A stretch of 55,949 nt of DNA from Kineococcus rubinsiae (GTDB lineage Bacteria > Actinomycetota > Actinomycetes > Actinomycetales > Kineococcaceae): NCBI RefSeq assembly GCF_011839805.1, contig NZ_VWPY01000030.1, positions 1 to 55,949 on the forward strand, in the 5' to 3' direction. Numbering within the stretch: position 1 is the stretch's first letter; each line of letters opens with the position of its first letter. Below the pieces are notes generated by a model that saw only the letters and a list, made by a program, of their open reading frames with translations, was not told the DNA's origin and did no database searches. A program made the translations under genes and the position numbers. Shown here one piece after another: positions 1-55,949 of this stretch.

Positions 1-1
1 C

Positions 2-1435
2 GTGCGCACCCGCCGCGACGCGGCGGCCGAGGCGGCCGCCACCCGGGCGCCGGACGCGCCCCGCGACGCGGAGGCACCCGAGGCCCCGGCGGCCTCCACC
101 GCCGTGACCCCCGCACCCGACGGCGCACCCGCCGACGCACCCGCCACCGAGCGCCCGAGCCAGGTGCGCTCGGTCGTGCACCTCCTGCTCGCCGCCGGGG
201 TGCTGCCGCTGGTCTCCCTGGCGACCGGCCCGCTGCTCGCCCGCGTGCTGGGTCTGGAGGGCCGCGGTCACCTGTCGGCCGTCCTGGCCCCCGTGGCGCT
301 CGTGCCGTACCTGCTGTCCTTCGGCCTCGGTGACGGCGCCGCCTACCTCGTGGCCCGCCGCGGCCGCCGGCCCGGCGACGTGGCCCTGGTCCTCGGCGGC
401 CTCGGCGCCGCGGCGGGCGCGCTCGGCGCGGCCGTCCTGTGGCTGCTGGCCCCGGTGCTGCTGGCCAGGTTCCCCGAGGGCATCCAGCTGCTGCGCCTGC
501 TGGGCCTGACGCTGGTACCCGCGATGGCCCTGTCGATCATCCAGGCCACGCGCGTGGGTGAGGGTCGCTACGACCTGCTCGCCGCCGAGCGGTGGATCTC
601 CGGGCTGTCGCGGCTGGCCGTGCTGCTGGGGCTGGCCGTCGGCGGCGCCCTCACCGTGACGAGCGGCGCGTGGGCGCAGGTCGGCGTCCTGCTCGTCGCC
701 CAGTGCACGGCGCTCGTGGCGCTGTCGCGGCCGAGGGCCCGCTGGCGGGAGGCCAACGAGATCGCCCGCTCCGGCGTCGCCTACGGCTCGCGGGCCTGGG
801 GCGGCGAGCTGAGCGTCTTCATCGTGCTGCGCCTGGACCAGACGGTGATGCTGCCGCTGGCCGGCGCCAGCCAGCTGGGCCTGTACGTCGTCGCGGTCGC
901 CCTCGCCGAGGTCCCGACCATGCTGCTGGGCGACCTGCGCCGGCTGCTGCTCACGGAGGTCGCGGCCACCCGCGACGCCCGGATCGCGGCCCGCGCCTGC
1001 CGCCTGGCCCTGCTCGCGATCGGCGTCCCCGTCGTGCTCGGCATGGCGGCGACCCCGTTCCTCATCCCGCTGCTGTTCGGCAGCGAGTTCGCCGGCGCGG
1101 TGCCGATGGCCGTGGTCCTGCTCGGCGCGTCGATGTTCTCCGGGCTCAACCTGTTCCTGGGCGGGTCCATCAGCGCCCTCGGGCGGCCCGGCGCGCAGTC
1201 CGCGGCGCAGGCCGCGAGCCTCGTGGTCGCCGTCCTCAGCATCGGCCTCATCGCGCCCTTCGGCGGGATGGGGGCCGCGTGGGGCAGCCTGGCCTCGTAC
1301 CTGACGGGCAGCGTCTTCATGCTCGTCCTCTTCCGGCGGCTCACGGGCGAGCGCATCCGCGACGTCGTCGTGCCCCGCCGTGCCGACGCGGCCTTCCTCG
1401 CGTCCTCCGTCCTGCGCATGGTGCGCCGGCGTTGA
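2..1435 (+). CDS. Wzx/MATE-like polysaccharide flippase (5' end at window edge)
   Basis: Integral membrane protein of at least 477 residues, probably moving lipid-linked oligosaccharide across the membrane during exopolysaccharide assembly. The first 54 residues are an Ala/Pro/Asp-rich disordered tail. About a dozen hydrophobic helices follow, beginning near VHLLLAAGVLPLVSL, with the loop GLEGRGHLSAVLAP seen in Wzx/MurJ-like O-antigen transporters. The GTG at position 2 lies at the window edge, so the true start may be further upstream. A Wzz-like gene follows 68 bp downstream on the same strand, which supports the exopolysaccharide role. The substrate cannot be told from sequence. An amino-acid or drug MATE exporter is possible but less likely in this context. 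Confidence 0.8.
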   Translation: MRTRRDAAAEAAATRAPDAPRDAEAPEAPAASTAVTPAPDGAPADAPATERPSQVRSVVHLLLAAGVLPLVSLATGPLLARVLGLEGRGHLSAVLAPVALVPYLLSFGLGDGAAYLVARRGRRPGDVALVLGGLGAAAGALGAAVLWLLAPVLLARFPEGIQLLRLLGLTLVPAMALSIIQATRVGEGRYDLLAAERWISGLSRLAVLLGLAVGGALTVTSGAWAQVGVLLVAQCTALVALSRPRARWREANEIARSGVAYGSRAWGGELSVFIVLRLDQTVMLPLAGASQLGLYVVAVALAEVPTMLLGDLRRLLLTEVAATRDARIAARACRLALLAIGVPVVLGMAATPFLIPLLFGSEFAGAVPMAVVLLGASMFSGLNLFLGGSISALGRPGAQSAAQAASLVVAVLSIGLIAPFGGMGAAWGSLASYLTGSVFMLVLFRRLTGERIRDVVVPRRADAAFLASSVLRMVRRR

Positions 1436-1503
1436 GCACCCCGACCCGGCTGGCCGCCGGGACCCCCGCCCCAGACCCCGAACACCAGGAGAGTGCGAGC
1501 ACC

Positions 1504-2784
1504 GTGGGATCGATCTTGCTGAAGGCTCTGCGGCGCCGCGCGTGGATCGTCGTGGTCTGCCTGCTGGCGGGCCTCGGCGCCGGCATCGCGGCCGCGACCC
1601 TCCTGCCCCGGACGTACGCGTCCACCACCCAGATCTACGTGTCGCTGGCGCCCACCGCCACGGCCGCGGACGTCTTCGGCAGCTCCAGCTTCCTGGAGCA
1701 GCGCGCGCAGACGTACGCGGAGCTCGTGCAGGGCGAGAGCTTCGAGCGGACCGTCCAGACGACGACGGGCGCGGCCGAGAAGCCCGAGCTCACCGCGCAG
1801 ATCAAGGACAACACCGTCCTGCTCGCCGTCACCGCGCAGGCCGACTCCGCCACGCTCGCCCAGGCGGAGGCGAACGCCGCCGCGCAGCTGATCATCCAGC
1901 GCGCCGCCGCCCTCGAGGGGCGCACCGACGCCACCGCGACCCTGCTGCTGCAGATCGTGGAGCCCGCCAACCTCCCCGAGACCGCGGGCTTCCCGACGCC
2001 GCCGGTCCTCGTGGTCATGGGCCTCGTCGTGGGCCTGGTCGTCGGCCTCGCCGCCGCCGTGCTCGTGGCCCGGATGAACTCGACGCTGCGCCGCCCCGGC
2101 GACCTGCTCGACCTGTCCTCCTTCGAGCACACCACGTGGCTGCAGCGCCGCGGGCACACCCAGGACGACGCGCAGGCGCTCGTCGCCCTCTACCGCCAGC
2201 TCCTCAGCGGCGACCGCGGCGACGGCCAGACCCTCTTGCTCACCGCCTGCACCCCGGCCGACGCCGACACGGCGGCCGACCTCGCCAGCGAGCTGGCCGG
2301 CACCCTCGTCCAGGCCGGCCTCAGCGTCGCCGTCGTCGACCTGGGCCGCGTGCCCGAGACGCCCCGCCCCGGGCTGAGCGACCTCATCGACGGGGCCCCC
2401 GTCGCGGTCGCGGCCGTCCCGCGGCGCGACACCGTGCGCATGCTGCACGCCGGCACCCACCCGCTGCGCGTGTCGACCGCGACGGGCGCGGAGATCGAGC
2501 GGGCGCTGACCGCGCTGCTGCGCGAGGTCGACGCCGTGGTCGTGCTGGCCCCGCCGGTGGTGGCCGGCCGGCCCTTCCCGGCCGTGGCCTACGCCCGGGC
2601 CGCCGACGCCGTGCTGCTCGTCGGCACCCAGCGGCGCAGCTCCACGCGCGAGGTCGAGGCCGCCTACGCCGCGGCGTCGGGCTGGCAGGCGCAGGGCGCC
2701 GAGGTCGTGCTGGTCGGGCAGCGTGCGCGCACCAAGGGCACGCACGCCACCACTCAGCGCGAGGCCGTGGCCACCGCTCCCTGA
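1504..2784 (+). CDS. Wzz-type chain-length protein with degenerate tyrosine-kinase-like domain
   Basis: Polysaccharide co-polymerase of 426 residues. An N-terminal transmembrane helix (about 13-35, WIVVVCLLAGLGAGIAAATL) leads into a Wzz ectodomain (TYASTTQIYVSL..., EQRAQTYAELVQ). A second helix at about 160-180 follows a Pro-containing stretch (FPTPPVLVVMGLVVG). The cytoplasmic part from about residue 240 resembles a BY-kinase/ParA fold (LLLTACTP...GLSVAVVDLG...AVVVLAPPV), but the Walker A lysine-serine is missing and the usual DADLRRP Walker A' is VDLGRVPE. It therefore probably cannot phosphorylate and may serve as a scaffold. GTG 1504 was chosen because AGGAGA lies about 10 nt upstream; an in-frame TTG at 1432 would overlap the flippase stop. 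The 3' end overlaps the convergent glycosyltransferase by 31 bp. Confidence 0.8.
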   Translation: MGSILLKALRRRAWIVVVCLLAGLGAGIAAATLLPRTYASTTQIYVSLAPTATAADVFGSSSFLEQRAQTYAELVQGESFERTVQTTTGAAEKPELTAQIKDNTVLLAVTAQADSATLAQAEANAAAQLIIQRAAALEGRTDATATLLLQIVEPANLPETAGFPTPPVLVVMGLVVGLVVGLAAAVLVARMNSTLRRPGDLLDLSSFEHTTWLQRRGHTQDDAQALVALYRQLLSGDRGDGQTLLLTACTPADADTAADLASELAGTLVQAGLSVAVVDLGRVPETPRPGLSDLIDGAPVAVAAVPRRDTVRMLHAGTHPLRVSTATGAEIERALTALLREVDAVVVLAPPVVAGRPFPAVAYARAADAVLLVGTQRRSSTREVEAAYAAASGWQAQGAEVVLVGQRARTKGTHATTQREAVATAP

Positions 2785-3923
2785 CGCTGCGCGAGCGCTT
2801 CGCCGTAGACGCCCAGGACGTCGACGGCGAAGCGCCGGATCGTCAGGTCGTCCAGACCCTCGGCGGCCGAGCTCGACAGCCGCTTCGCGAGGTCCTCGTC
2901 GGTCAGCATCGCCACGATGTGGCCGCCGAGGGCCTCGACGTCACCGGGCTCGCTGAGCAGGCCCGACCGGTCGTGCTCGACGAGGGTGGGGATCCCGCCC
3001 GCGCGCGTCGCGACGGGTGCGAGGCCGAAGCTGCGGGCCTCCGCGAGCACCAGCGCGGCCACCTCGCGCCGGCTGGCCAGGACGAAGACGTCCGCGGCGC
3101 GCAGCCAGGGCGCGGGCCGGGGGTGGAAGCCGACGACGTGGACGTGGTCGGCGTAGGAGGTCGCGTCGACCCGGCGCTGCAGCTCGTCGCGGTCCGGGCC
3201 GCCGCCGACGTAGTACAGGTGCGCCGCGGGGACCTCCGCGAGCACGGCCTCGAAGGCCTGCAGCAGGTCGTAGACGCCCTTGTGCTCGTACATCCCGCAG
3301 ACCGTCACGACGGCCGGGTGCTGCACGTCGGGCACGGAGGCGTCGTCGGCGGCCGAGCGGGCGCCGCCGAGGATCCCCTGGCGCAGGACGTCGAGCTGCC
3401 GGTCGCCGCGGCCGGGCACGAGGCTGCGCAGGCGCGCGGCGTCGTGGAAGGCGATGACGCGGTCGGCCAGCGCCATCGCGCCGACGCCCTTCTTCTCCTC
3501 CAGGTGCAGCGTCGCGATCAGGACGTACGGGCGGCGCAGGCCGGCCCCGGCGAGGACCGCGCCCGTGAGGTTGTGGACGTGCACGACGTCGGGGCGCAGG
3601 CTGCGCACGAGGCTCGCCCAGCGGCGCCGGGCGCCGAGCAGGGACGCCGGGGTGCGCTCCTGCACCAGGACGACGTGGCGGACGCCGTAGCGCTCCAGCA
3701 GGGCCACCTGGCCGCCGCCCGCGCTCGCGACGACCACGTCGTGCCCCAGCGCGCGCTGCGCGCAGGCCAGCTCGACCGTGCTGTTGTTGATGCCGTTGCC
3801 GAGGTCCTCGACGTCGTTGAGCACGTGCACGATCGTCAGCCGACGCCCGTCCACGAGCACCTGGTCCGCACCCACCTGATCTGGACCCATCCGGTCCGGA
3901 CCCACCTCGACGGGGTCAGCCAC
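2754..3923 (-). CDS. GT4-family glycosyltransferase
   Basis: Transfers a sugar from a nucleotide-sugar donor to a growing glycan; cytoplasmic or membrane-associated. The 389-residue protein has a GT-B fold. The N-terminal Rossmann domain begins at LTIVHVLNDVEDLGNGINNSTVELA, with the acceptor-side loop NGINNS. The C-terminal domain has VTVCGMYEHKGVYDLLQAFEAV and the donor-site motif DVFVLASRREVAALVLAEARSFG. In that motif the usual E-x7-E pattern is kept as E-VAALVLA-E, followed by GIPTLVEHDRSGLLSEPGD. The first 25 residues hold an imperfect GPDxVG repeat and may be dispensable; ATG 3890 is an in-frame alternative. Its 3' end overlaps the Wzz gene on the other strand. The exopolysaccharide context is clear but the donor sugar is unknown. 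Confidence 0.85.
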   Translation of the reverse strand: MADPVEVGPDRMGPDQVGADQVLVDGRRLTIVHVLNDVEDLGNGINNSTVELACAQRALGHDVVVASAGGGQVALLERYGVRHVVLVQERTPASLLGARRRWASLVRSLRPDVVHVHNLTGAVLAGAGLRRPYVLIATLHLEEKKGVGAMALADRVIAFHDAARLRSLVPGRGDRQLDVLRQGILGGARSAADDASVPDVQHPAVVTVCGMYEHKGVYDLLQAFEAVLAEVPAAHLYYVGGGPDRDELQRRVDATSYADHVHVVGFHPRPAPWLRAADVFVLASRREVAALVLAEARSFGLAPVATRAGGIPTLVEHDRSGLLSEPGDVEALGGHIVAMLTDEDLAKRLSSSAAEGLDDLTIRRFAVDVLGVYGEALAQRQGAVATASR

Positions 3924-4320
3924 GACTGCACGCTCCTCGTTCTGGGCGACGACGCGGACGTGACGTCGCTGGAGGTCAGAACTCTAACGGCGACCGTGTC
4001 CACCGACTGCAGCCTGCGACGACGGCCGCCGACGGTCACCCGCACGGGTGAACCCCGCGCCGGAACGCCTCCGAGCCGACCCCCTTTCGGGGGGTTGGCC
4101 CACGGGCGCACAGGATTCCGTGACAGGATCCCTCCGCACCGTGAGGTGCAGTGCTGGACGGCGAGGTCCAGGTCACCGGGGGGTGGCGTGCCGAGGGGGT
4201 CTGGGTGCGCCGACGTCCTGGTCATGAGGCCGAGCGGGGGGAACTGCGCGCGGACCGGGGATGACCCGTCCGCGCTCGTGCCGCCGCCGGCGCAGCGAGT
4301 GACGGTGGAGGGGAAGCAGC
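3924..4320. other. Divergent intergenic region (397 bp)
   Basis: Non-coding space between the GT4 gene (leftward) and the acyltransferase gene (rightward), so it should hold two promoters. I see no convincing -35/-10 pair on either strand. The only -10-like hexamer, for the leftward gene, is TAGAGT inside AGAACTCTAACG near 3980-3990. A short hairpin with ACCCCC/GGGGGT arms and loop TTTCG occupies 4079-4095. A direct repeat of ACAGGATTCCGTG / ACAGGATCC type lies around 4110-4130. The last 15 bases carry a strong Shine-Dalgarno (GGAGGGGAAG) for the rightward gene. Confidence 0.4.
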
Positions 4321-5412
4321 GTGCTGGACCGAGGCGACAACGCCACGACGGAGACGCAGGAACGACCGGGGGGGTCCGGGGCTCGGCACCGGGCAGACAC
4401 CACGCACGGGGGCACCGCCCAGGGGGACTCCCACCGCGAGCACGGCGACCGCGAGCGCAGCCGGGCGACCCGGCCCGCGGTCCCGGTCGCCGACGCGAAC
4501 CACGACACCGCGAAGGGCCCTGACACCGGCGCCGTGGCGCGCACGGACGCCGCCCCGCGGCGCGGCCTGCTCGCGCGCAGCCGGGAGGTCGTGACCACGG
4601 TCCGCGGGCTGCGCGCCACGCGCGAGGACCCGGCCGTCCTGCAGTTCGGCGGGGCCGACTTCGTCCGCGCCGCCGCCTTCCTCTCCGACGTGCAGACGCC
4701 GCCCAGCAAGCTCCGCCGCCTCGGCGTGACGGTCCGCCGGCCCGACGACTCCGCGGTCACCCTGCGGCTGCTCGCCCTCCTGCCGCGCGTGGAGGTCACG
4801 CTGTCGGACACCCCCGTCGGGGCAGAGGCCTGGCGCTTCCTCGGCCGCAGCGTCGCGGGCGTCTCGCTGCCCCGCGTCGCGCAGTCCGTCCTGGCCCTGC
4901 CGGCCGAGCTGCCCGAGTACCTGCGCGGGCGCCCGCGCCAGGCCCTGCGCACGGGCCTGAACCAGGCCAAGCGCGCCGGGTTCACCTGCACCGAGCTGCT
5001 CACCCCCGAGGAGCGCTGGGGCGCGATCGCCGAGCTCGAGGCGGCCCGCGGCTTCTCCCTCGCCGAGGACGCCAACCTCCGGGGCGACCACCCGCGCTGG
5101 TTCGCGGCCCGCTCGGCCGACGGCGACCTCGTCGCGGTGGGGCTCGTCCTCGTCGACGAGCAGGTCGCGCTCATGCGCTTCCTCGTCGCCGTGGAGCAGG
5201 ACAAGGGGGCCAGCGCGGCCCGCTACCTGCTGCACACCCACCTGGTGGAGCAGGCCATCGCGGGCGGCGCCACCACGATGATCGTCAACAGCCCGTTCGG
5301 CTGGCCGACGGGCCTGCACCAGTTCCAGCGGATCCTGGGCTACCGCGTCAGCAACGTCCTGGTCAGGCGGGCGAGTGGAACCGCTGCTGGGCGGGCTCCA
5401 GCCCCTGCGTGA
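4321..5412 (+). CDS. FemAB/BioF2-like GNAT-fold acyltransferase
   Basis: Protein of 363 residues. The first ~95 residues are polar and disordered (His, Asp, Thr and Gly rich). The rest resembles GNAT/FemX-type transferases: [20 protein letters not shown], the basic helix [18 protein letters not shown] that in BioF2-like proteins contacts the acyl donor, and the C-terminal [37 protein letters not shown], which matches a GNAT acceptor loop. It probably acylates a sugar, lipid or peptide during envelope assembly; the substrate is not determinable. GTG 4321 is supported by GGAGGGGAAG about 7 nt upstream. The 3' end overlaps pth on the opposite strand by 50 bp (5363-5412). Confidence 0.65.
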
Positions 5413-5962
5413 GCAGGAGCTCCACGGCGTCCGCGGCGTCGGAGAGGAGGAACGGGAGTTCCTTCCTCTCCGTCGTCGAGAACTCCTTCAGCACGAAGTC
5501 CGCCGGGTCCTGGCGGCCGGGTGGGCGGCCGATGCCGACGCGCACCCGCGCGTAGTCCTTGCTGCCCAGCGACTGCGAGATCGAGCGCAGGCCGTTGTGG
5601 CCGCCCTCTCCCCCGCCGCGCTTGAGCCGGACGGCACCGAAGTCGACGTCGAGCTCGTCGTGGACCACGACGAGGTTCTCGACGTCGACCCCGTAGTACC
5701 GGGCGAGCCCGGAGACCTGGCCGCCGGAGACGTTCATGTACGACGTCGGCGCCGCGAGCACGGCCCGCGGGCCGGGCGCCCCGCCGGGCAGGGTGCCGAG
5801 GCGGACCTCGGCGACCCGCGCCTGCGAGCGGTGCCGCTTGAAGGAGGACCCGGCCCGCGTCGCGAGCTCGTCGAGCACGGCCTGCCCCACGTTGTGGCGG
5901 GTGCGGGCGTACTCGGACCCCGGGTTGCCGAGGCCGACGACGAGCCAGGTCCCCTCCGTCAC
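5363..5962 (-). CDS. pth: Peptidyl-tRNA hydrolase
   Basis: Cleaves peptidyl-tRNA released from stalled ribosomes so that the tRNA can be recycled; cytoplasmic monomer. Its 199 residues are the usual length. The catalytic set is visible: N13 in [13 protein letters not shown]23 in TRHNVG, and D102 in VVHDELD, corresponding to N10, H20 and D93 of the E. coli enzyme. The substrate-binding segments SYMNVSG and [15 protein letters not shown] are intact. It begins 4 bp after the rplY stop, and the rplY-pth pair is a common bacterial operon. Its 3' end runs 50 bp into the convergent acyltransferase gene, so the two transcripts must overlap. Confidence 0.97.
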
Positions 5963-5966
5963 CGGC

Positions 5967-6626
5967 TCAGGAGTCGCTGGACTCGTCGGACGCGGGAGCC
6001 TCGGTGGACTCCTCGTCCGTCGTGGGCTCGTCGCGGACGATCCCGGCCTCGGCCTCGAGGGCCTCGAGCTCGGCCTCGGCCTGCTCGGCGGTGACCTGGG
6101 CGCTGATGACGACGACCAGGGCCTCGGGGTCGGTCACGAGGGTGGTGCCCTCGGGCAGGGTGACGTCGGAGGCGGCGATCTGCGTGCCGGCCTCGAGCCC
6201 CTCGACGGAGACCTCGACGGCGTCGGGGATGTGGGTGGCCTCGGTCTCGACGGAGACCGTGGTGAGCTCCTGCTGCACGACGGTGCTGGGAGCGGCCTCA
6301 CCCGTGAGGTGCAGCGGCACGTCGACGGTGACCTTCTCGCCGCGGCGCACGACGATGAGGTCGACGTGCTCGATGGTGCCGCGGATCGGGTCGCGCTGGA
6401 CGTCCTTGGGGAGCACGAGGTGCTGCGCGTCGCCCAGGTCGATGTCGAGCAGCGCGTTGGAGTGCTTCAGGGCCAGCATCGTCGCGTGGCCGGGCAGCGT
6501 CACGTGCATCGGGGCCTCGCCGTGGCCGTAGACGACGGCGGGGATCTTGTCGGCGCGGCGGATGCGGCGGGCGGCGCCCTTGCCGAACTCGGTGCGCTGC
6601 TCGGCGGGGATGCGGGTCTCGGCCAC
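5967..6626 (-). CDS. rplY: 50S ribosomal protein L25 / general stress protein Ctc
   Basis: Binds 5S rRNA in the large ribosomal subunit; long Ctc-type versions are linked to stress. The 219-residue protein has the L25 domain (about 5-95: [34 protein letters not shown]) and the C-terminal beta-barrel domain, ending in a Glu/Asp/Ser-rich acidic tail of about 30 residues that is common in actinobacterial homologues. GTG 6626 was chosen because AGGAG lies 8 nt upstream and the protein begins at the conserved AETRIP segment. An open frame continues upstream to 6722 but has no conserved sequence. It is followed 4 bp later by pth. Confidence 0.95.
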
Positions 6627-6816
6627 GGGGGCTCCTGGTGTCTCGATCTCGGGCGGCGGTCGCTGGCACACCTCGGGAGGGCGCGCTACGGCGTCCACCG
6701 CGTCGATCACGGAGGCGCGCACGCTCTCCCTCGCCGAGGCAACTGCCGCCCAGTCTAACCCTGGACGGCAGTCGCCCCTCCACCCGCGCAGCGCGCACCG
6801 GCTCCGCGGGGACGGC

Positions 6817-7794
6817 TCAGCTGTGGCCGTCGAACAGCGACGTCACGGACCCGTCGTCGAAGACCTCGCGGATGGCCCGCGCGATGAGCGGCGCGATCGA
6901 GAGCACCGTGAGCTGCGGGAACGTCTGCGCCTCGGAGATGGGCAGCGTGTTGGTCACGACGAGCTCGGAGATCGGCGAGTTCTTCAGCCGGTCCACGGCC
7001 GGGCCGCTCAGCACGGCGTGGGTCGAGGTCGCGATGACGTCGGCCGCGCCGTTGGCCTTCAGCGCCTCCGCGGCCTGGACGATCGTGCCCGCGGTGTCGA
7101 TGAGGTCGTCGACCAGGACGCAGGTGCGGCCGCGGACGTCGCCGACGACCTCGTGCACCTTCACCTGGTTGGGGACCGTGGGGTCGCGGCGCTTGTGGAT
7201 GATCGCCAGCGGCGCGCCCAGGCGGTCCGACCACAGGTCGGCGACGCGCACGCGGCCCGCGTCGGGCGAGACGATGGTGATGTTCGAGCGGTCGACGCGC
7301 TTGCCGACGTAGTCGGCCAGCAGCGGCAGCGCCCAGAGGTGGTCGACGGGGCCGTCGAAGAAGCCCTGGATCTGCGCGGTGTGCAGGTCGACCGACATGA
7401 TCCGGTCGGCGCCCGCGGTCTTGAACAGGTCGGCGATCAGGCGGGCCGAGATCGGCTCGCGGCCGCGGCCCTTCTTGTCCTGGCGGGCGTAGCCGTAGAA
7501 CGGCGCCACCACGGTGATCTGCTTGGCCGAGGCGCGCTTGAGCGCGTCGACCATGATGAGCTGCTCCATGATCCACTGGTTGACGTTCGCCGTGTGGCTC
7601 TGCATGACGAACGCGTCGGCCCCGCGGACGCTCTCCTCGAACCGGACGTAGATCTCCGAGTTCGCGAAGTCGTAGGCCGACGTCGGGACGAGCTCGACGC
7701 CGAGGGCGTGGGAGACCTCCTCCGCCAGCTCCGGGTGCGCGCGCCCGGAGATGAGCACCATCCGCTTCTCGCCCGTGGTGGTGATGCCGGTCAT
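6817..7794 (-). CDS. prs: Ribose-phosphate pyrophosphokinase (PRPP synthase)
   Basis: Makes PRPP from ribose-5-phosphate and ATP for nucleotide, His and Trp synthesis; cytoplasmic hexamer. The 325 residues match class I PRPP synthases: FANSEIYVRFEESVRG near 43-58, the catalytic flexible loop YGYARQDKK at 100-108, the metal site SVDLHTAQIQGFFD at 134-147, and the PRPP-binding loop VDDLIDTAGT at 228-237. It starts 3 bp after the glmU stop, giving the conserved glmU-prs pair. A 190-bp gap separates it from rplY. That gap contains an inverted repeat (ACTGCCG arms, 6742-6772), so rplY-pth may have their own promoter or be partly uncoupled. Confidence 0.98.
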   Translation of the reverse strand: MTGITTTGEKRMVLISGRAHPELAEEVSHALGVELVPTSAYDFANSEIYVRFEESVRGADAFVMQSHTANVNQWIMEQLIMVDALKRASAKQITVVAPFYGYARQDKKGRGREPISARLIADLFKTAGADRIMSVDLHTAQIQGFFDGPVDHLWALPLLADYVGKRVDRSNITIVSPDAGRVRVADLWSDRLGAPLAIIHKRRDPTVPNQVKVHEVVGDVRGRTCVLVDDLIDTAGTIVQAAEALKANGAADVIATSTHAVLSGPAVDRLKNSPISELVVTNTLPISEAQTFPQLTVLSIAPLIARAIREVFDDGSVTSLFDGHS

Positions 7795-7797
7795 GGG

Positions 7798-9369
7798 TCA
7801 GTTCTCCCTGCGGTCGTGGTCGCCGTCTCGGTCGCTGCCGAGTGCGCTGGTGGCGGTGGTGCTGGTCTCGGTGGCGTCGCCGGCGCCCAGGGCCCGGGCG
7901 GCGGCGTCGGCCGCGGGCGTGCCCGCGCGGTGCGAGGCGGTCCAGCCCTCGAGGTTGCGCTGCGGCGCGACGCTGATGGCCAGCGCCCCCGGCGGCACGT
8001 CCTTGCGGATCACCGTGCCGGCGCCGGAGTAGGCGCCGTCGCCGACGGTCACGGGCGCCACGAACATCGTGTCGGAGCCGGTGCGGACGTGGCTGCCGAC
8101 CGTCGTGCGGCGCTTGGTGACGCCGTCGTAGTTCACGAACACCGACGAGGCGCCGATGTTGGAGTGCTCGCCGATGGTGGCGTCCCCGACGTAGGTCAGG
8201 TGGGGCACCTTCGAGCCGCGGCCGATGTCGGCGTTCTTCGTCTCCACGAAGGTGCCGATCTTGCCGTCCTCCCCCAGCCGGGTCCCGGGCCGCAGGAACG
8301 CGAACGGCCCGACGGTGGCGCCGGCGCCGATGACGGCGTCGCTGCCGTGGGTGCGGGTGACGCTCGCGCCCTCGCCGACCTCGACGTCGGTCAGCGTGGT
8401 GTCCGGCCCGACGACCGCGCCCGAGGCGATCCGCGTGCCGCCGTGCAGCTGGACGCCCGGCAGCAGGGTCACGTCGCGGTCGAGGACCACGTCGGCGTCG
8501 ACCCAGGTGGTGCGCGGGTCGACGACGGTCACGCCGGCGAGCATCCAGCGGCGCAGGGTCCGGGCGTTGGCCTCTCCGGCTAGGTCGGCGAGCTGCGCGC
8601 GGTCGTTGACGCCGCGGATCTCCCACTCGTCCTCGACCGGCAGCGTCTGCACGCGCCCGCCCGCCGCGCGCAGGAGCGCCAGCACGTCGGTCAGGTACAC
8701 CTCGCCGGCCGCGTTGTCGCGGCCCACCTGCGCGAGCGCCGAGCGCAGCGACGCGGCCTCGAAGGCGTAGACGCCGGAGTTGACCTCGCGCACGGCCAGC
8801 TGCTCGGGGGAGGCGTCCTTCTGCTCGACGATCGCGGTCACGCCGCCCGCGTCGCGCAGCACGCGGCCCAGCCCGGTCGGGTCGGCCACCTCCGCGGTCA
8901 GCACGGTCATAGCGTTGCCGGCCTCGGCGTGCGCGGCCACGAGGCGGCGCAGGGTCGCGCCCGAGAGGAGGGGGACGTCGCCGTAGGTGACGACGACGGT
9001 GCCCGTGAGGTCGGCGGGCAGGACCTCGAGGCCGCACTGGACGGCGCGGCCCGTGCCCGGCACGTCGTCCTGCAGGGCGGTGAGGACGTCCGGGTCGGCG
9101 GCCGCGACGTGCGCGGCGACGGCTTCCGCCTGGTGGCGCAGCACCACGACGAGGTGCTCGGGGCCGGCGGCGCGGGCCGCGGCCAGCGCGTGCTGGACGA
9201 GCGGGCGACCGCCGAGGGGGTGCAGGACCTTGGGCAGCGACGACTTCATCCGGGTGCCCTCGCCGGCGGCGAGGACGACGACGGCGGCCACCCCGCCCGG
9301 CTGCGGCGACGGGTCGGTGCTGCCGGCGTCGGCGACGGCGGGGACGGCGGATCGGGCGGGGGTGCTCAC
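7798..9369 (-). CDS. glmU: Bifunctional UDP-GlcNAc pyrophosphorylase / GlcN-1-P acetyltransferase
   Basis: Acetylates glucosamine-1-phosphate and then couples it to UTP, giving UDP-GlcNAc for peptidoglycan, arabinogalactan linkage and exopolysaccharide. It has 523 residues. The N-terminal nucleotidyltransferase carries [17 protein letters not shown] (33-49) and VTYGDVPLL. The C-terminal left-handed beta-helix has repeating hexapeptides ([33 protein letters not shown]) and ends in an Ala/Thr/Ser-rich tail. GTG 9369 was chosen because GAGGAG lies about 10 nt upstream. An in-frame ATG further upstream at 9540 is impossible in practice because it lies inside the tRNA-Gln gene. A -10-like TATCCT lies upstream. 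Confidence 0.96.
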
Positions 9370-9435
9370 GCGCTGGGCGCTCCTCGCGGGCTCGGGGGCG
9401 TCGGAGGACGGACCGGTGGACGCGGCCCGGACCCG

Positions 9436-9465
9436 AGGATAACGGCCCCCGTGCCCGCTGCCGAA
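9436..9465 (-). promoter_or_regulatory. Candidate glmU promoter
   Basis: On the minus strand a TTCGGC hexamer (9460-9465) is followed after 18 nt by TATCCT (9436-9441), about 60 nt upstream of the glmU GTG. The -10 is reasonable and the -35 is weak, so this is only a candidate. It lies between the tRNA-Gln gene and glmU, so the two could be transcribed separately. Confidence 0.3.
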
Positions 9466-9514
9466 CAACCGCCGGACGTTCGGTCCCCCGTCGGCGGGGA
9501 GACCACCCGTCTGC

Positions 9515-9585
9515 TCCCGGGGGAGGATTCGAACCCCCACTGGACGGCACCAAAGGCCGCCGTGCTGCCGTTACACCACCCGGGA
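9515..9585 (-). tRNA. tRNA-Gln (anticodon UUG)
   Basis: A 71-nt cloverleaf on the minus strand. The 7-bp acceptor stem is TCCCGGG/CCCGGGA, the D arm is GTGT-AACGGCA-GCAC, the anticodon stem is GCGGC/GCCGT around loop CTTTGGT (anticodon TTG at positions 34-36), and the T arm is GGGGG-TTCGAAT-CCTCC. The GTGTAA...GCAC D arm is typical of glutamine tRNAs. CCA is not encoded; the sequence after the discriminator A is GCAG. The gene lies immediately upstream of glmU on the same strand. It reads CAA, and CAG by wobble; a CUG-anticodon gene would be expected elsewhere. Confidence 0.95.
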
Positions 9586-9744
9586 CGGCGGACCCGGCGA
9601 GCCGGGCCCCGACGCCGACCATCCTGCCAGCCCCGCGCGGGCGGCCCCTCCCGGACCGCGTCCGGCCGCCGCGCGCACCCCGCCACCTCGCGCGACCCGC
9701 CGCCCGCGGCCACCGGCGGGGGCCCCGACCGGCAGGATGGGCGC

Positions 9745-10434
9745 ATGCCGCCCCGCCCCCGCTCCCGCATGACGGGTGGCGAGCGGCGCGAGCAGCTGAT
9801 CGGCATCGGCCGCCACCTCTTCGCCGAGCGCGGGGTGGAGGGCACCACGGTCGAGGAGATCGCGGCGGCCGCGGGCGTCTCCAAGCCCGTCGTCTACGAG
9901 CACTTCCGCGGCAAGGAGGGGCTCTACGCCGTCGTCGTCGACCGCGAGATCGCCTCCCTGCTGTCCAGCATCGCCCGGTCGCTGTCCGGGCGGGGCAGCC
10001 CGAGGACGCTGCTCGAGCGCTCGACCATCGCTCTGCTCGACTACATCGAGGGCTCCACCGACGGCTTCCGCATCCTCGTGCGCGACTCCCCCGTCGCCCA
10101 GGCCACCGGCAACTTCGCCAGCCTCATCTCCGACGTCGCGGGGCAGGTCGAGTACCTCCTCGTGGACGCCTTCGCGGCGCGCGGCTTCCCGCCCCAGACG
10201 GCGTCGATGTACGCGCAGATGCTGGTCGGCATGGTCGCCATGACCGGGCAGTGGTGGCTGGAGACCCGCGAGCCGCCCAAGGAGGAGGTCGCGGCGCACC
10301 TCGTGAACCTCGCCTGGAACGGCCTGTCGGGCCTCGAGCGCTCCCCCGCGCTGTCCCCGAGCGGCCTGTCCTCCCGCCTCCCCTCCCCCCACGCTCCCGG
10401 CGCCGCAGCCGGGCGCGGCGGGGACGCCGACTAG
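9745..10434 (+). CDS. TetR/AcrR-family regulator
   Basis: DNA-binding repressor of 229 residues. The HTH is at about 14-60 (REQLIGIGRHLFAERGVEGTTVEEIAAAAGVSKPVVYEHFRGKEGLY). The remaining helices form a ligand and dimer domain (FRILVRDSPVAQATGNFASLISDVAGQVEYLLVDAF, QMLVGMVAMTGQWWLETREPP), and the last 30 residues are Ser/Pro/Ala-rich and look disordered. This resembles actinobacterial TetR proteins that carry a C-terminal YAP-like domain with a conserved WWL segment. ATG 9745 gives the usual spacing to the HTH. A MarR gene follows 10 bp downstream and is probably co-transcribed. No target gene is adjacent, so the regulated function is unknown. Confidence 0.88.
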   Translation: MPPRPRSRMTGGERREQLIGIGRHLFAERGVEGTTVEEIAAAAGVSKPVVYEHFRGKEGLYAVVVDREIASLLSSIARSLSGRGSPRTLLERSTIALLDYIEGSTDGFRILVRDSPVAQATGNFASLISDVAGQVEYLLVDAFAARGFPPQTASMYAQMLVGMVAMTGQWWLETREPPKEEVAAHLVNLAWNGLSGLERSPALSPSGLSSRLPSPHAPGAAAGRGGDAD

Positions 10435-10444
10435 GGTCCGGGAC

Positions 10445-11053
10445 GTGCCCGATCCCGAGCAGACCGGTCCCGAGCAGGCCGGTCCTGGGCAGGCCGGTCC
10501 TGGGCAGACCGGTCGTCAGCGCACCGCCGCGGCGGACGAGGTCGACCGGATCGTCGCCGCGTGGCGCCGCGAGGCGCCGCAGCTGGACGTCGACCCGCTC
10601 GAGGTCCTCTCCCGCGTCGCCCGCCTCGCGCGCCACCTCGACCGCCTGCGCCGCGACGCCTTCGCCGCCCACGCGCTCGAGACCTGGGAGTTCGACGTCC
10701 TCGCGGCGCTGCGCCGGGCCGGCGCGCCGCACGAGCTCTCCCCCGGGCAGCTGCTCGTCCAGACGCTCGTCACGAGCGGCACCATGACCAACCGGGTCGA
10801 CCGCCTCGTCACGCGCGGGCTCGTGCAGCGCCGGCCCGACCCGGCCGACGGCCGCAGCGTCCGGGTCCGGCTCACCGACGCCGGGGCGGAGGCGGTCGAC
10901 GCGGCACTGGCGGACCTGGTGCGCGCGGAGCACCGGATGCTCGGCGTCCTCGCGCCGGAGGAGCGCCACGCCCTCGCGGCCCTGCTGCGGCGCGTCGCGG
11001 CCCCCTTCGAGGCCGCGGACGAGACCCACCCAGCCCCGAGGCCCCGGACGTGA
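10445..11053 (+). CDS. MarR-family winged-helix regulator
   Basis: Transcription factor of 202 residues. The N-terminal 25 residues hold a tandem GP(E/G)Q(A/T) repeat, and the nucleotide repeat is nearly exact (CCGGTCCTGGGCAGG-type units). The MarR core follows: helices with RDAFAAHALETWEFDVLAALRR, recognition helix QTLVTSGTMTNRVDRLVTRGLV, and the wing QRRPDPADGRSVRVRLTDAG with the conserved D-x-R-D/S-x-R type turn. It is second in a two-gene unit behind the TetR gene. Transcription ends at the long hairpin that begins inside its stop codon. GTG 10445 is the only start giving the full repeat; the true start could be after it. Confidence 0.87.
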   Translation: MPDPEQTGPEQAGPGQAGPGQTGRQRTAAADEVDRIVAAWRREAPQLDVDPLEVLSRVARLARHLDRLRRDAFAAHALETWEFDVLAALRRAGAPHELSPGQLLVQTLVTSGTMTNRVDRLVTRGLVQRRPDPADGRSVRVRLTDAGAEAVDAALADLVRAEHRMLGVLAPEERHALAALLRRVAAPFEAADETHPAPRPRT

Positions 11054-11090
11054 CACCGCCCCCGCCGTCGGGGACGGCGGGGGCGGTGTC
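11052..11090. terminator. Bidirectional rho-independent-type terminator
   Basis: Perfect 18-bp stem (left arm 11052-11069, GACACCGCCCCCGCCGTC) with loop GGG at 11070-11072 and right arm 11073-11090. It lies between the convergent MarR gene and the sugar transferase gene and includes the last two bases of the MarR stop codon. There is no U-tract, which is normal for actinobacterial hairpin terminators. Confidence 0.85.
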
Positions 11091-11105
11091 GTGCAGGCGT
11101 GCGGC

Positions 11106-12683
11106 TCAGTAGGCGCCGCGACCCTTGAAGACCGCGCCGGCGGTCTTCCAGAGGATCATGAAGTCGAACGTGAAGGACCAGTTCTCGACGTAGCGGACGT
11201 CCAGGCGCACCGACTCGTCCCAGTCCAGGTCCGAGCGGCCGTTGATCTGCCAGAGCCCCGTCAGGCCGGGCTTGACCAGCAGGCGGCGGCGCATGTCGAG
11301 GCCGTAGGTGTCGACCTCGCGCTGCAGCGGCGGCCGCGGCCCGACGAGGGACATGTTGCCCAGCAGCACGTTGATGAGCTGCGGCAGCTCGTCGACGGAG
11401 TAGCGGCGCATGACGCGGCCCACGCGGGTGATGCGGGGGTCGACCTTCATCTTGAACAGGACGCCGTTGCCGTCGGTGGCGTCGCGCAGGTCGATGAGCA
11501 GCTTCTCCGCGTCGGTGACCATCGAGCGGAACTTGTACATCGTGAACGGCTTGCCGTCCTTGCCGATGCGCTCCTGGCGGAAGAAGACCGGGCCGCGGGA
11601 GTCCAGCTTGATCAGCAGCGCCAGCCCGGCCAGGACGGGGCTGAGCAGGAGCAGGGCGATCGCGGCCGAGGTGCGGTCCACGGTCGTCTTGGCGAAGCGG
11701 CGCATGCCGGTGAGCTCGGGGCGCTCGACGTGCAGCAGCGGCAGCCCGCAGACGGGGCGGATCGCGACGCGCGGCCCGATGACCTCCGTGAGCGCGGGCG
11801 CGACGACCAGGTCGGCGCGGGTGGCCTCCAGCTCCCAGCCGAGGCGGCGCAGGGCCGGCCCGTCGAGCTCGGGGCAGGCCGTGACGGCCACGACGTCGGC
11901 GTCCACGCTGGCGGTGGCGTGCCGGACCTCGTCGAGGCTGCCGATGACCTCGATGCCGAGGGCCGTGAGCTCCGCGTCCTGCTCCGGCGTGCCCTTGCCG
12001 CCGGGCACGCACGCCCCGACGATCCGCATGCCGTGGTAGGAGGCGCGGTGCAGCTGGCGGGCCATGCTCGCGACGGCGGCGCGGTGGCCGACGGCGACGA
12101 CGGTCTGCCCCGCCTCCCCGCGCGCGCGGCGCTCGTGCAGCCGCTTGCGGGTGGCGTAGCGCCCGACCAGCGTCAGGAGGATCGCGATCGGGAAGGCGAC
12201 GACGACGTAGCCGCGGGCGATGTCGAGGTCGAGGGCCCACGAGGTCGTCCCGAGGAGGGCCACGACGGCCAGGCCGGCCGAGAAGACGCGGTGGAACTCC
12301 TCGGACCCGACGCCCAGGAAGCGGGGCTCGTAGGTGCGGAAGGCGCCCATCGCCATCACCCAGATCACCGGCAGCAGGACGGCGCACGCCATGACGGCGC
12401 GTCCCGGGGTGGTCGTGAGGTCGGCGGGCTGGCCGTTGAAGCGGGCGAAGAAGCCCACGAAGGCGGCGAAGGCCGCGGCGACCGCGTCGACCGCGACGAT
12501 CTGCTGGACGTAGTTGCGCTGCCAGGCGGGCGTGCGCTCGGCGGTGCCGAGGGCCACGCGCTGGCGCGGGAGGAGGAGCCGCTCACGGCGGAGGGCGTCT
12601 GCGTCGGCTGGCGACGTCCCGAGGAGCTCGTCCTCCAGCTCACCGACGTCGGACGTGGTTCCGGGCAAGTCGCTGATGCTCAA
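11106..12683 (-). CDS. Exopolysaccharide-initiating polyprenyl glycosylphosphotransferase
   Basis: Loads the first sugar-phosphate onto undecaprenyl phosphate to start exopolysaccharide synthesis (WbaP/CpsE family). The 525-residue protein has four N-terminal helices (about 60-170), a Rossmann-like central domain (VVAVGHRAAVASMARQL), a fifth hydrophobic segment (TSAAIALLLLSPVLAGLALLI) and the cytosolic bacterial sugar transferase domain. That domain holds the conserved FFRQERIGKDGKPFTMYKFRSMV, DELPQLINVLLGNMSLVGPRPP and KPGLTGLWQINGRSD. TTG 12683 was chosen because AGGGGGGA lies 5 nt upstream; an in-frame ATG at 12773 gives 30 extra, unconserved residues. It is separated from the other polysaccharide genes at 1-5 kb by the glmU block. 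Confidence 0.92.
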   Translation of the reverse strand: MSISDLPGTTSDVGELEDELLGTSPADADALRRERLLLPRQRVALGTAERTPAWQRNYVQQIVAVDAVAAAFAAFVGFFARFNGQPADLTTTPGRAVMACAVLLPVIWVMAMGAFRTYEPRFLGVGSEEFHRVFSAGLAVVALLGTTSWALDLDIARGYVVVAFPIAILLTLVGRYATRKRLHERRARGEAGQTVVAVGHRAAVASMARQLHRASYHGMRIVGACVPGGKGTPEQDAELTALGIEVIGSLDEVRHATASVDADVVAVTACPELDGPALRRLGWELEATRADLVVAPALTEVIGPRVAIRPVCGLPLLHVERPELTGMRRFAKTTVDRTSAAIALLLLSPVLAGLALLIKLDSRGPVFFRQERIGKDGKPFTMYKFRSMVTDAEKLLIDLRDATDGNGVLFKMKVDPRITRVGRVMRRYSVDELPQLINVLLGNMSLVGPRPPLQREVDTYGLDMRRRLLVKPGLTGLWQINGRSDLDWDESVRLDVRYVENWSFTFDFMILWKTAGAVFKGRGAY

Positions 12684-12923
12684 TGTCCCCCCTGGACAGT
12701 GGTGCGAGCCCACCGGTGGACCGGCGGGCCTGCTGTGGTCATCGCCCCCGCGACCGACCCCTGCGAGGCACACAGTAGGGGGGCCGCACCGGGCCCCCGC
12801 AAGGTGCAGGGCCCGAAACGGGGCGGATCTCCCCCGTTCGCACCAGATGGCGGGTAGGGGTTGACGATCGGGTCAACGGGCCTCACGGAGGGTGACGGAT
12901 TCACCCCCCGGGCGCCCGGGCGC

Positions 12924-14780
12924 TCACTCCACGAGGTCAGACGCCTCCAGCCACGACTCCTCGAGCTGCTCGCGCTCGGCGGCCAGGCCGCGGAGCTCGA
13001 CGTCGAGGGACTGCACGGCCTCGTGGTCGGTCGCCTGCTCGGCCATGGCGGCGTGCAGCTGCGCCTCGCGCTTCGCGACCTTGTCGAGCTGGCGCTCCAC
13101 CCGGCCCATCTCCTTGCGGGCGGCGCGCACCGCCGCGGCGTCGGGCGCCCCGGCGGCCGAGGCGGACGCCGAGGCCGCGGCGGTCGCGCTGCGGGCCTGC
13201 GTGCGGGCGTCGGTGATGGCGCCGGCCTTGGCCTCGGCGCGCCGGCGCAGGTACTCCTCGACGCCGCCGGGCAGGTCGCGCACGGTGCCGTCGCCCAGCA
13301 GGGCCACCTGGCGGTCGGTGACGCGCTCCAGCAGGTACCGGTCGTGGCTGACGACGACGAGCGTGCCCGGCCAGCCGTCGAGCAGGTCCTCGACGGCGGC
13401 GAGCGTGTCGGTGTCGAGGTCGTTGGTCGGCTCGTCGAGCAGGAGCACGTTGGGCTCGCCCATCAGCAGGCGCAGCAGCTGCAGGCGGCGGCGCTCGCCA
13501 CCGGACAGGTCGCCCACGCGCGTCCAGGCCCGCTGGGCCGTGAAGCCCAGGCGCTCCAGCAGCTGACCGGCCGGCACGTCGCGGTCGCCCAGGCGGACGT
13601 GGCCCGCGACGCGCTCCACGGCCTCCAGCGTGCGCAGGTCCGCCACCTCGTCGAGCTCGCGGACCTCCTGCGTCAGCTGGGCCACGACGACGGTCGAGCC
13701 GCGCTTGACCCGCCCGGCGTCCGGCTGCAGCGCCCCCGTGACGAGGGCGAGCATCGAGGACTTGCCCGCGCCGTTGACCCCGACGATGCCCACGCGGTCG
13801 CCCGGGCCCAGCCGCCACGTGACGTGGTCGAGCAGCGTGCGCCGGCGCGGGCCCTCGCCGAAGGCCAGCGTGACGTCCTCGAGGTCCACGACGTCCTTGC
13901 CCAGGCGGGTGGTCGCCATCCGGGCCAGCGCGACGGTGTCGCGCGGCGGCGGCTCGTCGGCGATCAGCGCGGTCGCGGCGTCGATGCGGAAGCGCGGCTT
14001 GCTGGTGCGCGCGGGGGCGCCGCGCTGCAGCCAGGCGAGCTCCTTGCGCAGCAGGTTCTGCCGGCGCTCCTCGGTGAAGGCCTGCACGCGGGCGCGCTCG
14101 GCGCGGGTCTGGACGTAGGCGGCGTACCCGCCCTCGTAGGGGTCGACGACCCCGTCGTGGACCTCCCAGACGCGCTCGCAGACGGCGTCGAGGAACCACC
14201 GGTCGTGGGTGACGACCAGCAGCGCGCCCTGGCCGGGCGCCCAACGGGTGCGCAGGTGCTCCGCGAGCCAGGCCACGCCCTCGACGTCGAGGTGGTTGGT
14301 CGGCTCGTCGAGGATCACGAGGTCGTGCTCGCCGGCCAGCAGCGCCGCGAGCGCCACCCGGCGGCGCTGCCCGCCCGAGAGGGTGGAGATGGTCGCCTCG
14401 AGCCCGCCCACGTCGGCGGCGTCGAGCCCGCCGAGCAGGCCCGAGACGACGTCGCGCACGCGCGACTGCGAGGCCCACGCGTGCTCGGGGGCGTCACCCA
14501 GCACGGCCTCGCGCACGGTCGCGCCCGGCGGCAGCGGGTCGCCCTGCTCGAGCATCGCCAGGCGCAGGCCGCCGGTGTGGGTCACGCGGCCGGAGTCGGC
14601 CTCCTGCCGCTTCGCCAGCAGCCGCAGCAGCGTCGACTTGCCGTCGCCGTTGCGGCCGACCACGCCCGTGCGGTCGCCCTCGGACAGGCCCAGGGACACG
14701 TGGTCGAGCAGCAGGCGGGAGCCGTGCACGACCGTGAGCGCCTCCGCGCTGACCAGGTTCGTCAGGTTCGGGTTGGCCAC
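12924..14780 (-). CDS. ABC-F family ATPase (Uup-like)
   Basis: Soluble duplicated ABC ATPase of 618 residues without membrane segments. Translation-factor-type ABC-F proteins act at the ribosome or in DNA repair (Uup). Domain 1 has Walker A GRNGDGKST, signature LSGGQRRRVALAALL and Walker B LVILDEPTNHLD. An interdomain linker of about 80 residues is rich in Glu/Arg (AYVQTRAERARVQAFTEERRQNLLRKELAWLQRGAPARTSKPRFR). Domain 2 has GVNGAGKSS, LSGGERRRLQLLRLL and LLLDEPTNDLD. The C-terminus, after an Ala/Ser-rich spacer, is a coiled coil (RKEMGRVERQLDKVAKREAQL) typical of Uup. Its start is 3 bp after the ispE stop, consistent with one operon. Confidence 0.94.
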   Translation of the reverse strand: MANPNLTNLVSAEALTVVHGSRLLLDHVSLGLSEGDRTGVVGRNGDGKSTLLRLLAKRQEADSGRVTHTGGLRLAMLEQGDPLPPGATVREAVLGDAPEHAWASQSRVRDVVSGLLGGLDAADVGGLEATISTLSGGQRRRVALAALLAGEHDLVILDEPTNHLDVEGVAWLAEHLRTRWAPGQGALLVVTHDRWFLDAVCERVWEVHDGVVDPYEGGYAAYVQTRAERARVQAFTEERRQNLLRKELAWLQRGAPARTSKPRFRIDAATALIADEPPPRDTVALARMATTRLGKDVVDLEDVTLAFGEGPRRRTLLDHVTWRLGPGDRVGIVGVNGAGKSSMLALVTGALQPDAGRVKRGSTVVVAQLTQEVRELDEVADLRTLEAVERVAGHVRLGDRDVPAGQLLERLGFTAQRAWTRVGDLSGGERRRLQLLRLLMGEPNVLLLDEPTNDLDTDTLAAVEDLLDGWPGTLVVVSHDRYLLERVTDRQVALLGDGTVRDLPGGVEEYLRRRAEAKAGAITDARTQARSATAAASASASAAGAPDAAAVRAARKEMGRVERQLDKVAKREAQLHAAMAEQATDHEAVQSLDVELRGLAAEREQLEESWLEASDLVE

Positions 14781-14783
14781 GGT

Positions 14784-15824
14784 TCAGTCGTCTCCCTCGG
14801 AGCGTTCGGGTGCGGGCGGGCTCGTGCGGACGTCGGCGGGACCGGCGTCGCGCGCGCCCTGGTCGGTCACCGCGGTGGCGCGGACGGCCTCGAGGACGTG
14901 CGCCCCCAGGACGGGACCGGACGCCGTGCGGACGTGCTGCGCGCCGTGGCGGTCCGTCAGCGCCGCCGCGAGGTCCGCGGCAGCCGCCGGGGACTCGGCC
15001 AGGAGGGCCACGGTGGGGCCGGAGCCCGACACGACGGCGGCCATGGCCCCGGCCGCTCGACCGGCCTCCATCGTCCCGGCCAGGTGCGGGGCCAGCGAGA
15101 GGGCGGCCTCGGCGAGGTCGTTGTGCAGCGCGGCGCCCAGCTGCGCGGGGTCGCCCGCGCGCAGGGCGGTCTCGACGGCCCGCAACCGCCGGACGTCGCC
15201 CAGGTCGCTGCCGCCGTCGCCCGTCAGCCGGTCGAACTCGCGGAACACCGCGGGGGTCGACAGGCCCACGGGCGAGGTGACGAGGACCCAGGAGAAGGTG
15301 GCCGTCGTCATGACGGGGACGAGCCGCTCACCGCGGCCGGTGCCGACCGCGGTGCGCCCGTGCAGCGCGAAGGGGACGTCCGAGCCGAGCTCCGCGGCCA
15401 GCTCGCCCAGCTGCTCCAGCCCCAGGTGGGTGCCCCACAGCGCGTCGGCGGCCACGAGCGCCGCGGCGGCGTCCGCCGAGCCTCCGGCCATGCCCCCGGC
15501 CACGGGGACGCCCTTGTGCAGGTGCAGGTCGAGCGCGCCCCCGGTGCCGGTGCGCTCCGCGAGCAGGCGCACGGCGCGCACCGCGAGGTTGGAGCCGTCC
15601 AGCGGGACCCGGCTGACGTCCGTGCCGTCGGTGCCCGTGACGCGGACACGGCCGGCAGGCCCCTCGGCGAGGCTGGCGCGGACGTCCTCGTGCAGCGACA
15701 GCGCCTGGAAGACGGTCAGGAGGTCGTGGTAGCCGTCGTCGCGTCGCGGGCCGACCTGCAGCAGCAGGTTGACCTTGGCGGGGGCGCGGGCCGTGACGGC
15801 CGCGCCGGGAGCAGGACTCGGCAC
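14784..15824 (-). CDS. ispE: 4-diphosphocytidyl-2-C-methyl-D-erythritol kinase
   Basis: Phosphorylates CDP-methylerythritol in the non-mevalonate isoprenoid pathway; cytoplasmic GHMP kinase. The 346 residues include the N-terminal RAPAKVNLLLQVGPRRDDGYHDLLTVFQAL, the ATP-binding Gly-rich loop PVAGGMAGGSADAAAAL, and the C-terminal GHMP motif MAAVVSGSGPTVALL. An additional ~30 residues after the last motif form a Pro/Ser/Glu-rich tail. GTG 15824 was chosen as the only start codon ahead of the conserved AKVNL; the Shine-Dalgarno is weak, suggesting coupling to rsmA, which stops 11 bp upstream. The rsmA-ispE-ABC-F order is standard in actinobacteria. Confidence 0.96.
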   Translation of the reverse strand: MPSPAPGAAVTARAPAKVNLLLQVGPRRDDGYHDLLTVFQALSLHEDVRASLAEGPAGRVRVTGTDGTDVSRVPLDGSNLAVRAVRLLAERTGTGGALDLHLHKGVPVAGGMAGGSADAAAALVAADALWGTHLGLEQLGELAAELGSDVPFALHGRTAVGTGRGERLVPVMTTATFSWVLVTSPVGLSTPAVFREFDRLTGDGGSDLGDVRRLRAVETALRAGDPAQLGAALHNDLAEAALSLAPHLAGTMEAGRAAGAMAAVVSGSGPTVALLAESPAAAADLAAALTDRHGAQHVRTASGPVLGAHVLEAVRATAVTDQGARDAGPADVRTSPPAPERSEGDD

Positions 15825-15835
15825 GTCGGCCCAGC

Positions 15836-16714
15836 CTACGGGCCGACCGCGCCCCCGCCCGCCGCGCGGGTCGCGGCGATGCGGGCGAAGTCCGCGACGT
15901 CGAGCTGCTCGCCGCGCTCGGAGGGGTCCACGCCCGCGGCCCGCAGCGCCTCCTCGGCGGCGGTGGGCGACCCGGCCCAGCCGGCCAGCGCGGCCCGCAG
16001 CGTCTTGCGGCGCTGAGCGAACGCCGCGTCGACGACGGCGAAGACCTCCTCGCGGGAGGCGGTCGTCACGGGCGGCTCGCGCCGGGTGAGGGCGACGAGG
16101 CCCGAGTCGACGCGGGGCACCGGCCAGAACACCGGGGGCGGCACGGAGCCGGCGCGCACGGCGGACGCGTACCAGGCCGTCTTGACGCTGGGCACGCCGT
16201 AGGTGCGGCTGCCGGGCGGTGCGACGAGGCGGTCGGCGACCTCGGACTGCACCATGACCAGGCCCCGGCGCAGCGTCGGGAAGCGCGACAGCATGGTCAG
16301 CAGGACCGGCACGGCGACGTTGTAGGGCAGGTTCGCCACGAGCGCCGTGGGCGGCGGCCCGGGCAGCTCCTCCACGCGCAGCGCGTCGGCCGTGACGACC
16401 TCGAGCTGCGTGCCCTCCCGGGCGCGGCCCGCCGCGGTGCGCGGCAGCTCCGCGGCCAGGACGGGGTCGATCTCGACGGCCACGACCCGGTCGACGGCCT
16501 CGAGCAGCGCGAGCGTCAGCGAGCCGAGGCCCGGGCCCACCTCGACGACGACGTCGTCCGCGGTGAGCCCGGCGACCCGGACGATGCGCCGCACCGTGTT
16601 GGCGTCGACGACGAAGTTCTGGCCGAGCGTCTTGGTCGGGCGCACCCCGAGGCGGGTGGCGAGCTCCCGGACGTCGGACGCGGTGAGCAGGAAGCTCAGA
16701 GCTTCCTCCCGCAC
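15836..16714 (-). CDS. rsmA: 16S rRNA (adenine1518/1519-N6)-dimethyltransferase
   Basis: KsgA-type enzyme that dimethylates two adenines in helix 45 of 16S rRNA during 30S maturation. About 290 residues: [19 protein letters not shown] at the N-terminus, SAM motif [19 protein letters not shown], motif [10 protein letters not shown] and catalytic motif [16 protein letters not shown]-terminal helical domain ends in [15 protein letters not shown]. The start is uncertain. GTG 16714 and GTG 16723 are in frame but lack a Shine-Dalgarno. A CTG at 16699 has a perfect GGGAGGAA 5 nt upstream and overlaps the rpfB-like stop as CTGA, giving a protein that begins exactly where homologues usually do. Confidence 0.95.
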
Positions 16715-17868
16715 ACGGGCCACTGGCCCCGGCCGGAGCGCTGGTAGAGGATCTGCGCGCGGTTGGTCTGCTCCGCCGCGGACGCCTGGCTCGGGAGCCC
16801 GCTGCCGCCGACGGCGCGCCACGTGCTGACGCTGAACTGGTACAGACCGTGGTACAGCCCGTTGCTGGAGACGATGCGCGGGTTGCCGCCGGACTCGCAG
16901 GCCGCCAGGGCGCCCCAGTTGAGCCCGTCCGAACCCGTCGCGGGCGCGCTGCCGCCGCCCGAGGACGAGGAGGCGGCCTTCGGCGCGGGCGCGGGCGCCG
17001 GGGCCGGCTTGGCCTTGGTGCCGACCTGCACGACCTCCTCGACCGGGGCGACGTCGACGACCTCGCCGGCGACGTCGTGCTGGGCGCGGACGCCGTCACG
17101 GGTGACGTCGTCGAACGTCACGGTCTTGGAGCCGTCGACGCCCTCAGTGACGACCTTCCGCTCCCCGGTGAAGAGGGCGTCGGTCTTCTCGGTGCGGCTG
17201 CCGTGGGGCAGGTCGACGACCTCGGTGCTCTGGCTGCGGTCGATGCGCACGACCTGCAGGCGCAGGCCCGCGGTGACCGCGTCGGTGACGGGTGCGGAGA
17301 CCTCGTCGCCCTCGCGGACGCTCACGCCGGTCTCGCTCAGCAGCCCGGCCACGTCCTTCGCGGTGCTGGTGACCTGGCGCTCGGCGCCGTCGGCGACGAC
17401 GGTGACCGGCTTCGGGGTGACGACGTCAAGCGCGAGGCCCTGGCGGCCCAGCGGCTCGGAGCGCGACGCGGAGAGCTTGGCGCCGTCGGCGCGGACCCCG
17501 AGGTCGGCCAGCGCGTCGTCGACGGTGTGCGCGGTCGTCCAGAGGACCTGCTGCTTCCCGTCGACCGTGAGGGTCAGCTCGCGGCCGTAGCGCACGACGA
17601 TCTCGGCGCCGTCCGTCAGCTTCGCGTCGGCGGCCGGCGCGACGATGTCGTGCGGGCCCACGGTGACGCCCTCGGCATCCAGAACGTCGCCCACGGTCCC
17701 CGCGAACGTGCTGACCTGCGAGGTGGCGCCGTCGGCGTCGAGCGTGACGTCCTTGTCGAAGGTGGTGAAGGCCACCGTGCCGCCGACGACGGCGACCAGG
17801 GCGGTGCCGCCGGCCACGAGGCGCGCGGTGCGGGAGCGGGGCAGCTTGGCGGAGAGCGTGGGAGCCAC
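16696..17868 (-). CDS. RpfB-like resuscitation-promoting factor (DUF348-G5-transglycosylase)
   Basis: Secreted or membrane-anchored muralytic enzyme that helps growth restart and cell-wall remodelling. The 390-residue protein has an N-terminal signal-anchor (about 15-38, [22 protein letters not shown]), three ~50-residue DUF348 repeats ([69 protein letters not shown]), a G5 domain (about 210-285), a Pro-Ala/Ser-Gly linker, and the Rpf lysozyme-like domain ([35 protein letters not shown]) with the catalytic Glu of CESGGN. The start codon GTG 17868 has AGGAA nearby; GTG 17898 is an alternative. The gene sits between tatD and rsmA, the usual rpfB position, and the 3' end overlaps rsmA. Confidence 0.93.
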
Positions 17869-18100
17869 GGGGTTCCTAGCGACGATGGTCCCGGGCACGA
17901 GACGGGCGCACGCGCAGCCGAGGACCTCCCCGCAGGCGCGGGGACGACGGTTCGGACATCCCGGGCGGACCCCTCCCCCGGGACACGGGGCACCGCGGGA
18001 CCGTCTCCGGTCGCGCCTGCTCCGCCTCGCGTGTCACCCGGATGGTCTCGACCCCGGCCGACTGGGCGGGACCGTAACCCGCCCGAGACCCCGCCGACAA
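17869..18100 (-). promoter_or_regulatory. Long structured leader of the rpfB-like gene with candidate promoter
   Basis: The 276-bp gap between tatD and the rpfB-like gene holds a possible minus-strand promoter: TTGTCG at 18095-18100, 18-nt spacer, TACGGT at 18071-18076. It would give a leader of about 195 nt. Two clear hairpins lie in the leader: TCCCGGG/CCCGGGA arms at 17959-17983 and CCCCGC-AGGC-GCGGGG at 17928-17943. Actinobacterial rpf genes are often controlled by c-di-AMP (ydaO) riboswitches, but I could not match the conserved ydaO core here. The regulatory role is open. Confidence 0.4.
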
Positions 18101-18144
18101 GTTCCCGTGATCGCCGCGGCCCCACGTCAGCAGATCACCGACGG

Positions 18145-19029
18145 TCACCAGGTTCCGTAGACCGCCTCGGTGTTCGCGGCGAGGGCGCCGCACAGCTCGT
18201 CGAGGTCGCAACCGAGAGTGTTCGCCATGCTGCGCACCGTGATCGGCACGAGGTAGCTCGCGTTCGGCCGGCCCCGGAAGGGCGTCGGCGTGAGGAACGG
18301 CGCGTCGGTCTCCACGAGGATCCGGTCCCGGGGCGCGGCCCGCAGCGCCTCGCGCAGCGGCTCGGCGTTCTTGAACGTCACCGTCCCCGCGAAGGACAGG
18401 AAGTACCCCGCGTCCGCGCACGTCCGGGCCATGGCCGCGTCGCCGGAGAAGCAGTGGAAGACGGTGCGCTCGGGCGCGCCCTCCTCGGCGAGGATCCGCA
18501 GGACGTCGTCGTGGGCGTCCCGGTCGTGGATCTGCAGGGCCAGGCCCAGCTCCTTGGCGATCGCGATGTGGCGGCGGAACGACTCCTGCTGGGTCGCCAC
18601 CCCCTCGGGCGGGGTCCGGAAGTAGTCCAGCCCGGTCTCGCCGACGACCCGGACGCGGGGGTGGCGCGCGAGCTCGCGGATCTCGTCCAGGGCCGCGTCC
18701 AACTCGCCCGCCGCGGCCAGCGACGGCGCCTCGTTGGGGTGCAGGGCGACCCCGCCCAGCAGCTGCGGGTGGCGGTCGACGGCTTCGACCGTCCAGCGGG
18801 CGGCGGGCAGGTCGCAGCCGATCTGCACCGCGCGGGGCACGCCCGCGGCCGCCGAGGCCGCGAGCAGGTCCTCGACCGAGGTGTCGTCGTCGGAGTCGGC
18901 GATGTCCAGGTGGGTGTGGTTGTCCACGACCTCCACGGACAGCGGCTCGGGCGCCGGCGGGCGCTCGAGGTCGCGCCGCCGGCCCCCCTCGTCGCTGCCG
19001 ACGCGCGAGCGCGGGACGGCGTCGCTCAC
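18145..19029 (-). CDS. tatD: TatD-family metal-dependent hydrolase (DNase)
   Basis: Cytoplasmic TIM-barrel metallohydrolase of 294 residues, a 3'-5' exonuclease in characterised relatives. Metal ligands are visible: HTHLD near residue 34, E in [12 protein letters not shown] in [13 protein letters not shown] in TVFHCFSGD, and D in [15 protein letters not shown]. It has an unusual 25-residue polar N-terminal extension before [18 protein letters not shown] 19029 overlaps the metG stop as GTGA, so translation is probably coupled. The metG-tatD-rpfB-rsmA order is conserved in actinobacteria. The in vivo substrate (DNA damage or quality control) is not shown by the sequence. Confidence 0.94.
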
Positions 19030-20834
19030 TCCGCCGGCCGCAGGCGAGCGAGCTCCTCCTCGACGACCGCCGCGACGTCGAGCTTGGTGAAGACGGGCGT
19101 CGGGGCCGCGACCGGCGTCCCCGGGACGATCGGCACGCGGCCCCACGCGGGCAGCGTCTCGCCGCGGCGGTAGTCGCCCGTGAGGATCGGGTAGGGCCGG
19201 CCGTCGTCGAGGTCGGTGACCTCCTCCAGGCGCGGCATGGGCGACACCGTGCCCGTGCCGCCCAGCGCCTCGTGCACGGCCTGCGAGGACGCGGGCAGGT
19301 ACGGCGAGAGCTGCGTCCGGCAGTCGGAGACGGCCTGCGCCGCGACGTGCAGGACGGTGGCCATCCGCTCGGGGTCGGAGTTCTTGATCTTCCAGGGCTC
19401 CTGCTCGGTGAGGTACTTGTTCACCTCACCGACCACGCGCATGGCCTCGGCGACCCCGGCGCGCTGGCGGTGCGAGCCGATGAGGGTGCCGACCGAGTCG
19501 AACCCCGCCTCGGTCGCCGCGAGCAGCGTCCGGTCGGCGTCGGTCAGCGTCCCCGCGGCCGGGATCGCCCCGAGGTTCTTGGCGATGAGGCTCGCGGTGC
19601 GGTTGACCAGGTTGCCCCAGCCCGCGACGAGCTCGGAGTTCGTCCGGGTCGCGAACTCCGACCACGTGAAGTCGGAGTCGTTGTTCTCCGGGCCGGCCGC
19701 GGAGATGAAGTACCGCAGCGCGTCCGGCTGGTAGCGGGCCAGCACGTCGCGGACGTGGATGACCACGCCCCGGCTGGAGGAGAACTGCTTGCCCTCCATG
19801 GTGAGGAACTCGCTGGCCACCACCTCGGTGGGCAGGTTCAGCGAGCCGAACCGTCCGGGCTCGCCGCCGTGCGCGCCCCTGCCGTCGTAGGCGAGCAGCT
19901 CCGCGGGCCAGATCTGGGAGTGGAAGGTGATGTTGTCCTTGCCCATGAAGTAGTACGACTCCGCGGACGGGTCGGTCCACCACGCCTTCCAGGCGTCCGG
20001 GTCCCCCGTGCGGCGCGCCCACTCCACCGACGCCGACAGGTAGCCGATGACGGCGTCGAACCAGACGTACAGCCGCTTGGCCGGGTTCTCCTCCCAGCCG
20101 GGCAGCGGGACGGGGATGCCCCAGTCGATGTCGCGCGTCATGGCGCGCGGCTTGAGGTCCTCGAGCAGGTTCAGGGAGAACTTCAGGACGTTGGGCCGCC
20201 AGCGGCCCGTCTCGCTGCGCCCGGCCAGCCACTCCCCCAGCGCCTCGGCCAGCGCGGGCAGGTCGAGGAAGAAGTGCTCGGTCTCCACGAACAGCGGCGT
20301 CTCGCCGTTGATGCGGCTGCGCGGGTTCTTCAGCTCGATCGCGTCGAGCTGGTTGCCGCAGTTGTCGCACTGGTCGCCGCGCGCGCCGTCGAAGCCGCAG
20401 ATCGGGCAGGTGCCCTCGACGTAGCGGTCCGGCAGCGTGCGGCCCGTGGACGGCGAGATCGCGCCCATGGCCTTCTTCGCCACCATGTACCCGTTGCGGT
20501 GCACCGTGCGGAACATCTCCTGCACGACCGAGTAGTGGTTGGCGGTCGTGGTGCGCGTGAACAGGTCGTAGGCCAGGCCCAGGCCGTGCAGGTCCTCCGC
20601 GATGACCCGGTTGTAGCGGTCCGCGAGCGCCTGGGGCGTCACGCCCTCCTGCTCGGCCTGCACGAGGATCGGCGTCCCGTGCTCGTCGGTGCCCGAGACC
20701 ATGAGGACGTCGTGACCCGCCATCCGCATGTACCGGCTGAACACGTCGGAGGGGACGCCGAAGCCGGCGACGTGGCCGAGGTGACGGGGGCCGTTGGCGT
20801 AGGGCCAGGCCACCGCGGAGAGGACGTGGGTCAT
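19026..20834 (-). CDS. metG: Methionyl-tRNA synthetase
   Basis: Class I aminoacyl-tRNA synthetase that charges tRNA-Met; 602 residues, cytoplasmic. The N-terminal Rossmann fold has the HIGH-type HLGH at 18-21. The zinc knuckle is [18 protein letters not shown] (four Cys). [13 protein letters not shown] marks the active site, and the KMSKS loop is present as GKQFSSSRG. The anticodon-binding helical domain is intact, with [21 protein letters not shown] and the conserved [11 protein letters not shown]. No C-terminal tRNA-binding (EMAP) domain is present; the protein stops after a short tail ending LARLRPAE. It heads a unit followed by tatD with a GTGA overlap. Confidence 0.98.
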
Positions 20835-20877
20835 GCAGCGATCCTAGGGCGGTGCCGGAGGGACGCGTCCGGGGCCG

Positions 20878-21552
20878 TCAGTGCCAGTGCGGCGGGCGGG
20901 AGCGCCGGCGCGGGGCGCCGTCCCAGTGCGCGAGCGGCTCGGAGTGCCACCACCAGTCGGGGTCGTGCTCGATGCCGGGCAGGTCCGCGCGCCCGGTGAC
21001 GGCCAGCAGCACGTCGGCGGGCCCGGCCGAGGCCAGGGCGGGCGCCGCCCACGGGAAGACGCGGCGCACCGTGCGGTCGCAGACGTCCGCGGGCAGCTCC
21101 AAGCGGACGTCGAGGGCCCCGGCCGCGTCCCGGCCGTGCACGAGCACCTCGGTGACGGCCATCCCGGCCCACCCGCCGGCGTCCGCGAGGCCGCTGGGGT
21201 GCCAGGCCCGCTCGTCGCCCAGGTCGCGCAGGGCCGCGGCGAGCACGGCCGCGGCGCCCGCGACGTCGGCGAGCTGCTCGGCGGGCGCGACCGGCCGGCC
21301 CTCGCGCAGCGGGGAGCGCGGGCCGGTGGCCCGCGTGGCGACGAGCGCGGCGTAGAAGAGGAGGGCGTCGGCGACGTGGCTGACGCTGCGGGCGGCGCTC
21401 CAGCGGGTCGGCCGGGCGGGACCCTCCCAGCGCGCGTCGTCGTCGGGGCGCTCGGCGAGCGCGCCCAGGGCGTGGGCCGCGGTGACGACGTCGCCGGGCG
21501 GCACGTCGGGCGCCGGCTCCGGCCCGGGTCTCACGGGTCTCACGGCGCTCAC
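20878..21552 (-). CDS. DinB/mycothiol-dependent maleylpyruvate isomerase-like protein
   Basis: Protein of 224 residues resembling actinobacterial proteins with a DinB-like four-helix metal-binding domain (maleylpyruvate isomerase N-terminal type). The features are WSAARSVSHVADALLFYAALV, followed by GMAVTEVLVHGRDAAGALDVRLELPADVCDRTVRRVFPWAAP, in which VLVHGRD is the recurring motif of this family and H carries the metal in relatives. Mycothiol-linked chemistry is possible but not shown. The start GTG 21552 overlaps the aminotransferase stop (GTGA). Its first residues include a small repeat (three GTGAG(A/C) units). It is probably co-transcribed with the aminotransferase, and the function remains unknown. 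Confidence 0.65.
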   Translation of the reverse strand: MSAVRPVRPGPEPAPDVPPGDVVTAAHALGALAERPDDDARWEGPARPTRWSAARSVSHVADALLFYAALVATRATGPRSPLREGRPVAPAEQLADVAGAAAVLAAALRDLGDERAWHPSGLADAGGWAGMAVTEVLVHGRDAAGALDVRLELPADVCDRTVRRVFPWAAPALASAGPADVLLAVTGRADLPGIEHDPDWWWHSEPLAHWDGAPRRRSRPPHWH

Positions 21553-22841
21553 GGGGCGGGGACGGCCCGGGCGGCGGGCTCGTCCTGCTCCCCGGCGGTC
21601 CCCTCGTCCCCGACGGTCCCCGCGACGGAGCCGGCTCCAGGCTCGGCACCACCCGCGCCCAGCTCGGTGAGGGCGGCGCGCATCCGGCGCACGGCCTGGG
21701 CGATCCGCTGCTCGTTCTCGATGAGGGCGAAGCGGACGTGGCCCTCGCCGCCGGCGCCGAACCCGACGCCCGGCGAGACGGCGACGTCGGCCTCGGTGAC
21801 GAGCAGCTTGGCGAACTCGATGCTGCCGAGGTGCGCGTACGGCGCCGGGATCGGCGCCCACACGAACATCGTGCCGCGCGGCGCGGGGACGTCCCAGCCG
21901 ATGCGCGCCAGGCCCTCGACCAGCGCGTTGCGCCGCGACTCGTACACGGCGTTGACCTCGGCGGGGTAGCCGGCGGCCTCGTTCATCGTCACGGTGGCCG
22001 CGATCTGCACGGGCTGGAACGTGCCGTAGTCCAGGTAGCTCTTGAGCTTCGCCAGCGCCCCGACGACCTCGCGGTTGCCGGCCAGGAAGGCCACCCGCCA
22101 GCCGGCCATCGAGAACGACTTGGTCATGGAGTACAGCTCGACGGCGCAGTCCTTCGCGCCCTCGCACTGCAGGATCGAGGGGGGCCGCCAGCCGTCGAAG
22201 GCGACGTCCGCGTAGGCGAAGTCGTGCACGACGACGACGTCGCGCTCGCGCGCCCAGTCCACCAGCCGCTGCAGGTCGGCCAGCTCGGCCGTCGCGGTCG
22301 TCGGGTTGTGCGGGAAGGAGCAGACGACGACGCGCGGCCGCGGCCAGCCCTGCTCCCACGCGTCGATGACGCCGTCGACGTAGGCGGCGCCGCCCGCGGT
22401 GCCGGCCCCGATCGGGACCTGGCGGGTGTCGGCGCCCGCGAAGTAGGGCCCCCACAGGTGGATGGGGTACGACGGCGTCGGGACGATCGCCGCGTCACCG
22501 GGCTGCAGCAGCACCCACATGAGGTGGCTGAAACCCTCCTTGGCGCCGATGGTCGAGATGACCTCGGTCTCCGGGTCGAGCTCGACGCCCCACTGGCGCA
22601 GGTACAGGGCAGCGGCGGCCTCGCGCAGCTTCGGCAGCCCGCGGCTCGCGGAGTAGCGGTGGTTGCGGGCGTTGCCCGCGGCCTCGGCCAGCTTGTCGAC
22701 CGCGATCTGGGGCGAGGGGATGTCGGGGTTGCCGAAGCCCAGGTCGACCACGTCGCGGCCGGCGCGGCGGGCCTGCACCTTCAGCGTGTCGATGATGGTG
22801 AACACGTAGGGCGGCAGGCCGGGGATGCGTCGGAACTCCAC
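21549..22841 (-). CDS. AlaC-type aminotransferase (class I/II, PLP-dependent)
   Basis: PLP enzyme of 430 residues that closely follows the E. coli AlaC layout (glutamate-pyruvate transaminase): IPGLPPYVFTIIDTLKVQ at the N-terminus, DLGFGNPDIPSP, the substrate/PLP region SFPHNPTTATAEL, and the PLP lysine in YSMTKSFSMAGWRVAFL, where K sits in S-M-T-K-S. The C-terminal arginine is in GHVRFALIENEQRI, and a ~35-residue Gly/Ala/Glu-rich tail follows. GTG 22841 has GGAGG immediately upstream. Alternative roles such as succinyldiaminopimelate aminotransferase exist in related actinobacterial proteins. The first gene of a two-gene unit. Confidence 0.85.
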   Translation of the reverse strand: MEFRRIPGLPPYVFTIIDTLKVQARRAGRDVVDLGFGNPDIPSPQIAVDKLAEAAGNARNHRYSASRGLPKLREAAAALYLRQWGVELDPETEVISTIGAKEGFSHLMWVLLQPGDAAIVPTPSYPIHLWGPYFAGADTRQVPIGAGTAGGAAYVDGVIDAWEQGWPRPRVVVCSFPHNPTTATAELADLQRLVDWARERDVVVVHDFAYADVAFDGWRPPSILQCEGAKDCAVELYSMTKSFSMAGWRVAFLAGNREVVGALAKLKSYLDYGTFQPVQIAATVTMNEAAGYPAEVNAVYESRRNALVEGLARIGWDVPAPRGTMFVWAPIPAPYAHLGSIEFAKLLVTEADVAVSPGVGFGAGGEGHVRFALIENEQRIAQAVRRMRAALTELGAGGAEPGAGSVAGTVGDEGTAGEQDEPAARAVPAP

Positions 22842-22969
22842 GCCTCCACCGTACGGCCCGGGGGCACCGCCGCCCCAGCGCCTCCGCGCCGCCCGCGGCG
22901 CGTCCGGGGGCCGTTCCGGGGCCCGAGTCCTGACGGGCGGTGCGGCCCGGCGCGACGTAGCGTCGCGGC

Positions 22970-23182
22970 ATGAGTGAGAACACCGCCCCGGACCCGACGC
23001 AGAACGCCGAGAAGGACCCCGAGACCTGGGTGACGGGCGACGAGCCCATGACCGGACCGCAGAAGAGCTACCTGGAGACCCTCGCCCGCGAGGCGGGGCG
23101 CGAGGTGCCCGCCGACCTCGACAAGGCGCGCGCGTCCGAGATGATCGACGAGCTGCAGAAGGAGACCGGCCGCGGGGCCTGA
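22970..23182 (+). CDS. DUF3072-domain small protein
   Basis: Hydrophilic protein of 70 residues with no signal or membrane segment. The core PMTGPQKSYLETLAREAGREVPADLDKARASEMIDELQKETGR matches the DUF3072 family, a short two-helix domain common in actinobacteria and some proteobacteria. The N-terminal 25 residues are acidic and polar (MSENTAPDPTQNAEKDPETW). The function is unknown. It is monocistronic, divergent from the aminotransferase, and followed 18 bp later by a hairpin terminator. Confidence 0.85.
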   Translation: MSENTAPDPTQNAEKDPETWVTGDEPMTGPQKSYLETLAREAGREVPADLDKARASEMIDELQKETGRGA

Positions 23183-23200
23183 GCCGCGACTGACCAAGAG

Positions 23201-23230
23201 ACCGGCCGGAGCGCTCGCGCACCGGCCGGT
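23201..23230 (+). terminator. Hairpin terminator after DUF3072 gene
   Basis: Perfect 9-bp inverted repeat, ACCGGCCGG at 23201-23209 and CCGGCCGGT at 23222-23230, with a 12-nt loop, 18 bp after the DUF3072 stop codon. It has no U-tract. A copy of GACCGGCCGCGG lies just upstream within the end of the coding region. Confidence 0.6.
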
Positions 23231-23277
23231 CCTGCGTTCCCCCGGACCCCGCGCCGCGCGGCTGGCACGATCTGGGG

Positions 23278-24009
23278 ATGAGCGGCAGCCTGCTGGTGGA
23301 CGTGGTCGTCGACGCCGCCGACCCCGCGGGCCTCGCGCACTGGTGGGCGCAGGCGCTCGAGTGGCGCCTCGGCTACCGCGACGAGCACGAGGTCGACGTG
23401 GACCCGCCCGAGGGCGAGCCGGGCGTGCCCCTCGTCTTCGTCCCGGTCGGCGGACCCCGCACGACGCGCAGCCGCCTCCACCTCGACCTCGACTCCTCCT
23501 CCCCCGCCGAGCAGCGCCAGACGGTCGAGCACCTCCTGCACCTGGGCGCCACGCCCGTCGACGTGGGACAGGGCGACGTGCCGTGGGTGGTGCTGGCCGA
23601 CCCGGAGGGCAACGAGTTCTGCGTCCTCGAACCCCGCCCCGAGTACGAGGGCACCGGCCGCGTGGCGGCCCTCGTCGTCTCCGCCGTGGACGCCCCGGCG
23701 CTGAGCCGGTTCTGGGCCGCGGCCGCCGGCTGGGACCCCGTGCCCGGAGCCGGACCGGTGCCGGCGCTGCGCCGCGGCGGCGCGGGCCCGTTCCTGGAGT
23801 TCGTCGGGGGCGCCGGTCCGCACACGGTCAAGAACCGGTGGCACCTCGACCTCCGCGCGCGGCGCGGGGGGCGCGGCCGCGACGCCGTCGTGCGGGAGCT
23901 GCTGGCCGCAGGAGCGCGCTCCGTCGACATCGGTCAACGCGGTGTGACGTGGGACGTCCTGGCCGACCCGGAGGGCAACGAGTTCTGCGTGCTGGCCGGC
24001 GAGGTCTGA
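23278..24009 (+). CDS. Tandem VOC (glyoxalase-like) domain protein
   Basis: Protein of 243 residues with two glyoxalase-like domains (about 5-118 and 125-240). Each begins with LVxxVVDAxDPAxLAxWW-type strands (DVVVDAADPAGLAHWWAQAL; LVVSAVDAPALSRFWAAAA), has a HLDL strand, and ends with the same VLADPEGNEFCVL block. This is the actinobacterial glyoxalase_6 type. Metal ligands of true glyoxalases are only partly kept (H of RLHLDL and RWHLDL, E of GNEFCVL). Such proteins bind or resist small molecules or act as isomerases or dioxygenases; which one cannot be told. ATG 23278 is the sensible start, and it is monocistronic. Confidence 0.8.
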   Translation: MSGSLLVDVVVDAADPAGLAHWWAQALEWRLGYRDEHEVDVDPPEGEPGVPLVFVPVGGPRTTRSRLHLDLDSSSPAEQRQTVEHLLHLGATPVDVGQGDVPWVVLADPEGNEFCVLEPRPEYEGTGRVAALVVSAVDAPALSRFWAAAAGWDPVPGAGPVPALRRGGAGPFLEFVGGAGPHTVKNRWHLDLRARRGGRGRDAVVRELLAAGARSVDIGQRGVTWDVLADPEGNEFCVLAGEV

Positions 24010-24141
24010 GGACCGGCCGGCGCCACCCCACCGGCTGATTCCGGGCACTCACCGGAGTTGCCTTGCAACGCAGCGGAGTACATTCACCCGTTCACACCGC
24101 TTTCGCCGCGGGACCGCCGCGCGGGGTGTCACTCTTCCCCG

Positions 24142-25008
24142 GTGAACACCGGACGAACGCGCGCCGACGCGACGGCGAACCCCCGGTCGGTCGCCTCGCG
24201 CGCGACGCTGCTCCGGGGTTTCCGGCTCCCGGGTCGCTGGACGCCCGCACTGCTCGGGGTCATCGCGGTGCTCTCCGTGCTCAGCGTGCTGTCGCAGGTC
24301 CTCAAGTACGGCCTCGACCTCGACCTCGAGGGGCTGAACAGCTTCGAGCGGTGGTTCTTCGTGGACCGGGAGATGGGCGTCCCCGCCTGGTTCTCGACCA
24401 TCCTGCTGTTCGTCGCGGGTGAGCGGCTCTGGCGCCTCGCCTCGCACGAGAAGGCGGCCGGCTCCCCGTGGCACCGGCACTGGCGCCTGCTCTCGGCGAC
24501 CTTCGTCTACCTGTCCCTGGACGAGCTGACCGAGCTGCACGAGCAGGCGATCCTGCCCCTGCGCGCCCTGCTGGACACCTCCGGCGTCCTCACCTTCGCG
24601 TGGGTGGTCCTGGCCGTGCCGCTCGTCGCCGTGTTCGGGCTCGTCTTCCTGCGGTTCCTGCGGGCGCAGTCCGCCGTGACGCGCTGGACGTTCGTGCTCA
24701 GCGCCGTCGTCTACCTCGGCGGCGCCGTGGGCATGGAGATGGCCGGGTCCCCGCTCTACAACGCGGCCGCCGTCCCCGTCACCACCACCGTCGTCACCGA
24801 CGGCGGCACCCCCCAGGTGAGCGAGACCGTCGTGGTCCACGACGTCCCCTACGCCTTCGTGGTCGGGCTCGAGGAGGGCCTGGAGATGCTGGGTGCCCTG
24901 CTGTTCCTCGGCGCCGTCACCACGGTGGCCGTGGAGAAGCGGCGCTCCTCGCCGACCGCGCTACCGATCGTCGCGGGTGCCCCCGTCGGCCGGCACGTCC
25001 GCGCCTGA
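24142..25008 (+). CDS. Uncharacterised integral membrane protein
   Basis: Protein of 288 residues with about five to six hydrophobic segments: TPALLGVIAVLSVLSVLSQVL, AWFSTILLFVAGE, VLTFAWVVLAVPLVAVFGLVFL, FVLSAVVYLGGAVGMEMAG, and EEGLEMLGALLFLGAVTTV. Between the last two is a Thr/Val-rich loop (VPVTTTVVTDGGTPQVSETVVVHDV). Polar residues inside or near helices (LSLDELTELHEQ, GLEEGLEMLG) suggest metal or proton handling. I do not recognise the family. GTG 24142 was chosen because the sequence upstream (PCNAAEYIHPF...) looks non-coding in composition. Monocistronic, with a strong bidirectional hairpin after it. The upstream TTGCCT/TACATT pair (24058-24084) has only a 15-nt spacer. Confidence 0.6.
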   Translation: MNTGRTRADATANPRSVASRATLLRGFRLPGRWTPALLGVIAVLSVLSVLSQVLKYGLDLDLEGLNSFERWFFVDREMGVPAWFSTILLFVAGERLWRLASHEKAAGSPWHRHWRLLSATFVYLSLDELTELHEQAILPLRALLDTSGVLTFAWVVLAVPLVAVFGLVFLRFLRAQSAVTRWTFVLSAVVYLGGAVGMEMAGSPLYNAAAVPVTTTVVTDGGTPQVSETVVVHDVPYAFVVGLEEGLEMLGALLFLGAVTTVAVEKRRSSPTALPIVAGAPVGRHVRA

Positions 25009-25025
25009 GCACCCCTGCACCTCGT

Positions 25026-25065
25026 CGGCCGCGCGGCCGGACCCCCGGGTCCGGCCGCGCGGCCG
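25026..25065. terminator. Bidirectional hairpin terminator
   Basis: Perfect 19-bp inverted repeat (25026-25044 and 25047-25065, arm CGGCCGCGCGGCCGGACCC) separated by two bases, so the real loop must be larger. It lies between the converging membrane-protein gene (stop 25008) and the LacI gene (stop 25120). There is no U-tract. Confidence 0.8.
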
Positions 25066-25119
25066 CTGTGCGTCGACCCCCGCCCGCGGCCCCCGACCGG
25101 CGGGCCCGGGTGAGCGGGG

Positions 25120-26148
25120 TCAGGCCCGGCCGGTCCCCGCGGTGCTCTCGCGGACCTCGAGGTGGTGCGTCGCGGTGAGCAGCCGCGGCGGCCCCTCGAC
25201 GCCCGCGAGGCGGTCGACGAGCAGCCCCAGCGCGAGGTCGGCCATCACAGCGCGGTCGAGGGCGATCGACGTGAGGGTCGGCGACGTGTAGCGCGACTGC
25301 TCGACGTCGTCCACGCCGAGGACGGCGACGTCCTCGGGCACGCGACGCCCGAGCTGGCGCAGGGCGTGCAGCGCGCCGTAGGCCAGCAGGTCGTTGGCGG
25401 CGAAGACGGCGTCGACGTCGGGGTGCGCGGCGAGCAGGGTCAGGGTCCCCTCGTAGCCGTGGCTGCGCTCCCACTCGGGCGTCACCCACGCCAGGCGCGG
25501 GTCGACGGGCACGCCGTGCGCGCGCAGGGCCTGCTCGTAGCCGGCGACGCGCTGGGCGACGACGGGTGAGCGGACCGGCTCCTTGTCCCCGAGGAAGGCG
25601 ATCCGGCGGCGGCCGCGCTCCAGCAGGTGCCGGGTGCCGAGCTCACCCACCCCGACCGAGTCGATGGTGACGCGGTCGATGCCCGAGCCGTCGCCGTGCT
25701 CGCCGATGAGGACGGCGGGGGTCGAGTCGCGGCGGCGCGCGAGCTCCTCGACCGGCATGGACAGGGGGACGAAGACGAGCCCGTCCACGAGCCGGACCGG
25801 GAACCCCGCCGCCACCTCGCGCTCGCGCTCGGTCTCGCCGTCGGTCTGCTCGACGAGCAGCGTCAGGCCGCGCGCGCGGGCCGCGGTCACGAGCGTGGAG
25901 GTGAGCTCGCCGTAGTAGGGGCTCGTCACGTTGGGCACGGCCAGGGCGACGAGGCCCGTGCGCCCCTGCCGCAGCTGCCGGCCGATGCCGTTGGGGCGGT
26001 AGTCGAGCTCGTCGATCACGGCGCGGACGCGCTCGCGCATCGCCGGCCGCACGTGGGGGTGGTCGTTCACCACGTTGGAGACGGTCTTGATCGAGACACC
26101 CGCGGCGAGGGCGACGTCACGCAGCGTCGTCGCACGGGAGGCAGGCAC
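25120..26148 (-). CDS. LacI-family transcriptional regulator
   Basis: Sugar-responsive repressor of 342 residues. The HTH is at the N-terminus (TTLRDVALAAGVSIKTVSNVVNDHPHVRPAMRERV), the hinge helix is YRPNGIGRQLRQGRTG, and a periplasmic-binding-like effector domain follows (LVALAVPNVTSPYYGELTSTLV; GYEGTLTLLAAHPDVDAVFAANDLLAYGALHALRQLG; VAVLGVDDVEQSRYTSPTLTSI). GTG 26148 was chosen because the HTH starts 7 residues later, as usual; ATG 26181 would add 11 residues. It is divergent from the GH51 arabinofuranosidase gene, so it very likely represses it, with arabinose or arabino-oligosaccharide as a plausible effector. The candidate operator lies between the two. Confidence 0.92.
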   Translation of the reverse strand: MPASRATTLRDVALAAGVSIKTVSNVVNDHPHVRPAMRERVRAVIDELDYRPNGIGRQLRQGRTGLVALAVPNVTSPYYGELTSTLVTAARARGLTLLVEQTDGETEREREVAAGFPVRLVDGLVFVPLSMPVEELARRRDSTPAVLIGEHGDGSGIDRVTIDSVGVGELGTRHLLERGRRRIAFLGDKEPVRSPVVAQRVAGYEQALRAHGVPVDPRLAWVTPEWERSHGYEGTLTLLAAHPDVDAVFAANDLLAYGALHALRQLGRRVPEDVAVLGVDDVEQSRYTSPTLTSIALDRAVMADLALGLLVDRLAGVEGPPRLLTATHHLEVRESTAGTGRA

Positions 26149-26207
26149 CGCCGCATCATGCCACCGAGCGCTTGACGTCACCCCGACTTTGGGGGCAGGG
26201 TGCGTTC

Positions 26208-26227
26208 CAACGTTGTAAAGTCAACGT
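26208..26227. promoter_or_regulatory. Candidate LacI-family operator
   Basis: The sequence CAACGTTG (26208-26215) is an 8-bp perfect palindrome with a central CpG, as LacI-type operators have. It overlaps a 6-6-6 inverted repeat, ACGTTG-TAAAGT-CAACGT (26210-26227). It lies in the 260-bp region between the divergent LacI and GH51 genes, 60 bp upstream of the LacI GTG and about 180 bp upstream of the GH51 start. Binding is inferred only from position and symmetry. Confidence 0.5.
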
Positions 26228-26408
26228 GGTCCCCGGCGCCGCGGTCCCCTCCGGGCGTCGACGACGAGGTCCCACGGAGGTCGAGGATGACCGGCAGACC
26301 ACCGCCGCGCCGCCCTGTCCGCACGGGCGGCCCCGGCCCGCGCTGACCTGCGGCGCCACCGCGATCACCAGCAGCACCACCGCACCCCTCAGCACCGGAA
26401 GGAAACCC

Positions 26409-27932
26409 GTGCGCAACGCCCGACTCACCCTGGACCCCGCGTTCACCGTGGCCCCCGTCCCCCGCCGGCTCTTCGGCTCCTTCGTCGAGCACATGGGCCG
26501 CTGCGTCTACACCGGCATCTTCGAGCCGGAGCACCCCACGGCGGACGAGGACGGTTTCCGCACCGACGTCCTGGAACTCGTCAAGGAGCTCGGCCCGACC
26601 GTCGTGCGCTACCCCGGCGGGAACTTCGTCTCGGGCTTCGACTGGGAGGACTCGGTCGGCCCGCGCGAGCAGCGCCCCCGCCGCATCGACCGCGCCTGGC
26701 GCTCCGTGGAGACCAACCAGTTCGGTCTCGCGGAGTTCGACGCGTGGGCCCGCAAGGCCGGCACCGAGCCGATGATGGCCGTGAACCTCGGCACCCGCGG
26801 CATGCAGGACGCCTGCAACCTGCTGGAGTACTCCAACCACGCCTCGGGCACCAAGTACTCGGACCTGCGCGTCGCGCACGGCTCGACGGACCCGTTCGGC
26901 ATCAAGCTGTGGTGCCTGGGCAACGAGCTCGACGGCCCCTGGCAGACCGGCCACAAGACGGCGCACGAGTACGGGCGCCTCGCGGCCGAGACCGGGCGCG
27001 CCATGCGCCAGATCGACCCGGACATCGAGCTCGTCGCGGTGGGTTCCTCCAGCCGCTCGATGCCGACGTTCGGCGCGTGGGAGAGCACCGTCCTGGAACT
27101 GGCCTACGACACCGTCGACTACGTGTCGCTGCACGCCTACTACCAGGAGGACGACGACACGCGCGACGCGGGCAGCTTCCTCGCCTCGGCCGTCGACATG
27201 GACCTGTTCATCGAGCAGGTCGTCGCCACGGCCGACGCCGTGCGCGCCCGCGGCAAGCACTCGAAGTTCATCAACCTGTCCTTCGACGAGTGGAACGTCT
27301 GGTACCAGAAGCGTCCCCACCACGGCGAGGGCGTCCAGCCGTGGGACGTCGCCCCGCGCGTCATCGAGGACGAGTACTCGATCACGGACGCCGTCGTCGT
27401 CGGAACCCTGCTGAACTCCCTGCTGCGCCACTCCGACCGCGTCACCATCGGCGCGCAGGCGCAGCTCGTCAACGTCATCGGCCTGCTGCGCAGCGAGCCG
27501 GGCGGGGACGCGTGGAAGCAGAGCATCGCGCACCCGTTCGAGCAGATGCGCCGCCTGGCCACGGGAACCGTGCTGCGGGTCGCGAGCTCGAGCGACAAGT
27601 ACTCCACCACCGACTTCGGTGACGTCGACGTCGTGGACGCCTCCGCGACCTACGACGAGGACACCTCGACCGTGTCGCTGTTCCTCGCCAACCGCGACCT
27701 GGAGGACTCCGCGACCGTGACCGTGGACCTGCGCGGGTTCGACGTCTCCCGCGTCGTGACCGCCAAGGTCCTGGCCGCGACCGAGGGCCAGACCCGCGAC
27801 ACGACCAACGCCACGGGCGCGCACGACCAGGTGGGCCTGCGCCCGCTGCAGGACGCCACCGTCACCGACGGCGTCGCGAGCGTCGTGCTGCCGCCCCTGT
27901 CGTGGGCGGTCGTGCAGGTCGCCAAGGCCTGA
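26409..27932 (+). CDS. GH51 alpha-L-arabinofuranosidase
   Basis: Releases arabinofuranose from arabinoxylan, arabinan or their oligosaccharides. It has 507 residues, no signal peptide and is probably intracellular. The (beta/alpha)8 domain starts at PRRLFGSFVEHMGRCVYTGIFEP. The catalytic acid/base is E173 in CLGNELDGPWQTG and the nucleophile is E294 in LSFDEWNVWYQ. The C-terminal beta-sandwich is present (TVSLFLANRDLEDSATVTVDLRG). GTG 26409 has AAGGAAA close upstream and begins just before the conserved N-terminus. The frame is open far upstream of it, but that part lacks conservation. It is divergent from a LacI repressor, and a very strong hairpin ends transcription at 27948. Confidence 0.96.
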   Translation: MRNARLTLDPAFTVAPVPRRLFGSFVEHMGRCVYTGIFEPEHPTADEDGFRTDVLELVKELGPTVVRYPGGNFVSGFDWEDSVGPREQRPRRIDRAWRSVETNQFGLAEFDAWARKAGTEPMMAVNLGTRGMQDACNLLEYSNHASGTKYSDLRVAHGSTDPFGIKLWCLGNELDGPWQTGHKTAHEYGRLAAETGRAMRQIDPDIELVAVGSSSRSMPTFGAWESTVLELAYDTVDYVSLHAYYQEDDDTRDAGSFLASAVDMDLFIEQVVATADAVRARGKHSKFINLSFDEWNVWYQKRPHHGEGVQPWDVAPRVIEDEYSITDAVVVGTLLNSLLRHSDRVTIGAQAQLVNVIGLLRSEPGGDAWKQSIAHPFEQMRRLATGTVLRVASSSDKYSTTDFGDVDVVDASATYDEDTSTVSLFLANRDLEDSATVTVDLRGFDVSRVVTAKVLAATEGQTRDTTNATGAHDQVGLRPLQDATVTDGVASVVLPPLSWAVVQVAKA

Positions 27933-27947
27933 GTCGCTGCGACCCCC

Positions 27948-27993
27948 CGGGGCCCCGTCGCGCGTGCCCCTCGGCACGCGCGGCGGGGCCCCG
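27948..27993 (+). terminator. Strong hairpin terminator after GH51
   Basis: Two 21-nt arms (27948-27968 and 27973-27993, core CGGGGCCCCG...GCGTGCC) pair with a single G-U wobble around loop CCTC. It starts 15 bp after the GH51 stop codon and stands about 70 bp before the methyltransferase start, so it probably separates the two transcripts. There is no U-tract. Confidence 0.8.
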
Positions 27994-28063
27994 TCGCGTC
28001 CGGGGACTCCTCCCGCCGGCCGCGCCCCCGCGCCGCGCCGGCGGGCGGCGAGCGGCGGACCGG

Positions 28064-28912
28064 GTGAAGCTGTTCCGCGTGGACCTGATCCGGCTCCCCG
28101 GGACCTACCCCGCCCAGGGGGACACCCGGCTGCTCGCCGACACGCTGCGGGAGAGGGCGCTGGCGCCCGCGCGCCGCGTCCTGGACGTCGGCACGGGCGG
28201 GGGCGCGCTGGCCCTCGCCGCGGCCGCCGAGGGGGCGGCGTCCGTGACCGCCGTCGACCTCTCGCGCCGCTCCGTGGTGACCGCGAAGCTGAACGGCCTG
28301 CTGCACCACGCCCACCTGGACGTGCGCCGCGGCGACCTGTTCGAGCCCGTCGCCGGGGAGCGCTTCGACCTCGTGCTCGCCAACCCGCCCTACGTCCCGG
28401 CCGCGACCGACGCCCTCCCCCGCCACCGCTCGGCCCGCTGCTGGGACGCCGGCGTCGACGGCCGCGCCCTGCTGGACCGCCTGTGCGCCGGGGTGGGCGA
28501 CGTGCTGGCCGAGGACGGCGTCCTGCTGCTCACGCAGTCCGTGCTCGCCGACGAGCAGCTCACGGTGCGCCGCCTGCAGGAGGCGGGGCTCCAGGCCGAG
28601 GTGGTGGCGCGCCGGCCGGAGCCGTTCGGCCCCGTGATGCGCCGGCGGGCCGCCCTGCTGCGCGAGCGCGGGCTGCTGCCCCCCGACGCCGACCACGAGG
28701 AGCTCGTCGTCGTCGAGGCGCGGGCCGTCGCCGTGCCCGTCGCGGACCCGCCGCCCGCCACCCCCGCGCGCCGGGGCCCGGTCCTCGACCTGCGCGACGG
28801 CCACCGCCCCGTCGGCGTGGACCCCGCCCTCGTGAACCCCGTCCTCGTGGACCCCGCCCTCGACGAGGAGCGGCGGGACGCCTCGCGGCGGGAGGCCGGA
28901 CGTGCCCGCTGA
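28064..28912 (+). CDS. HemK/PrmC-like class I SAM methyltransferase
   Basis: Protein of 282 residues with a seven-strand methyltransferase core. SAM motif I is VLDVGTGGGALALAAAAEG (about 41-59), acidic motif II is VTAVDLSRRSV, and catalytic motif IV is NPPYVPA (about 106-112), typical of glutamine or nucleic-acid amino methylation (HemK/PrmC/MTQ2-like). The C-terminal region includes a repeat, VDPALVNPVLVDPAL. GTG 28064 was chosen from the conserved KLFRVDLIRLPGTYPAQGD. The gene overlaps the next one by 11 bp and is first of a three-gene operon with a CDGSH protein and a di-iron oxidase. The substrate could be a protein Gln or a small molecule; nothing in the sequence decides it. Confidence 0.82.
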   Translation: MKLFRVDLIRLPGTYPAQGDTRLLADTLRERALAPARRVLDVGTGGGALALAAAAEGAASVTAVDLSRRSVVTAKLNGLLHHAHLDVRRGDLFEPVAGERFDLVLANPPYVPAATDALPRHRSARCWDAGVDGRALLDRLCAGVGDVLAEDGVLLLTQSVLADEQLTVRRLQEAGLQAEVVARRPEPFGPVMRRRAALLRERGLLPPDADHEELVVVEARAVAVPVADPPPATPARRGPVLDLRDGHRPVGVDPALVNPVLVDPALDEERRDASRREAGRAR

Positions 28913-29117
28913 CCGCGCCCCGCGCCGCGTCCGCATCACGGGCGACGGGCCGATCCTCCTCGAGGGCCCCGTCGAGGTGGACCTGCCCGACGGGCGCCGC
29001 GTCGTCTCCGAGCGGCCCGTGACGGCCCTCTGCGTCTGCGGCAGCTCGAAGCGCTACCCGTTCTGCGACACCAGCCACCGCCGCCGCGTCCGCGCGGAGC
29101 CCGAGGAGGAGCGATGA
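28902..29117 (+). CDS. CDGSH-type iron-sulfur protein
   Basis: A 71-residue mitoNEET-like protein that should bind one 2Fe-2S cluster with three Cys and one His. The motif C44-V-C46-G-S-S-K-R-Y-P-F-C55-D-T-S-H59 fits C-x-C-x2-S/T-x3-P-x-C-D-G-S/A/T-H, except that the Gly is Thr. The part before it (RITGDGPILLEGPVEVDLPDGRRVVSERPVTALCVCG) is the usual CDGSH-domain strand. No membrane anchor. GTG 28902 lies inside the methyltransferase 3' end, with GGAGG about 7 nt upstream. It overlaps the next gene by ATGA. As a small redox protein it is a natural candidate electron donor for the di-iron protein encoded next. Confidence 0.93.
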   Translation: MPADRAPRRVRITGDGPILLEGPVEVDLPDGRRVVSERPVTALCVCGSSKRYPFCDTSHRRRVRAEPEEER

Positions 29118-30151
29118 CCACCACCAGCGCAGCGGTCCGCACGAGCGGTCCCGCGCTGCCGCAGGCCCGCGGCCCCCTGTCCGCCGCCGTCCTGCACGCC
29201 CTGCGCGGCGGCGGGGCCGACGCGGCCGCGCTGCGGGGCGACGTCGCGGCGGCCGACCCCTTCGGCGACGACCTGCAGCTGGCGCTCTGCGCCTGCTACG
29301 AGCTGCACTACCGGGGGTTCGCCGGCGTGGCGGACGACCTCGAGTGGGACCCGGACCTGCTGGCGCTGCGCCGCGACCTGGAGCGGGTCTTCCTCGCGGC
29401 GCTGCGCGCAGCCGTGGCGGGCGGGGACGACCTCGCCGGGGAGATCGACGCCCTGCTCGTCGAGCACGTCGACGCACCCGGGGTCTCCGCGCACCTGCGC
29501 AAGCACGGCGAGCTGTGGCAGTTCCGCGAGTACATCGCGCTGCGCTCGATCTACCACCTCAAGGAGGCCGACCCGCAGGCCTGGGTCATCCCACGCCTGG
29601 AGGGCGAGGCCAAGGCCGCGCTCGTCACCGTCGAGCACGACGAGTACGGCGCGGGGCGCGGGGACCGCATGCACGCGCAGCTGTTCGCCGACATGATGCG
29701 CGAGCTGGGGCTGTCCGACGACTACGGCCACTACCTCGACGTGGCGCCCGCGGCCGTCCTGGCCGAGGTGAACCTCATGTCGCTCTGCGGGTTGCACCGC
29801 TCGCTGCGCGGCGCGCTGGTCGGCCAGTTCGCGGTCGTGGAGCTCACGTCGTCGCCCGGCTCCGACCGACTGGTGCGGGCGGCGAAGCGGCTGCGCTGCG
29901 GCCCCGCCACGGAGGGGTTCTACGCCGAGCACGTCGAGGCCGACGCCGTGCACGAGCAGGTCGTGCGGCACGGCATCATCGCCCCGCTCGTCGCGGCCGA
30001 CCCCGCGATGGCCGCGGACGTGGTCTTCGGCATGCAGGCCACGGCGGTGCTCGACGAGCGGCTGTCGGAGCACCTGCTCGCGTCCTGGGCCGCGGGGCGG
30101 TCGGCGCTGCTGCGGCCGCTGGCCGACGGCCGGGCCGTCCCGCCGGTCTGA
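29114..30151 (+). CDS. Haem-oxygenase-like di-iron oxidase (iron-containing redox enzyme family)
   Basis: A 345-residue, all-helical, soluble protein with no signal peptide. It shows the pattern of haem-oxygenase-like di-iron oxidases (HDO). Candidate ligands are E63 in CYELHYRGF, E177 in VEHDEYGAGRGDRMH (with H187), and H273, D277 and H280 in YAEHVEADAVHEQ. The E-H-D-E-Y-G-x-G segment is typical of the iron-containing redox enzyme family. Known HDOs do N-oxidation, C-C cleavage or desaturation (UndA, SznF, CADD); this one's reaction is unknown. ATG 29114 overlaps the CDGSH stop (ATGA). The hairpin at 30148 ends the operon. Confidence 0.82.
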   Translation: MTTTSAAVRTSGPALPQARGPLSAAVLHALRGGGADAAALRGDVAAADPFGDDLQLALCACYELHYRGFAGVADDLEWDPDLLALRRDLERVFLAALRAAVAGGDDLAGEIDALLVEHVDAPGVSAHLRKHGELWQFREYIALRSIYHLKEADPQAWVIPRLEGEAKAALVTVEHDEYGAGRGDRMHAQLFADMMRELGLSDDYGHYLDVAPAAVLAEVNLMSLCGLHRSLRGALVGQFAVVELTSSPGSDRLVRAAKRLRCGPATEGFYAEHVEADAVHEQVVRHGIIAPLVAADPAMAADVVFGMQATAVLDERLSEHLLASWAAGRSALLRPLADGRAVPPV

Positions 30152-30165
30152 GCGGGAGCGCTCAG
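30148..30165. terminator. Compact hairpin between convergent genes
   Basis: CTGAGCG (30148-30154), loop GGAG, CGCTCAG (30159-30165). The hairpin overlaps the stop codons of both the HDO gene (stop ending 30151) and the response regulator gene (stop 30162-30164), so one element could terminate both transcripts. The stem is only 7 bp, so efficiency is uncertain. Confidence 0.55.
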
Positions 30166-30776
30166 ATCCACCCGAGCCGGCGCGCGGTGACGACGGCCTC
30201 GTGCCGGTTCGCCGCGCCGAGCTTGCCGGTGGCCGAGGACAGGTGGTTGCGGACCGTCCCGGGCGACAGCGACACCTTCGCGGCGATCTCCTCGATGCCC
30301 GCGCCGTCGGCCGCGAGCTCCAGGACGTCGGCCTCGCGCGGGGTCAGCGGGCTCTCGCCCGCGGCGATCGCGTCGGCCGCGAGTTCCGGGTCGACGTAGC
30401 GGCCGCCGCGCGCCACCGTGCGGATCGCGTCGGCGAGCACGGCGCCGGACGCCGTCTTGGGCAGGAACCCGCGCACACCGAGCTCCAGCGCCCGCTTGAG
30501 GTAGCCGGGCCGGCCGTGGCTCGTGACGATCATCGTGCGGCAGCCCGGGACGCCCGCGTGCACGGCCTCGGCGACGGCCAGCCCGTCCGCCCCCGGCATC
30601 TGCAGGTCGAGCACCGCGACGTCGGGCGACACCTTGCGCGCCACCGCGATCGCCTCCGGCCCGGACGCCGCCTGCCCGACCACGACGATGTCGTCCTGCA
30701 GGTCGAGCAGCCCGGCCACGGCGCTGCGCACGAGGTGCTCGTCGTCGGCGAGCAGCACCCGCACGGGGGCGCTCAC
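30162..30776 (-). CDS. NarL/FixJ-family response regulator
   Basis: A 204-residue two-component regulator. The receiver domain (1-120) has acidic DDE at 11-13, phospho-acceptor D57 in VAVLDLQMPG, switch residue T in IVTSHG and K in FLPKTASG. The C-terminal LuxR-type HTH is PLTPREADVLELAADGAGIEEIAAKVSLSPGTVRNHLSSATGKL. It is the partner of the histidine kinase whose stop codon overlaps its start (GTGA). The ABC transporter at the head of the operon suggests DesR/BceR-like control of that transporter. DNA targets are not identifiable. Confidence 0.95.
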   Translation of the reverse strand: MSAPVRVLLADDEHLVRSAVAGLLDLQDDIVVVGQAASGPEAIAVARKVSPDVAVLDLQMPGADGLAVAEAVHAGVPGCRTMIVTSHGRPGYLKRALELGVRGFLPKTASGAVLADAIRTVARGGRYVDPELAADAIAAGESPLTPREADVLELAADGAGIEEIAAKVSLSPGTVRNHLSSATGKLGAANRHEAVVTARRLGWI

Positions 30777-32044
30777 GCCGGGACCGCCGTCGCGTCGGCC
30801 GGCAGCTGCGCGCGCAGGACGAAGCGGTCCCCGTCGCGGCCGGCGGTGACGGTGCCGGCGAGCGGGCGCAGCCGCTCGGCCAGCCCCGCGAGCCCCGAGC
30901 CCGTGCCGGCGGGCGAGCCGTCCACCGGCCTGTCGTTCTCCACGAGCACCTCCACGCGTCCGTCCGAGGCGGCGACCCGCAGCCGGCACCACGTGGCGGC
31001 GGAGTGCCGGACCACGTTGGTGACACCCTCCCGCACGACCCACGCCACGGCGGTCCTCGCCGTGGGCGAGATCCCGTCGGTGCGGGCCTCGACCGTGCAG
31101 CGCACGCCCGCCGAGGCCAGCAGCGCGGCGGACCCGTCGAGCTCCGTGGCCAGGTCGACCCCGCGGTAGCCGCGCACGACGGCCCGGACCTCGCGCAGCG
31201 AGTCCTGCGCGATGCGCCGGACCTCCTCGGCCCGCTCGACGGCCTCGGGCCGGCCGCGCCGGGCGAGCTCGGCGACGAGGTCGCTCGTGACGGCGATCGC
31301 GGCGAGGTCCCGGCCCACGACGTCGTGCAGGTCGCGGGCGAAGCGCAGCCGCTCCTCCGCGACGGCGAGGCGCGCCCGGTCCTCCTCGGCGCGCGCGAGC
31401 CGACGCACGACGTCGACGATCCAGAGCGAGACGGCCACGGTGCCGGCGGCGCCGCAGAACAGCGCGGTGAACCCGGCGAGGAAGGGCACGACGAGCCGCG
31501 CGCCCTCGGCCGGCGCGTCGGAGACCGCCGTGATCAGCACGGCCCCGAGCACGGAGGCGGGCACCCACCGGCGGGCGCCCCAACCGCCCAGCGGTGCGAC
31601 GGCCAGCGCCAGCACGCACCCGAGGACGGGCCCGCGCACGTTCTCCGACGTCGTGAAGCACAGCAGCACGGCGACGAGCGTGAGGGCCGCCCACACCACC
31701 CGCCCGCGCCGCCCGAGGGGGCGCTCGCGGACCCGGCGGTCCAGCACGACCGAGGTCACGACCGTCTGCAGCAGGGTCGCGGCGAGCAGCGCGACGACGA
31801 CAGCGTCAGGCACGGAGTCCGGGACCTGCGGCCAGAGCCCCACCCAGGCGGCCGCGACGACGACCACGAAGACGGGCGGCAGCGAGGTGCGGGTGTAGAG
31901 GACGACCCGGCTGACGTCGTCGGTCTGCGCCCAGCGCCCCCGCCACCGCCCCGGGCCGCGCCCCGTGCCCACGCGCCCCGTCTGCACGCGTCCGGTGTCC
32001 ACGCGGCCCACCCTGCCAGCCGCGGGGTGCCCGCCGGCGCTCAC
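30773..32044 (-). CDS. Two-component sensor histidine kinase (DesK/NarX-type)
   Basis: A 423-residue membrane sensor kinase. Residues 1-40 form a basic tail with a tandem (V)xTGR repeat (RVDTGRVQTGRVGTGR). About six transmembrane helices at 56-210 are followed by the HisKA_3 dimerisation helix with phospho-acceptor H240 in RFARDLHDVVGRDL. The HATPase_c domain has VREGVTNVVRHS as the N-box and GSGLAGLAERL as the G-box. It is DesK-like and has no extracellular domain, so it may sense membrane state or the transporter itself. The start GTG 32044 overlaps the permease stop, and its stop overlaps the response regulator. Confidence 0.92.
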   Translation of the reverse strand: MSAGGHPAAGRVGRVDTGRVQTGRVGTGRGPGRWRGRWAQTDDVSRVVLYTRTSLPPVFVVVVAAAWVGLWPQVPDSVPDAVVVALLAATLLQTVVTSVVLDRRVRERPLGRRGRVVWAALTLVAVLLCFTTSENVRGPVLGCVLALAVAPLGGWGARRWVPASVLGAVLITAVSDAPAEGARLVVPFLAGFTALFCGAAGTVAVSLWIVDVVRRLARAEEDRARLAVAEERLRFARDLHDVVGRDLAAIAVTSDLVAELARRGRPEAVERAEEVRRIAQDSLREVRAVVRGYRGVDLATELDGSAALLASAGVRCTVEARTDGISPTARTAVAWVVREGVTNVVRHSAATWCRLRVAASDGRVEVLVENDRPVDGSPAGTGSGLAGLAERLRPLAGTVTAGRDGDRFVLRAQLPADATAVPA

Positions 32045-32868
32045 GGGCGCGGCGACCAGCGGAACCAGCGGGTCACGGCGAAGGCGCCCAGGACGGTCCA
32101 GGCTCCGCAGGTGAGGAGCTGCCCGACGGCCTCCTTCCCGTCGACGGCGCCGGCCCAGCCGGCGCGGACGAGCTCCAGCACCGCGGCCAGCGGCGTGAGC
32201 TCCGCGACCGCGGCCGCGGCCGGCGGCAGGCTGTCGAGGGGGACGACCAGGCCCGCGCCGAGCAGGCACACGGCCAGCACCGGCAGGCTCGTGAGCTGCG
32301 CGGACTCCACGGTGCGGGTGGCCGCCGCCGTGACGAGGCCGACGAGGCAGAACAGGACCGCGCCGAGCAGCAGCCCGGCCAGGGCGAGGAGCGGGGCCCC
32401 GGGCAGCGGCAGGCCCAGCACGGCGGCGGCGAGCGCCGTGAGCAGGACGCCCTGCGCCGCGGCGAGGACGAGGGGCGGCGCGCACAGGGCCGCGAGGACC
32501 TCCCCGTCGGAGCACTCCCCGGTCCGCAGCCGCTGCAGCACGCCGTCCTCGCGGCGGGCGACGGCCGTGCTCAGCACCGTGTAGAAGACGACGAGGAGCA
32601 GGAGCGTCCCGGTCAGCAGGCTGACGACGGCCGCGGCGCCGTCGGCGGTCCGCAGCCGCTCCCCGCCCGTGGTGGCCAGCAGCGCCACCAGGCCCAGCGG
32701 CAGCAGCGTCGCGGAGAAGAGCAGGGTCCGGTTGCGCCGCAGCAGGACCACCTCGGCCCGGGCCAGGGACCAGCTGCGGCGCAGCACGTCCCGGCGGCCG
32801 GGCGCGGCCGGGACGGGGACGGGCGGGACGGGGGCGGTCGGGTGGGCGGCGGGTGCGGTGGTGCTCAC
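32041..32868 (-). CDS. ABC-2-type transporter permease
   Basis: A 275-residue membrane component with six predicted transmembrane helices, including LLFSATLLPLGLVALLATT, AVVSLLTGTLLLLVVFYTVLS, LVLAAAQGVLLTALAAAVLGLPL, LALAGLLLGAVLFCLVGLVT, LTSLPVLAVCLLGAGLVVP, and the C-terminal LTCGAWTVLGAFAVTRWF. The cytoplasmic loop ARREDGVLQRLRTGECSDGEVLAAL is typical of drug or lipid exporters of the ABC-2 class. The N-terminus has a Pro/Ala-rich 25-residue tail. It overlaps the ATPase gene (GTGA) upstream and the kinase gene (GTGA) downstream. Exports an unknown hydrophobic compound. Confidence 0.9.
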   Translation of the reverse strand: MSTTAPAAHPTAPVPPVPVPAAPGRRDVLRRSWSLARAEVVLLRRNRTLLFSATLLPLGLVALLATTGGERLRTADGAAAVVSLLTGTLLLLVVFYTVLSTAVARREDGVLQRLRTGECSDGEVLAALCAPPLVLAAAQGVLLTALAAAVLGLPLPGAPLLALAGLLLGAVLFCLVGLVTAAATRTVESAQLTSLPVLAVCLLGAGLVVPLDSLPPAAAAVAELTPLAAVLELVRAGWAGAVDGKEAVGQLLTCGAWTVLGAFAVTRWFRWSPRP

Positions 32869-33866
32869 GGGAGGACCTCCTGGTCGGTGCGGGCGAGGGC
32901 GAGGAACGCGGTCTCCAGCGACGCCGGGGTCGCGCGCAGCTCGGCGAGCTCGACGCCGGCGTCGTCGGCCCAGCGCAGGACGCGGGAGGCGGTGCGCTGC
33001 AGGTGGCTGGTGCGCACGACGACGTGGCGGCCGTCGAGCGCGGACGTCTCGCCGCCGTCGAGGACGGCGGCGGGCGGGGAACCCGCCGCGGCGAGCCAGC
33101 GGATCTCGGCGCGGTGGGTCGCGACCACCTCCTCGAGCGTCCCCTCCGCGACGATGCGGCCGCGGTGCAGGACGGCGAGCCGGTCGGCGAGCTCCTCCGC
33201 CTCCTCGAGGTGGTGGGTGGTCAGCAGGACGGCCGTGCCGCCGGCGACGAGGGCGCGCACGAGGTCCCAGACGCGGCGGCGGCTCTCCGCGTCCAGACCC
33301 GTCGTCGGCTCGTCGAGCAGGAGCAGGTCCGGCGTCCCGAGCAGGGCGAGGGCCAGGTCGAGGCGACGGCGCTCGCCCCCGGACAGCGCCTTGACCGCGA
33401 CGGGGCCGCGGTCGAGCAGGTCCAGGGCGGTGAGGACCTCCTCGACCGGGCGGGGACGGCTGAGCGTGCCCGCCCACATCCGCGCCGCCTCGGCCACGGT
33501 CAGCTCGCCCGGCAGGCCGCCGGACTGCAGGACGACGCCCGTGCGCGGGCGGACCAGGCGCCGCTCGCGCACGGGATCGTGCCCGAGGACGCGGACCGTC
33601 CCGGCGCTCGGGCGGGCCAGCCCGGCGACGACGTCGACCGTGGACGTCTTGCCCGCGCCGTTGGTGCCGAGGAGGGCGAACACCTCTCCCGGGCGGACGC
33701 TGAAGCTGATGCCGCGCACCGCCTCCGCGCCCGAGGCGAACGAGCGCCGCAGGTCGGTGACGTCGACGGCGTTCGCGCCGGGCCCGCCGGGCGGCGGGGT
33801 GGCGGGTCGCGGGGTGGCGGGGCGCGGGGAGGCGGGGCGGTGGAGGAGCCCGTCCAGGTTCGTCAT
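32865..33866 (-). CDS. ABC-2-type transporter ATP-binding protein
   Basis: A 333-residue ATPase of the DrrA/CcmA type. Walker A is GTNGAGKT at 67-74, the Q-loop is VVLQSGGLPGELTVAEAA, the signature is LSGGERRRLDLALALL, Walker B is LLLLDEPTTGLD and the H-loop is LLTTHHLEEAEELADR. A C-terminal ~80-residue extension (EIRWLAAAGSPPAAV... ETAFLALARTDQ) is common in drug-resistance ATPases. Residues 10-27 are a Pro-rich ASPRPATPRPAT repeat. ATG 33866 was chosen as the codon nearest the fold; an ATG-less extension to 33959 is unlikely. It heads the transporter-kinase-regulator operon and is divergent from the LigD-PE gene. Confidence 0.93.
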   Translation of the reverse strand: MTNLDGLLHRPASPRPATPRPATPPPGGPGANAVDVTDLRRSFASGAEAVRGISFSVRPGEVFALLGTNGAGKTSTVDVVAGLARPSAGTVRVLGHDPVRERRLVRPRTGVVLQSGGLPGELTVAEAARMWAGTLSRPRPVEEVLTALDLLDRGPVAVKALSGGERRRLDLALALLGTPDLLLLDEPTTGLDAESRRRVWDLVRALVAGGTAVLLTTHHLEEAEELADRLAVLHRGRIVAEGTLEEVVATHRAEIRWLAAAGSPPAAVLDGGETSALDGRHVVVRTSHLQRTASRVLRWADDAGVELAELRATPASLETAFLALARTDQEVLP

Positions 33867-34032
33867 GCGTCCAGCCTGGGTGCCGACCGGGGCCGCGGCC
33901 CGTGCCGTCGTGCACGAGTTCCCGGCCGGCGCGCACGGTCGACCCGTGAGGCCTGTCACGGGTCCCGCGAGCCCACCCCGGCCGGACCGACCCGGCCCAG
34001 CCCTGCTCAGCCCGGGCCGCTCTACTGGGCGG

Positions 34033-34377
34033 ATGCGCCCGGCCTTCGTCCTGCACGACCACCGCCGCCCGCGCCCGCACCTCGACCTGCGCCTGGAGGA
34101 GGACGGCGTGCTGCGCTCGTGGGCCGTGCCCCGCGGGATGCCGACGACCCCGGGCGAGAACCGCCTCGCGATCGCCGTGCCCGACCACGCGATGGACCAC
34201 CTGACCTACACCGACGCCGACAAGTCCATCGCCGACACGGGGTGGTGGGAGGAGCACGACCGCACCGAGCGCCGGCTGCTGTTCACCCTGCACGGCAGCG
34301 AGTCCCGCCGGTACGCGCTGATCCGCACCGGGCAGGGCTGGCTGCTGCACCTGACGAAGGACCAGCCGCCGGGGTGA
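34033..34377 (+). CDS. Stand-alone LigD-type 3'-phosphoesterase domain protein
   Basis: A 114-residue protein that covers just the DNA polymerase-ligase 3'-phosphoesterase (PE) fold of LigD. The N-terminal FVLHDHRRPRPHLDLRLEEDGVLRSWAVPRGMP matches the conserved H-x-H...R/H-x-D-x-R-L-E metal and phosphate site (LigD form: HDARRLHYDLRLE). The C-terminal strand is IRTGQGWLLHLTKDQPP. The protein is shorter than LigD-PE (about 150-180 residues) and has no ligase or polymerase domain. It would trim 3'-phosphates or ribonucleosides at DNA ends. ATG 34033 is the only sensible start. The divergent neighbour is the ABC/two-component operon, with no obvious link. Confidence 0.85.
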   Translation: MRPAFVLHDHRRPRPHLDLRLEEDGVLRSWAVPRGMPTTPGENRLAIAVPDHAMDHLTYTDADKSIADTGWWEEHDRTERRLLFTLHGSESRRYALIRTGQGWLLHLTKDQPPG

Positions 34378-34378
34378 G

Positions 34379-34400
34379 CGCGGGCCGGCGTCAGCCCGCG
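34379..34400. terminator. Hairpin between LigD-PE and MarR genes
   Basis: CGCGGGC (34379-34385) pairs with GCCCGCG (34394-34400) over an 8-nt loop. The hairpin lies between the convergent stop codons (34377 and 34391) and extends into the MarR coding end. Modest stability; there is no U-tract. Confidence 0.4.
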
Positions 34401-34876
34401 GGCGGGTCGTCCCCCGCGGCCCCCGCGCCCCGTCCCTGGGGCCACCGGCGCTCGGAGAAGTGCCGCACGACGTGCAGGAGGGTGGCGCGGAACTCCTCCG
34501 CGTCGTGACCGCTGCCGCCGAGGACGTCGGCGAGCAGGTCGTCCGCGCTCGTGGAGCCGACGACGGCCGCGAGCGCGCGCCGGCCCTCGTCGGTCGCCGT
34601 GACGACGCTGCGGCGCCGGTCGGCGGGGTCGCGCTCGCGGAGCACCTGGCCGTGCTCCTCCATGCCGCGCAGCATCCGGCCCATCGTCTGCTCCTCGAGA
34701 CCCGAGCGGCGGGCGAGCTCGCGCTGCGTCGCGGGCCCCGCGGCCAGCAGGTGCAGGATCACGAGCCGGGAGTGGGTGAGGCCGTAGCCGGTGAGGACGT
34801 CGTCCCAGGCGTGCTCGACGAGGCGGGCCGCCGTGGACAGCAGCCGTCCCGTGGGCCACTCGTCGCCCTCGCTCAC
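34391..34876 (-). CDS. MarR-family regulator divergent from MMPL transporter
   Basis: A 161-residue winged-helix repressor. The core is LLSTAARLVEHAWDDVLTGYGLTHSRLVILHLLAAGPATQRELARRSGLEEQTMGRMLRGMEEHGQVLRERDPADRRRSVVTATDEG, with recognition helix LEEQTMGRMLRGM and the wing DPADRRRSVV. The C-terminal helices contain HVVRHFSERRW. The divergent MMPL exporter gene starts 90 bp away, which strongly suggests ligand-relieved repression of the exporter. No clear operator palindrome was found in the gap. Confidence 0.9.
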   Translation of the reverse strand: MSEGDEWPTGRLLSTAARLVEHAWDDVLTGYGLTHSRLVILHLLAAGPATQRELARRSGLEEQTMGRMLRGMEEHGQVLRERDPADRRRSVVTATDEGRRALAAVVGSTSADDLLADVLGGSGHDAEEFRATLLHVVRHFSERRWPQGRGAGAAGDDPPAG

Positions 34877-34930
34877 GGTCCACCTCCTCCCGCCCGCCGG
34901 CCCGGCGCCGACCCCGCCACCTTCCCGGAC

Positions 34931-34959
34931 TGGATTCCGCGGCGCGCACCGGGTACAAC
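34931..34959 (+). promoter_or_regulatory. Candidate leaderless promoter of the MMPL gene
   Basis: TGGATT (34931-34936), 17-nt spacer, TACAAC (34954-34959). The predicted start of transcription is at about 34966, next to ATG 34967, and no Shine-Dalgarno precedes the ATG. This points to a leaderless mRNA. The -35 is weak (3 of 6), so the call rests on spacing and -10. Confidence 0.35.
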
Positions 34960-34966
34960 ACTAAGC

Positions 34967-37171
34967 ATGGTGAGCAATCGGCGGCGGCGGTCCGTCCTGA
35001 TCCGCGTCGGCCTCGGCCTGCTGGGCGTCCTGTGGCTGTTCCTGGCCTCGCAGGGCGGCCCGGCGATCGGGAGCCTGTCCTCGGTGCAGAGCAACGACGC
35101 CTCGACGTTCCTGCCCGCCGACGCCGAGTCGACGCGGGCGGCCGACGCCGTCCGCGGCCTCGAGGCGACGGGCACCCTGCCCGCGTTCCTGCTCGTCGAG
35201 CGGCCGTCGGGCGTGACGCCCGCCGACCTCGCCGCCGCGCAGGAGCTCAGCGCCGGGCTGCCGACCCTGGCCGCGGGCGACGAACCGCTGCAGACCTACC
35301 TCGCCGGCGAGGCGAGCCCGCCGGTCCCGTCGCAGGACGGCAAGGCCGTCCTCGTCGCGGTCTCGCTCGACGCGGCCGCGGTCACCGCCCCGGGCGCCGA
35401 CGGCGAGACCCCCCTGGCGACGGTCGTCGACGCGCTGCGCTCGGCCGCCCTCGCGCAGTTCCCCGGCGCGCAGACGTGGGTCACCGGCCCCGCCGGGCTG
35501 AGCGCCGACCTGTCCTCCGCGTTCGGCGCCATCGACGGCGTCCTGCTGTTCGTGGCCCTCGGCGCGGTGCTGGTCATCCTCGTCCTGGTCTACCGCTCCC
35601 CCGTCCTGCCGTTCGCCGTGCTGCTCACCTCGGTGTTCGCGCTCTCGCTCGCGGGCCTCGTCGTCTACCACCTCGCCGCGTCCGACGTCCTCGCGCTGAA
35701 CGGGCAGAGCCAGGGGATCCTCTCGATCCTCGTGGTCGGCGCCGCCACCGACTACGGGCTGCTGCTCGTGTCCCGCTACCGCGAGGAGCTGCGCCTGACC
35801 GCCTCCGCCCGGACGGCGCTGTGGCGGGCCTGGCGCGCTGCGCTGGAACCGATCGCGGCGTCCGGGGCCACGGTCGTCATCGGCCTGCTGTGCCTGCTGC
35901 TGAGCTCCCTGAACTCCAACCGCTCCCTCGGCCCGGTCGCCGCGATCGGCATCGTGGCCGCCCTGCTCTCCGCGCTGACGTTCCTGCCCGTGCTGCTGCT
36001 GGGCGGGCGCTGGCTGTTCTGGCCGCGGATCCCGCGCGCCACCGCCGCGGCCCCTGCCGGAACTACCGCCGGAACTCCCGATGAGATCCCCGCGACCACC
36101 GTCGCGACCCCCGCGCGCCCCGCCCGCCGCGGGATCTGGGACCGCGTCGCCGGCGTCGTGGAGCGGCACGCCCGGCGGACGTGGATCGTCTGCGCGGTCG
36201 TCCTGGCGGCGTTCGCGGCGTTCTTCCCGACGTTCCAGGCCGACGGCGTGAGCCAGTCGGACACGTTCCTCTCCAGCGTCGAGTCGGTCGAGGGCAGCCA
36301 GGTCCTGGCCGAGCACTTCCCGGCCGGGTCCGGGGAACCCGCGGAGGTCGTCGTGGCCGCGGCGGACGCCGGTGCCGCCACCCGGGTCGCGGGTTCCGTC
36401 GCCGGCATCGACTCCGTGGCCGCCGGCCCGGCGAACGCGACGACCGCCGTCGTGAACGCGGTCCTCTCCGACGGCCCGGACTCCCCCGCGGCCACCGAGA
36501 CGGTGCAGCGGCTGCGCACCGCCCTGGCCGGCGCGGACGTCCCCGCCCTCGTGGGCGGTACGACGGCGACGCAGCTCGACACCCTCGACGCGGCCCGCCA
36601 CGACCGCGCGCTGATCATCCCCGTCGTCGGCGCCGCCGTGTTCGTCGTGCTGGTCCTGCTGCTGCGCTCGATCCTCGCGGCCGCCGTGCTGATGGCCTGC
36701 ACGGTGCTCTCCTACGCCGCGACCGTCGGCATCGCGGCCCTGGTGTTCGACCACGTGCTGGGGTTCCCGGGCGCGGACCCGGTCGTGCCGCTGTACGCGT
36801 TCGTGTTCCTCGTCGCCCTGGGGGTCGACTACTCGATCTTCCTCATGACGCGGGTGCGGGAGGAGTCCGTGCACCACGGGACCCGGGTGGGGACCCTGCG
36901 GGGCCTCCGGGCCACGGGCGGGGTCATCACCTCCGCGGGCGTCGTGCTGGCCACGACCTTCGCGGCCCTGGCCGTGGTGCCGCTGCTGTTCCTGGCGCAG
37001 ATCGCGTTCCTCGTGGCCTTCGGCGTCCTGCTCGACACCCTGCTCGTGCGCTCGTTCCTCGTCCCGGCCCTCGCGCACGACCTGGGCGACCGCGTGTGGT
37101 GGCCGTCACGGCTGCGGCCCAGCGGATCCGGCGCCGCACCCCGCGCCGCGCGCCACCGCACGGCGGGGTGA
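34967..37171 (+). CDS. MMPL-family RND transporter
   Basis: A 734-residue exporter for lipids or drugs, in the MmpL family of RND pumps. The first helix is LIRVGLGLLGVLWLFLASQGG, followed by a periplasmic domain (about 30-170). Two bundles of membrane helices each have the RND motif (IDGVLLFVALGAVLVILVLVYRSP; IIPVVGAAVFVVLVLLLRS). The central energising segment is conserved as VVGAATDYGLLLVSRYREEL in half one and FLVALGVDYSIFLMTRVREES in half two, with the DY pair in each. A cytoplasmic Thr/Ala/Pro-rich linker (about 360-390) joins the halves. Controlled presumably by the divergent MarR. The SGNH hydrolase gene follows at once and may share transcript. Confidence 0.92.
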   Translation: MVSNRRRRSVLIRVGLGLLGVLWLFLASQGGPAIGSLSSVQSNDASTFLPADAESTRAADAVRGLEATGTLPAFLLVERPSGVTPADLAAAQELSAGLPTLAAGDEPLQTYLAGEASPPVPSQDGKAVLVAVSLDAAAVTAPGADGETPLATVVDALRSAALAQFPGAQTWVTGPAGLSADLSSAFGAIDGVLLFVALGAVLVILVLVYRSPVLPFAVLLTSVFALSLAGLVVYHLAASDVLALNGQSQGILSILVVGAATDYGLLLVSRYREELRLTASARTALWRAWRAALEPIAASGATVVIGLLCLLLSSLNSNRSLGPVAAIGIVAALLSALTFLPVLLLGGRWLFWPRIPRATAAAPAGTTAGTPDEIPATTVATPARPARRGIWDRVAGVVERHARRTWIVCAVVLAAFAAFFPTFQADGVSQSDTFLSSVESVEGSQVLAEHFPAGSGEPAEVVVAAADAGAATRVAGSVAGIDSVAAGPANATTAVVNAVLSDGPDSPAATETVQRLRTALAGADVPALVGGTTATQLDTLDAARHDRALIIPVVGAAVFVVLVLLLRSILAAAVLMACTVLSYAATVGIAALVFDHVLGFPGADPVVPLYAFVFLVALGVDYSIFLMTRVREESVHHGTRVGTLRGLRATGGVITSAGVVLATTFAALAVVPLLFLAQIAFLVAFGVLLDTLLVRSFLVPALAHDLGDRVWWPSRLRPSGSGAAPRAARHRTAG

Positions 37172-37182
37172 AGGATGCGGGC

Positions 37183-37998
37183 GTGAGCCCCTACCGCTAC
37201 GTGGCCCTCGGCGACTCCCTGACGGAGGGCATGGTCGACGCCACCCCCGACGGCGGGTACCGCGGCTGGGCCGACCGGCTCGCGGAGCACCTCGACGCCC
37301 CGCTGCGCGCCGCGGGGGAAGCGCCGCTGGAGTACGCGAACCTCGCGGTGCGCGGGCGGCTGCTGCCCGAGATCGTCGCGCAGCAGGTCCCGCAGGCCGT
37401 GGCGCTGCGGCCCGACCTGGTCAGCCTCGTCGGCGGGGGCAACGACCTGCTGCGGCCCGGCAACGACCCCGACAGCATGGCGGCGCTCTTCGCCGAGGCG
37501 GTCGCCACGCTCACGGCGACCGGCGCGCACGTGCTGATCGGGACCGGCTTCGACACGCGCACCGCGACCCTGCTGCGGCGCAACCGGAACGCCGTGGCCA
37601 TCTACAACAACCACCTGTGGGGCATCGCCCGCCGGTACGGCTGCAGCGTCCTGGACCTGTGGAACCTCGAGGCCCTGCACGACCGCCGGTCCTGGGGCGA
37701 GGACCGCATCCACCTGTCGTCGGCGGCGCACGCGACCGTCGCGCTGGCGGCGCTGGAGGCGCTGGGCCGCGAGCGCCCCGAGGGCGCGCCGGACCACCGC
37801 GACCCCCTGCCCGCCGCCCTCGCCCGCGCGCGCCGCGAGGTGTGGCAGGACGACCTGCGGTGGGGCCGCGTGCACGTCCTGCCGTGGGTGGGGCGCCGGT
37901 TGCGCCGCACCTCCTCGGGGGCGCACCGCACGGGGAAGCGGCCCGACCCGCTGCCCCTCGGCGACCAGCCCGTCGGCGACCAGCCCGTCGGCGACTGA
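37183..37998 (+). CDS. SGNH/GDSL-family hydrolase
   Basis: A 271-residue esterase/lipase-like enzyme with no signal peptide. Block I is YVALGDSLTEGM (nucleophile Ser in GDSL), the block II Gly is in ANLAVRGRLLPEI, the block III Asn is in VGGGNDLL, and block V is SWGEDRIHLSSAAH, with the catalytic Asp and His spaced as usual. The C-terminal tail is basic and ends in a three-unit GDQPV repeat. GTG 37183 has AAGGA about 8 nt upstream, and an in-frame GTG at 37168 overlaps the MMPL stop (GTGA), so the gene is coupled to MMPL. It might tailor a lipid substrate of the transporter; that is a guess from adjacency. Confidence 0.9.
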   Translation: MSPYRYVALGDSLTEGMVDATPDGGYRGWADRLAEHLDAPLRAAGEAPLEYANLAVRGRLLPEIVAQQVPQAVALRPDLVSLVGGGNDLLRPGNDPDSMAALFAEAVATLTATGAHVLIGTGFDTRTATLLRRNRNAVAIYNNHLWGIARRYGCSVLDLWNLEALHDRRSWGEDRIHLSSAAHATVALAALEALGRERPEGAPDHRDPLPAALARARREVWQDDLRWGRVHVLPWVGRRLRRTSSGAHRTGKRPDPLPLGDQPVGDQPVGD

Positions 37999-38014
37999 GC
38001 CGGCCCGCCCCGCG

Positions 38015-38956
38015 TCAGAGCAGCAGGTCGCCCGCGCCGGCGACCGACCGCCACGCGGGGACGTCCCCCTGGGCTCCACCCTCGTTCCCGGCACCACCGT
38101 CCGGTGCGGCCGAGGCCACGAGCACGGGGAGCCGGTCGGCGGCCACCAGCGGGCCCAGGTCGAGGGCCGTCAGCTCGGCGACGTCGGCGACCGGGACCTG
38201 GAACGTGCGGTAGGCGCCCAGGGGCGGGACCTCCGGTGCCGCGGAGGCCAGGACCTCCCCCACGAGGGGCGTCTGGTCCAGCACGAAGGCCGCCGACGCG
38301 AGCGCGGCCACCTCGCCGTCGGGCTGCGGCAGCAGGTAGGCGGCGACCTTGAAGAAGCGCAGCGGGATCCGCACGCCCCGGTACACCGGGTCGTCGTCGG
38401 CGAACACCGGCCCGGTGACGACGACGAGGCGCTGCGCCCAGCGCTGCGCGTAGGCGAGGACGTGGTCCTCCAGGCCGAGCCACAGCTCCAGGGCCTGGTT
38501 GAACCGGGCGTGCTGCGGGGCCGCGTTCGCGTAGCTGAAGGTGTCCGCGTTCGCGGCGCGCGCCTCCTGCGCCGACCCCCACACCGGGTCGCGGCGGCGC
38601 ACGAGGTGACCGCGGTCGAGGTCGTTGCGCGCGTAGAGCTCCGCGCCCGCCTGCTCGTCGGGGCGCACGCGCGGGTCGAGGTACCAGGCGTCGTCCCCGC
38701 GGTCGAGGTCGAGCAGGGCGGCGCCGTCGATGCCGACGACGGTCGCGGCCGCGAGCCGCCGGTCCGGGCGCAGCACCACGGAGAAGTGCGTGTAGGGCAG
38801 CACCACGACCTCGGTGCCGTCGGTGGGCAGCGGCACCGGCAGCTCCGGGCCCGGGGCGAGGAACCGCGGGTCGTAGCCGGCCCGGCCGTCCAGCCCGGGG
38901 GGTGGGGCGGCGGCGGTGCCGGCCGTCGTCGCGGGCTCGCTCGGGGAGGCGCTCAT
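38015..38956 (-). CDS. DNA/RNA non-specific endonuclease (NUC1 family)
   Basis: A 313-residue beta-beta-alpha-metal nuclease that cuts single- and double-stranded DNA and RNA. The active site is NDLDRGHLVRR (D114-R-G-H117), with the Mg ligand N153 in QHARFNQALE and E163 in LGLE. Other family segments are VVVTGPVFADDDPVYRGVRIPLRFFKVAAYL and AFVLDQTP. There is no recognisable signal peptide or export motif, and the N-terminal 35 residues are Ala/Pro-rich, so location is unclear; secretion by another route or a toxin-like role is possible. ATG 38956 has AAGGTGG 7 nt upstream. It ends 17 bp from the convergent SGNH gene stop. Confidence 0.9.
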   Translation of the reverse strand: MSASPSEPATTAGTAAAPPPGLDGRAGYDPRFLAPGPELPVPLPTDGTEVVVLPYTHFSVVLRPDRRLAAATVVGIDGAALLDLDRGDDAWYLDPRVRPDEQAGAELYARNDLDRGHLVRRRDPVWGSAQEARAANADTFSYANAAPQHARFNQALELWLGLEDHVLAYAQRWAQRLVVVTGPVFADDDPVYRGVRIPLRFFKVAAYLLPQPDGEVAALASAAFVLDQTPLVGEVLASAAPEVPPLGAYRTFQVPVADVAELTALDLGPLVAADRLPVLVASAAPDGGAGNEGGAQGDVPAWRSVAGAGDLLL

Positions 38957-39042
38957 GGGACCCACCTTGCGGCAGGCCTCCGACACCGCGGTGGCGGCCG
39001 GGTGCCCGGCCGGCGAACTCCGCGGGGCGGCAGACTGCCCCG

Positions 39043-40059
39043 GTGACCTCCGCGCCCCCGCAGCCCGTGCCCGCCGACCCGCAGCCCACCCCGCCCCCGG
39101 CCCACGTCCCCGTCGCCGACCTGGTCCGCGGCGGCCTCGTGGAGAGCGTCCACTCCGGGTCGATGGCCGTGGTCGGCGCGGACGGGGAGCTGCTGGCCGC
39201 CGTGGGCGACGTCGTGTCCCCCGTGTACCCGCGCTCGGCGCTGAAGCCGCTGCAGGCGGTCGCGATGGTCCGGGCGGGCCTCGACCTGCCGCCGGACCTG
39301 CTGGCGCTCGCGAGCGCCAGCCACTCCGGCTCGGCCGTGCACCTGGACGGCGTGCGGCGGATCCTCGAGCTGGCCGGCTGCACGACGGCGGACCTGCGCA
39401 ACACCCCGGACCTGCCGTTCGGCGCCGAGGAGCGCGCAGCGTGGACCGCCGCGGGCGGCGTCGCGGAGCCGCTGACGCAGAACTGCTCCGGCAAGCACGC
39501 CGCGATGCTGCTGACGTGCCGGGCCGCGGGCTGGGACCTCGCGGGCTACCTCGACCCGGAGCACCCGCTCCAGCAGGCGGTCGCCGCGACCGTCGCCGAG
39601 CTCGCGGGTGAGGAGCCGGCCCACCGCACGACGGACGGCTGCGGCGCACCGCTGTTCTCCCTCGGCCTGCACGCCCTCGCGCGGGCCGTGGGCCGGATCG
39701 CGGGGGCCGCCGAGGGCAGCGCGGAGGGCAGGGTCGCCCACGCGCTGCGCACCCACCCCGAGCTCGTCGCGGGCGAGGGCCGCGACGTGACGGCCCTCGT
39801 GCGGGCGGTGCCGGGGCTGCTCGCCAAGGACGGGGCGGAGGCGGTGCAGATCGCCGGGCTCCCCGACGGCGGCGCCCTGGCCCTGAAGATCGCCGACGGG
39901 AGCGACCGCGCGCGGCTGCCCGTCGCGGTGCCGGGTCTGGAGCGGCTGGGCGTCGACCCCGGGCTGCTCGCCCCGTTCGCGAGCGTCGCCGTGCTGGGCG
40001 GCGGGCACCCCGTGGGCGAACTGCGCGGCCGACCGCTCCCGGCGCTCCAGTTCCGGTGA
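39043..40059 (+). CDS. L-asparaginase II-type protein
   Basis: A 338-residue protein of the asparaginase II family (PF06089-like, distinct from the AnsA/AnsB fold). Conserved segments are LVESVHSGSMAVVGADGELLAAVGDV, SPVYPRSALKPLQAVAMVRAG, SASHSGSAVHLDGVRRIL, LTQNCSGKHAAMLLTCRAAGWDLAGYLDPEHPLQQ, and TTDGCGAPLFSLGLHALARA. It is expected to hydrolyse L-asparagine to aspartate and ammonia, in the cytoplasm. GTG 39043 was chosen at the start of a Pro-rich tail; the conserved domain begins about 27 residues later. The NUC1 gene upstream is divergent. A promoter-like pair overlapping its stop serves the next gene. Confidence 0.9.
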   Translation: MTSAPPQPVPADPQPTPPPAHVPVADLVRGGLVESVHSGSMAVVGADGELLAAVGDVVSPVYPRSALKPLQAVAMVRAGLDLPPDLLALASASHSGSAVHLDGVRRILELAGCTTADLRNTPDLPFGAEERAAWTAAGGVAEPLTQNCSGKHAAMLLTCRAAGWDLAGYLDPEHPLQQAVAATVAELAGEEPAHRTTDGCGAPLFSLGLHALARAVGRIAGAAEGSAEGRVAHALRTHPELVAGEGRDVTALVRAVPGLLAKDGAEAVQIAGLPDGGALALKIADGSDRARLPVAVPGLERLGVDPGLLAPFASVAVLGGGHPVGELRGRPLPALQFR

Positions 40060-40084
40060 CAGCCTGTCGACTGCTGTGTACGTT
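40056..40084 (+). promoter_or_regulatory. Candidate promoter of the GT2-like gene
   Basis: GTGACA (40056-40061, one base from the sigma-70 consensus), 17-nt spacer, TACGTT (40079-40084). It overlaps the asparaginase stop and gives transcription from about 40091, ahead of GTG 40147 with its GGGAGGGG Shine-Dalgarno. Confidence 0.45.
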
Positions 40085-40146
40085 CAGTGCATCTGGCGGC
40101 GCTCTCCGGGCCTGCCGCGCGGGACGGCGAGCGGGAGGGGGGCGGC

Positions 40147-40716
40147 GTGGTCATCGACCGGGCGTTCGTCGTCCTGCCCGTGCTCCCGGCTGACGTCGCG
40201 TCCCTCGACGGGTGCCTGGAGCACCTCGTCGCCGCGGCCGACGAGGCCTCGGCGGGCGGGATCGTCACCACGGTCCTCGTCGCGGCCGTCCCCGTCGCGG
40301 CCGCGAGCGCGGTCCTGAACCCCTGGCAGCCGCTGGTCTCGCTGGTCGAGGGGGTCGACCTCCGGCTCGTCCCCGTCGCGGGCGGTGCCGACGAGGATCA
40401 GGCCCTGCAGCGCGGGGCGGCCGAGGCGGCGGCGCGGTGCACCGCGCCGCGCACGACCCTGCTGCTGGCGACCCGTCCCGGCGTCACGGTCGGGACGGAC
40501 TGGATCTCCGAGCACGCCCGTCACCACGTCGCGGGCGCCACGGCCAGCACGGGCCCCGTCCGCGACGGCGGGGCGACCCACGCCCTGACGGCCAACCTCG
40601 CCCTGCGCATGGACGCCTACCTCGCGGACGGGCTGCGCCGCAGCGCCTGGACGCTGCTGCACGCGGTCACGCCCGTGGTGGGCCCGCTGCGGATCAGTCT
40701 CCCGACCCAGGCCTGA
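40147..40716 (+). CDS. Degenerate GT2-like protein of unknown function
   Basis: A 189-residue protein. The order of segments resembles an N-terminal GT-A glycosyltransferase (VVLPVLPADVASLDGCLEHLVAAADEA; a Rossmann-like strand TTVLVAAVPVAAA; LLLATRPGVTVGTDWISEHARHHVAGATASTGPV). The nucleotide-sugar metal motif D-x-D that should follow the LLLAT strand is missing; only ATRPG stands there. It is therefore probably inactive or repurposed. GTG 40147 was chosen for GGGAGGGG 6 nt upstream. A longer in-frame start at 40087 lies at the predicted transcription start. It ends 23 bp inside the convergent PadR gene. The role is unknown. Confidence 0.5.
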   Translation: MVIDRAFVVLPVLPADVASLDGCLEHLVAAADEASAGGIVTTVLVAAVPVAAASAVLNPWQPLVSLVEGVDLRLVPVAGGADEDQALQRGAAEAAARCTAPRTTLLLATRPGVTVGTDWISEHARHHVAGATASTGPVRDGGATHALTANLALRMDAYLADGLRRSAWTLLHAVTPVVGPLRISLPTQA

Positions 40717-41377
40717 GGTCCTCGCCGAGGATCGCCACCAGCTCGCGGCGGCACCGCTCCAGGACGTCGCTGACCCGCTGGAGGTCACCGGGCCGTCCCG
40801 CGAGGACGACCTGCTGCAGGGTCAGGGCGATCTGGCGCACCTGCGTGTGCAGCGACTGCTCCCCCTCCTCGACGCGGAACTCCGGCGCCTCCCACGGGGC
40901 CGGCTTCCCGGCGAGGTGCTCCTCGACGTAGGCGCGGCCCTGCTCCGTCAGCGCGAACTGCTTGGCGTCCGCGGGGTCGGTCTCGACGAGCCCCTCGTCC
41001 TGCAGCTGCTGCAGCGTCGGGTACACCGACCCGGGGCTCGGCCGCCACGCCCCGCCGCTGCGCTGCGCGACCTCGCCGATGATGCGGTAGCCGTTGCTCG
41101 GCCCCTCGGCCAGCAGCGCGAGCACCGCGGCCCGCACGTCACCCCGCCCGCGGCGGCCGCCGCGCCCGGGGCCGAACCCGCCGGGGCCGAAGCCGCCGCG
41201 CCCGAACCCGCGGCCGAAGCCGCCCATCCCGAAGTCGCCGAACACCGGCCCCCCGGGACCGAACCCTCCCGGCCCACCGGGGCCTCGTCGTCCACCCGGC
41301 CCGCCGGCCGCCGCCATCGCCTCGGCGAAGTGGTGCCGGCCTCGGCCCCGTCCGGGGCCCTCGAACATCCCGCGCAT
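40694..41377 (-). CDS. PadR-family regulator with Gly-rich N-terminus
   Basis: A 227-residue transcription regulator. The winged HTH is GDVRAAVLALLAEGPSNGYRIIGEVAQRSGGAWRPSPGSVYPTLQQLQDEGLVETD (about 80-134), with the PadR signature NGYxII...SxGSVYPTLxxL. The C-terminal helix pair is ALTEQGRAYVEEHLAGK, then SLHTQVRQIALTLQQVVL. The first ~75 residues are an RGG/GFG-type low-complexity segment (GMGGFGRGFGRGGFGPGGFGP), rare outside actinobacterial PadR proteins. ATG 41377 has GAGGAG 8 nt upstream. It has an 18-bp palindrome 45 bp upstream, so autoregulation is likely; no transporter is adjacent. Confidence 0.93.
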   Translation of the reverse strand: MRGMFEGPGRGRGRHHFAEAMAAAGGPGGRRGPGGPGGFGPGGPVFGDFGMGGFGRGFGRGGFGPGGFGPGRGGRRGRGDVRAAVLALLAEGPSNGYRIIGEVAQRSGGAWRPSPGSVYPTLQQLQDEGLVETDPADAKQFALTEQGRAYVEEHLAGKPAPWEAPEFRVEEGEQSLHTQVRQIALTLQQVVLAGRPGDLQRVSDVLERCRRELVAILGEDLRPGSGD

Positions 41378-41421
41378 CTCGCGCTCCTCTCGTGCGGGCA
41401 GCACCGTGCTGTCCCGACACG

Positions 41422-41439
41422 TCAACGATATATCGTTGA
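41422..41439. promoter_or_regulatory. Perfect 18-bp palindrome, candidate PadR operator
   Basis: TCAACGATATATCGTTGA (41422-41439) is a perfect palindrome and notably AT-rich for this genome. It lies 45 bp upstream of the PadR ATG, between it and the nucleotidyltransferase gene stop (41476). PadR-family operators are AT-rich palindromes of similar size. It could also contain a -10-like TATATCG element for the padR promoter. Confidence 0.75.
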
Positions 41440-41475
41440 GTGTCGTTCCGGAAGGGGTGAGAGGAGCGGGACCGG

Positions 41476-42345
41476 TCAGCGCGTGCAGGCCGCCACGACG
41501 TCGGCCACCAGCGCCCGGGCCCGCCCGACGGCGTCCGCCAGGTCGGCCGGCGCGCGCCCGAGCGCCCCGAGTAGCTCGTGCGCCCGGTCGGCGAAGTCCG
41601 CGGGTGCGCAGGGCAGGCCGGCCGCCGCCGCGACCATGCCCTTGTCCGTGACGAGCCACCGCCCGGCGTGGCCGTGCAGGGCGTGCGCGCAGACGCCGAC
41701 GACCCGGAACAGCACGCCCGCGACGTGCACGACGTCCCCGCGCGCGGCGGCACCCCCCAGCGAGGAGAGCAGGAAGTCGGCCTCCCACAGGCCCGAGACG
41801 AGGGCGAGGCGCAGCGGTGCGGGCGGTTCCGCCATCGCGTCGTGGCGGGCGCGCAGCGACCCGGACGGGTCGGCGAGGACCATGGCGAGGGCGAGCTCGC
41901 CGGCGTAGGCGAACTGCGGGAACCCCAGCGGGTGGCCGACCTGCGCGTGGAAGTGGCTGATCCCGGCGCCGGCGTCCGACCACGCGTCGTCGACGCGGTC
42001 CAGCTCGCGGTAGATCAGGTCGACGGGGGTGCCCTGCACGCTGATCCAGGCGCCGCCGTCCACCCACGGCCCCCAGGCCCCGGGCCGGCTGACGCTCGTG
42101 GGCGCCCCGGCGAACTCCTCGGCGACCCGCTGCACCCCGGCCACGTCCAGCGGGCGGCGGTAGTAGACGCCGAGGTCGTAGTCGGAGTCCGGCGAGGCGG
42201 TGCCGCGGGCCCGGCTGCCGCCCAGGGCGACGCCGACCACCCCGGAGACCTCGCCGAGCCGGTCGGCGAGCGCCTTCAGGACCTGCGGGGCGAGGTCGTA
42301 CCCGGTCGGCGGCAGTTCGTCAGCGTCCACCCTCCCATGGTCCAC
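41476..42345 (-). CDS. Nucleotidyltransferase-domain protein
   Basis: A 289-residue protein with the NT-fold signature GVALGGSRARGTASPDSDYDLGVYY (G-S-x(9)-D-x-D), where the acidic pair DYD would bind metal and ATP. The rest resembles actinobacterial proteins with a DUF4111/DUF4037-like helical region (FAYAGELALAMVLADPSGSLRARHDAMAEPPAPLRLALVSGLWEADFLL). It may adenylylate an antibiotic or small molecule, as the related aminoglycoside nucleotidyltransferases do, but the substrate is unknown. The start is uncertain: GTG 42345, 42330 and ATG 42363 are in frame, and none has an ideal Shine-Dalgarno. Confidence 0.72.
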   Translation of the reverse strand: MDHGRVDADELPPTGYDLAPQVLKALADRLGEVSGVVGVALGGSRARGTASPDSDYDLGVYYRRPLDVAGVQRVAEEFAGAPTSVSRPGAWGPWVDGGAWISVQGTPVDLIYRELDRVDDAWSDAGAGISHFHAQVGHPLGFPQFAYAGELALAMVLADPSGSLRARHDAMAEPPAPLRLALVSGLWEADFLLSSLGGAAARGDVVHVAGVLFRVVGVCAHALHGHAGRWLVTDKGMVAAAAGLPCAPADFADRAHELLGALGRAPADLADAVGRARALVADVVAACTR

Positions 42346-42412
42346 CCGCGGCGCCCCGCGCACCCGGGCTCGAGCCGATCACCACCCGGCCGCGCCGGCA
42401 CCCGCACCCGCG

Positions 42413-43051
42413 TCACCAGCCGGCGACGAACTCCCGGGCCCGGCGCGTGATCTCCGCCCAGTCCCCCGCGGCGACCGTCGCCGGGGGCACCACGCCGGTG
42501 CCCGCGGTGACGGCGACCGCCCCGTGGTCGAGGAAGTCCTTCGCGTTGTCCGCGGTCACCCCGCCCGAGGGGACGAGGTCGATGTCCGGGAACGGTCCGT
42601 GCAGCGCCCCGAGGTAGGAGGGCCCGAAGACCGAGGCGGGGAACACCTTCACGGCGCTGGCCCCCGCCTCGTGCGCCTGCAGGACCTCCGTCGGCGTGAG
42701 CGCCCCGATGAGGACGGGCACGCCGGCGGCCGTGGCCACGGCCGCCACCTCGGGGCGCAGCCCGGGGGTGACGAGGAACCGGGCGCCGGCGTCGATCGCG
42801 GCGCGGGCGTCGTCGGCGGAGACGACCGTCCCGACGCCCAGCACGACCCGGGGCGCGACGGCGTCGGCGGCCTCGCGCAGGTGCCGCAGCACGTCGGGGG
42901 TGGTGAACGTCAGCTCGACCGTGCGGATGCCCCCGTCGGCCAAGGCGTGGCACAGCGCCTGCGCGTCGGGCAGCTGCGGGGCGCGCACGACGCAGATGAC
43001 GCGGTCGGCGACCATCGCGTCGAGGGCGCTCGGGGGGGTGGGGTCGGTCAC
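42413..43051 (-). CDS. eda: Bifunctional KDPG / 4-hydroxy-2-oxoglutarate aldolase
   Basis: A 212-residue class I aldolase that splits 2-keto-3-deoxy-6-phosphogluconate into pyruvate and glyceraldehyde-3-phosphate. The Schiff-base lysine is K135 in ASAVKVFPAS and the general acid/base is E46 in RTVELTFTTP. GVGTVVSADDARAAIDAGARFLVTPGL and IDLVPSGGVTADNAKDFL are also conserved. GTG 43051 has GGAGG 7 nt upstream and overlaps the D-aminoacylase-like stop as GTGA. It is the last gene of the leftward unit, and the KDG kinase gene lies in the divergent unit, so the two form the KDG-to-triose steps of the same island. Confidence 0.96.
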   Translation of the reverse strand: MTDPTPPSALDAMVADRVICVVRAPQLPDAQALCHALADGGIRTVELTFTTPDVLRHLREAADAVAPRVVLGVGTVVSADDARAAIDAGARFLVTPGLRPEVAAVATAAGVPVLIGALTPTEVLQAHEAGASAVKVFPASVFGPSYLGALHGPFPDIDLVPSGGVTADNAKDFLDHGAVAVTAGTGVVPPATVAAGDWAEITRRAREFVAGW

Positions 43052-44739
43052 GAGGGTCCTCCGGGAGTGGGGTTCTGGGGTGGTCGGGCGGGTGGTCGGC
43101 GGGGCACGGTGTCGCGCCCGGAGCGCAGGCTGCGCCCGGCGAGGGCGGCGGTGCGCTCGCCGTCGGCGACGACGGGCACGCCGGCGATCAGGACGTGCGG
43201 GATGCCGACGGCCTGCCGGCGGGGTTCGTCGAAGCTCGCCCCGGCCGCGACGGTCGCGGGGTCGAACAGGACGAGGTCGGCCACCGCGCCGGGCCGCAGG
43301 ACGCCGCGGTCGCGCAGCCCGAGGACGCGGGCGGGGCGCGACGTCATGCGGGCCACGCACTCCTCCAGCCCGAGCACGCCGGTCTCGCGGACGTAGTGGC
43401 CCAGGTAGTGCGGGAACGTGCCCCAGGCGCGGGGGTGCGGCCGGGCGCCCGTGAGCAGGCCGTCGCTGCCGACGGTGTGGCGCGGGTGCCGCATGATCTC
43501 CCGGACGTTCTCCTCGTGGCCGACGTGCTGGAGGATCGTGGTGCCGAGGGAGTCGGTGCGCAGCAGGTCGACGAAGACGTCGAAGGGTTCCGCGCCGCGG
43601 CGGCGGGCGAGCTCGTCGAGCCGCGCCCCGACGACGTCGCCCAGTTCCGCGTGCCGGACCCCGGAGACCTGCAGGGTCCCCCACTCGACGGGGACGCCGT
43701 GGCAGCCGTCGGAACCCTCGACCTCCAGGTCGGTGCGGATGCGCTGCCGCGCAGCCGGATCCGCCAGCCGTGCGAGCGTCGCGGCCGGTCCGCCGGCCGA
43801 GGCCCAGCTCGGCAGCAGCGCCGCGAGGGTGGTCGAGCCGGGCAGGTACGGGTAGCTGTCGAGGGTGATGTCGATCCCCTCCGCCAGGCCCGCGTCGACG
43901 GCGTCGAGGAGTTCCCGGGCGCGGCCGGCGTTGACGGCGAAGTTCATCGTGGCGTGGGTCAGGTGCAGTGCGACGCCGGAGCGGCGCGCGACGTCGATCA
44001 CCTCGGCGTAGGCCTGCAGCGCACCGCGTCCGTAGGAGCGCTGGTGCGGGGCGTAGAAACCTCCCGCCTCGGCGACGACCTCCGCCAGGGCCACGAGCTC
44101 GGCCGTGTCCGCGAACATGCCCGGCACGTAGGTGAGGCCGCTGGACATCCCGACGGCCCCCTCCGCGAGGCCGGTCCGGACGACGTCCCGCATGGCCCGC
44201 AGCTCTTCCGGCGTGGCGGGCCGGTCCTCGGTGCCCACCACGAGCAGTCGGACGGTGCCCTGGGGCACGAGGTAGCAGACGTTCACGGCGGCCCCGGCGT
44301 CGACGCGGTCGAGGTACTCCCCGACGCTGCGCCAGTCGGGACCCGCCCCCGCGCCCAGGTCGTCGCCCGTGCCGTTCCAGCCCGCGAGCTGCTCGCGCAG
44401 GACGGCCAGGCTGTCGTCGTCGACGGGCGCGTAGGACAGCCCGTCCTGCCCCACGACCTCCGTGGTGACCCCCTGCGTGGTCTTCGCGAGGTGCTGCGGG
44501 TCGCTGAGCACGGCCAGGTCGGAGTGGGCGTGCAGGTCGACGAACCCCGGCGCGAGGGCGAGGCCGCCCGCGTCCAGGACGCGGGCACCGGCGGGCGCGT
44601 CCACGTCGCCCAGCTGCGCGATCCGCCCGTCGACCACGAGGGCGTCGCCCCGGCGCGCGGGGGCGCCCGTGCCGTCGACGAGGAGCGCCCCGCGCACGTG
44701 CAGCGGTGCGGGCGCGGGTCCCCCGTCCGGCGAGCTCAC
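43048..44739 (-). CDS. N-acyl-D-amino-acid deacylase-like amidohydrolase
   Basis: A 563-residue amidohydrolase of the D-aminoacylase type. It has the N-terminal beta-sandwich (LHVRGALLVDGTGAPARRGDALVVDGRI), metal ligands H70 and H72 in GFVDLHAHSDLAVL, later ligands in LHLTHATMNF and TTILQHVGHEENV, and catalytic D in VGSDG. The zinc cysteine usual in this family (NCG) is replaced by Q-D-G in TTEVVGQDGLSYAP. The C-terminal beta-sandwich strand is GALADLVLFDPATV in form. It starts by overlapping the lyase stop (GTGA). In this island it could deacylate an N-acetylated 2-amino-aldonate rather than a D-amino acid; the exact substrate is inferred. Confidence 0.85.
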   Translation of the reverse strand: MSSPDGGPAPAPLHVRGALLVDGTGAPARRGDALVVDGRIAQLGDVDAPAGARVLDAGGLALAPGFVDLHAHSDLAVLSDPQHLAKTTQGVTTEVVGQDGLSYAPVDDDSLAVLREQLAGWNGTGDDLGAGAGPDWRSVGEYLDRVDAGAAVNVCYLVPQGTVRLLVVGTEDRPATPEELRAMRDVVRTGLAEGAVGMSSGLTYVPGMFADTAELVALAEVVAEAGGFYAPHQRSYGRGALQAYAEVIDVARRSGVALHLTHATMNFAVNAGRARELLDAVDAGLAEGIDITLDSYPYLPGSTTLAALLPSWASAGGPAATLARLADPAARQRIRTDLEVEGSDGCHGVPVEWGTLQVSGVRHAELGDVVGARLDELARRRGAEPFDVFVDLLRTDSLGTTILQHVGHEENVREIMRHPRHTVGSDGLLTGARPHPRAWGTFPHYLGHYVRETGVLGLEECVARMTSRPARVLGLRDRGVLRPGAVADLVLFDPATVAAGASFDEPRRQAVGIPHVLIAGVPVVADGERTAALAGRSLRSGRDTVPRRPPARPPQNPTPGGPS

Positions 44740-46040
44740 CCGAAGACCGTGCGGACGAGGTCGACGACGACGGGCTCCGGGGCCAGCGCGTCGTCGACGA
44801 CGGGCAGCAGCCGCCACTTGTCGAACGCCGTGCAGGGGTGGGAGAGCCCCAGCCGCAGCACGTCCCCGACCCGGAGGTCCTTGGCGGCGGGACCGAGGCG
44901 GACGAACGCGTGCTGGTCGTTCAGCGCCGTCACGACGGCGTCCGTCACGGGTACGGCGGGCCCAGACCCGCTGCGGCGCACGGCCTGCACCTGCGGCAGG
45001 CCCTCGTCGAAGGGCAGGTCCCGCTTGCCCGCGTCGGCGAGCGCGAGGCCGGGTTCGGGGCGCGAGACGATGCGCGCCCAGCCGTGGATCGCCGAGGTCA
45101 GGGTGCCGCCCGTCTCGCGGCCCATGGGCGTGATGCCGCGGTAGAACCCGTCGTCGTGGGCGACGGAGGCCCCGGCGCGCACGACGGTCCGCACGGGCGG
45201 CCCGTGCTCCCCCGCGGGGTCGTGCAGGGGCGCGAGGACGTCGGCGACGACGTCGAAGTAGGCGCTGCCGCCCGCGCTGACGACCAGGCCGCCGGGGACC
45301 TCGCCGTACAGCCCGGCGGCGAGGACGCGGGCGTGCAGGCCGGCGAGGTCGGTGAGGTAGCGGCGCACCGTCTCCAGGCTCGCCGGCGACGCGTCGTGGG
45401 CCAGCGCGCCCTCGTAGCCGGCGACCCCGGCCAGGCGCAGCCCGGGGACCCGGCCGACCGCTCGCGCGACCTCGAGGCCAGCCTCGACCGAGCGTGCCCC
45501 GGTCCGGCCGCCGCTCGCCCCGAGCTCCACGAGGACGTCGACGGGTTGCGCCGCAGCGCCTCCCGGCAGGTGCCGGGCCATCTCCTCCACCACGTCGACG
45601 CCGTCGGCCCAGACGAGGACGCGCGCCGTGCGGGGCCGGGTCGTGAGCGCCCGCAGCACCGCGGGTTCCAGCAGCGGGTACGCGGCGAGGACGACGGGGA
45701 CGCCGGAGGCGAGGGCCACGCCGAGCTGCCAGGGGGTGGCGACCGTGATGCCCCACGCCCCGGCCGCGAGCTGCTGGCGCCAGACCGCGGGCGCCATGGT
45801 CGTCTTGCCGTGGGGGGCCAGGTCGACGCCCGCGGCGCGCGCCCAGCCGGCCATCGTCGCGACGTTGGCGGCGAGCGCCCCGGCGTCGAGCGTCAGCAGG
45901 GGGGTCGGCAGGTCGCCCAGTGCGGGCGTCTCGGCGACGAACTGCGCGCCGGTGAGGTCGTGGGCCGTCACGGGGACGGCCTTGAACTCCGGCCCCAGCA
46001 CCCCCAGGTCCGCTGCGTCGTAGCGGTACCGCTCGCTCAT
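44736..46040 (-). CDS. D-serine dehydratase-like / D-threonine aldolase-like PLP enzyme
   Basis: A 434-residue fold-type III PLP enzyme (alanine-racemase N-terminal barrel plus the DSD1 C-terminal zinc domain). The PLP lysine is K79 in APHGKTTMAP. The barrel has VLAAYPLL, VLVELGASGGRTGARS and SAGGSAYFD, and the likely zinc ligands H401 and C403 are in GLSHPCTAFDKW. Such enzymes dehydrate D-serine or deaminate D-threonine; beta-elimination of an amino-sugar acid is equally compatible. ATG 46040 has GGAGG 5 nt upstream. It is first in the leftward unit and divergent from the KDG kinase gene across an IclR-type operator. With the kinase, aldolase and RidA it suggests 2-amino-2-deoxy-aldonate to KDG chemistry. 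Confidence 0.82.
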   Translation of the reverse strand: MSERYRYDAADLGVLGPEFKAVPVTAHDLTGAQFVAETPALGDLPTPLLTLDAGALAANVATMAGWARAAGVDLAPHGKTTMAPAVWRQQLAAGAWGITVATPWQLGVALASGVPVVLAAYPLLEPAVLRALTTRPRTARVLVWADGVDVVEEMARHLPGGAAAQPVDVLVELGASGGRTGARSVEAGLEVARAVGRVPGLRLAGVAGYEGALAHDASPASLETVRRYLTDLAGLHARVLAAGLYGEVPGGLVVSAGGSAYFDVVADVLAPLHDPAGEHGPPVRTVVRAGASVAHDDGFYRGITPMGRETGGTLTSAIHGWARIVSRPEPGLALADAGKRDLPFDEGLPQVQAVRRSGSGPAVPVTDAVVTALNDQHAFVRLGPAAKDLRVGDVLRLGLSHPCTAFDKWRLLPVVDDALAPEPVVVDLVRTVFG

Positions 46041-46088
46041 CCCGCCTCCGTCGCTCGGCTGCGCCCTGCCCCGCACCGAGACCCTCGG

Positions 46089-46113
46089 CACCGTTGCACG
46101 GAGCGCAACGGTG
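46089..46113. promoter_or_regulatory. Candidate IclR-family operator
   Basis: CACCGTTGC (46089-46097), 7-nt spacer ACGGAGC, GCAACGGTG (46105-46113): a perfect 9-bp inverted repeat in the 110-bp gap between the divergent lyase and KDG kinase genes. A further half-site (GTTGCG) follows at 46114-46119. Its core TTGC...GCAA resembles operators of IclR regulators, and an IclR gene is encoded in the adjacent unit. Confidence 0.7.
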
Positions 46114-46114
46114 G

Positions 46115-46144
46115 TTGCGTCCTCGTCGCGAGCCGTTCTAGCAT
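46115..46144 (+). promoter_or_regulatory. Candidate leaderless promoter of the KDG kinase unit
   Basis: TTGCGT (46115-46120), 18-nt spacer, TAGCAT (46139-46144). Transcription would start at about 46151, which is the GTG itself, so the mRNA would be leaderless. The -35 overlaps the edge of the IclR-type palindrome's downstream half-site, so bound IclR could block or recruit polymerase. Confidence 0.4.
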
Positions 46145-46150
46145 CGCCGG

Positions 46151-47083
46151 GTGCCCGGGTCAAAGGTCGTCTGCGTCGGTGAGGCCATGGCGGTCCTCAC
46201 CCCCACCGAGGACGTGCCCCTCGCGGAGGCGGCCACGTTCACCCGCACCGTGGGCGGCGCCGAGCTCAACGTCGCGCTCACGCTGGCGCGCCTGGGGGTC
46301 CCGACCGCGTGGCTGTCCCGGCTCGGCGACGACGGGTTCGGCGAGCACGTGCTGGCCGTGGCCCGCGCCCACGGCGTGGACACCGCGGGGGTGGAGGTCG
46401 ACGCCCAGCGCCCCACCGGGTTGTACGTCAAGGCCCCCGCGGTGGCGGCCGACGGGTCCCGCCGCTCCCGGATGCACTACTACCGCAGCGGTTCCGCGGC
46501 CGCGGCCCTGACGCCGGGGTTCCTGCGCCACGGCGCGGTGGCCGAGCGGCTGCGCGACGCCGAGGTGGTGCACGTCAGCGGCATCACGCCGGGGCTCTCC
46601 GACGGCGCCGCCGCCTTCTGCGCGGCGCTGGCCGCGACCGTGGCCGCCGGTCCCGCCCGCCTCTGCGTGGACCTCAACCACCGACCCCTGCTGTGGGCGG
46701 GACGCAGCGACGCCCCCCTGCGCGACCTGCTCGACGCGGCCGACGACGTGCTGCTGGGTGCGGACGAGGCGCGCGTGGTGTTCGGCACCGACGACCCGGC
46801 GCGCCTGGCCGCCCTGCTGCCCCGCGCCCGCCGGATCCTGCTCAAGGACGAGGAGCGCGGCGTCGTCGTCGTCGAGGGCGGCGCCGTGACCCACCACGTC
46901 GCCGTGCAGCCCGTCGAGGTCGTCGAACCCGTCGGGGCGGGCGACGCGTTCGCCGCCGGGTACCTGGCCGGCACGGTCCGCGGCCTCGACGTCGTGCCCG
47001 CCGTGGAACTCGGTCACCGCTGCGCCGCAGCCGCTCTCGTGGTGCGCGAGGACCGGCCGGTGGACCTGCCGGCCGGGCTGTGA
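46151..47083 (+). CDS. kdgK: PfkB-type 2-keto-3-deoxygluconate kinase
   Basis: A 310-residue carbohydrate kinase (ribokinase fold). The N-terminal segment is VVCVGEAMAVLTP, the substrate-side strand is TVGGAELNVALTLARLG, and the catalytic C-terminal motif is EVVEPVGAGDAFAAGYLAGTVRG, with D265 as the base. Phosphorylates KDG to KDPG, which Eda (divergent) cleaves. The GEAMAVLTP start and TVGGAELNVALTLARLG are typical of KDG kinases rather than ribokinases, but other sugar-acid substrates are possible. The predicted transcript is leaderless. It overlaps the IclR gene by GTGA. Confidence 0.88.
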   Translation: MPGSKVVCVGEAMAVLTPTEDVPLAEAATFTRTVGGAELNVALTLARLGVPTAWLSRLGDDGFGEHVLAVARAHGVDTAGVEVDAQRPTGLYVKAPAVAADGSRRSRMHYYRSGSAAAALTPGFLRHGAVAERLRDAEVVHVSGITPGLSDGAAAFCAALAATVAAGPARLCVDLNHRPLLWAGRSDAPLRDLLDAADDVLLGADEARVVFGTDDPARLAALLPRARRILLKDEERGVVVVEGGAVTHHVAVQPVEVVEPVGAGDAFAAGYLAGTVRGLDVVPAVELGHRCAAAALVVREDRPVDLPAGL

Positions 47084-47847
47084 GCCAGTCCGTCGCGCGC
47101 GCCCTGTCCCTGCTGGACCGCGTCGCGGCGGGCACCTCGACCCTGACGGAGCTCGCCGAGGCGGAGGGCGTGCACAAGAGCACCGTGCTGCGGGTGCTGC
47201 GCGTCCTGGAGGACGAGGGGTACGTGCACCGCGACGGGGAGCACCGCTACGCCCTGGGTGCGCACCTGTTCCGCCTCGCGCAGCAGGCGCTGGACTCCGT
47301 CGACGTGCGGGCCCTGGCCGCGGCCCGGCTGCGGCGGCTGCGCGACGAGACGGGGCAGACGGTCCACCTGGCGGTGCTGGACGGCGCGGCCGTCACCTAC
47401 GTCGACAAGCTGGAACCCCGCGAGACCGCCGTGCGGATGTCCTCGCGGATCGGCCAGCGCGCGGCGCTGCACTGCACCGCCGTCGGCAAGGTCCTGCTCG
47501 CGGGGATCGTGCCGGGCGAGCGGGCCGACCTCGTCGCGGGCCTCGACCTGCCGGCTCTCACGCCGCGCACCCTGACGACGGCCTCCGCCCTGCTGGCCGA
47601 GGTGGCGCTCGTCGAGCGCCGCGGCTGGGCGGAGGACCACGCCGAGAACGAGACGTACATCAACTGCGTCGCCGCGCCCGTCCTGGGCCCGGACGGGCGC
47701 ACCCTCGCGGCCGTGTCGGTGTCGGTGCCCGACGTGCTGCTGCCCCGCGAACGGGTCCTCGACCTCGTTCCCCCGCTGCTGTCCGCGACCGCGGACGTCT
47801 CCCGCGACTGCGGGTACCGCCCCCACCTCCCGGAGGAGCCCTCATGA
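47080..47847 (+). CDS. IclR-family transcriptional regulator
   Basis: A 255-residue regulator. The N-terminal winged HTH is VSQSVARALSLLDRVAAGTSTLTELAEAEGVHKSTVLRVLRVLEDEGYV. The effector domain is GQTVHLAVLDGAAVTYVDKLEPRETAVRMSSRIGQRAALHCTAVGKVLLAG, with the usual HCTAVGK and the C-terminal RGWAEDHAENETYINCVAAPVLGPDGRTLAAVSVSVP. Effectors in relatives are sugar acids such as KDG, which fits the island. GTG 47080 overlaps the kinase stop (GTGA), and its own stop overlaps ridA (ATGA). The palindrome at 46089-46113 is its likely binding site. Confidence 0.92.
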   Translation: MSQSVARALSLLDRVAAGTSTLTELAEAEGVHKSTVLRVLRVLEDEGYVHRDGEHRYALGAHLFRLAQQALDSVDVRALAAARLRRLRDETGQTVHLAVLDGAAVTYVDKLEPRETAVRMSSRIGQRAALHCTAVGKVLLAGIVPGERADLVAGLDLPALTPRTLTTASALLAEVALVERRGWAEDHAENETYINCVAAPVLGPDGRTLAAVSVSVPDVLLPRERVLDLVPPLLSATADVSRDCGYRPHLPEEPS

Positions 47848-48248
47848 CCGCCCGCACCGCCGTCAGCACCCCGGACGCCCCCGCGCCCGCCCACACGTTC
47901 TCGCAGGCCGTGCGCCAGGGACCCCTGCTGCAGGTCGCGGGCCAGGGTCCCGTCGACCCGGCGACCGGGGAGTACCTGCACCCGGGCGACGTGCGCGCGC
48001 AGACCGCCCGCACCCTGGCCAACGTCGAGGCCGTCCTGACGGCCGGTGGCGCGAGCTTCGACGACGTCCTCATGCTCCGCGTCTACCTGACGACGCGCGA
48101 CGACTTCGCCGCGATGAACGAGGCCTACGGGGCGTTCCTCGTCCCCCGCTGCCCCTCGGGCGTCCTGCCGGCCCGCACGACCGTGGTGACGGGCCTGCCG
48201 CGCGAGGAGATGCTCGTCGAGATCGACGCGCTGGCCGTCCTGGCCTGA
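47844..48248 (+). CDS. RidA-family reactive-enamine deaminase
   Basis: A 134-residue RidA/YjgF protein that hydrolyses enamine/imine intermediates released by PLP enzymes. Conserved segments are FSQAVRQGPLLQVAGQGPVDPATGEY, QTARTLANVEAVLTAGGASFDDVLMLRVYLTTRDDF and NEAYGAFL, ending PARTTVVTGLPREEMLVEIDALAVL, where the Arg of ARTTV and the Glu of VEIDA are the usual active-site pair. ATG 47844 overlaps the IclR stop (ATGA), so it belongs to the kinase-IclR unit. It fits as the partner of the beta-eliminating PLP enzyme on the other side of the island. Confidence 0.92.
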   Translation: MTARTAVSTPDAPAPAHTFSQAVRQGPLLQVAGQGPVDPATGEYLHPGDVRAQTARTLANVEAVLTAGGASFDDVLMLRVYLTTRDDFAAMNEAYGAFLVPRCPSGVLPARTTVVTGLPREEMLVEIDALAVLA

Positions 48249-48287
48249 GTTCCTGATGCCCGGTCGCGGGCGTGGCACGGTGGGAGC

Positions 48288-48731
48288 GTGAGCACCGCGA
48301 CCGCCCGGGCCCGGCGCCGGGACCCCCTCCTGCCGGCCCTCGTGGCCCTGCCCGCGGTGGGGGCGGTCACGACGCTGGTCGTCTCGGCGCGCCTGACGAG
48401 CTGGGACCTCGTCACCGCGGACGCCGGGGCGGTGCTGTTCACCCTCGTGTTCGCGGTGTGGGCGCTGCTGCCCTTCGCGCTCGCGGTCGCGGTGGGCGTC
48501 TCCGTGCACCGGCACTGGCGCGGGGGCGTTCCCGCCGCGCTCGCCGGGGGCCTGCTGCTGACGGCCCTCACCGGCTGGCTGCTGTGGAGCGTCGTGACGT
48601 CGGAGTCCTCCACCGCCTCGCTCGGCCTGCTCTTCGCCCCGTTCCTGCAGGCGGCCCTCGCCGGCCTGACGATGGCCGCCTCCGTCGGCCTGGCCGCCCT
48701 GCGGCGCCGCCGGGCGGACCGTCGCGGCTGA
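48288..48731 (+). CDS. Small four-helix membrane protein of unknown function
   Basis: A 147-residue protein with four hydrophobic segments: LLPALVALPAVGAVTTLVVS, AVLFTLVFAVWALLPFALAVAVGV, VPAALAGGLLLTALTGWLLWSVV, and LLFAPFLQAALAGLTMAASVGLAAL. The N-terminal and C-terminal ends are Arg-rich, so both are probably cytoplasmic. I do not recognise the family and see no functional residues. GTG 48288 has GGGAG 3 nt upstream. It starts 39 bp after the ridA stop, so it could be read through from that unit, but nothing else ties it to it. Confidence 0.6.
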   Translation: MSTATARARRRDPLLPALVALPAVGAVTTLVVSARLTSWDLVTADAGAVLFTLVFAVWALLPFALAVAVGVSVHRHWRGGVPAALAGGLLLTALTGWLLWSVVTSESSTASLGLLFAPFLQAALAGLTMAASVGLAALRRRRADRRG

Positions 48732-48741
48732 GCGCCCCGCG

Positions 48742-49305
48742 TCAGGCGCGGGCGGCCCGCGCCCGCGCCTTGACGGCGTCGATGACCTCGGTCTTGGCGT
48801 CGGAGTAGGCGTTCATGTCGTCCCAGGCCCGGCGGAGCAGGTCGCGCTTCGTGCTCTCGTACAGGGACCGGTCCGCGGCGTCGGTGCGCAGGTGGTCGCG
48901 CAGCAGGAGGTACTCCGCCAGCGCGGGGTCGCCCCGGCCGTAGACGTGGACGTGGGTGTCCCGCGACGGCGTGCGCACGAGGCGGTGTCCCGGTTCGCGC
49001 ACGCGCAGCACGTACCCCGCCGCCAGCAGCGGTTCGAGGTAGTCCTCCTCGGCCGTGACGTCCTCCACCGCGACCGCGATGTCCACGATGGGCTTGGCGG
49101 CCAGCCCGGGGACCGCCGTCGACCCGATGTGCTCGACCGAGACCGGCGCGGGGGCGAGCGCGGCGAGGATCCGCCGCCGGTGCTCGCGGTAGGCCTGCGC
49201 CCAGCGGTCGTCGTGCTCCGCGAGCCCGACCACGAGCCGCTCGGGCCCCCCGACGATCTCGGCGCCGGTCACGTCCGGCCGGCGCGGGGTGGGGTGGGGG
49301 CTCAC
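48742..49305 (-). CDS. GrpB family (UPF0157) nucleotidyltransferase-like protein
   Basis: A 187-residue protein with the GrpB/UPF0157 pattern: PVSVEHIGSTAVPGLAAKPIVDIAVAVEDV, where GSTAV...KPIVDI keeps the NT-fold metal site, and HVHVYGRGDPALAEYLLLRDHLRTDAADRSLYESTKRDLL. Members are predicted nucleotidyltransferases; the best-studied links are to dephospho-CoA or GMP-type chemistry, but the activity is unsettled. GTG 49305 begins at a Pro-rich tail, and a start closer to TGAEIVGG could exist. It converges with the small membrane-protein gene (10-bp gap). Confidence 0.88.
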   Translation of the reverse strand: MSPHPTPRRPDVTGAEIVGGPERLVVGLAEHDDRWAQAYREHRRRILAALAPAPVSVEHIGSTAVPGLAAKPIVDIAVAVEDVTAEEDYLEPLLAAGYVLRVREPGHRLVRTPSRDTHVHVYGRGDPALAEYLLLRDHLRTDAADRSLYESTKRDLLRRAWDDMNAYSDAKTEVIDAVKARARAARA

Positions 49306-49346
49306 CCGGGGATCCTCGCAGACGGGGGCCGTGGTCCCGCCCGGGT

Positions 49347-50753
49347 TCAGTCGGCCTGCGCCGCAACGGGATCGGGTACGAGGCCGCGCTCGCGCACCCA
49401 GGCCAGCGCCTGCGCGGGCGGCAGCGGCCGGGCGAAGAGGTAGCCCTGCAGCTCGTCGCAGCCCAGCGCCTCCAGCCGCAGCGCGGTCTCCGAGGTCTCC
49501 ACGCCCTCGGCCACCACCACGAGCCCCAGCCGGTGGCCGAGGTCGATGACGGCGGAGACGATGACGTCGTCGTCTGGGGAGTCGGTGAGGTCGCTGATGA
49601 ACTGCCGGTCGATCTTGAGCTCGTGCACGGCGAGGCCGCGCAGGTGCGCGAGGCTCGTGAACCCCGCACCGAAGTCGTCGACGGAGACGCGCACGCCGCG
49701 CGCGCGCAGCGCGTCGATGGTGGCCCGGGCGCGGACGCCGTCGGCGATGATCGCCGTCTCCGTCACCTCCAGCACCAGGTCCGCCGCCGCCCACCGCGTC
49801 AGCGCGAGCGCCTCCTCGACGATGCCGAGCAGCCCGGGTTCCAGCGACACCGCGCTGACGTTCACCGACATCGAGACCAGCAGGCCCTGGGCGCGCCAGC
49901 GCGAGGCCTGCTGCAGGGCGGTGAGCAGCACCCAGCGGGTGAGGGTGTGCACGAGGTTCGTGCGCTCGGCCATCGGCAGGAACTCCGCCGGGGGCAGCAG
50001 GCCGCGCTCGGGGTGCTCCCAGCGCAGCAGGGCCTCGAACCCCAGCAGGCGGCCCCCCGCCCCGGACACCTTGGGCTGGTAGTGCAGCAGCAGCTCACCG
50101 TCGGCCAGGGCGGCGCGCAGCTGCCCCAGGAGCTCCAGGCTCCGCGCGGAGTGCCCGTCGGTCGCGGCGTCGTAGGCCAGCAGACCCAGGCGGCCGCGCT
50201 TGGCGGCGTACATCGCGACGTCGGCGTGCTGCAGCAGGTCGCCGAGGGTCGTGCCGTCGGCCGGGGAGCGGGACGTCCCGATGCTGCCCTGCAGGTCGAT
50301 CTGGATCCCGGCCGCGGAGAACGCGCCCATGCTCAGCGCCGCCAGCAGCTGCCGGCCGAGCACGTCGACGGCCTCGGCGGAGACGGGGGCGGGCGCGAGC
50401 ACGGCGAACTCGTCGCCCCCCAGGCGCGTCACGGTGCCGGTGGGCCCGGTCCCGGCGCGCAGGGCGTCGGCGACCTGGACGAGCAGCTCGTCGCCCGCCG
50501 CGTGCCCGAGGGTGTCGTTGACCGCGGAGAACCCGTCGAGGTCCAGCAGCAGCAGCCCGACGGGCGTCCCGGCCGCGAGCAGCGGGGCGGCGGCCTCGGC
50601 GAGCGCCAGCCGGTTGCCCAGCCCCGTCAGCGGGTCGGTGAGCGACTGCCGGCGGCGGGCGCGGTCGCGCTGCCCGACGAGCACGGTGACCGCGACGGCG
50701 GCGACCACGACCACGAGGGCGAGCGCGACCCAGGCGGTGGTGGCGGGGGGCAC
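49347..50753 (-). CDS. GGDEF-EAL bifunctional c-di-GMP protein
   Basis: A 468-residue protein. One transmembrane helix near the N-terminus (WVALALVVVVAAVAVTVLVG) is followed by the GGDEF domain with an intact RLGGDEFAVL, and then the EAL domain with GFEALLRWEH, NVSAVSLEPG, VLEVTETAII, VDDFGAGFTSLAHLRGLAVHELKIDRQFI and VAEGVETSETA. Both catalytic motif sets look intact, so it could make and degrade c-di-GMP. No sensory domain stands between helix and GGDEF. It is monocistronic, divergent from no close neighbour, and may tie exopolysaccharide or adhesion to c-di-GMP; that link is inferred. Confidence 0.95.
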   Translation of the reverse strand: MPPATTAWVALALVVVVAAVAVTVLVGQRDRARRRQSLTDPLTGLGNRLALAEAAAPLLAAGTPVGLLLLDLDGFSAVNDTLGHAAGDELLVQVADALRAGTGPTGTVTRLGGDEFAVLAPAPVSAEAVDVLGRQLLAALSMGAFSAAGIQIDLQGSIGTSRSPADGTTLGDLLQHADVAMYAAKRGRLGLLAYDAATDGHSARSLELLGQLRAALADGELLLHYQPKVSGAGGRLLGFEALLRWEHPERGLLPPAEFLPMAERTNLVHTLTRWVLLTALQQASRWRAQGLLVSMSVNVSAVSLEPGLLGIVEEALALTRWAAADLVLEVTETAIIADGVRARATIDALRARGVRVSVDDFGAGFTSLAHLRGLAVHELKIDRQFISDLTDSPDDDVIVSAVIDLGHRLGLVVVAEGVETSETALRLEALGCDELQGYLFARPLPPAQALAWVRERGLVPDPVAAQAD

Positions 50754-50820
50754 GCCCGTCCATCGGCCCGCGGGTGCCCGACGTGAGGGCTCGCGGACCC
50801 CGCCGCCCGGAGCGCGGTCC

Positions 50821-51432
50821 TCACATGACGGGCGGGACGCTCCAGCGGGTCAGCACGGGGCGGTCGTGCTCGCGGCCCAGCTCGCCCCACGTGCCGGCCT
50901 CGAGGGCGAACAGCGCGCCCGCGGTCGGGGACAGGCCCAGCCACGTGGCGGTGAGGATGCGCAGGAAGTGCCCGTGCGCGACGAGCACGACGTCGCCGTC
51001 CCCCGTGTCGGCCGCCGTGGCCGCGCGCAGCACGCCGCGGGCGCGGGAGGCGACCTGGTGCACGGTCTCCCCCGGCGTCTTCCCGGGCTCCACACCGTCG
51101 TGCCAGACCGACCACGGCCGGCCGAGCTCCTCGGAGATCTCGGCGGTGGTGCGGCCCTCGAAGGCGCCGTAGTCCCACTCCGCGAGGTCCTCGTCGACCC
51201 GGACCTGGGCGGCGGACCCGCCGGGGCCCGTGAGGCCGGCGAGCTCGGCGGTGCGGCGGGCGCGCTCGCGGGGGCTGGTGAGCACGAGGGCGACGGAGCG
51301 GTGCGCGAAAGCGGGAGCCAGGGCGCGCGCCTGCGCCTCGCCCTGCGCGGTCAGCGGCACGTCGGTGGTGCCGGTGTGCTGGCCCGTGAGGCTCCAGTCG
51401 GTCTGACCGTGGCGGACGACGAGGATGGACAC
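50821..51432 (-). CDS. Histidine phosphatase family protein
   Basis: A 203-residue phosphoglycerate-mutase-like phosphatase. The nucleophilic His is in LVVRHGQTDWSLTGQHTGTTDVPLTAQGEAQA (RHG motif). LTSPRERARRTAELAG holds the second basic pair, EWDYGAFEGRTTAEI the acid residue, and VVLVAHGHFLRIL the second His. GTG 51432 was chosen for the standard distance to RHG. Substrates range from phosphosugars to phospho-peptides; nothing decides. The TetR gene is 56 bp upstream on the same strand. Confidence 0.93.
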   Translation of the reverse strand: MSILVVRHGQTDWSLTGQHTGTTDVPLTAQGEAQARALAPAFAHRSVALVLTSPRERARRTAELAGLTGPGGSAAQVRVDEDLAEWDYGAFEGRTTAEISEELGRPWSVWHDGVEPGKTPGETVHQVASRARGVLRAATAADTGDGDVVLVAHGHFLRILTATWLGLSPTAGALFALEAGTWGELGREHDRPVLTRWSVPPVM

Positions 51433-51488
51433 GACGAGGGACCCTAGTCCCGACCGCGCCGGACGGCGCGCTCCGAGGCCGCTCCGCG

Positions 51489-52061
51489 TCAGCCGGCCTG
51501 CGCGGCGCCGCGCAGTCCCGCCACGTGGCGGCTCAGCTCGGCCGCCATGTCGACGCCGTCGGGGTCGAGCAGCCACTGCACCTGCAGGCCGTCGGCGAGG
51601 GCGACGACCCGGCGGGCCGCGGAGACCGGGTCGGCCTCGCCGGGGAAGGCGGGCACGAGGGAGGCGACGGTGCGGGCGTAGCGCTCGGCGAAGAACGCGT
51701 GCGCGGGGTGGTCGGCCGCCGTGGCCTCGGCGGACAGGACGCAGTGGAGCTCGACGATGGCGCGCCGGGAGGCGTTGCGCCGCATCACCTCGACGAGCGC
51801 GTCGAGGCGGTCGGCGCCCTCGGCCGCCAGCAGGCCGGTCTCGGCCGCGTCCGCCGCGTCGCGGTGGGCCAGGACGGCGAGCAGCAGCGACTCCTTGTCC
51901 CCCACGTGGTGCAGCAGCCCGGGGTGGGACAGGCCGCAGCGCTGGGCCAGCTCGCGCAGCGACGCCGCCCGGTAGCCGACCTCCCCGAACAGGCGCACGG
52001 CCTCCTCGAGGATCTGCTGCCGGCGGGCCCGGCCCTTGGCGTACCCGCGCTCCTCCGCCAC
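51489..52061 (-). CDS. TetR-family regulator divergent from GH3 beta-glucosidase
   Basis: A 190-residue repressor. The HTH is RRQQILEEAVRLFGEVGYRAASLRELAQRCGLSHPGLLHHVGDKESLLLAVLAHRD (about 13-68), followed by an all-helical ligand domain (MRRNASRRAIVELHCVLSAEATAADHPAHAFFAERYARTVASLV). GTG 52061 matches the predicted leaderless start: TAGCTT lies 7 nt upstream on the minus strand, at 52068-52073. The 46-bp gap to the GH3 gene is so short that one operator can control both. It probably represses the glycosidase and LLM genes. Confidence 0.9.
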   Translation of the reverse strand: MAEERGYAKGRARRQQILEEAVRLFGEVGYRAASLRELAQRCGLSHPGLLHHVGDKESLLLAVLAHRDAADAAETGLLAAEGADRLDALVEVMRRNASRRAIVELHCVLSAEATAADHPAHAFFAERYARTVASLVPAFPGEADPVSAARRVVALADGLQVQWLLDPDGVDMAAELSRHVAGLRGAAQAG

Positions 52062-52067
52062 CCCGGA

Positions 52068-52088
52068 AAGCTACCACTCGGTCGGCTT
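52068..52088. promoter_or_regulatory. Candidate TetR operator in the 46-bp divergent gap
   Basis: AAGCTACC, spacer ACTC, GGTCGGCTT (52068-52088) is an imperfect inverted repeat with one extra base in the right arm. It fills half of the gap between the TetR and GH3 start codons and overlaps the likely -10 of the TetR gene, so binding could repress both directions. Confidence 0.35.
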
Positions 52089-52107
52089 CGGGGGTACGGT
52101 CTCGGCC

Positions 52108-54435
52108 ATGAGCACCCCTCCCGCCGTGCACGACGACGACGCCCTGCACTCCGACCGAGCCCTGCCCTCCGACCGCCCCGCCTCGCCCACCGAGGTCCTG
52201 CGGCAGCTGACGCTGGAGGAGAAGGCCGACCTGCTCGGCGGCTCCGACTTCTGGCACACCACCGCCGTCGAGCGCCTCGGCGTGCCGGCGGTCATGGTCA
52301 CCGACGGCCCGCACGGCCTGCGCAAGCAGGACGGCGAGGGCGACCACCTGGGCCTGACCGCGAGCGTGCCCGCCACCTGCTTCCCGCCCGCCGCGGGGCT
52401 GGCCTCGACGTGGGACGTCGACCTGCTCACCCGGGTCGGGGAGGCGCTGGGGCGCGAGTGCCGCGCCGAGGGCGTGGCCGTGCTCCTCGGGCCGGGCGTG
52501 AACATGAAGCGCTCGCCGCTGTGCGGGCGGAACTTCGAGTACTTCTCCGAGGACCCGCTGCTCGCCGGCGAGCTCGCCGCGGGCCTCGTGCGGGGCGTGC
52601 AGAGCCAGGGCGTCGGGACGTCGCTGAAGCACTTCGCGGCGAACAACCAGGAGACGCAGCGCATGACGATCTCCGCGGACGTCGACGAGCGCACGCTGCG
52701 CGAGATCTACTTCCCCGCGTTCGAGCGGGTCGTGCGCACGGCCCAGCCGTGGACGGTCATGTGCTCGTACAACAAGATCAACGGCGTCTACGCCTCGCAG
52801 GACCCGTGGCTGCTGACCGACGTGCTGCGCGGCGACTGGGGCTTCGACGGTCTCGTCGTGTCCGACTGGGGTGCGGTCGACGTGCGCGAGGACGGCGTGC
52901 GCGCGGGGCTGGACCTGGAGATGCCCGGCTCGGGCGGCCTGGGGGCGCAGCGGATCCTGGAGGCCGTGAGCGCCGGGACCCTCGCCGAGGCCGACGTCGA
53001 CCGCGCGGTGCTGCGGGTGCTGAACCTCGTCCGGCGCGCCGCGCCCGGGCTCGCGGAACCCCTGACCGTCGACGCGGCCGCCCACCACGCCCTCGCCCGC
53101 GAGGCCGCCACGGCCAGCGCCGTGCTGCTGCGCAACGACGGCGTCCTGCCGCTGGCCGCGACCGGCGGCCCGGTCGCGGTGGTCGGGGAGTTCGCCCGCA
53201 CCCCGCGCTTCCAGGGCGCCGGCAGCTCGCAGGTGAACCCGACCCGGCTGGACGACGCCCTGGGCTGCCTGCGCGCCGAGCTCGCGGGTTCGCGCGAGGT
53301 GACCTTCGCGGCGGGCTACGACCCGCAGTCCGAGGAGACCGACGCGGCCCTGGTCGCCGAGGCCGTCGAGGCCGCCCGGGCCGCCGAGGTCGTCGTGCTG
53401 TTCCTCGGCCTGCCCGCCTCCTACGAGTCGGAGGGCTACGACCGCGAGCACCTGAACCTGCCCGCGACGCAGCTGGAGCTGCTCGACGCGGTCGCCGACG
53501 CGAACCCGAACGTGGTCGTCGTGCTGTCCAACGGCTCCGTCGTCGCGGTCGAGCCGTGGCAGGAGCGCACCCGCGCCCTGCTCGAGGGCTGGCTGCTCGG
53601 CCAGGCCGGCGGGGCCGCGACGGCCGACCTGCTGCTGGGCCGGGCGAACCCGTCGGGCCGCCTCGCCGAGACGCTGCCCGTGCACTACCTCGACAACCCC
53701 ACGGTCGGGGCGTTCCCCGGCGAGCTCGGGCACGTCCGCTACGGCGAGGGGCTGCTCATCGGCTACCGCTGGTACGACGCCCACGCCCTGCGCGTGGCGC
53801 ACCCCTTCGGCCACGGCCTGTCCTACACGACGTTCGGCTACACCGACCTCGAGGTCGACGTGGTCACCGACGGGCCGGTGCCGGTGGTGGACGTGCGCGT
53901 CACGGTCACGAACACCGGCGACCGCGAGGGCACCGAGACGGTGCAGGTCTACGTCAGCGACCCCGAGGCCAGCGTGCAGCGCCCGGAGCAGGAGCTGCGC
54001 GGGTTCACCCGCGTGCACCTCGCCCCCGGTGCGTCGCAGCAGGTGGCGGTCCGCCTCGACGCCCGGGCGTTCGCGTTCTGGCACAGCGTCCTCGGCCGGT
54101 GGACCGTCGAGGGCGGGGAGTTCGGCGTCCGCGTCGGCGCCTCCTCGCGCGACGTGCGGCTGGCCGCCACGGTGCGCCTGACGGGTGAGGACGTGCGGCC
54201 GCCGCTCGCGCCGGACTCCGAGGTGGGCGAGTGGCTGGCCCACCCCGTCGCCGGGCCGGTGCTGCGCGAGGCCATCGCGGGCACCGGTTTCGAGGGGATG
54301 CTGGACGACCCGCACAACGGGCAGATGATGCGCGCCATCCCCCTGGTGCGCCTGACCCGGTTCCCGGGTTCCCCCGTCGAGGAGAGCTCGCTGGCCGAGC
54401 GCGCCGCCGCGACGAACGCGCAGGCGCAGCCGTGA
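52108..54435 (+). CDS. GH3-family beta-glucosidase
   Basis: A 775-residue glycoside hydrolase that releases beta-linked glucose or xylose from oligosaccharides. Domain 1 (TIM barrel) carries the nucleophile D253 in LVVSDWGAV, plus GRNFEYFSEDPLLAGELA and KHFAANNQETQR. Domain 2 (alpha/beta sandwich) includes SAVLLRNDGVLPL and VFLGLPASYESEGYDREHLNLP, which should hold the acid/base. The third domain is fibronectin-type-3-like (VTVTNTGDREGTETVQVYVSDPEASVQRP). No signal peptide, so cytoplasmic. ATG 52108 follows a predicted TACGGT -10 at 52095 and may be leaderless. It overlaps the LLM gene by GTGA. Confidence 0.95.
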   Translation: MSTPPAVHDDDALHSDRALPSDRPASPTEVLRQLTLEEKADLLGGSDFWHTTAVERLGVPAVMVTDGPHGLRKQDGEGDHLGLTASVPATCFPPAAGLASTWDVDLLTRVGEALGRECRAEGVAVLLGPGVNMKRSPLCGRNFEYFSEDPLLAGELAAGLVRGVQSQGVGTSLKHFAANNQETQRMTISADVDERTLREIYFPAFERVVRTAQPWTVMCSYNKINGVYASQDPWLLTDVLRGDWGFDGLVVSDWGAVDVREDGVRAGLDLEMPGSGGLGAQRILEAVSAGTLAEADVDRAVLRVLNLVRRAAPGLAEPLTVDAAAHHALAREAATASAVLLRNDGVLPLAATGGPVAVVGEFARTPRFQGAGSSQVNPTRLDDALGCLRAELAGSREVTFAAGYDPQSEETDAALVAEAVEAARAAEVVVLFLGLPASYESEGYDREHLNLPATQLELLDAVADANPNVVVVLSNGSVVAVEPWQERTRALLEGWLLGQAGGAATADLLLGRANPSGRLAETLPVHYLDNPTVGAFPGELGHVRYGEGLLIGYRWYDAHALRVAHPFGHGLSYTTFGYTDLEVDVVTDGPVPVVDVRVTVTNTGDREGTETVQVYVSDPEASVQRPEQELRGFTRVHLAPGASQQVAVRLDARAFAFWHSVLGRWTVEGGEFGVRVGASSRDVRLAATVRLTGEDVRPPLAPDSEVGEWLAHPVAGPVLREAIAGTGFEGMLDDPHNGQMMRAIPLVRLTRFPGSPVEESSLAERAAATNAQAQP

Positions 54436-55379
54436 GCTGCACCGGGGTGATGCTGCCCCGGGACCTGCCGACGGCGCAGGTGCTGCCCTTCGCGCGGCGC
54501 GCCGAGGAGCTGGGGTTCGACGAGCTGTGGGTCGTCGAGGACCTGTCGTTCCGCGGCGGTGTGGCCCAGGCCGGGGCCGTGCTGGGCAGCACCTCGCGGA
54601 TCGCCGTCGGGATCGGCATCGCCCCGGCGGGCGCCCGCAACGCGGGTTTCGCCGCCATGGAGGCGGCGACGCTCGCGGAGCTGTTCCCCGGGCGCACGTC
54701 CTTCGGCATCGGCCACGGCATGCCCGCCTGGATGCGGCAGGTCGGCGCGTGGCCGGCCAGCCCGCTGACCCTGCTGGAGGAGCAGCTGGGCGCCGTGCGC
54801 GCGCTCCTGCACGGGGAGCGGGTGGACGTCGAGGGCCGCTACGTGCAGCTGCGGGACCTGCAGCTGGCGTCGCCGCCGGCGCAGGCCCCGCCTGTGCTGG
54901 CGGGCGTGCGCGGCCCGCGCTCGCTGGCCGTGGCCGGGCGCTGCGCGGACGGCACGATCCTCGCCGAGCCCGTCACCACCGAGTACCTGGCGGCCGCGCG
55001 CGAGCAGATCGGCGCCACGGGGCCGCACGAGCTCGTGGCCTTCGAAGTGGCCGTGGTCGACGACGACGCGGACCGGGCGCGGCGGCTGGTGCGGCCGGCG
55101 CTGGAGTGGGCCGGGGAGCCGGACTGCGCCGTGCACATCGCCCCCTCGCCCTTCGCGGCCGAGTTCCGGGCGCTGCGCGAGCGGTGCGCCACGCGCGAGG
55201 AGTTCACGGCGGCCCTGCCCGACGCGTGGGTCGACGAGCTGGCCGTGGTCGGCACGCCCGCGGCCGCCCGGGCGCGCGTCGCGCAGCTGCACGCCGCGGG
55301 CGCCGACAGCGTCGTCCTCATCCCCGTCGGGGCCGACCGCCTCGCGGCGCTGGAGGACCTGGCCCGCCTGCTCGGCTGA
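54432..55379 (+). CDS. LLM-class flavin-dependent oxidoreductase
   Basis: A 315-residue TIM-barrel protein of the luciferase-like monooxygenase (bacterial F420 or FMN) family. Segments are VLPFARRAEELGFDELWVVEDLSFRGGVAQAGAVLGSTSRIAVGIGIAP, AAMEAATLAELFPGRTSFGIGHGMPAWMRQVG, LLEEQLGAVRALLHGE, and PVLAGVRGPRSLAVAGRCADGTILAEP. Such proteins in actinobacteria often use F420. GTG 54432 overlaps the GH3 stop, so it is probably co-translated with the beta-glucosidase; a functional link between the two is not obvious. The substrate is unknown. Confidence 0.88.
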   Translation: MSCTGVMLPRDLPTAQVLPFARRAEELGFDELWVVEDLSFRGGVAQAGAVLGSTSRIAVGIGIAPAGARNAGFAAMEAATLAELFPGRTSFGIGHGMPAWMRQVGAWPASPLTLLEEQLGAVRALLHGERVDVEGRYVQLRDLQLASPPAQAPPVLAGVRGPRSLAVAGRCADGTILAEPVTTEYLAAAREQIGATGPHELVAFEVAVVDDDADRARRLVRPALEWAGEPDCAVHIAPSPFAAEFRALRERCATREEFTAALPDAWVDELAVVGTPAAARARVAQLHAAGADSVVLIPVGADRLAALEDLARLLG

Positions 55380-55415
55380 GCGGCGGGACTCCGGGGCGGC
55401 CCGGCCGCACCGCAC

Positions 55416-55458
55416 GACGGCTCTGCACATCTGTGCTGGACAGATGTGCAGAGCCGTC
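55416..55458. promoter_or_regulatory. Perfect 19-bp inverted repeat upstream of the dehydrogenase
   Basis: GACGGCTCTGCACATCTGT (55416-55434), loop GCTGG, then the exact reverse complement (55440-55458). Within each arm ACA-N2-TGT forms a smaller half-symmetric site. It lies 37 bp after the LLM stop and 93 bp before the dehydrogenase start, so it could be a terminator of the GH3-LLM unit, an operator for the dehydrogenase, or both. No U-tract follows. Confidence 0.7.
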
Positions 55459-55550
55459 ATAGCGTGGACGGGCCCGCGCGGCGAGCGGCACGTCCGCTCA
55501 CCGCCCCCGTCCCCGCTCCGGCAGGGGCATCCCTCTGCGAAGGAGCAGTC

Positions 55551-55949
55551 ATGACGAGCACGATGAAGGCGGTCGTGGTCCACGGCCCGCGCGACTACCG
55601 GCTGGAAGAGCTGCCGATCCCGACGCCGGGTCCGGGTCAGGCGCTGCTGAAGGTCGAGGCCGTCGGGATCTGCGCCTCGGACCTGAAGTGCTACCACGGT
55701 GCGGCGAAGTTCTGGGGCGACGAGAACCGTCCCGCGTGGGCGGAGACGATGACCAGCCCCGGTCACGAGTTCACCGGCCGCATCGTCGAGATCGACGCCG
55801 AGGCGTCCGCCCGGTGGGGGGTCGTCGAGGGTGACCGGGTCGTGGCCGAGCAGATCGTGCCGTGCTGGAACTGCCGCTACTGCGACCGCGGGCAGTACCA
55901 CATGTGCCAGCCACACGACATGTTCGGGTTCAAGCGCCGCACCCCCGGG
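55551..55949 (+). CDS. Zinc-dependent alcohol/polyol dehydrogenase (3' end beyond window)
   Basis: The first 133 residues of a medium-chain dehydrogenase. The catalytic zinc site is C in VGICASDLKC and H-E in SPGHEFTG. The structural zinc lobe has four Cys in VPCWNCRYCDRGQYHMCQ, and the sequence stays open to the window edge. The FWGDENRPAWAETMTSPGHE insert resembles erythritol/threitol-type polyol dehydrogenases more than ethanol dehydrogenase, but this is a family impression. ATG 55551 has AAGGAG 7 nt upstream. A large inverted repeat lies upstream, so it begins a new, regulated unit. Confidence 0.88.
   Translation, partial: MTSTMKAVVVHGPRDYRLEELPIPTPGPGQALLKVEAVGICASDLKCYHGAAKFWGDENRPAWAETMTSPGHEFTGRIVEIDAEASARWGVVEGDRVVAEQIVPCWNCRYCDRGQYHMCQPHDMFGFKRRTPG

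Follow-up and report, generated by a model that had tools for sequence, protein, structure and literature searches.

Haem-oxygenase-like diiron enzymes (HDOs) share the metal-binding motif E-H-E-H-(D/E)-H, and all those characterised except FlcD are reported to need an outside reductant for multiple turnovers (PMC11363339). In the N-oxygenase SznF, which belongs to the streptozotocin pathway and hydroxylates a methylated guanidine, a seventh, carboxylate ligand was first recognised (PMC13108848), and seven metal ligands are likewise described for it in PMC10849742 and PMC11363339. Among the literature found, the nearest published idea to the one developed here is that of MboA, the mangotoxin HDO, which requires a dedicated redox partner, MboB, the two being perhaps the first characterised pair of an HDO and its dedicated partner (PMC13185094). 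Like the locus as we read it, the MboA cluster combines an HDO with a redox partner of its own, but MboB, an NAD(P)H-using reductase with flavin and Fe2S2 centres (PMC13185094), differs from the small CDGSH and Rieske proteins found here.

Each of the three protein families that concern us is already known. For CDGSH proteins (CISD, mitoNEET-like), a part in Fe-S handling has been proposed as well, and we know of no settled function for the bacterial ones; the methyltransferase HemK2/MTQ2 (N6AMT1) has Trm112 as its partner and eRF1 as its target. By term counts, a CISD survey (PMC3174974) nowhere uses the words CDTSH, operon, haem oxygenase or methyltransferase, and the term 'cdgsh' is absent from the HDO review PMC13108848. 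In the literature searched, outside which most subscription papers fall, we found no conserved HDO-CDGSH pair, no exchange of CDGSH for Rieske proteins and no link of either to a HemK2-like methyltransferase.

In the window (the whole 55.9-kb stretch of Kineococcus rubinsiae DNA that was analysed), a methyltransferase (MT), a CDGSH protein and an HDO are encoded by three overlapping reading frames, with the following features.

27949..27992, no strand assigned: GC-rich hairpin with a 20-bp stem and no T run, separating the upstream gene from the trio
28064..28912, + strand: MT, a HemK2/MTQ2-like SAM methyltransferase, GTG start (TIGR00537, PF05175, conserved columns)
28902..28912, + strand: 11-bp overlap of the MT and CDGSH genes (sequence)
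28902..29117, + strand: CDGSH-type [2Fe-2S] protein, CDTSH variant, GTG start (PF09360; ligands C44, C46, C55 and H59)
29114..29117, + strand: 4-bp overlap, ATGA, of the CDGSH and HDO genes (sequence)
29114..30151, + strand: HDO, a haem-oxygenase-like diiron enzyme with a predicted SznF-type 3H/4C site (PF14518, alignment, model)
30148..30165, no strand assigned: short hairpin without a T run, at the HDO stop codon

The frames lie on the + strand where the sequence-only reading had placed them, with the overlaps it had described, and the motifs it had named (NPPY, the four CDGSH ligands and the CDTSH variant) are all present. Its terminators at both ends had to be given up: a consensus scan found no intrinsic terminator at either end of the trio, and what lies there are the two hairpins, of which the upstream one folds strongly (27935-28015, -63.8 kcal/mol, z -7.1) and the one at the HDO stop more weakly (30140-30185, z -2.3). 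By eye, the genes on one flank resemble an arabinofuranosidase and a LacI-type regulator, and those on the opposite flank a two-component system; neighbours of this kind give no sign of a larger biosynthetic cluster around the locus, and we set that candidate aside. The HDO is 91% identical to its counterpart in K. siccus and 76% identical to that of K. vitellinus.

We read the three genes as one module, in which the HDO would act as an N-oxygenase, the CDGSH protein as its dedicated electron donor and the HemK2-like enzyme as an N-methyltransferase, joined in some genomes by a GCS2 ligase (probability roughly 0.55). Co-inheritance, shifts in layout, two joint frames and the replacement of the CDGSH gene by a Rieske gene tie the three genes into a real module.

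Co-inheritance was followed in 39 relatives and in 396 genomes across Actinomycetota. Six of the ten other Kineococcus genomes keep the trio. Among the 39 relatives, an HDO occurs in 19, a CDGSH protein in 18 and both in 17, so that presence agrees in 36; the three exceptions are G004, whose HDO gene sits on the edge of a 3-kb contig, G021, with a partial match (E 7e-4), and G032, with a weak CDGSH match (2e-9). Presence of the two also agrees in 16 of 16 genomes of the window's own order and in 43 of 44 from other orders of the class. In the phylum sample, 96 genomes have an HDO and 55 have the MT at E <= 1e-20; leaving out G168 and G299, whose matches are partial and PrmC-like, all 53 remaining MT genomes have the HDO, whereas in the whole sample 96 of 396 do (Fisher p 1e-39, uncorrected for kinship). 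A CDGSH protein of any kind occurs in 149 genomes, made up of 79 of the 96 HDO genomes and 70 of the 300 others; at E <= 1e-20 the number falls to 71, with an HDO in 66 of them, a count tilted towards HDO genomes because the CDGSH profile was built from HDO neighbours. Two genomes, G178 and G197, from genera that mostly have the HDO, lack all three genes together. Co-conservation of the trio, one of the two tests of the system idea set beforehand, thus holds as a linkage across Actinomycetota. A point against a three-gene module is that the MT is often absent: the pair-type loci of the window's order lack it, as do G010 and G004 within its genus; this suggests that the HDO and its donor form the core, with the MT as a frequent partner.

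Linkage was examined in several partly overlapping samples (G335, G354 and K. siccus, for example, recur): 112 loci, of which 17 surround the HDOs of the relatives and 95 those of the phylum matches; 56 named loci (57 were found and one, with a weak HDO match, left out); the best 30 loci from the 62 HDO-bearing genomes of one other family, that of G335, for which 146 genomes were searched; and 27 further Streptomyces loci of about 4 kb each. The HDO gene has a CDGSH gene no more than 1 kb away in 73/112, 50/56 and 18/30 (best 30 of 62) loci of the first three samples and the MT gene in 42/112, 44/56 and 9/30 (best 30 of 62), and among the 27 new Streptomyces loci 22 have all three genes close to one another. 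PLSDB holds 13 plasmid records with the HDO; six of the seven viewed carry the trio, and the seventh (11.85 Mb) has HDO and CDGSH only. Gene order is variable: MT-CDGSH-HDO, HDO-MT-CDGSH, HDO facing CDGSH-MT, MT and CDGSH flanking the HDO, and others. Mapped on a FastTree tree of 186 HDOs, the 98 trio rows require no fewer than 15 switches of layout label, and at least 12 once two artefact labels (L129 and L203) and the Rieske swap are subtracted.

Regarding joint frames and DISPLACEMENT, L075 has one 467-codon open frame that encodes CDGSH and HDO parts with a Pro/Ala-rich stretch between them, and in L121 the MT and CDGSH sequences fall within one 380-codon frame. Each comes from one genome, and scans of the remaining loci gave no further joint frames. 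An internal GTG start is possible in the L075 frame.

Could the genes be neighbours by chance, or share nothing beyond their regulation? Neither CDGSH nor Rieske gene was found within the fetched stretch in 29 of the 112 loci; a nearby donor gene is therefore not universal, which counts against the module as we read it and is what such an explanation would allow. Among these loci, L027 is cut by a contig end, L125 has the MT and no CDGSH gene, and in G404 and G277 adjoining MT and CDGSH genes lie about 17 kb away and on another contig, respectively. Many of the remaining donor-less loci belong to distant lineages of Actinomycetota. Against chance or mere co-regulation, however, the linkage outlasts rearrangement, the two joint frames and the exchange of one gene, and the genes are lost jointly, which makes this explanation highly improbable.

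The exchange concerns the middle gene. In G335, a Rieske protein (PF00355, E 6.7e-19) fills the slot between MT and HDO, and the arrangement HDO-Rieske-MT occurs in five of the 30 family loci (best 30 of 62), namely those of G335, G472, G532, G536 and G538; in the same 30, a CDGSH gene is present in 24 and neither in one (L235, a short stretch). Pfam identifies all five as Rieske genes; L157 and L219-L222 score above the PF00355 cut-off, with E values from 5e-21 to 2e-15. Two changes of the Rieske label are required on the tree of HDOs, one of them for the distant, unrelated Rieske of L203. Counting against the donor reading given below, two weaker CDGSH matches remain at other places in the G335 genome despite the swap. 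A Rieske gene also follows immediately after the remote HDO of L158, in the genus Streptomyces. CDGSH and Rieske proteins have unrelated folds, and what they have in common is a small, His-ligated [2Fe-2S] centre for electron transfer. That a Rieske gene occupies the CDGSH slot in these five genomes is the strongest clue we have, and makes it most likely, on gene context, that the slot holds the electron donor of the HDO. The proposal of the sequence-only reading that the CDGSH protein would feed electrons to the HDO is thereby supported indirectly, through the Rieske in the slot in five genomes and the one CDGSH-HDO open frame.

The CDGSH protein itself (PF09360, E 1.2e-16) resembles CISD proteins in having one CDGSH motif with three Cys ligands and one His, and differs from them in carrying the CDTSH variant, as do 87 of 128 CDGSH rows; C44, C46, C55 and H59 are kept in 99-100% of 129 rows. 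Its nearest solved chain by profile is 3tbm. A protein of this kind might instead supply iron or a cluster, or act as a redox sensor, loading or guarding the HDO metal site with no part in catalytic electron flow. CDGSH clusters are transferable, and the adjacency and joint frame of CDGSH and HDO are equally compatible with such a role. Many HDO diiron sites are, moreover, labile (PMC13108848). The Rieske protein that fills the same slot in five genomes argues against it. To our knowledge, Rieske proteins are not known for cluster transfer. We regard a loading or guarding role as distinctly unlikely and retain electron donation as the preferred function of the slot.

Several lines of evidence bear on the chemistry of the HDO. 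The 345-residue protein matches PF14518 (E 3.2e-54), which is the only domain found in it, and no C-terminal cupin domain was detected. E177, H187, E243, H273, D277 and H280 fit the superfamily motif, and E151 is the predicted seventh ligand. In a gap-free alignment from residue 148 to about 293, at an offset of 38, all seven match those of SznF, E151 corresponding to SznF residue 189. The window HDO differs from SznF in having no cupin domain, in its roughly 20% identity and in having a CDGSH neighbour. In an alignment of 163 rows (at least 250 residues, E < 1e-60, identical rows counted once), all seven SznF-type ligands are kept in 161; the two exceptions are L152, where most of the site is gone, and L159, where E151 is altered. 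E63, which the sequence-only reading had counted as a ligand, is kept in 152 of the 163 rows; it is absent from the SznF-aligned ligand set and was ruled out. E177, H187, H273, D277 and H280 from the same list stand, and E243 and E151 had been missed.

An AlphaFold2 model of the HDO (pLDDT 90.7, pTM 0.90) has the haem-oxygenase-like fold, and the first 18 matches in a structure search with it are HrmI, SznF and RohS. The confident model and the gap-free match of the corrected ligands to SznF go part of the way towards the other test set beforehand, clustering of the ligands in a predicted structure. Identity to the nearest solved structures is about 20%. HrmI is the top fold match (TM about 0.7), yet this lysine N-oxygenase differs from the window HDO in its 3H/3C site, which has no seventh carboxylate (PMC13108848). 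Of the solved structures, RohS is the closest in sequence (E 9.3e-9). This enzyme, which has a role in azomycin formation, is an N-oxygenase of the HDO family by its PDB title; the positions of E151 and of E177-H187 agree by eye, whereas identity to the window HDO is 20%. The HDO would most likely N-oxygenate a small polar nitrogen compound, although with identity to these structures so low the case from the sequence and the model is a weak one. An HDO of this type could instead perform C-C cleavage, desaturation or decarboxylation in the manner of UndA, BesC or FlcD, given that HDOs with identical primary ligands may diverge in function (PMC13108848). The seventh, SznF-type ligand is kept in the window HDO, however, and FlcD and CADD come after the N-oxygenases in the structure search; we consider these other chemistries rather unlikely and continue with N-oxygenation.

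The MT scores 111.4 bits against TIGR00537 (HemK2/MTQ2), above the cut-off of 87, and also matches PF05175. Its NPPY motif (residues 107-110) is kept in 100% (rounded) of 92 MT rows, and its last 60 or so residues form a variable tail. A model of residues 1-224 (pLDDT 92.4) has HEMK2/N6AMT1 as its nearest fold, followed by PrmC and then by gentamicin and aeronamide methyltransferases interspersed with RNA methyltransferases; these fold relatives are for the most part N-methyltransferases. The family cut-off and nearest fold would also suit protein methylation of the kind seen in the HemK family, with a release factor or else the HDO as the target, in which case the link to the HDO would be regulatory. 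A housekeeping release-factor methylase, by contrast, would not be expected to show the pattern of the window MT, which unlike HemK2/MTQ2 occurs solely in HDO genomes of the phylum sample (53/53), and the MT reaches 80.5 bits against the PrmC profile TIGR03534, below its cut-off of 199.1. Identity with PrmC was accordingly rejected. We judge protein methylation unlikely, and favour N-methylation of a small molecule.

In some relatives a fourth gene stands beside the HDO. A GCS2 ligase profile matches near the HDO in 12/112, 6/56 and 17/30 (best 30 of 62) loci, and within 1 kb of it in 9/112, 6/56 and 16/30 (best 30 of 62); Pfam PF04107 confirmed the identity on four members. In the public annotation of one plasmid, the GCS2 gene is a YbdK family carboxylate-amine ligase and the trio is labelled as iron-containing redox enzyme, CDGSH and HemK2/MTQ2 proteins. 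By local profile, no GCS2 gene occurs in the 55.9 kb of the window, where it was dropped as a candidate fourth gene; four matches lie on other contigs of the same genome. On one Kitasatospora plasmid, a dimethylargininase gene sits between the GCS2 and HDO genes, a hint of guanidine chemistry; a phmmer search detected this gene at none of the other loci covered, and we therefore left it out as evidence for such chemistry. Genes that recur nearby in other lineages (Ppx/GppA, FMN dehydrogenase, luciferase-like and ABC transporter genes) look like ordinary synteny. A glycosyltransferase-2-like gene (Pfam on L116) adjoins the HDO in nine loci without the MT.

In the mechanism we favour, the CDGSH protein, reduced by some cellular reductase, would hand electrons one by one to the diiron site and would thereby re-reduce it between turnovers, as suggested by synteny, the joint frame and the Rieske replacement. 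The HDO would activate O2 at this site and oxygenate a nitrogen of a polar substrate. The MT could methylate an amide, amine or guanidine nitrogen of the substrate or product, a role to which its co-occurrence and fold point, and the YbdK-type GCS2 ligase, where it adjoins the HDO, may build or cap the substrate. More broadly, and tentatively, at what we would put somewhat short of even odds, a HemK2-like N-methyltransferase, a seven-ligand HDO N-oxygenase and a dedicated CDGSH or Rieske donor, with a GCS2-type ligase as supplier in some lineages, may constitute a widespread actinobacterial pathway to a small metabolite that is both N-methylated and N-oxidised, perhaps a metal chelator or a guanidine derivative.

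The module joins two questions, the source of reductant for HDOs and the function of bacterial CDGSH proteins. Both could be tested with purified proteins, for which the natural exchange of CDGSH and Rieske proteins offers a built-in control. If our reading is right, a specific function, that of supplying an oxygenase with electrons, could be assigned to a bacterial CDGSH protein. Moreover, with the HDO in 79 of 101 sampled Streptomyces genomes and the trio in most of the new loci from that genus (22/27), the module may make an uncharacterised metabolite of these much-studied bacteria.

In five genomes of one family (loci L157 and L219-L222), a gene for a Rieske [2Fe-2S] protein lies between the HDO and methyltransferase genes, replacing the CDGSH gene. 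A second HDO-Rieske pairing, separate from this swap, occurs at locus L158, where a dihydrodipicolinate-synthase-like gene, identified by eye, also adjoins the remote HDO paralogue (coordinates here and below are within each locus, except for the window).

L157, 4117-4503, minus strand: Rieske gene in the CDGSH slot
L158, 4877-5991, minus strand: remote HDO paralogue, adjoined by a small Rieske gene

Another HDO homologue is perhaps a non-catalytic copy, and CDGSH is absent from the L152 stretch around it.

L152, 4730-6163, plus strand: HDO homologue with most metal ligands lost

A glycosyltransferase-2-like gene (label checked against Pfam for one member among the nine loci) adjoins HDO, mostly immediately 3' of it, in L026, L027, L028, L034, L105, L111, L116, L126 and L130, all of which lack the methyltransferase gene.

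Upstream of the window's trio lies a hairpin:

Window, 27949-27992: 20-bp GC hairpin with no T run, 3' of the gene that precedes the trio

Large Streptomycetaceae plasmids (L252-L257) also carry the methyltransferase/CDGSH/HDO trio, and a ligase gene accompanies HDO on one of them, as do GCS2-like genes in a Kutzneria genome.

L191, Kutzneria genome, 2785-4978, plus strand: tandem pair of GCS2-like genes, then HDO
L252, Kitasatospora plasmid, 1887-5945: YbdK ligase, dimethylargininase and HDO in a row, with CDGSH and HemK2 genes opposite

The L252 arrangement of YbdK ligase, dimethylargininase and HDO possibly hints at guanidine chemistry.
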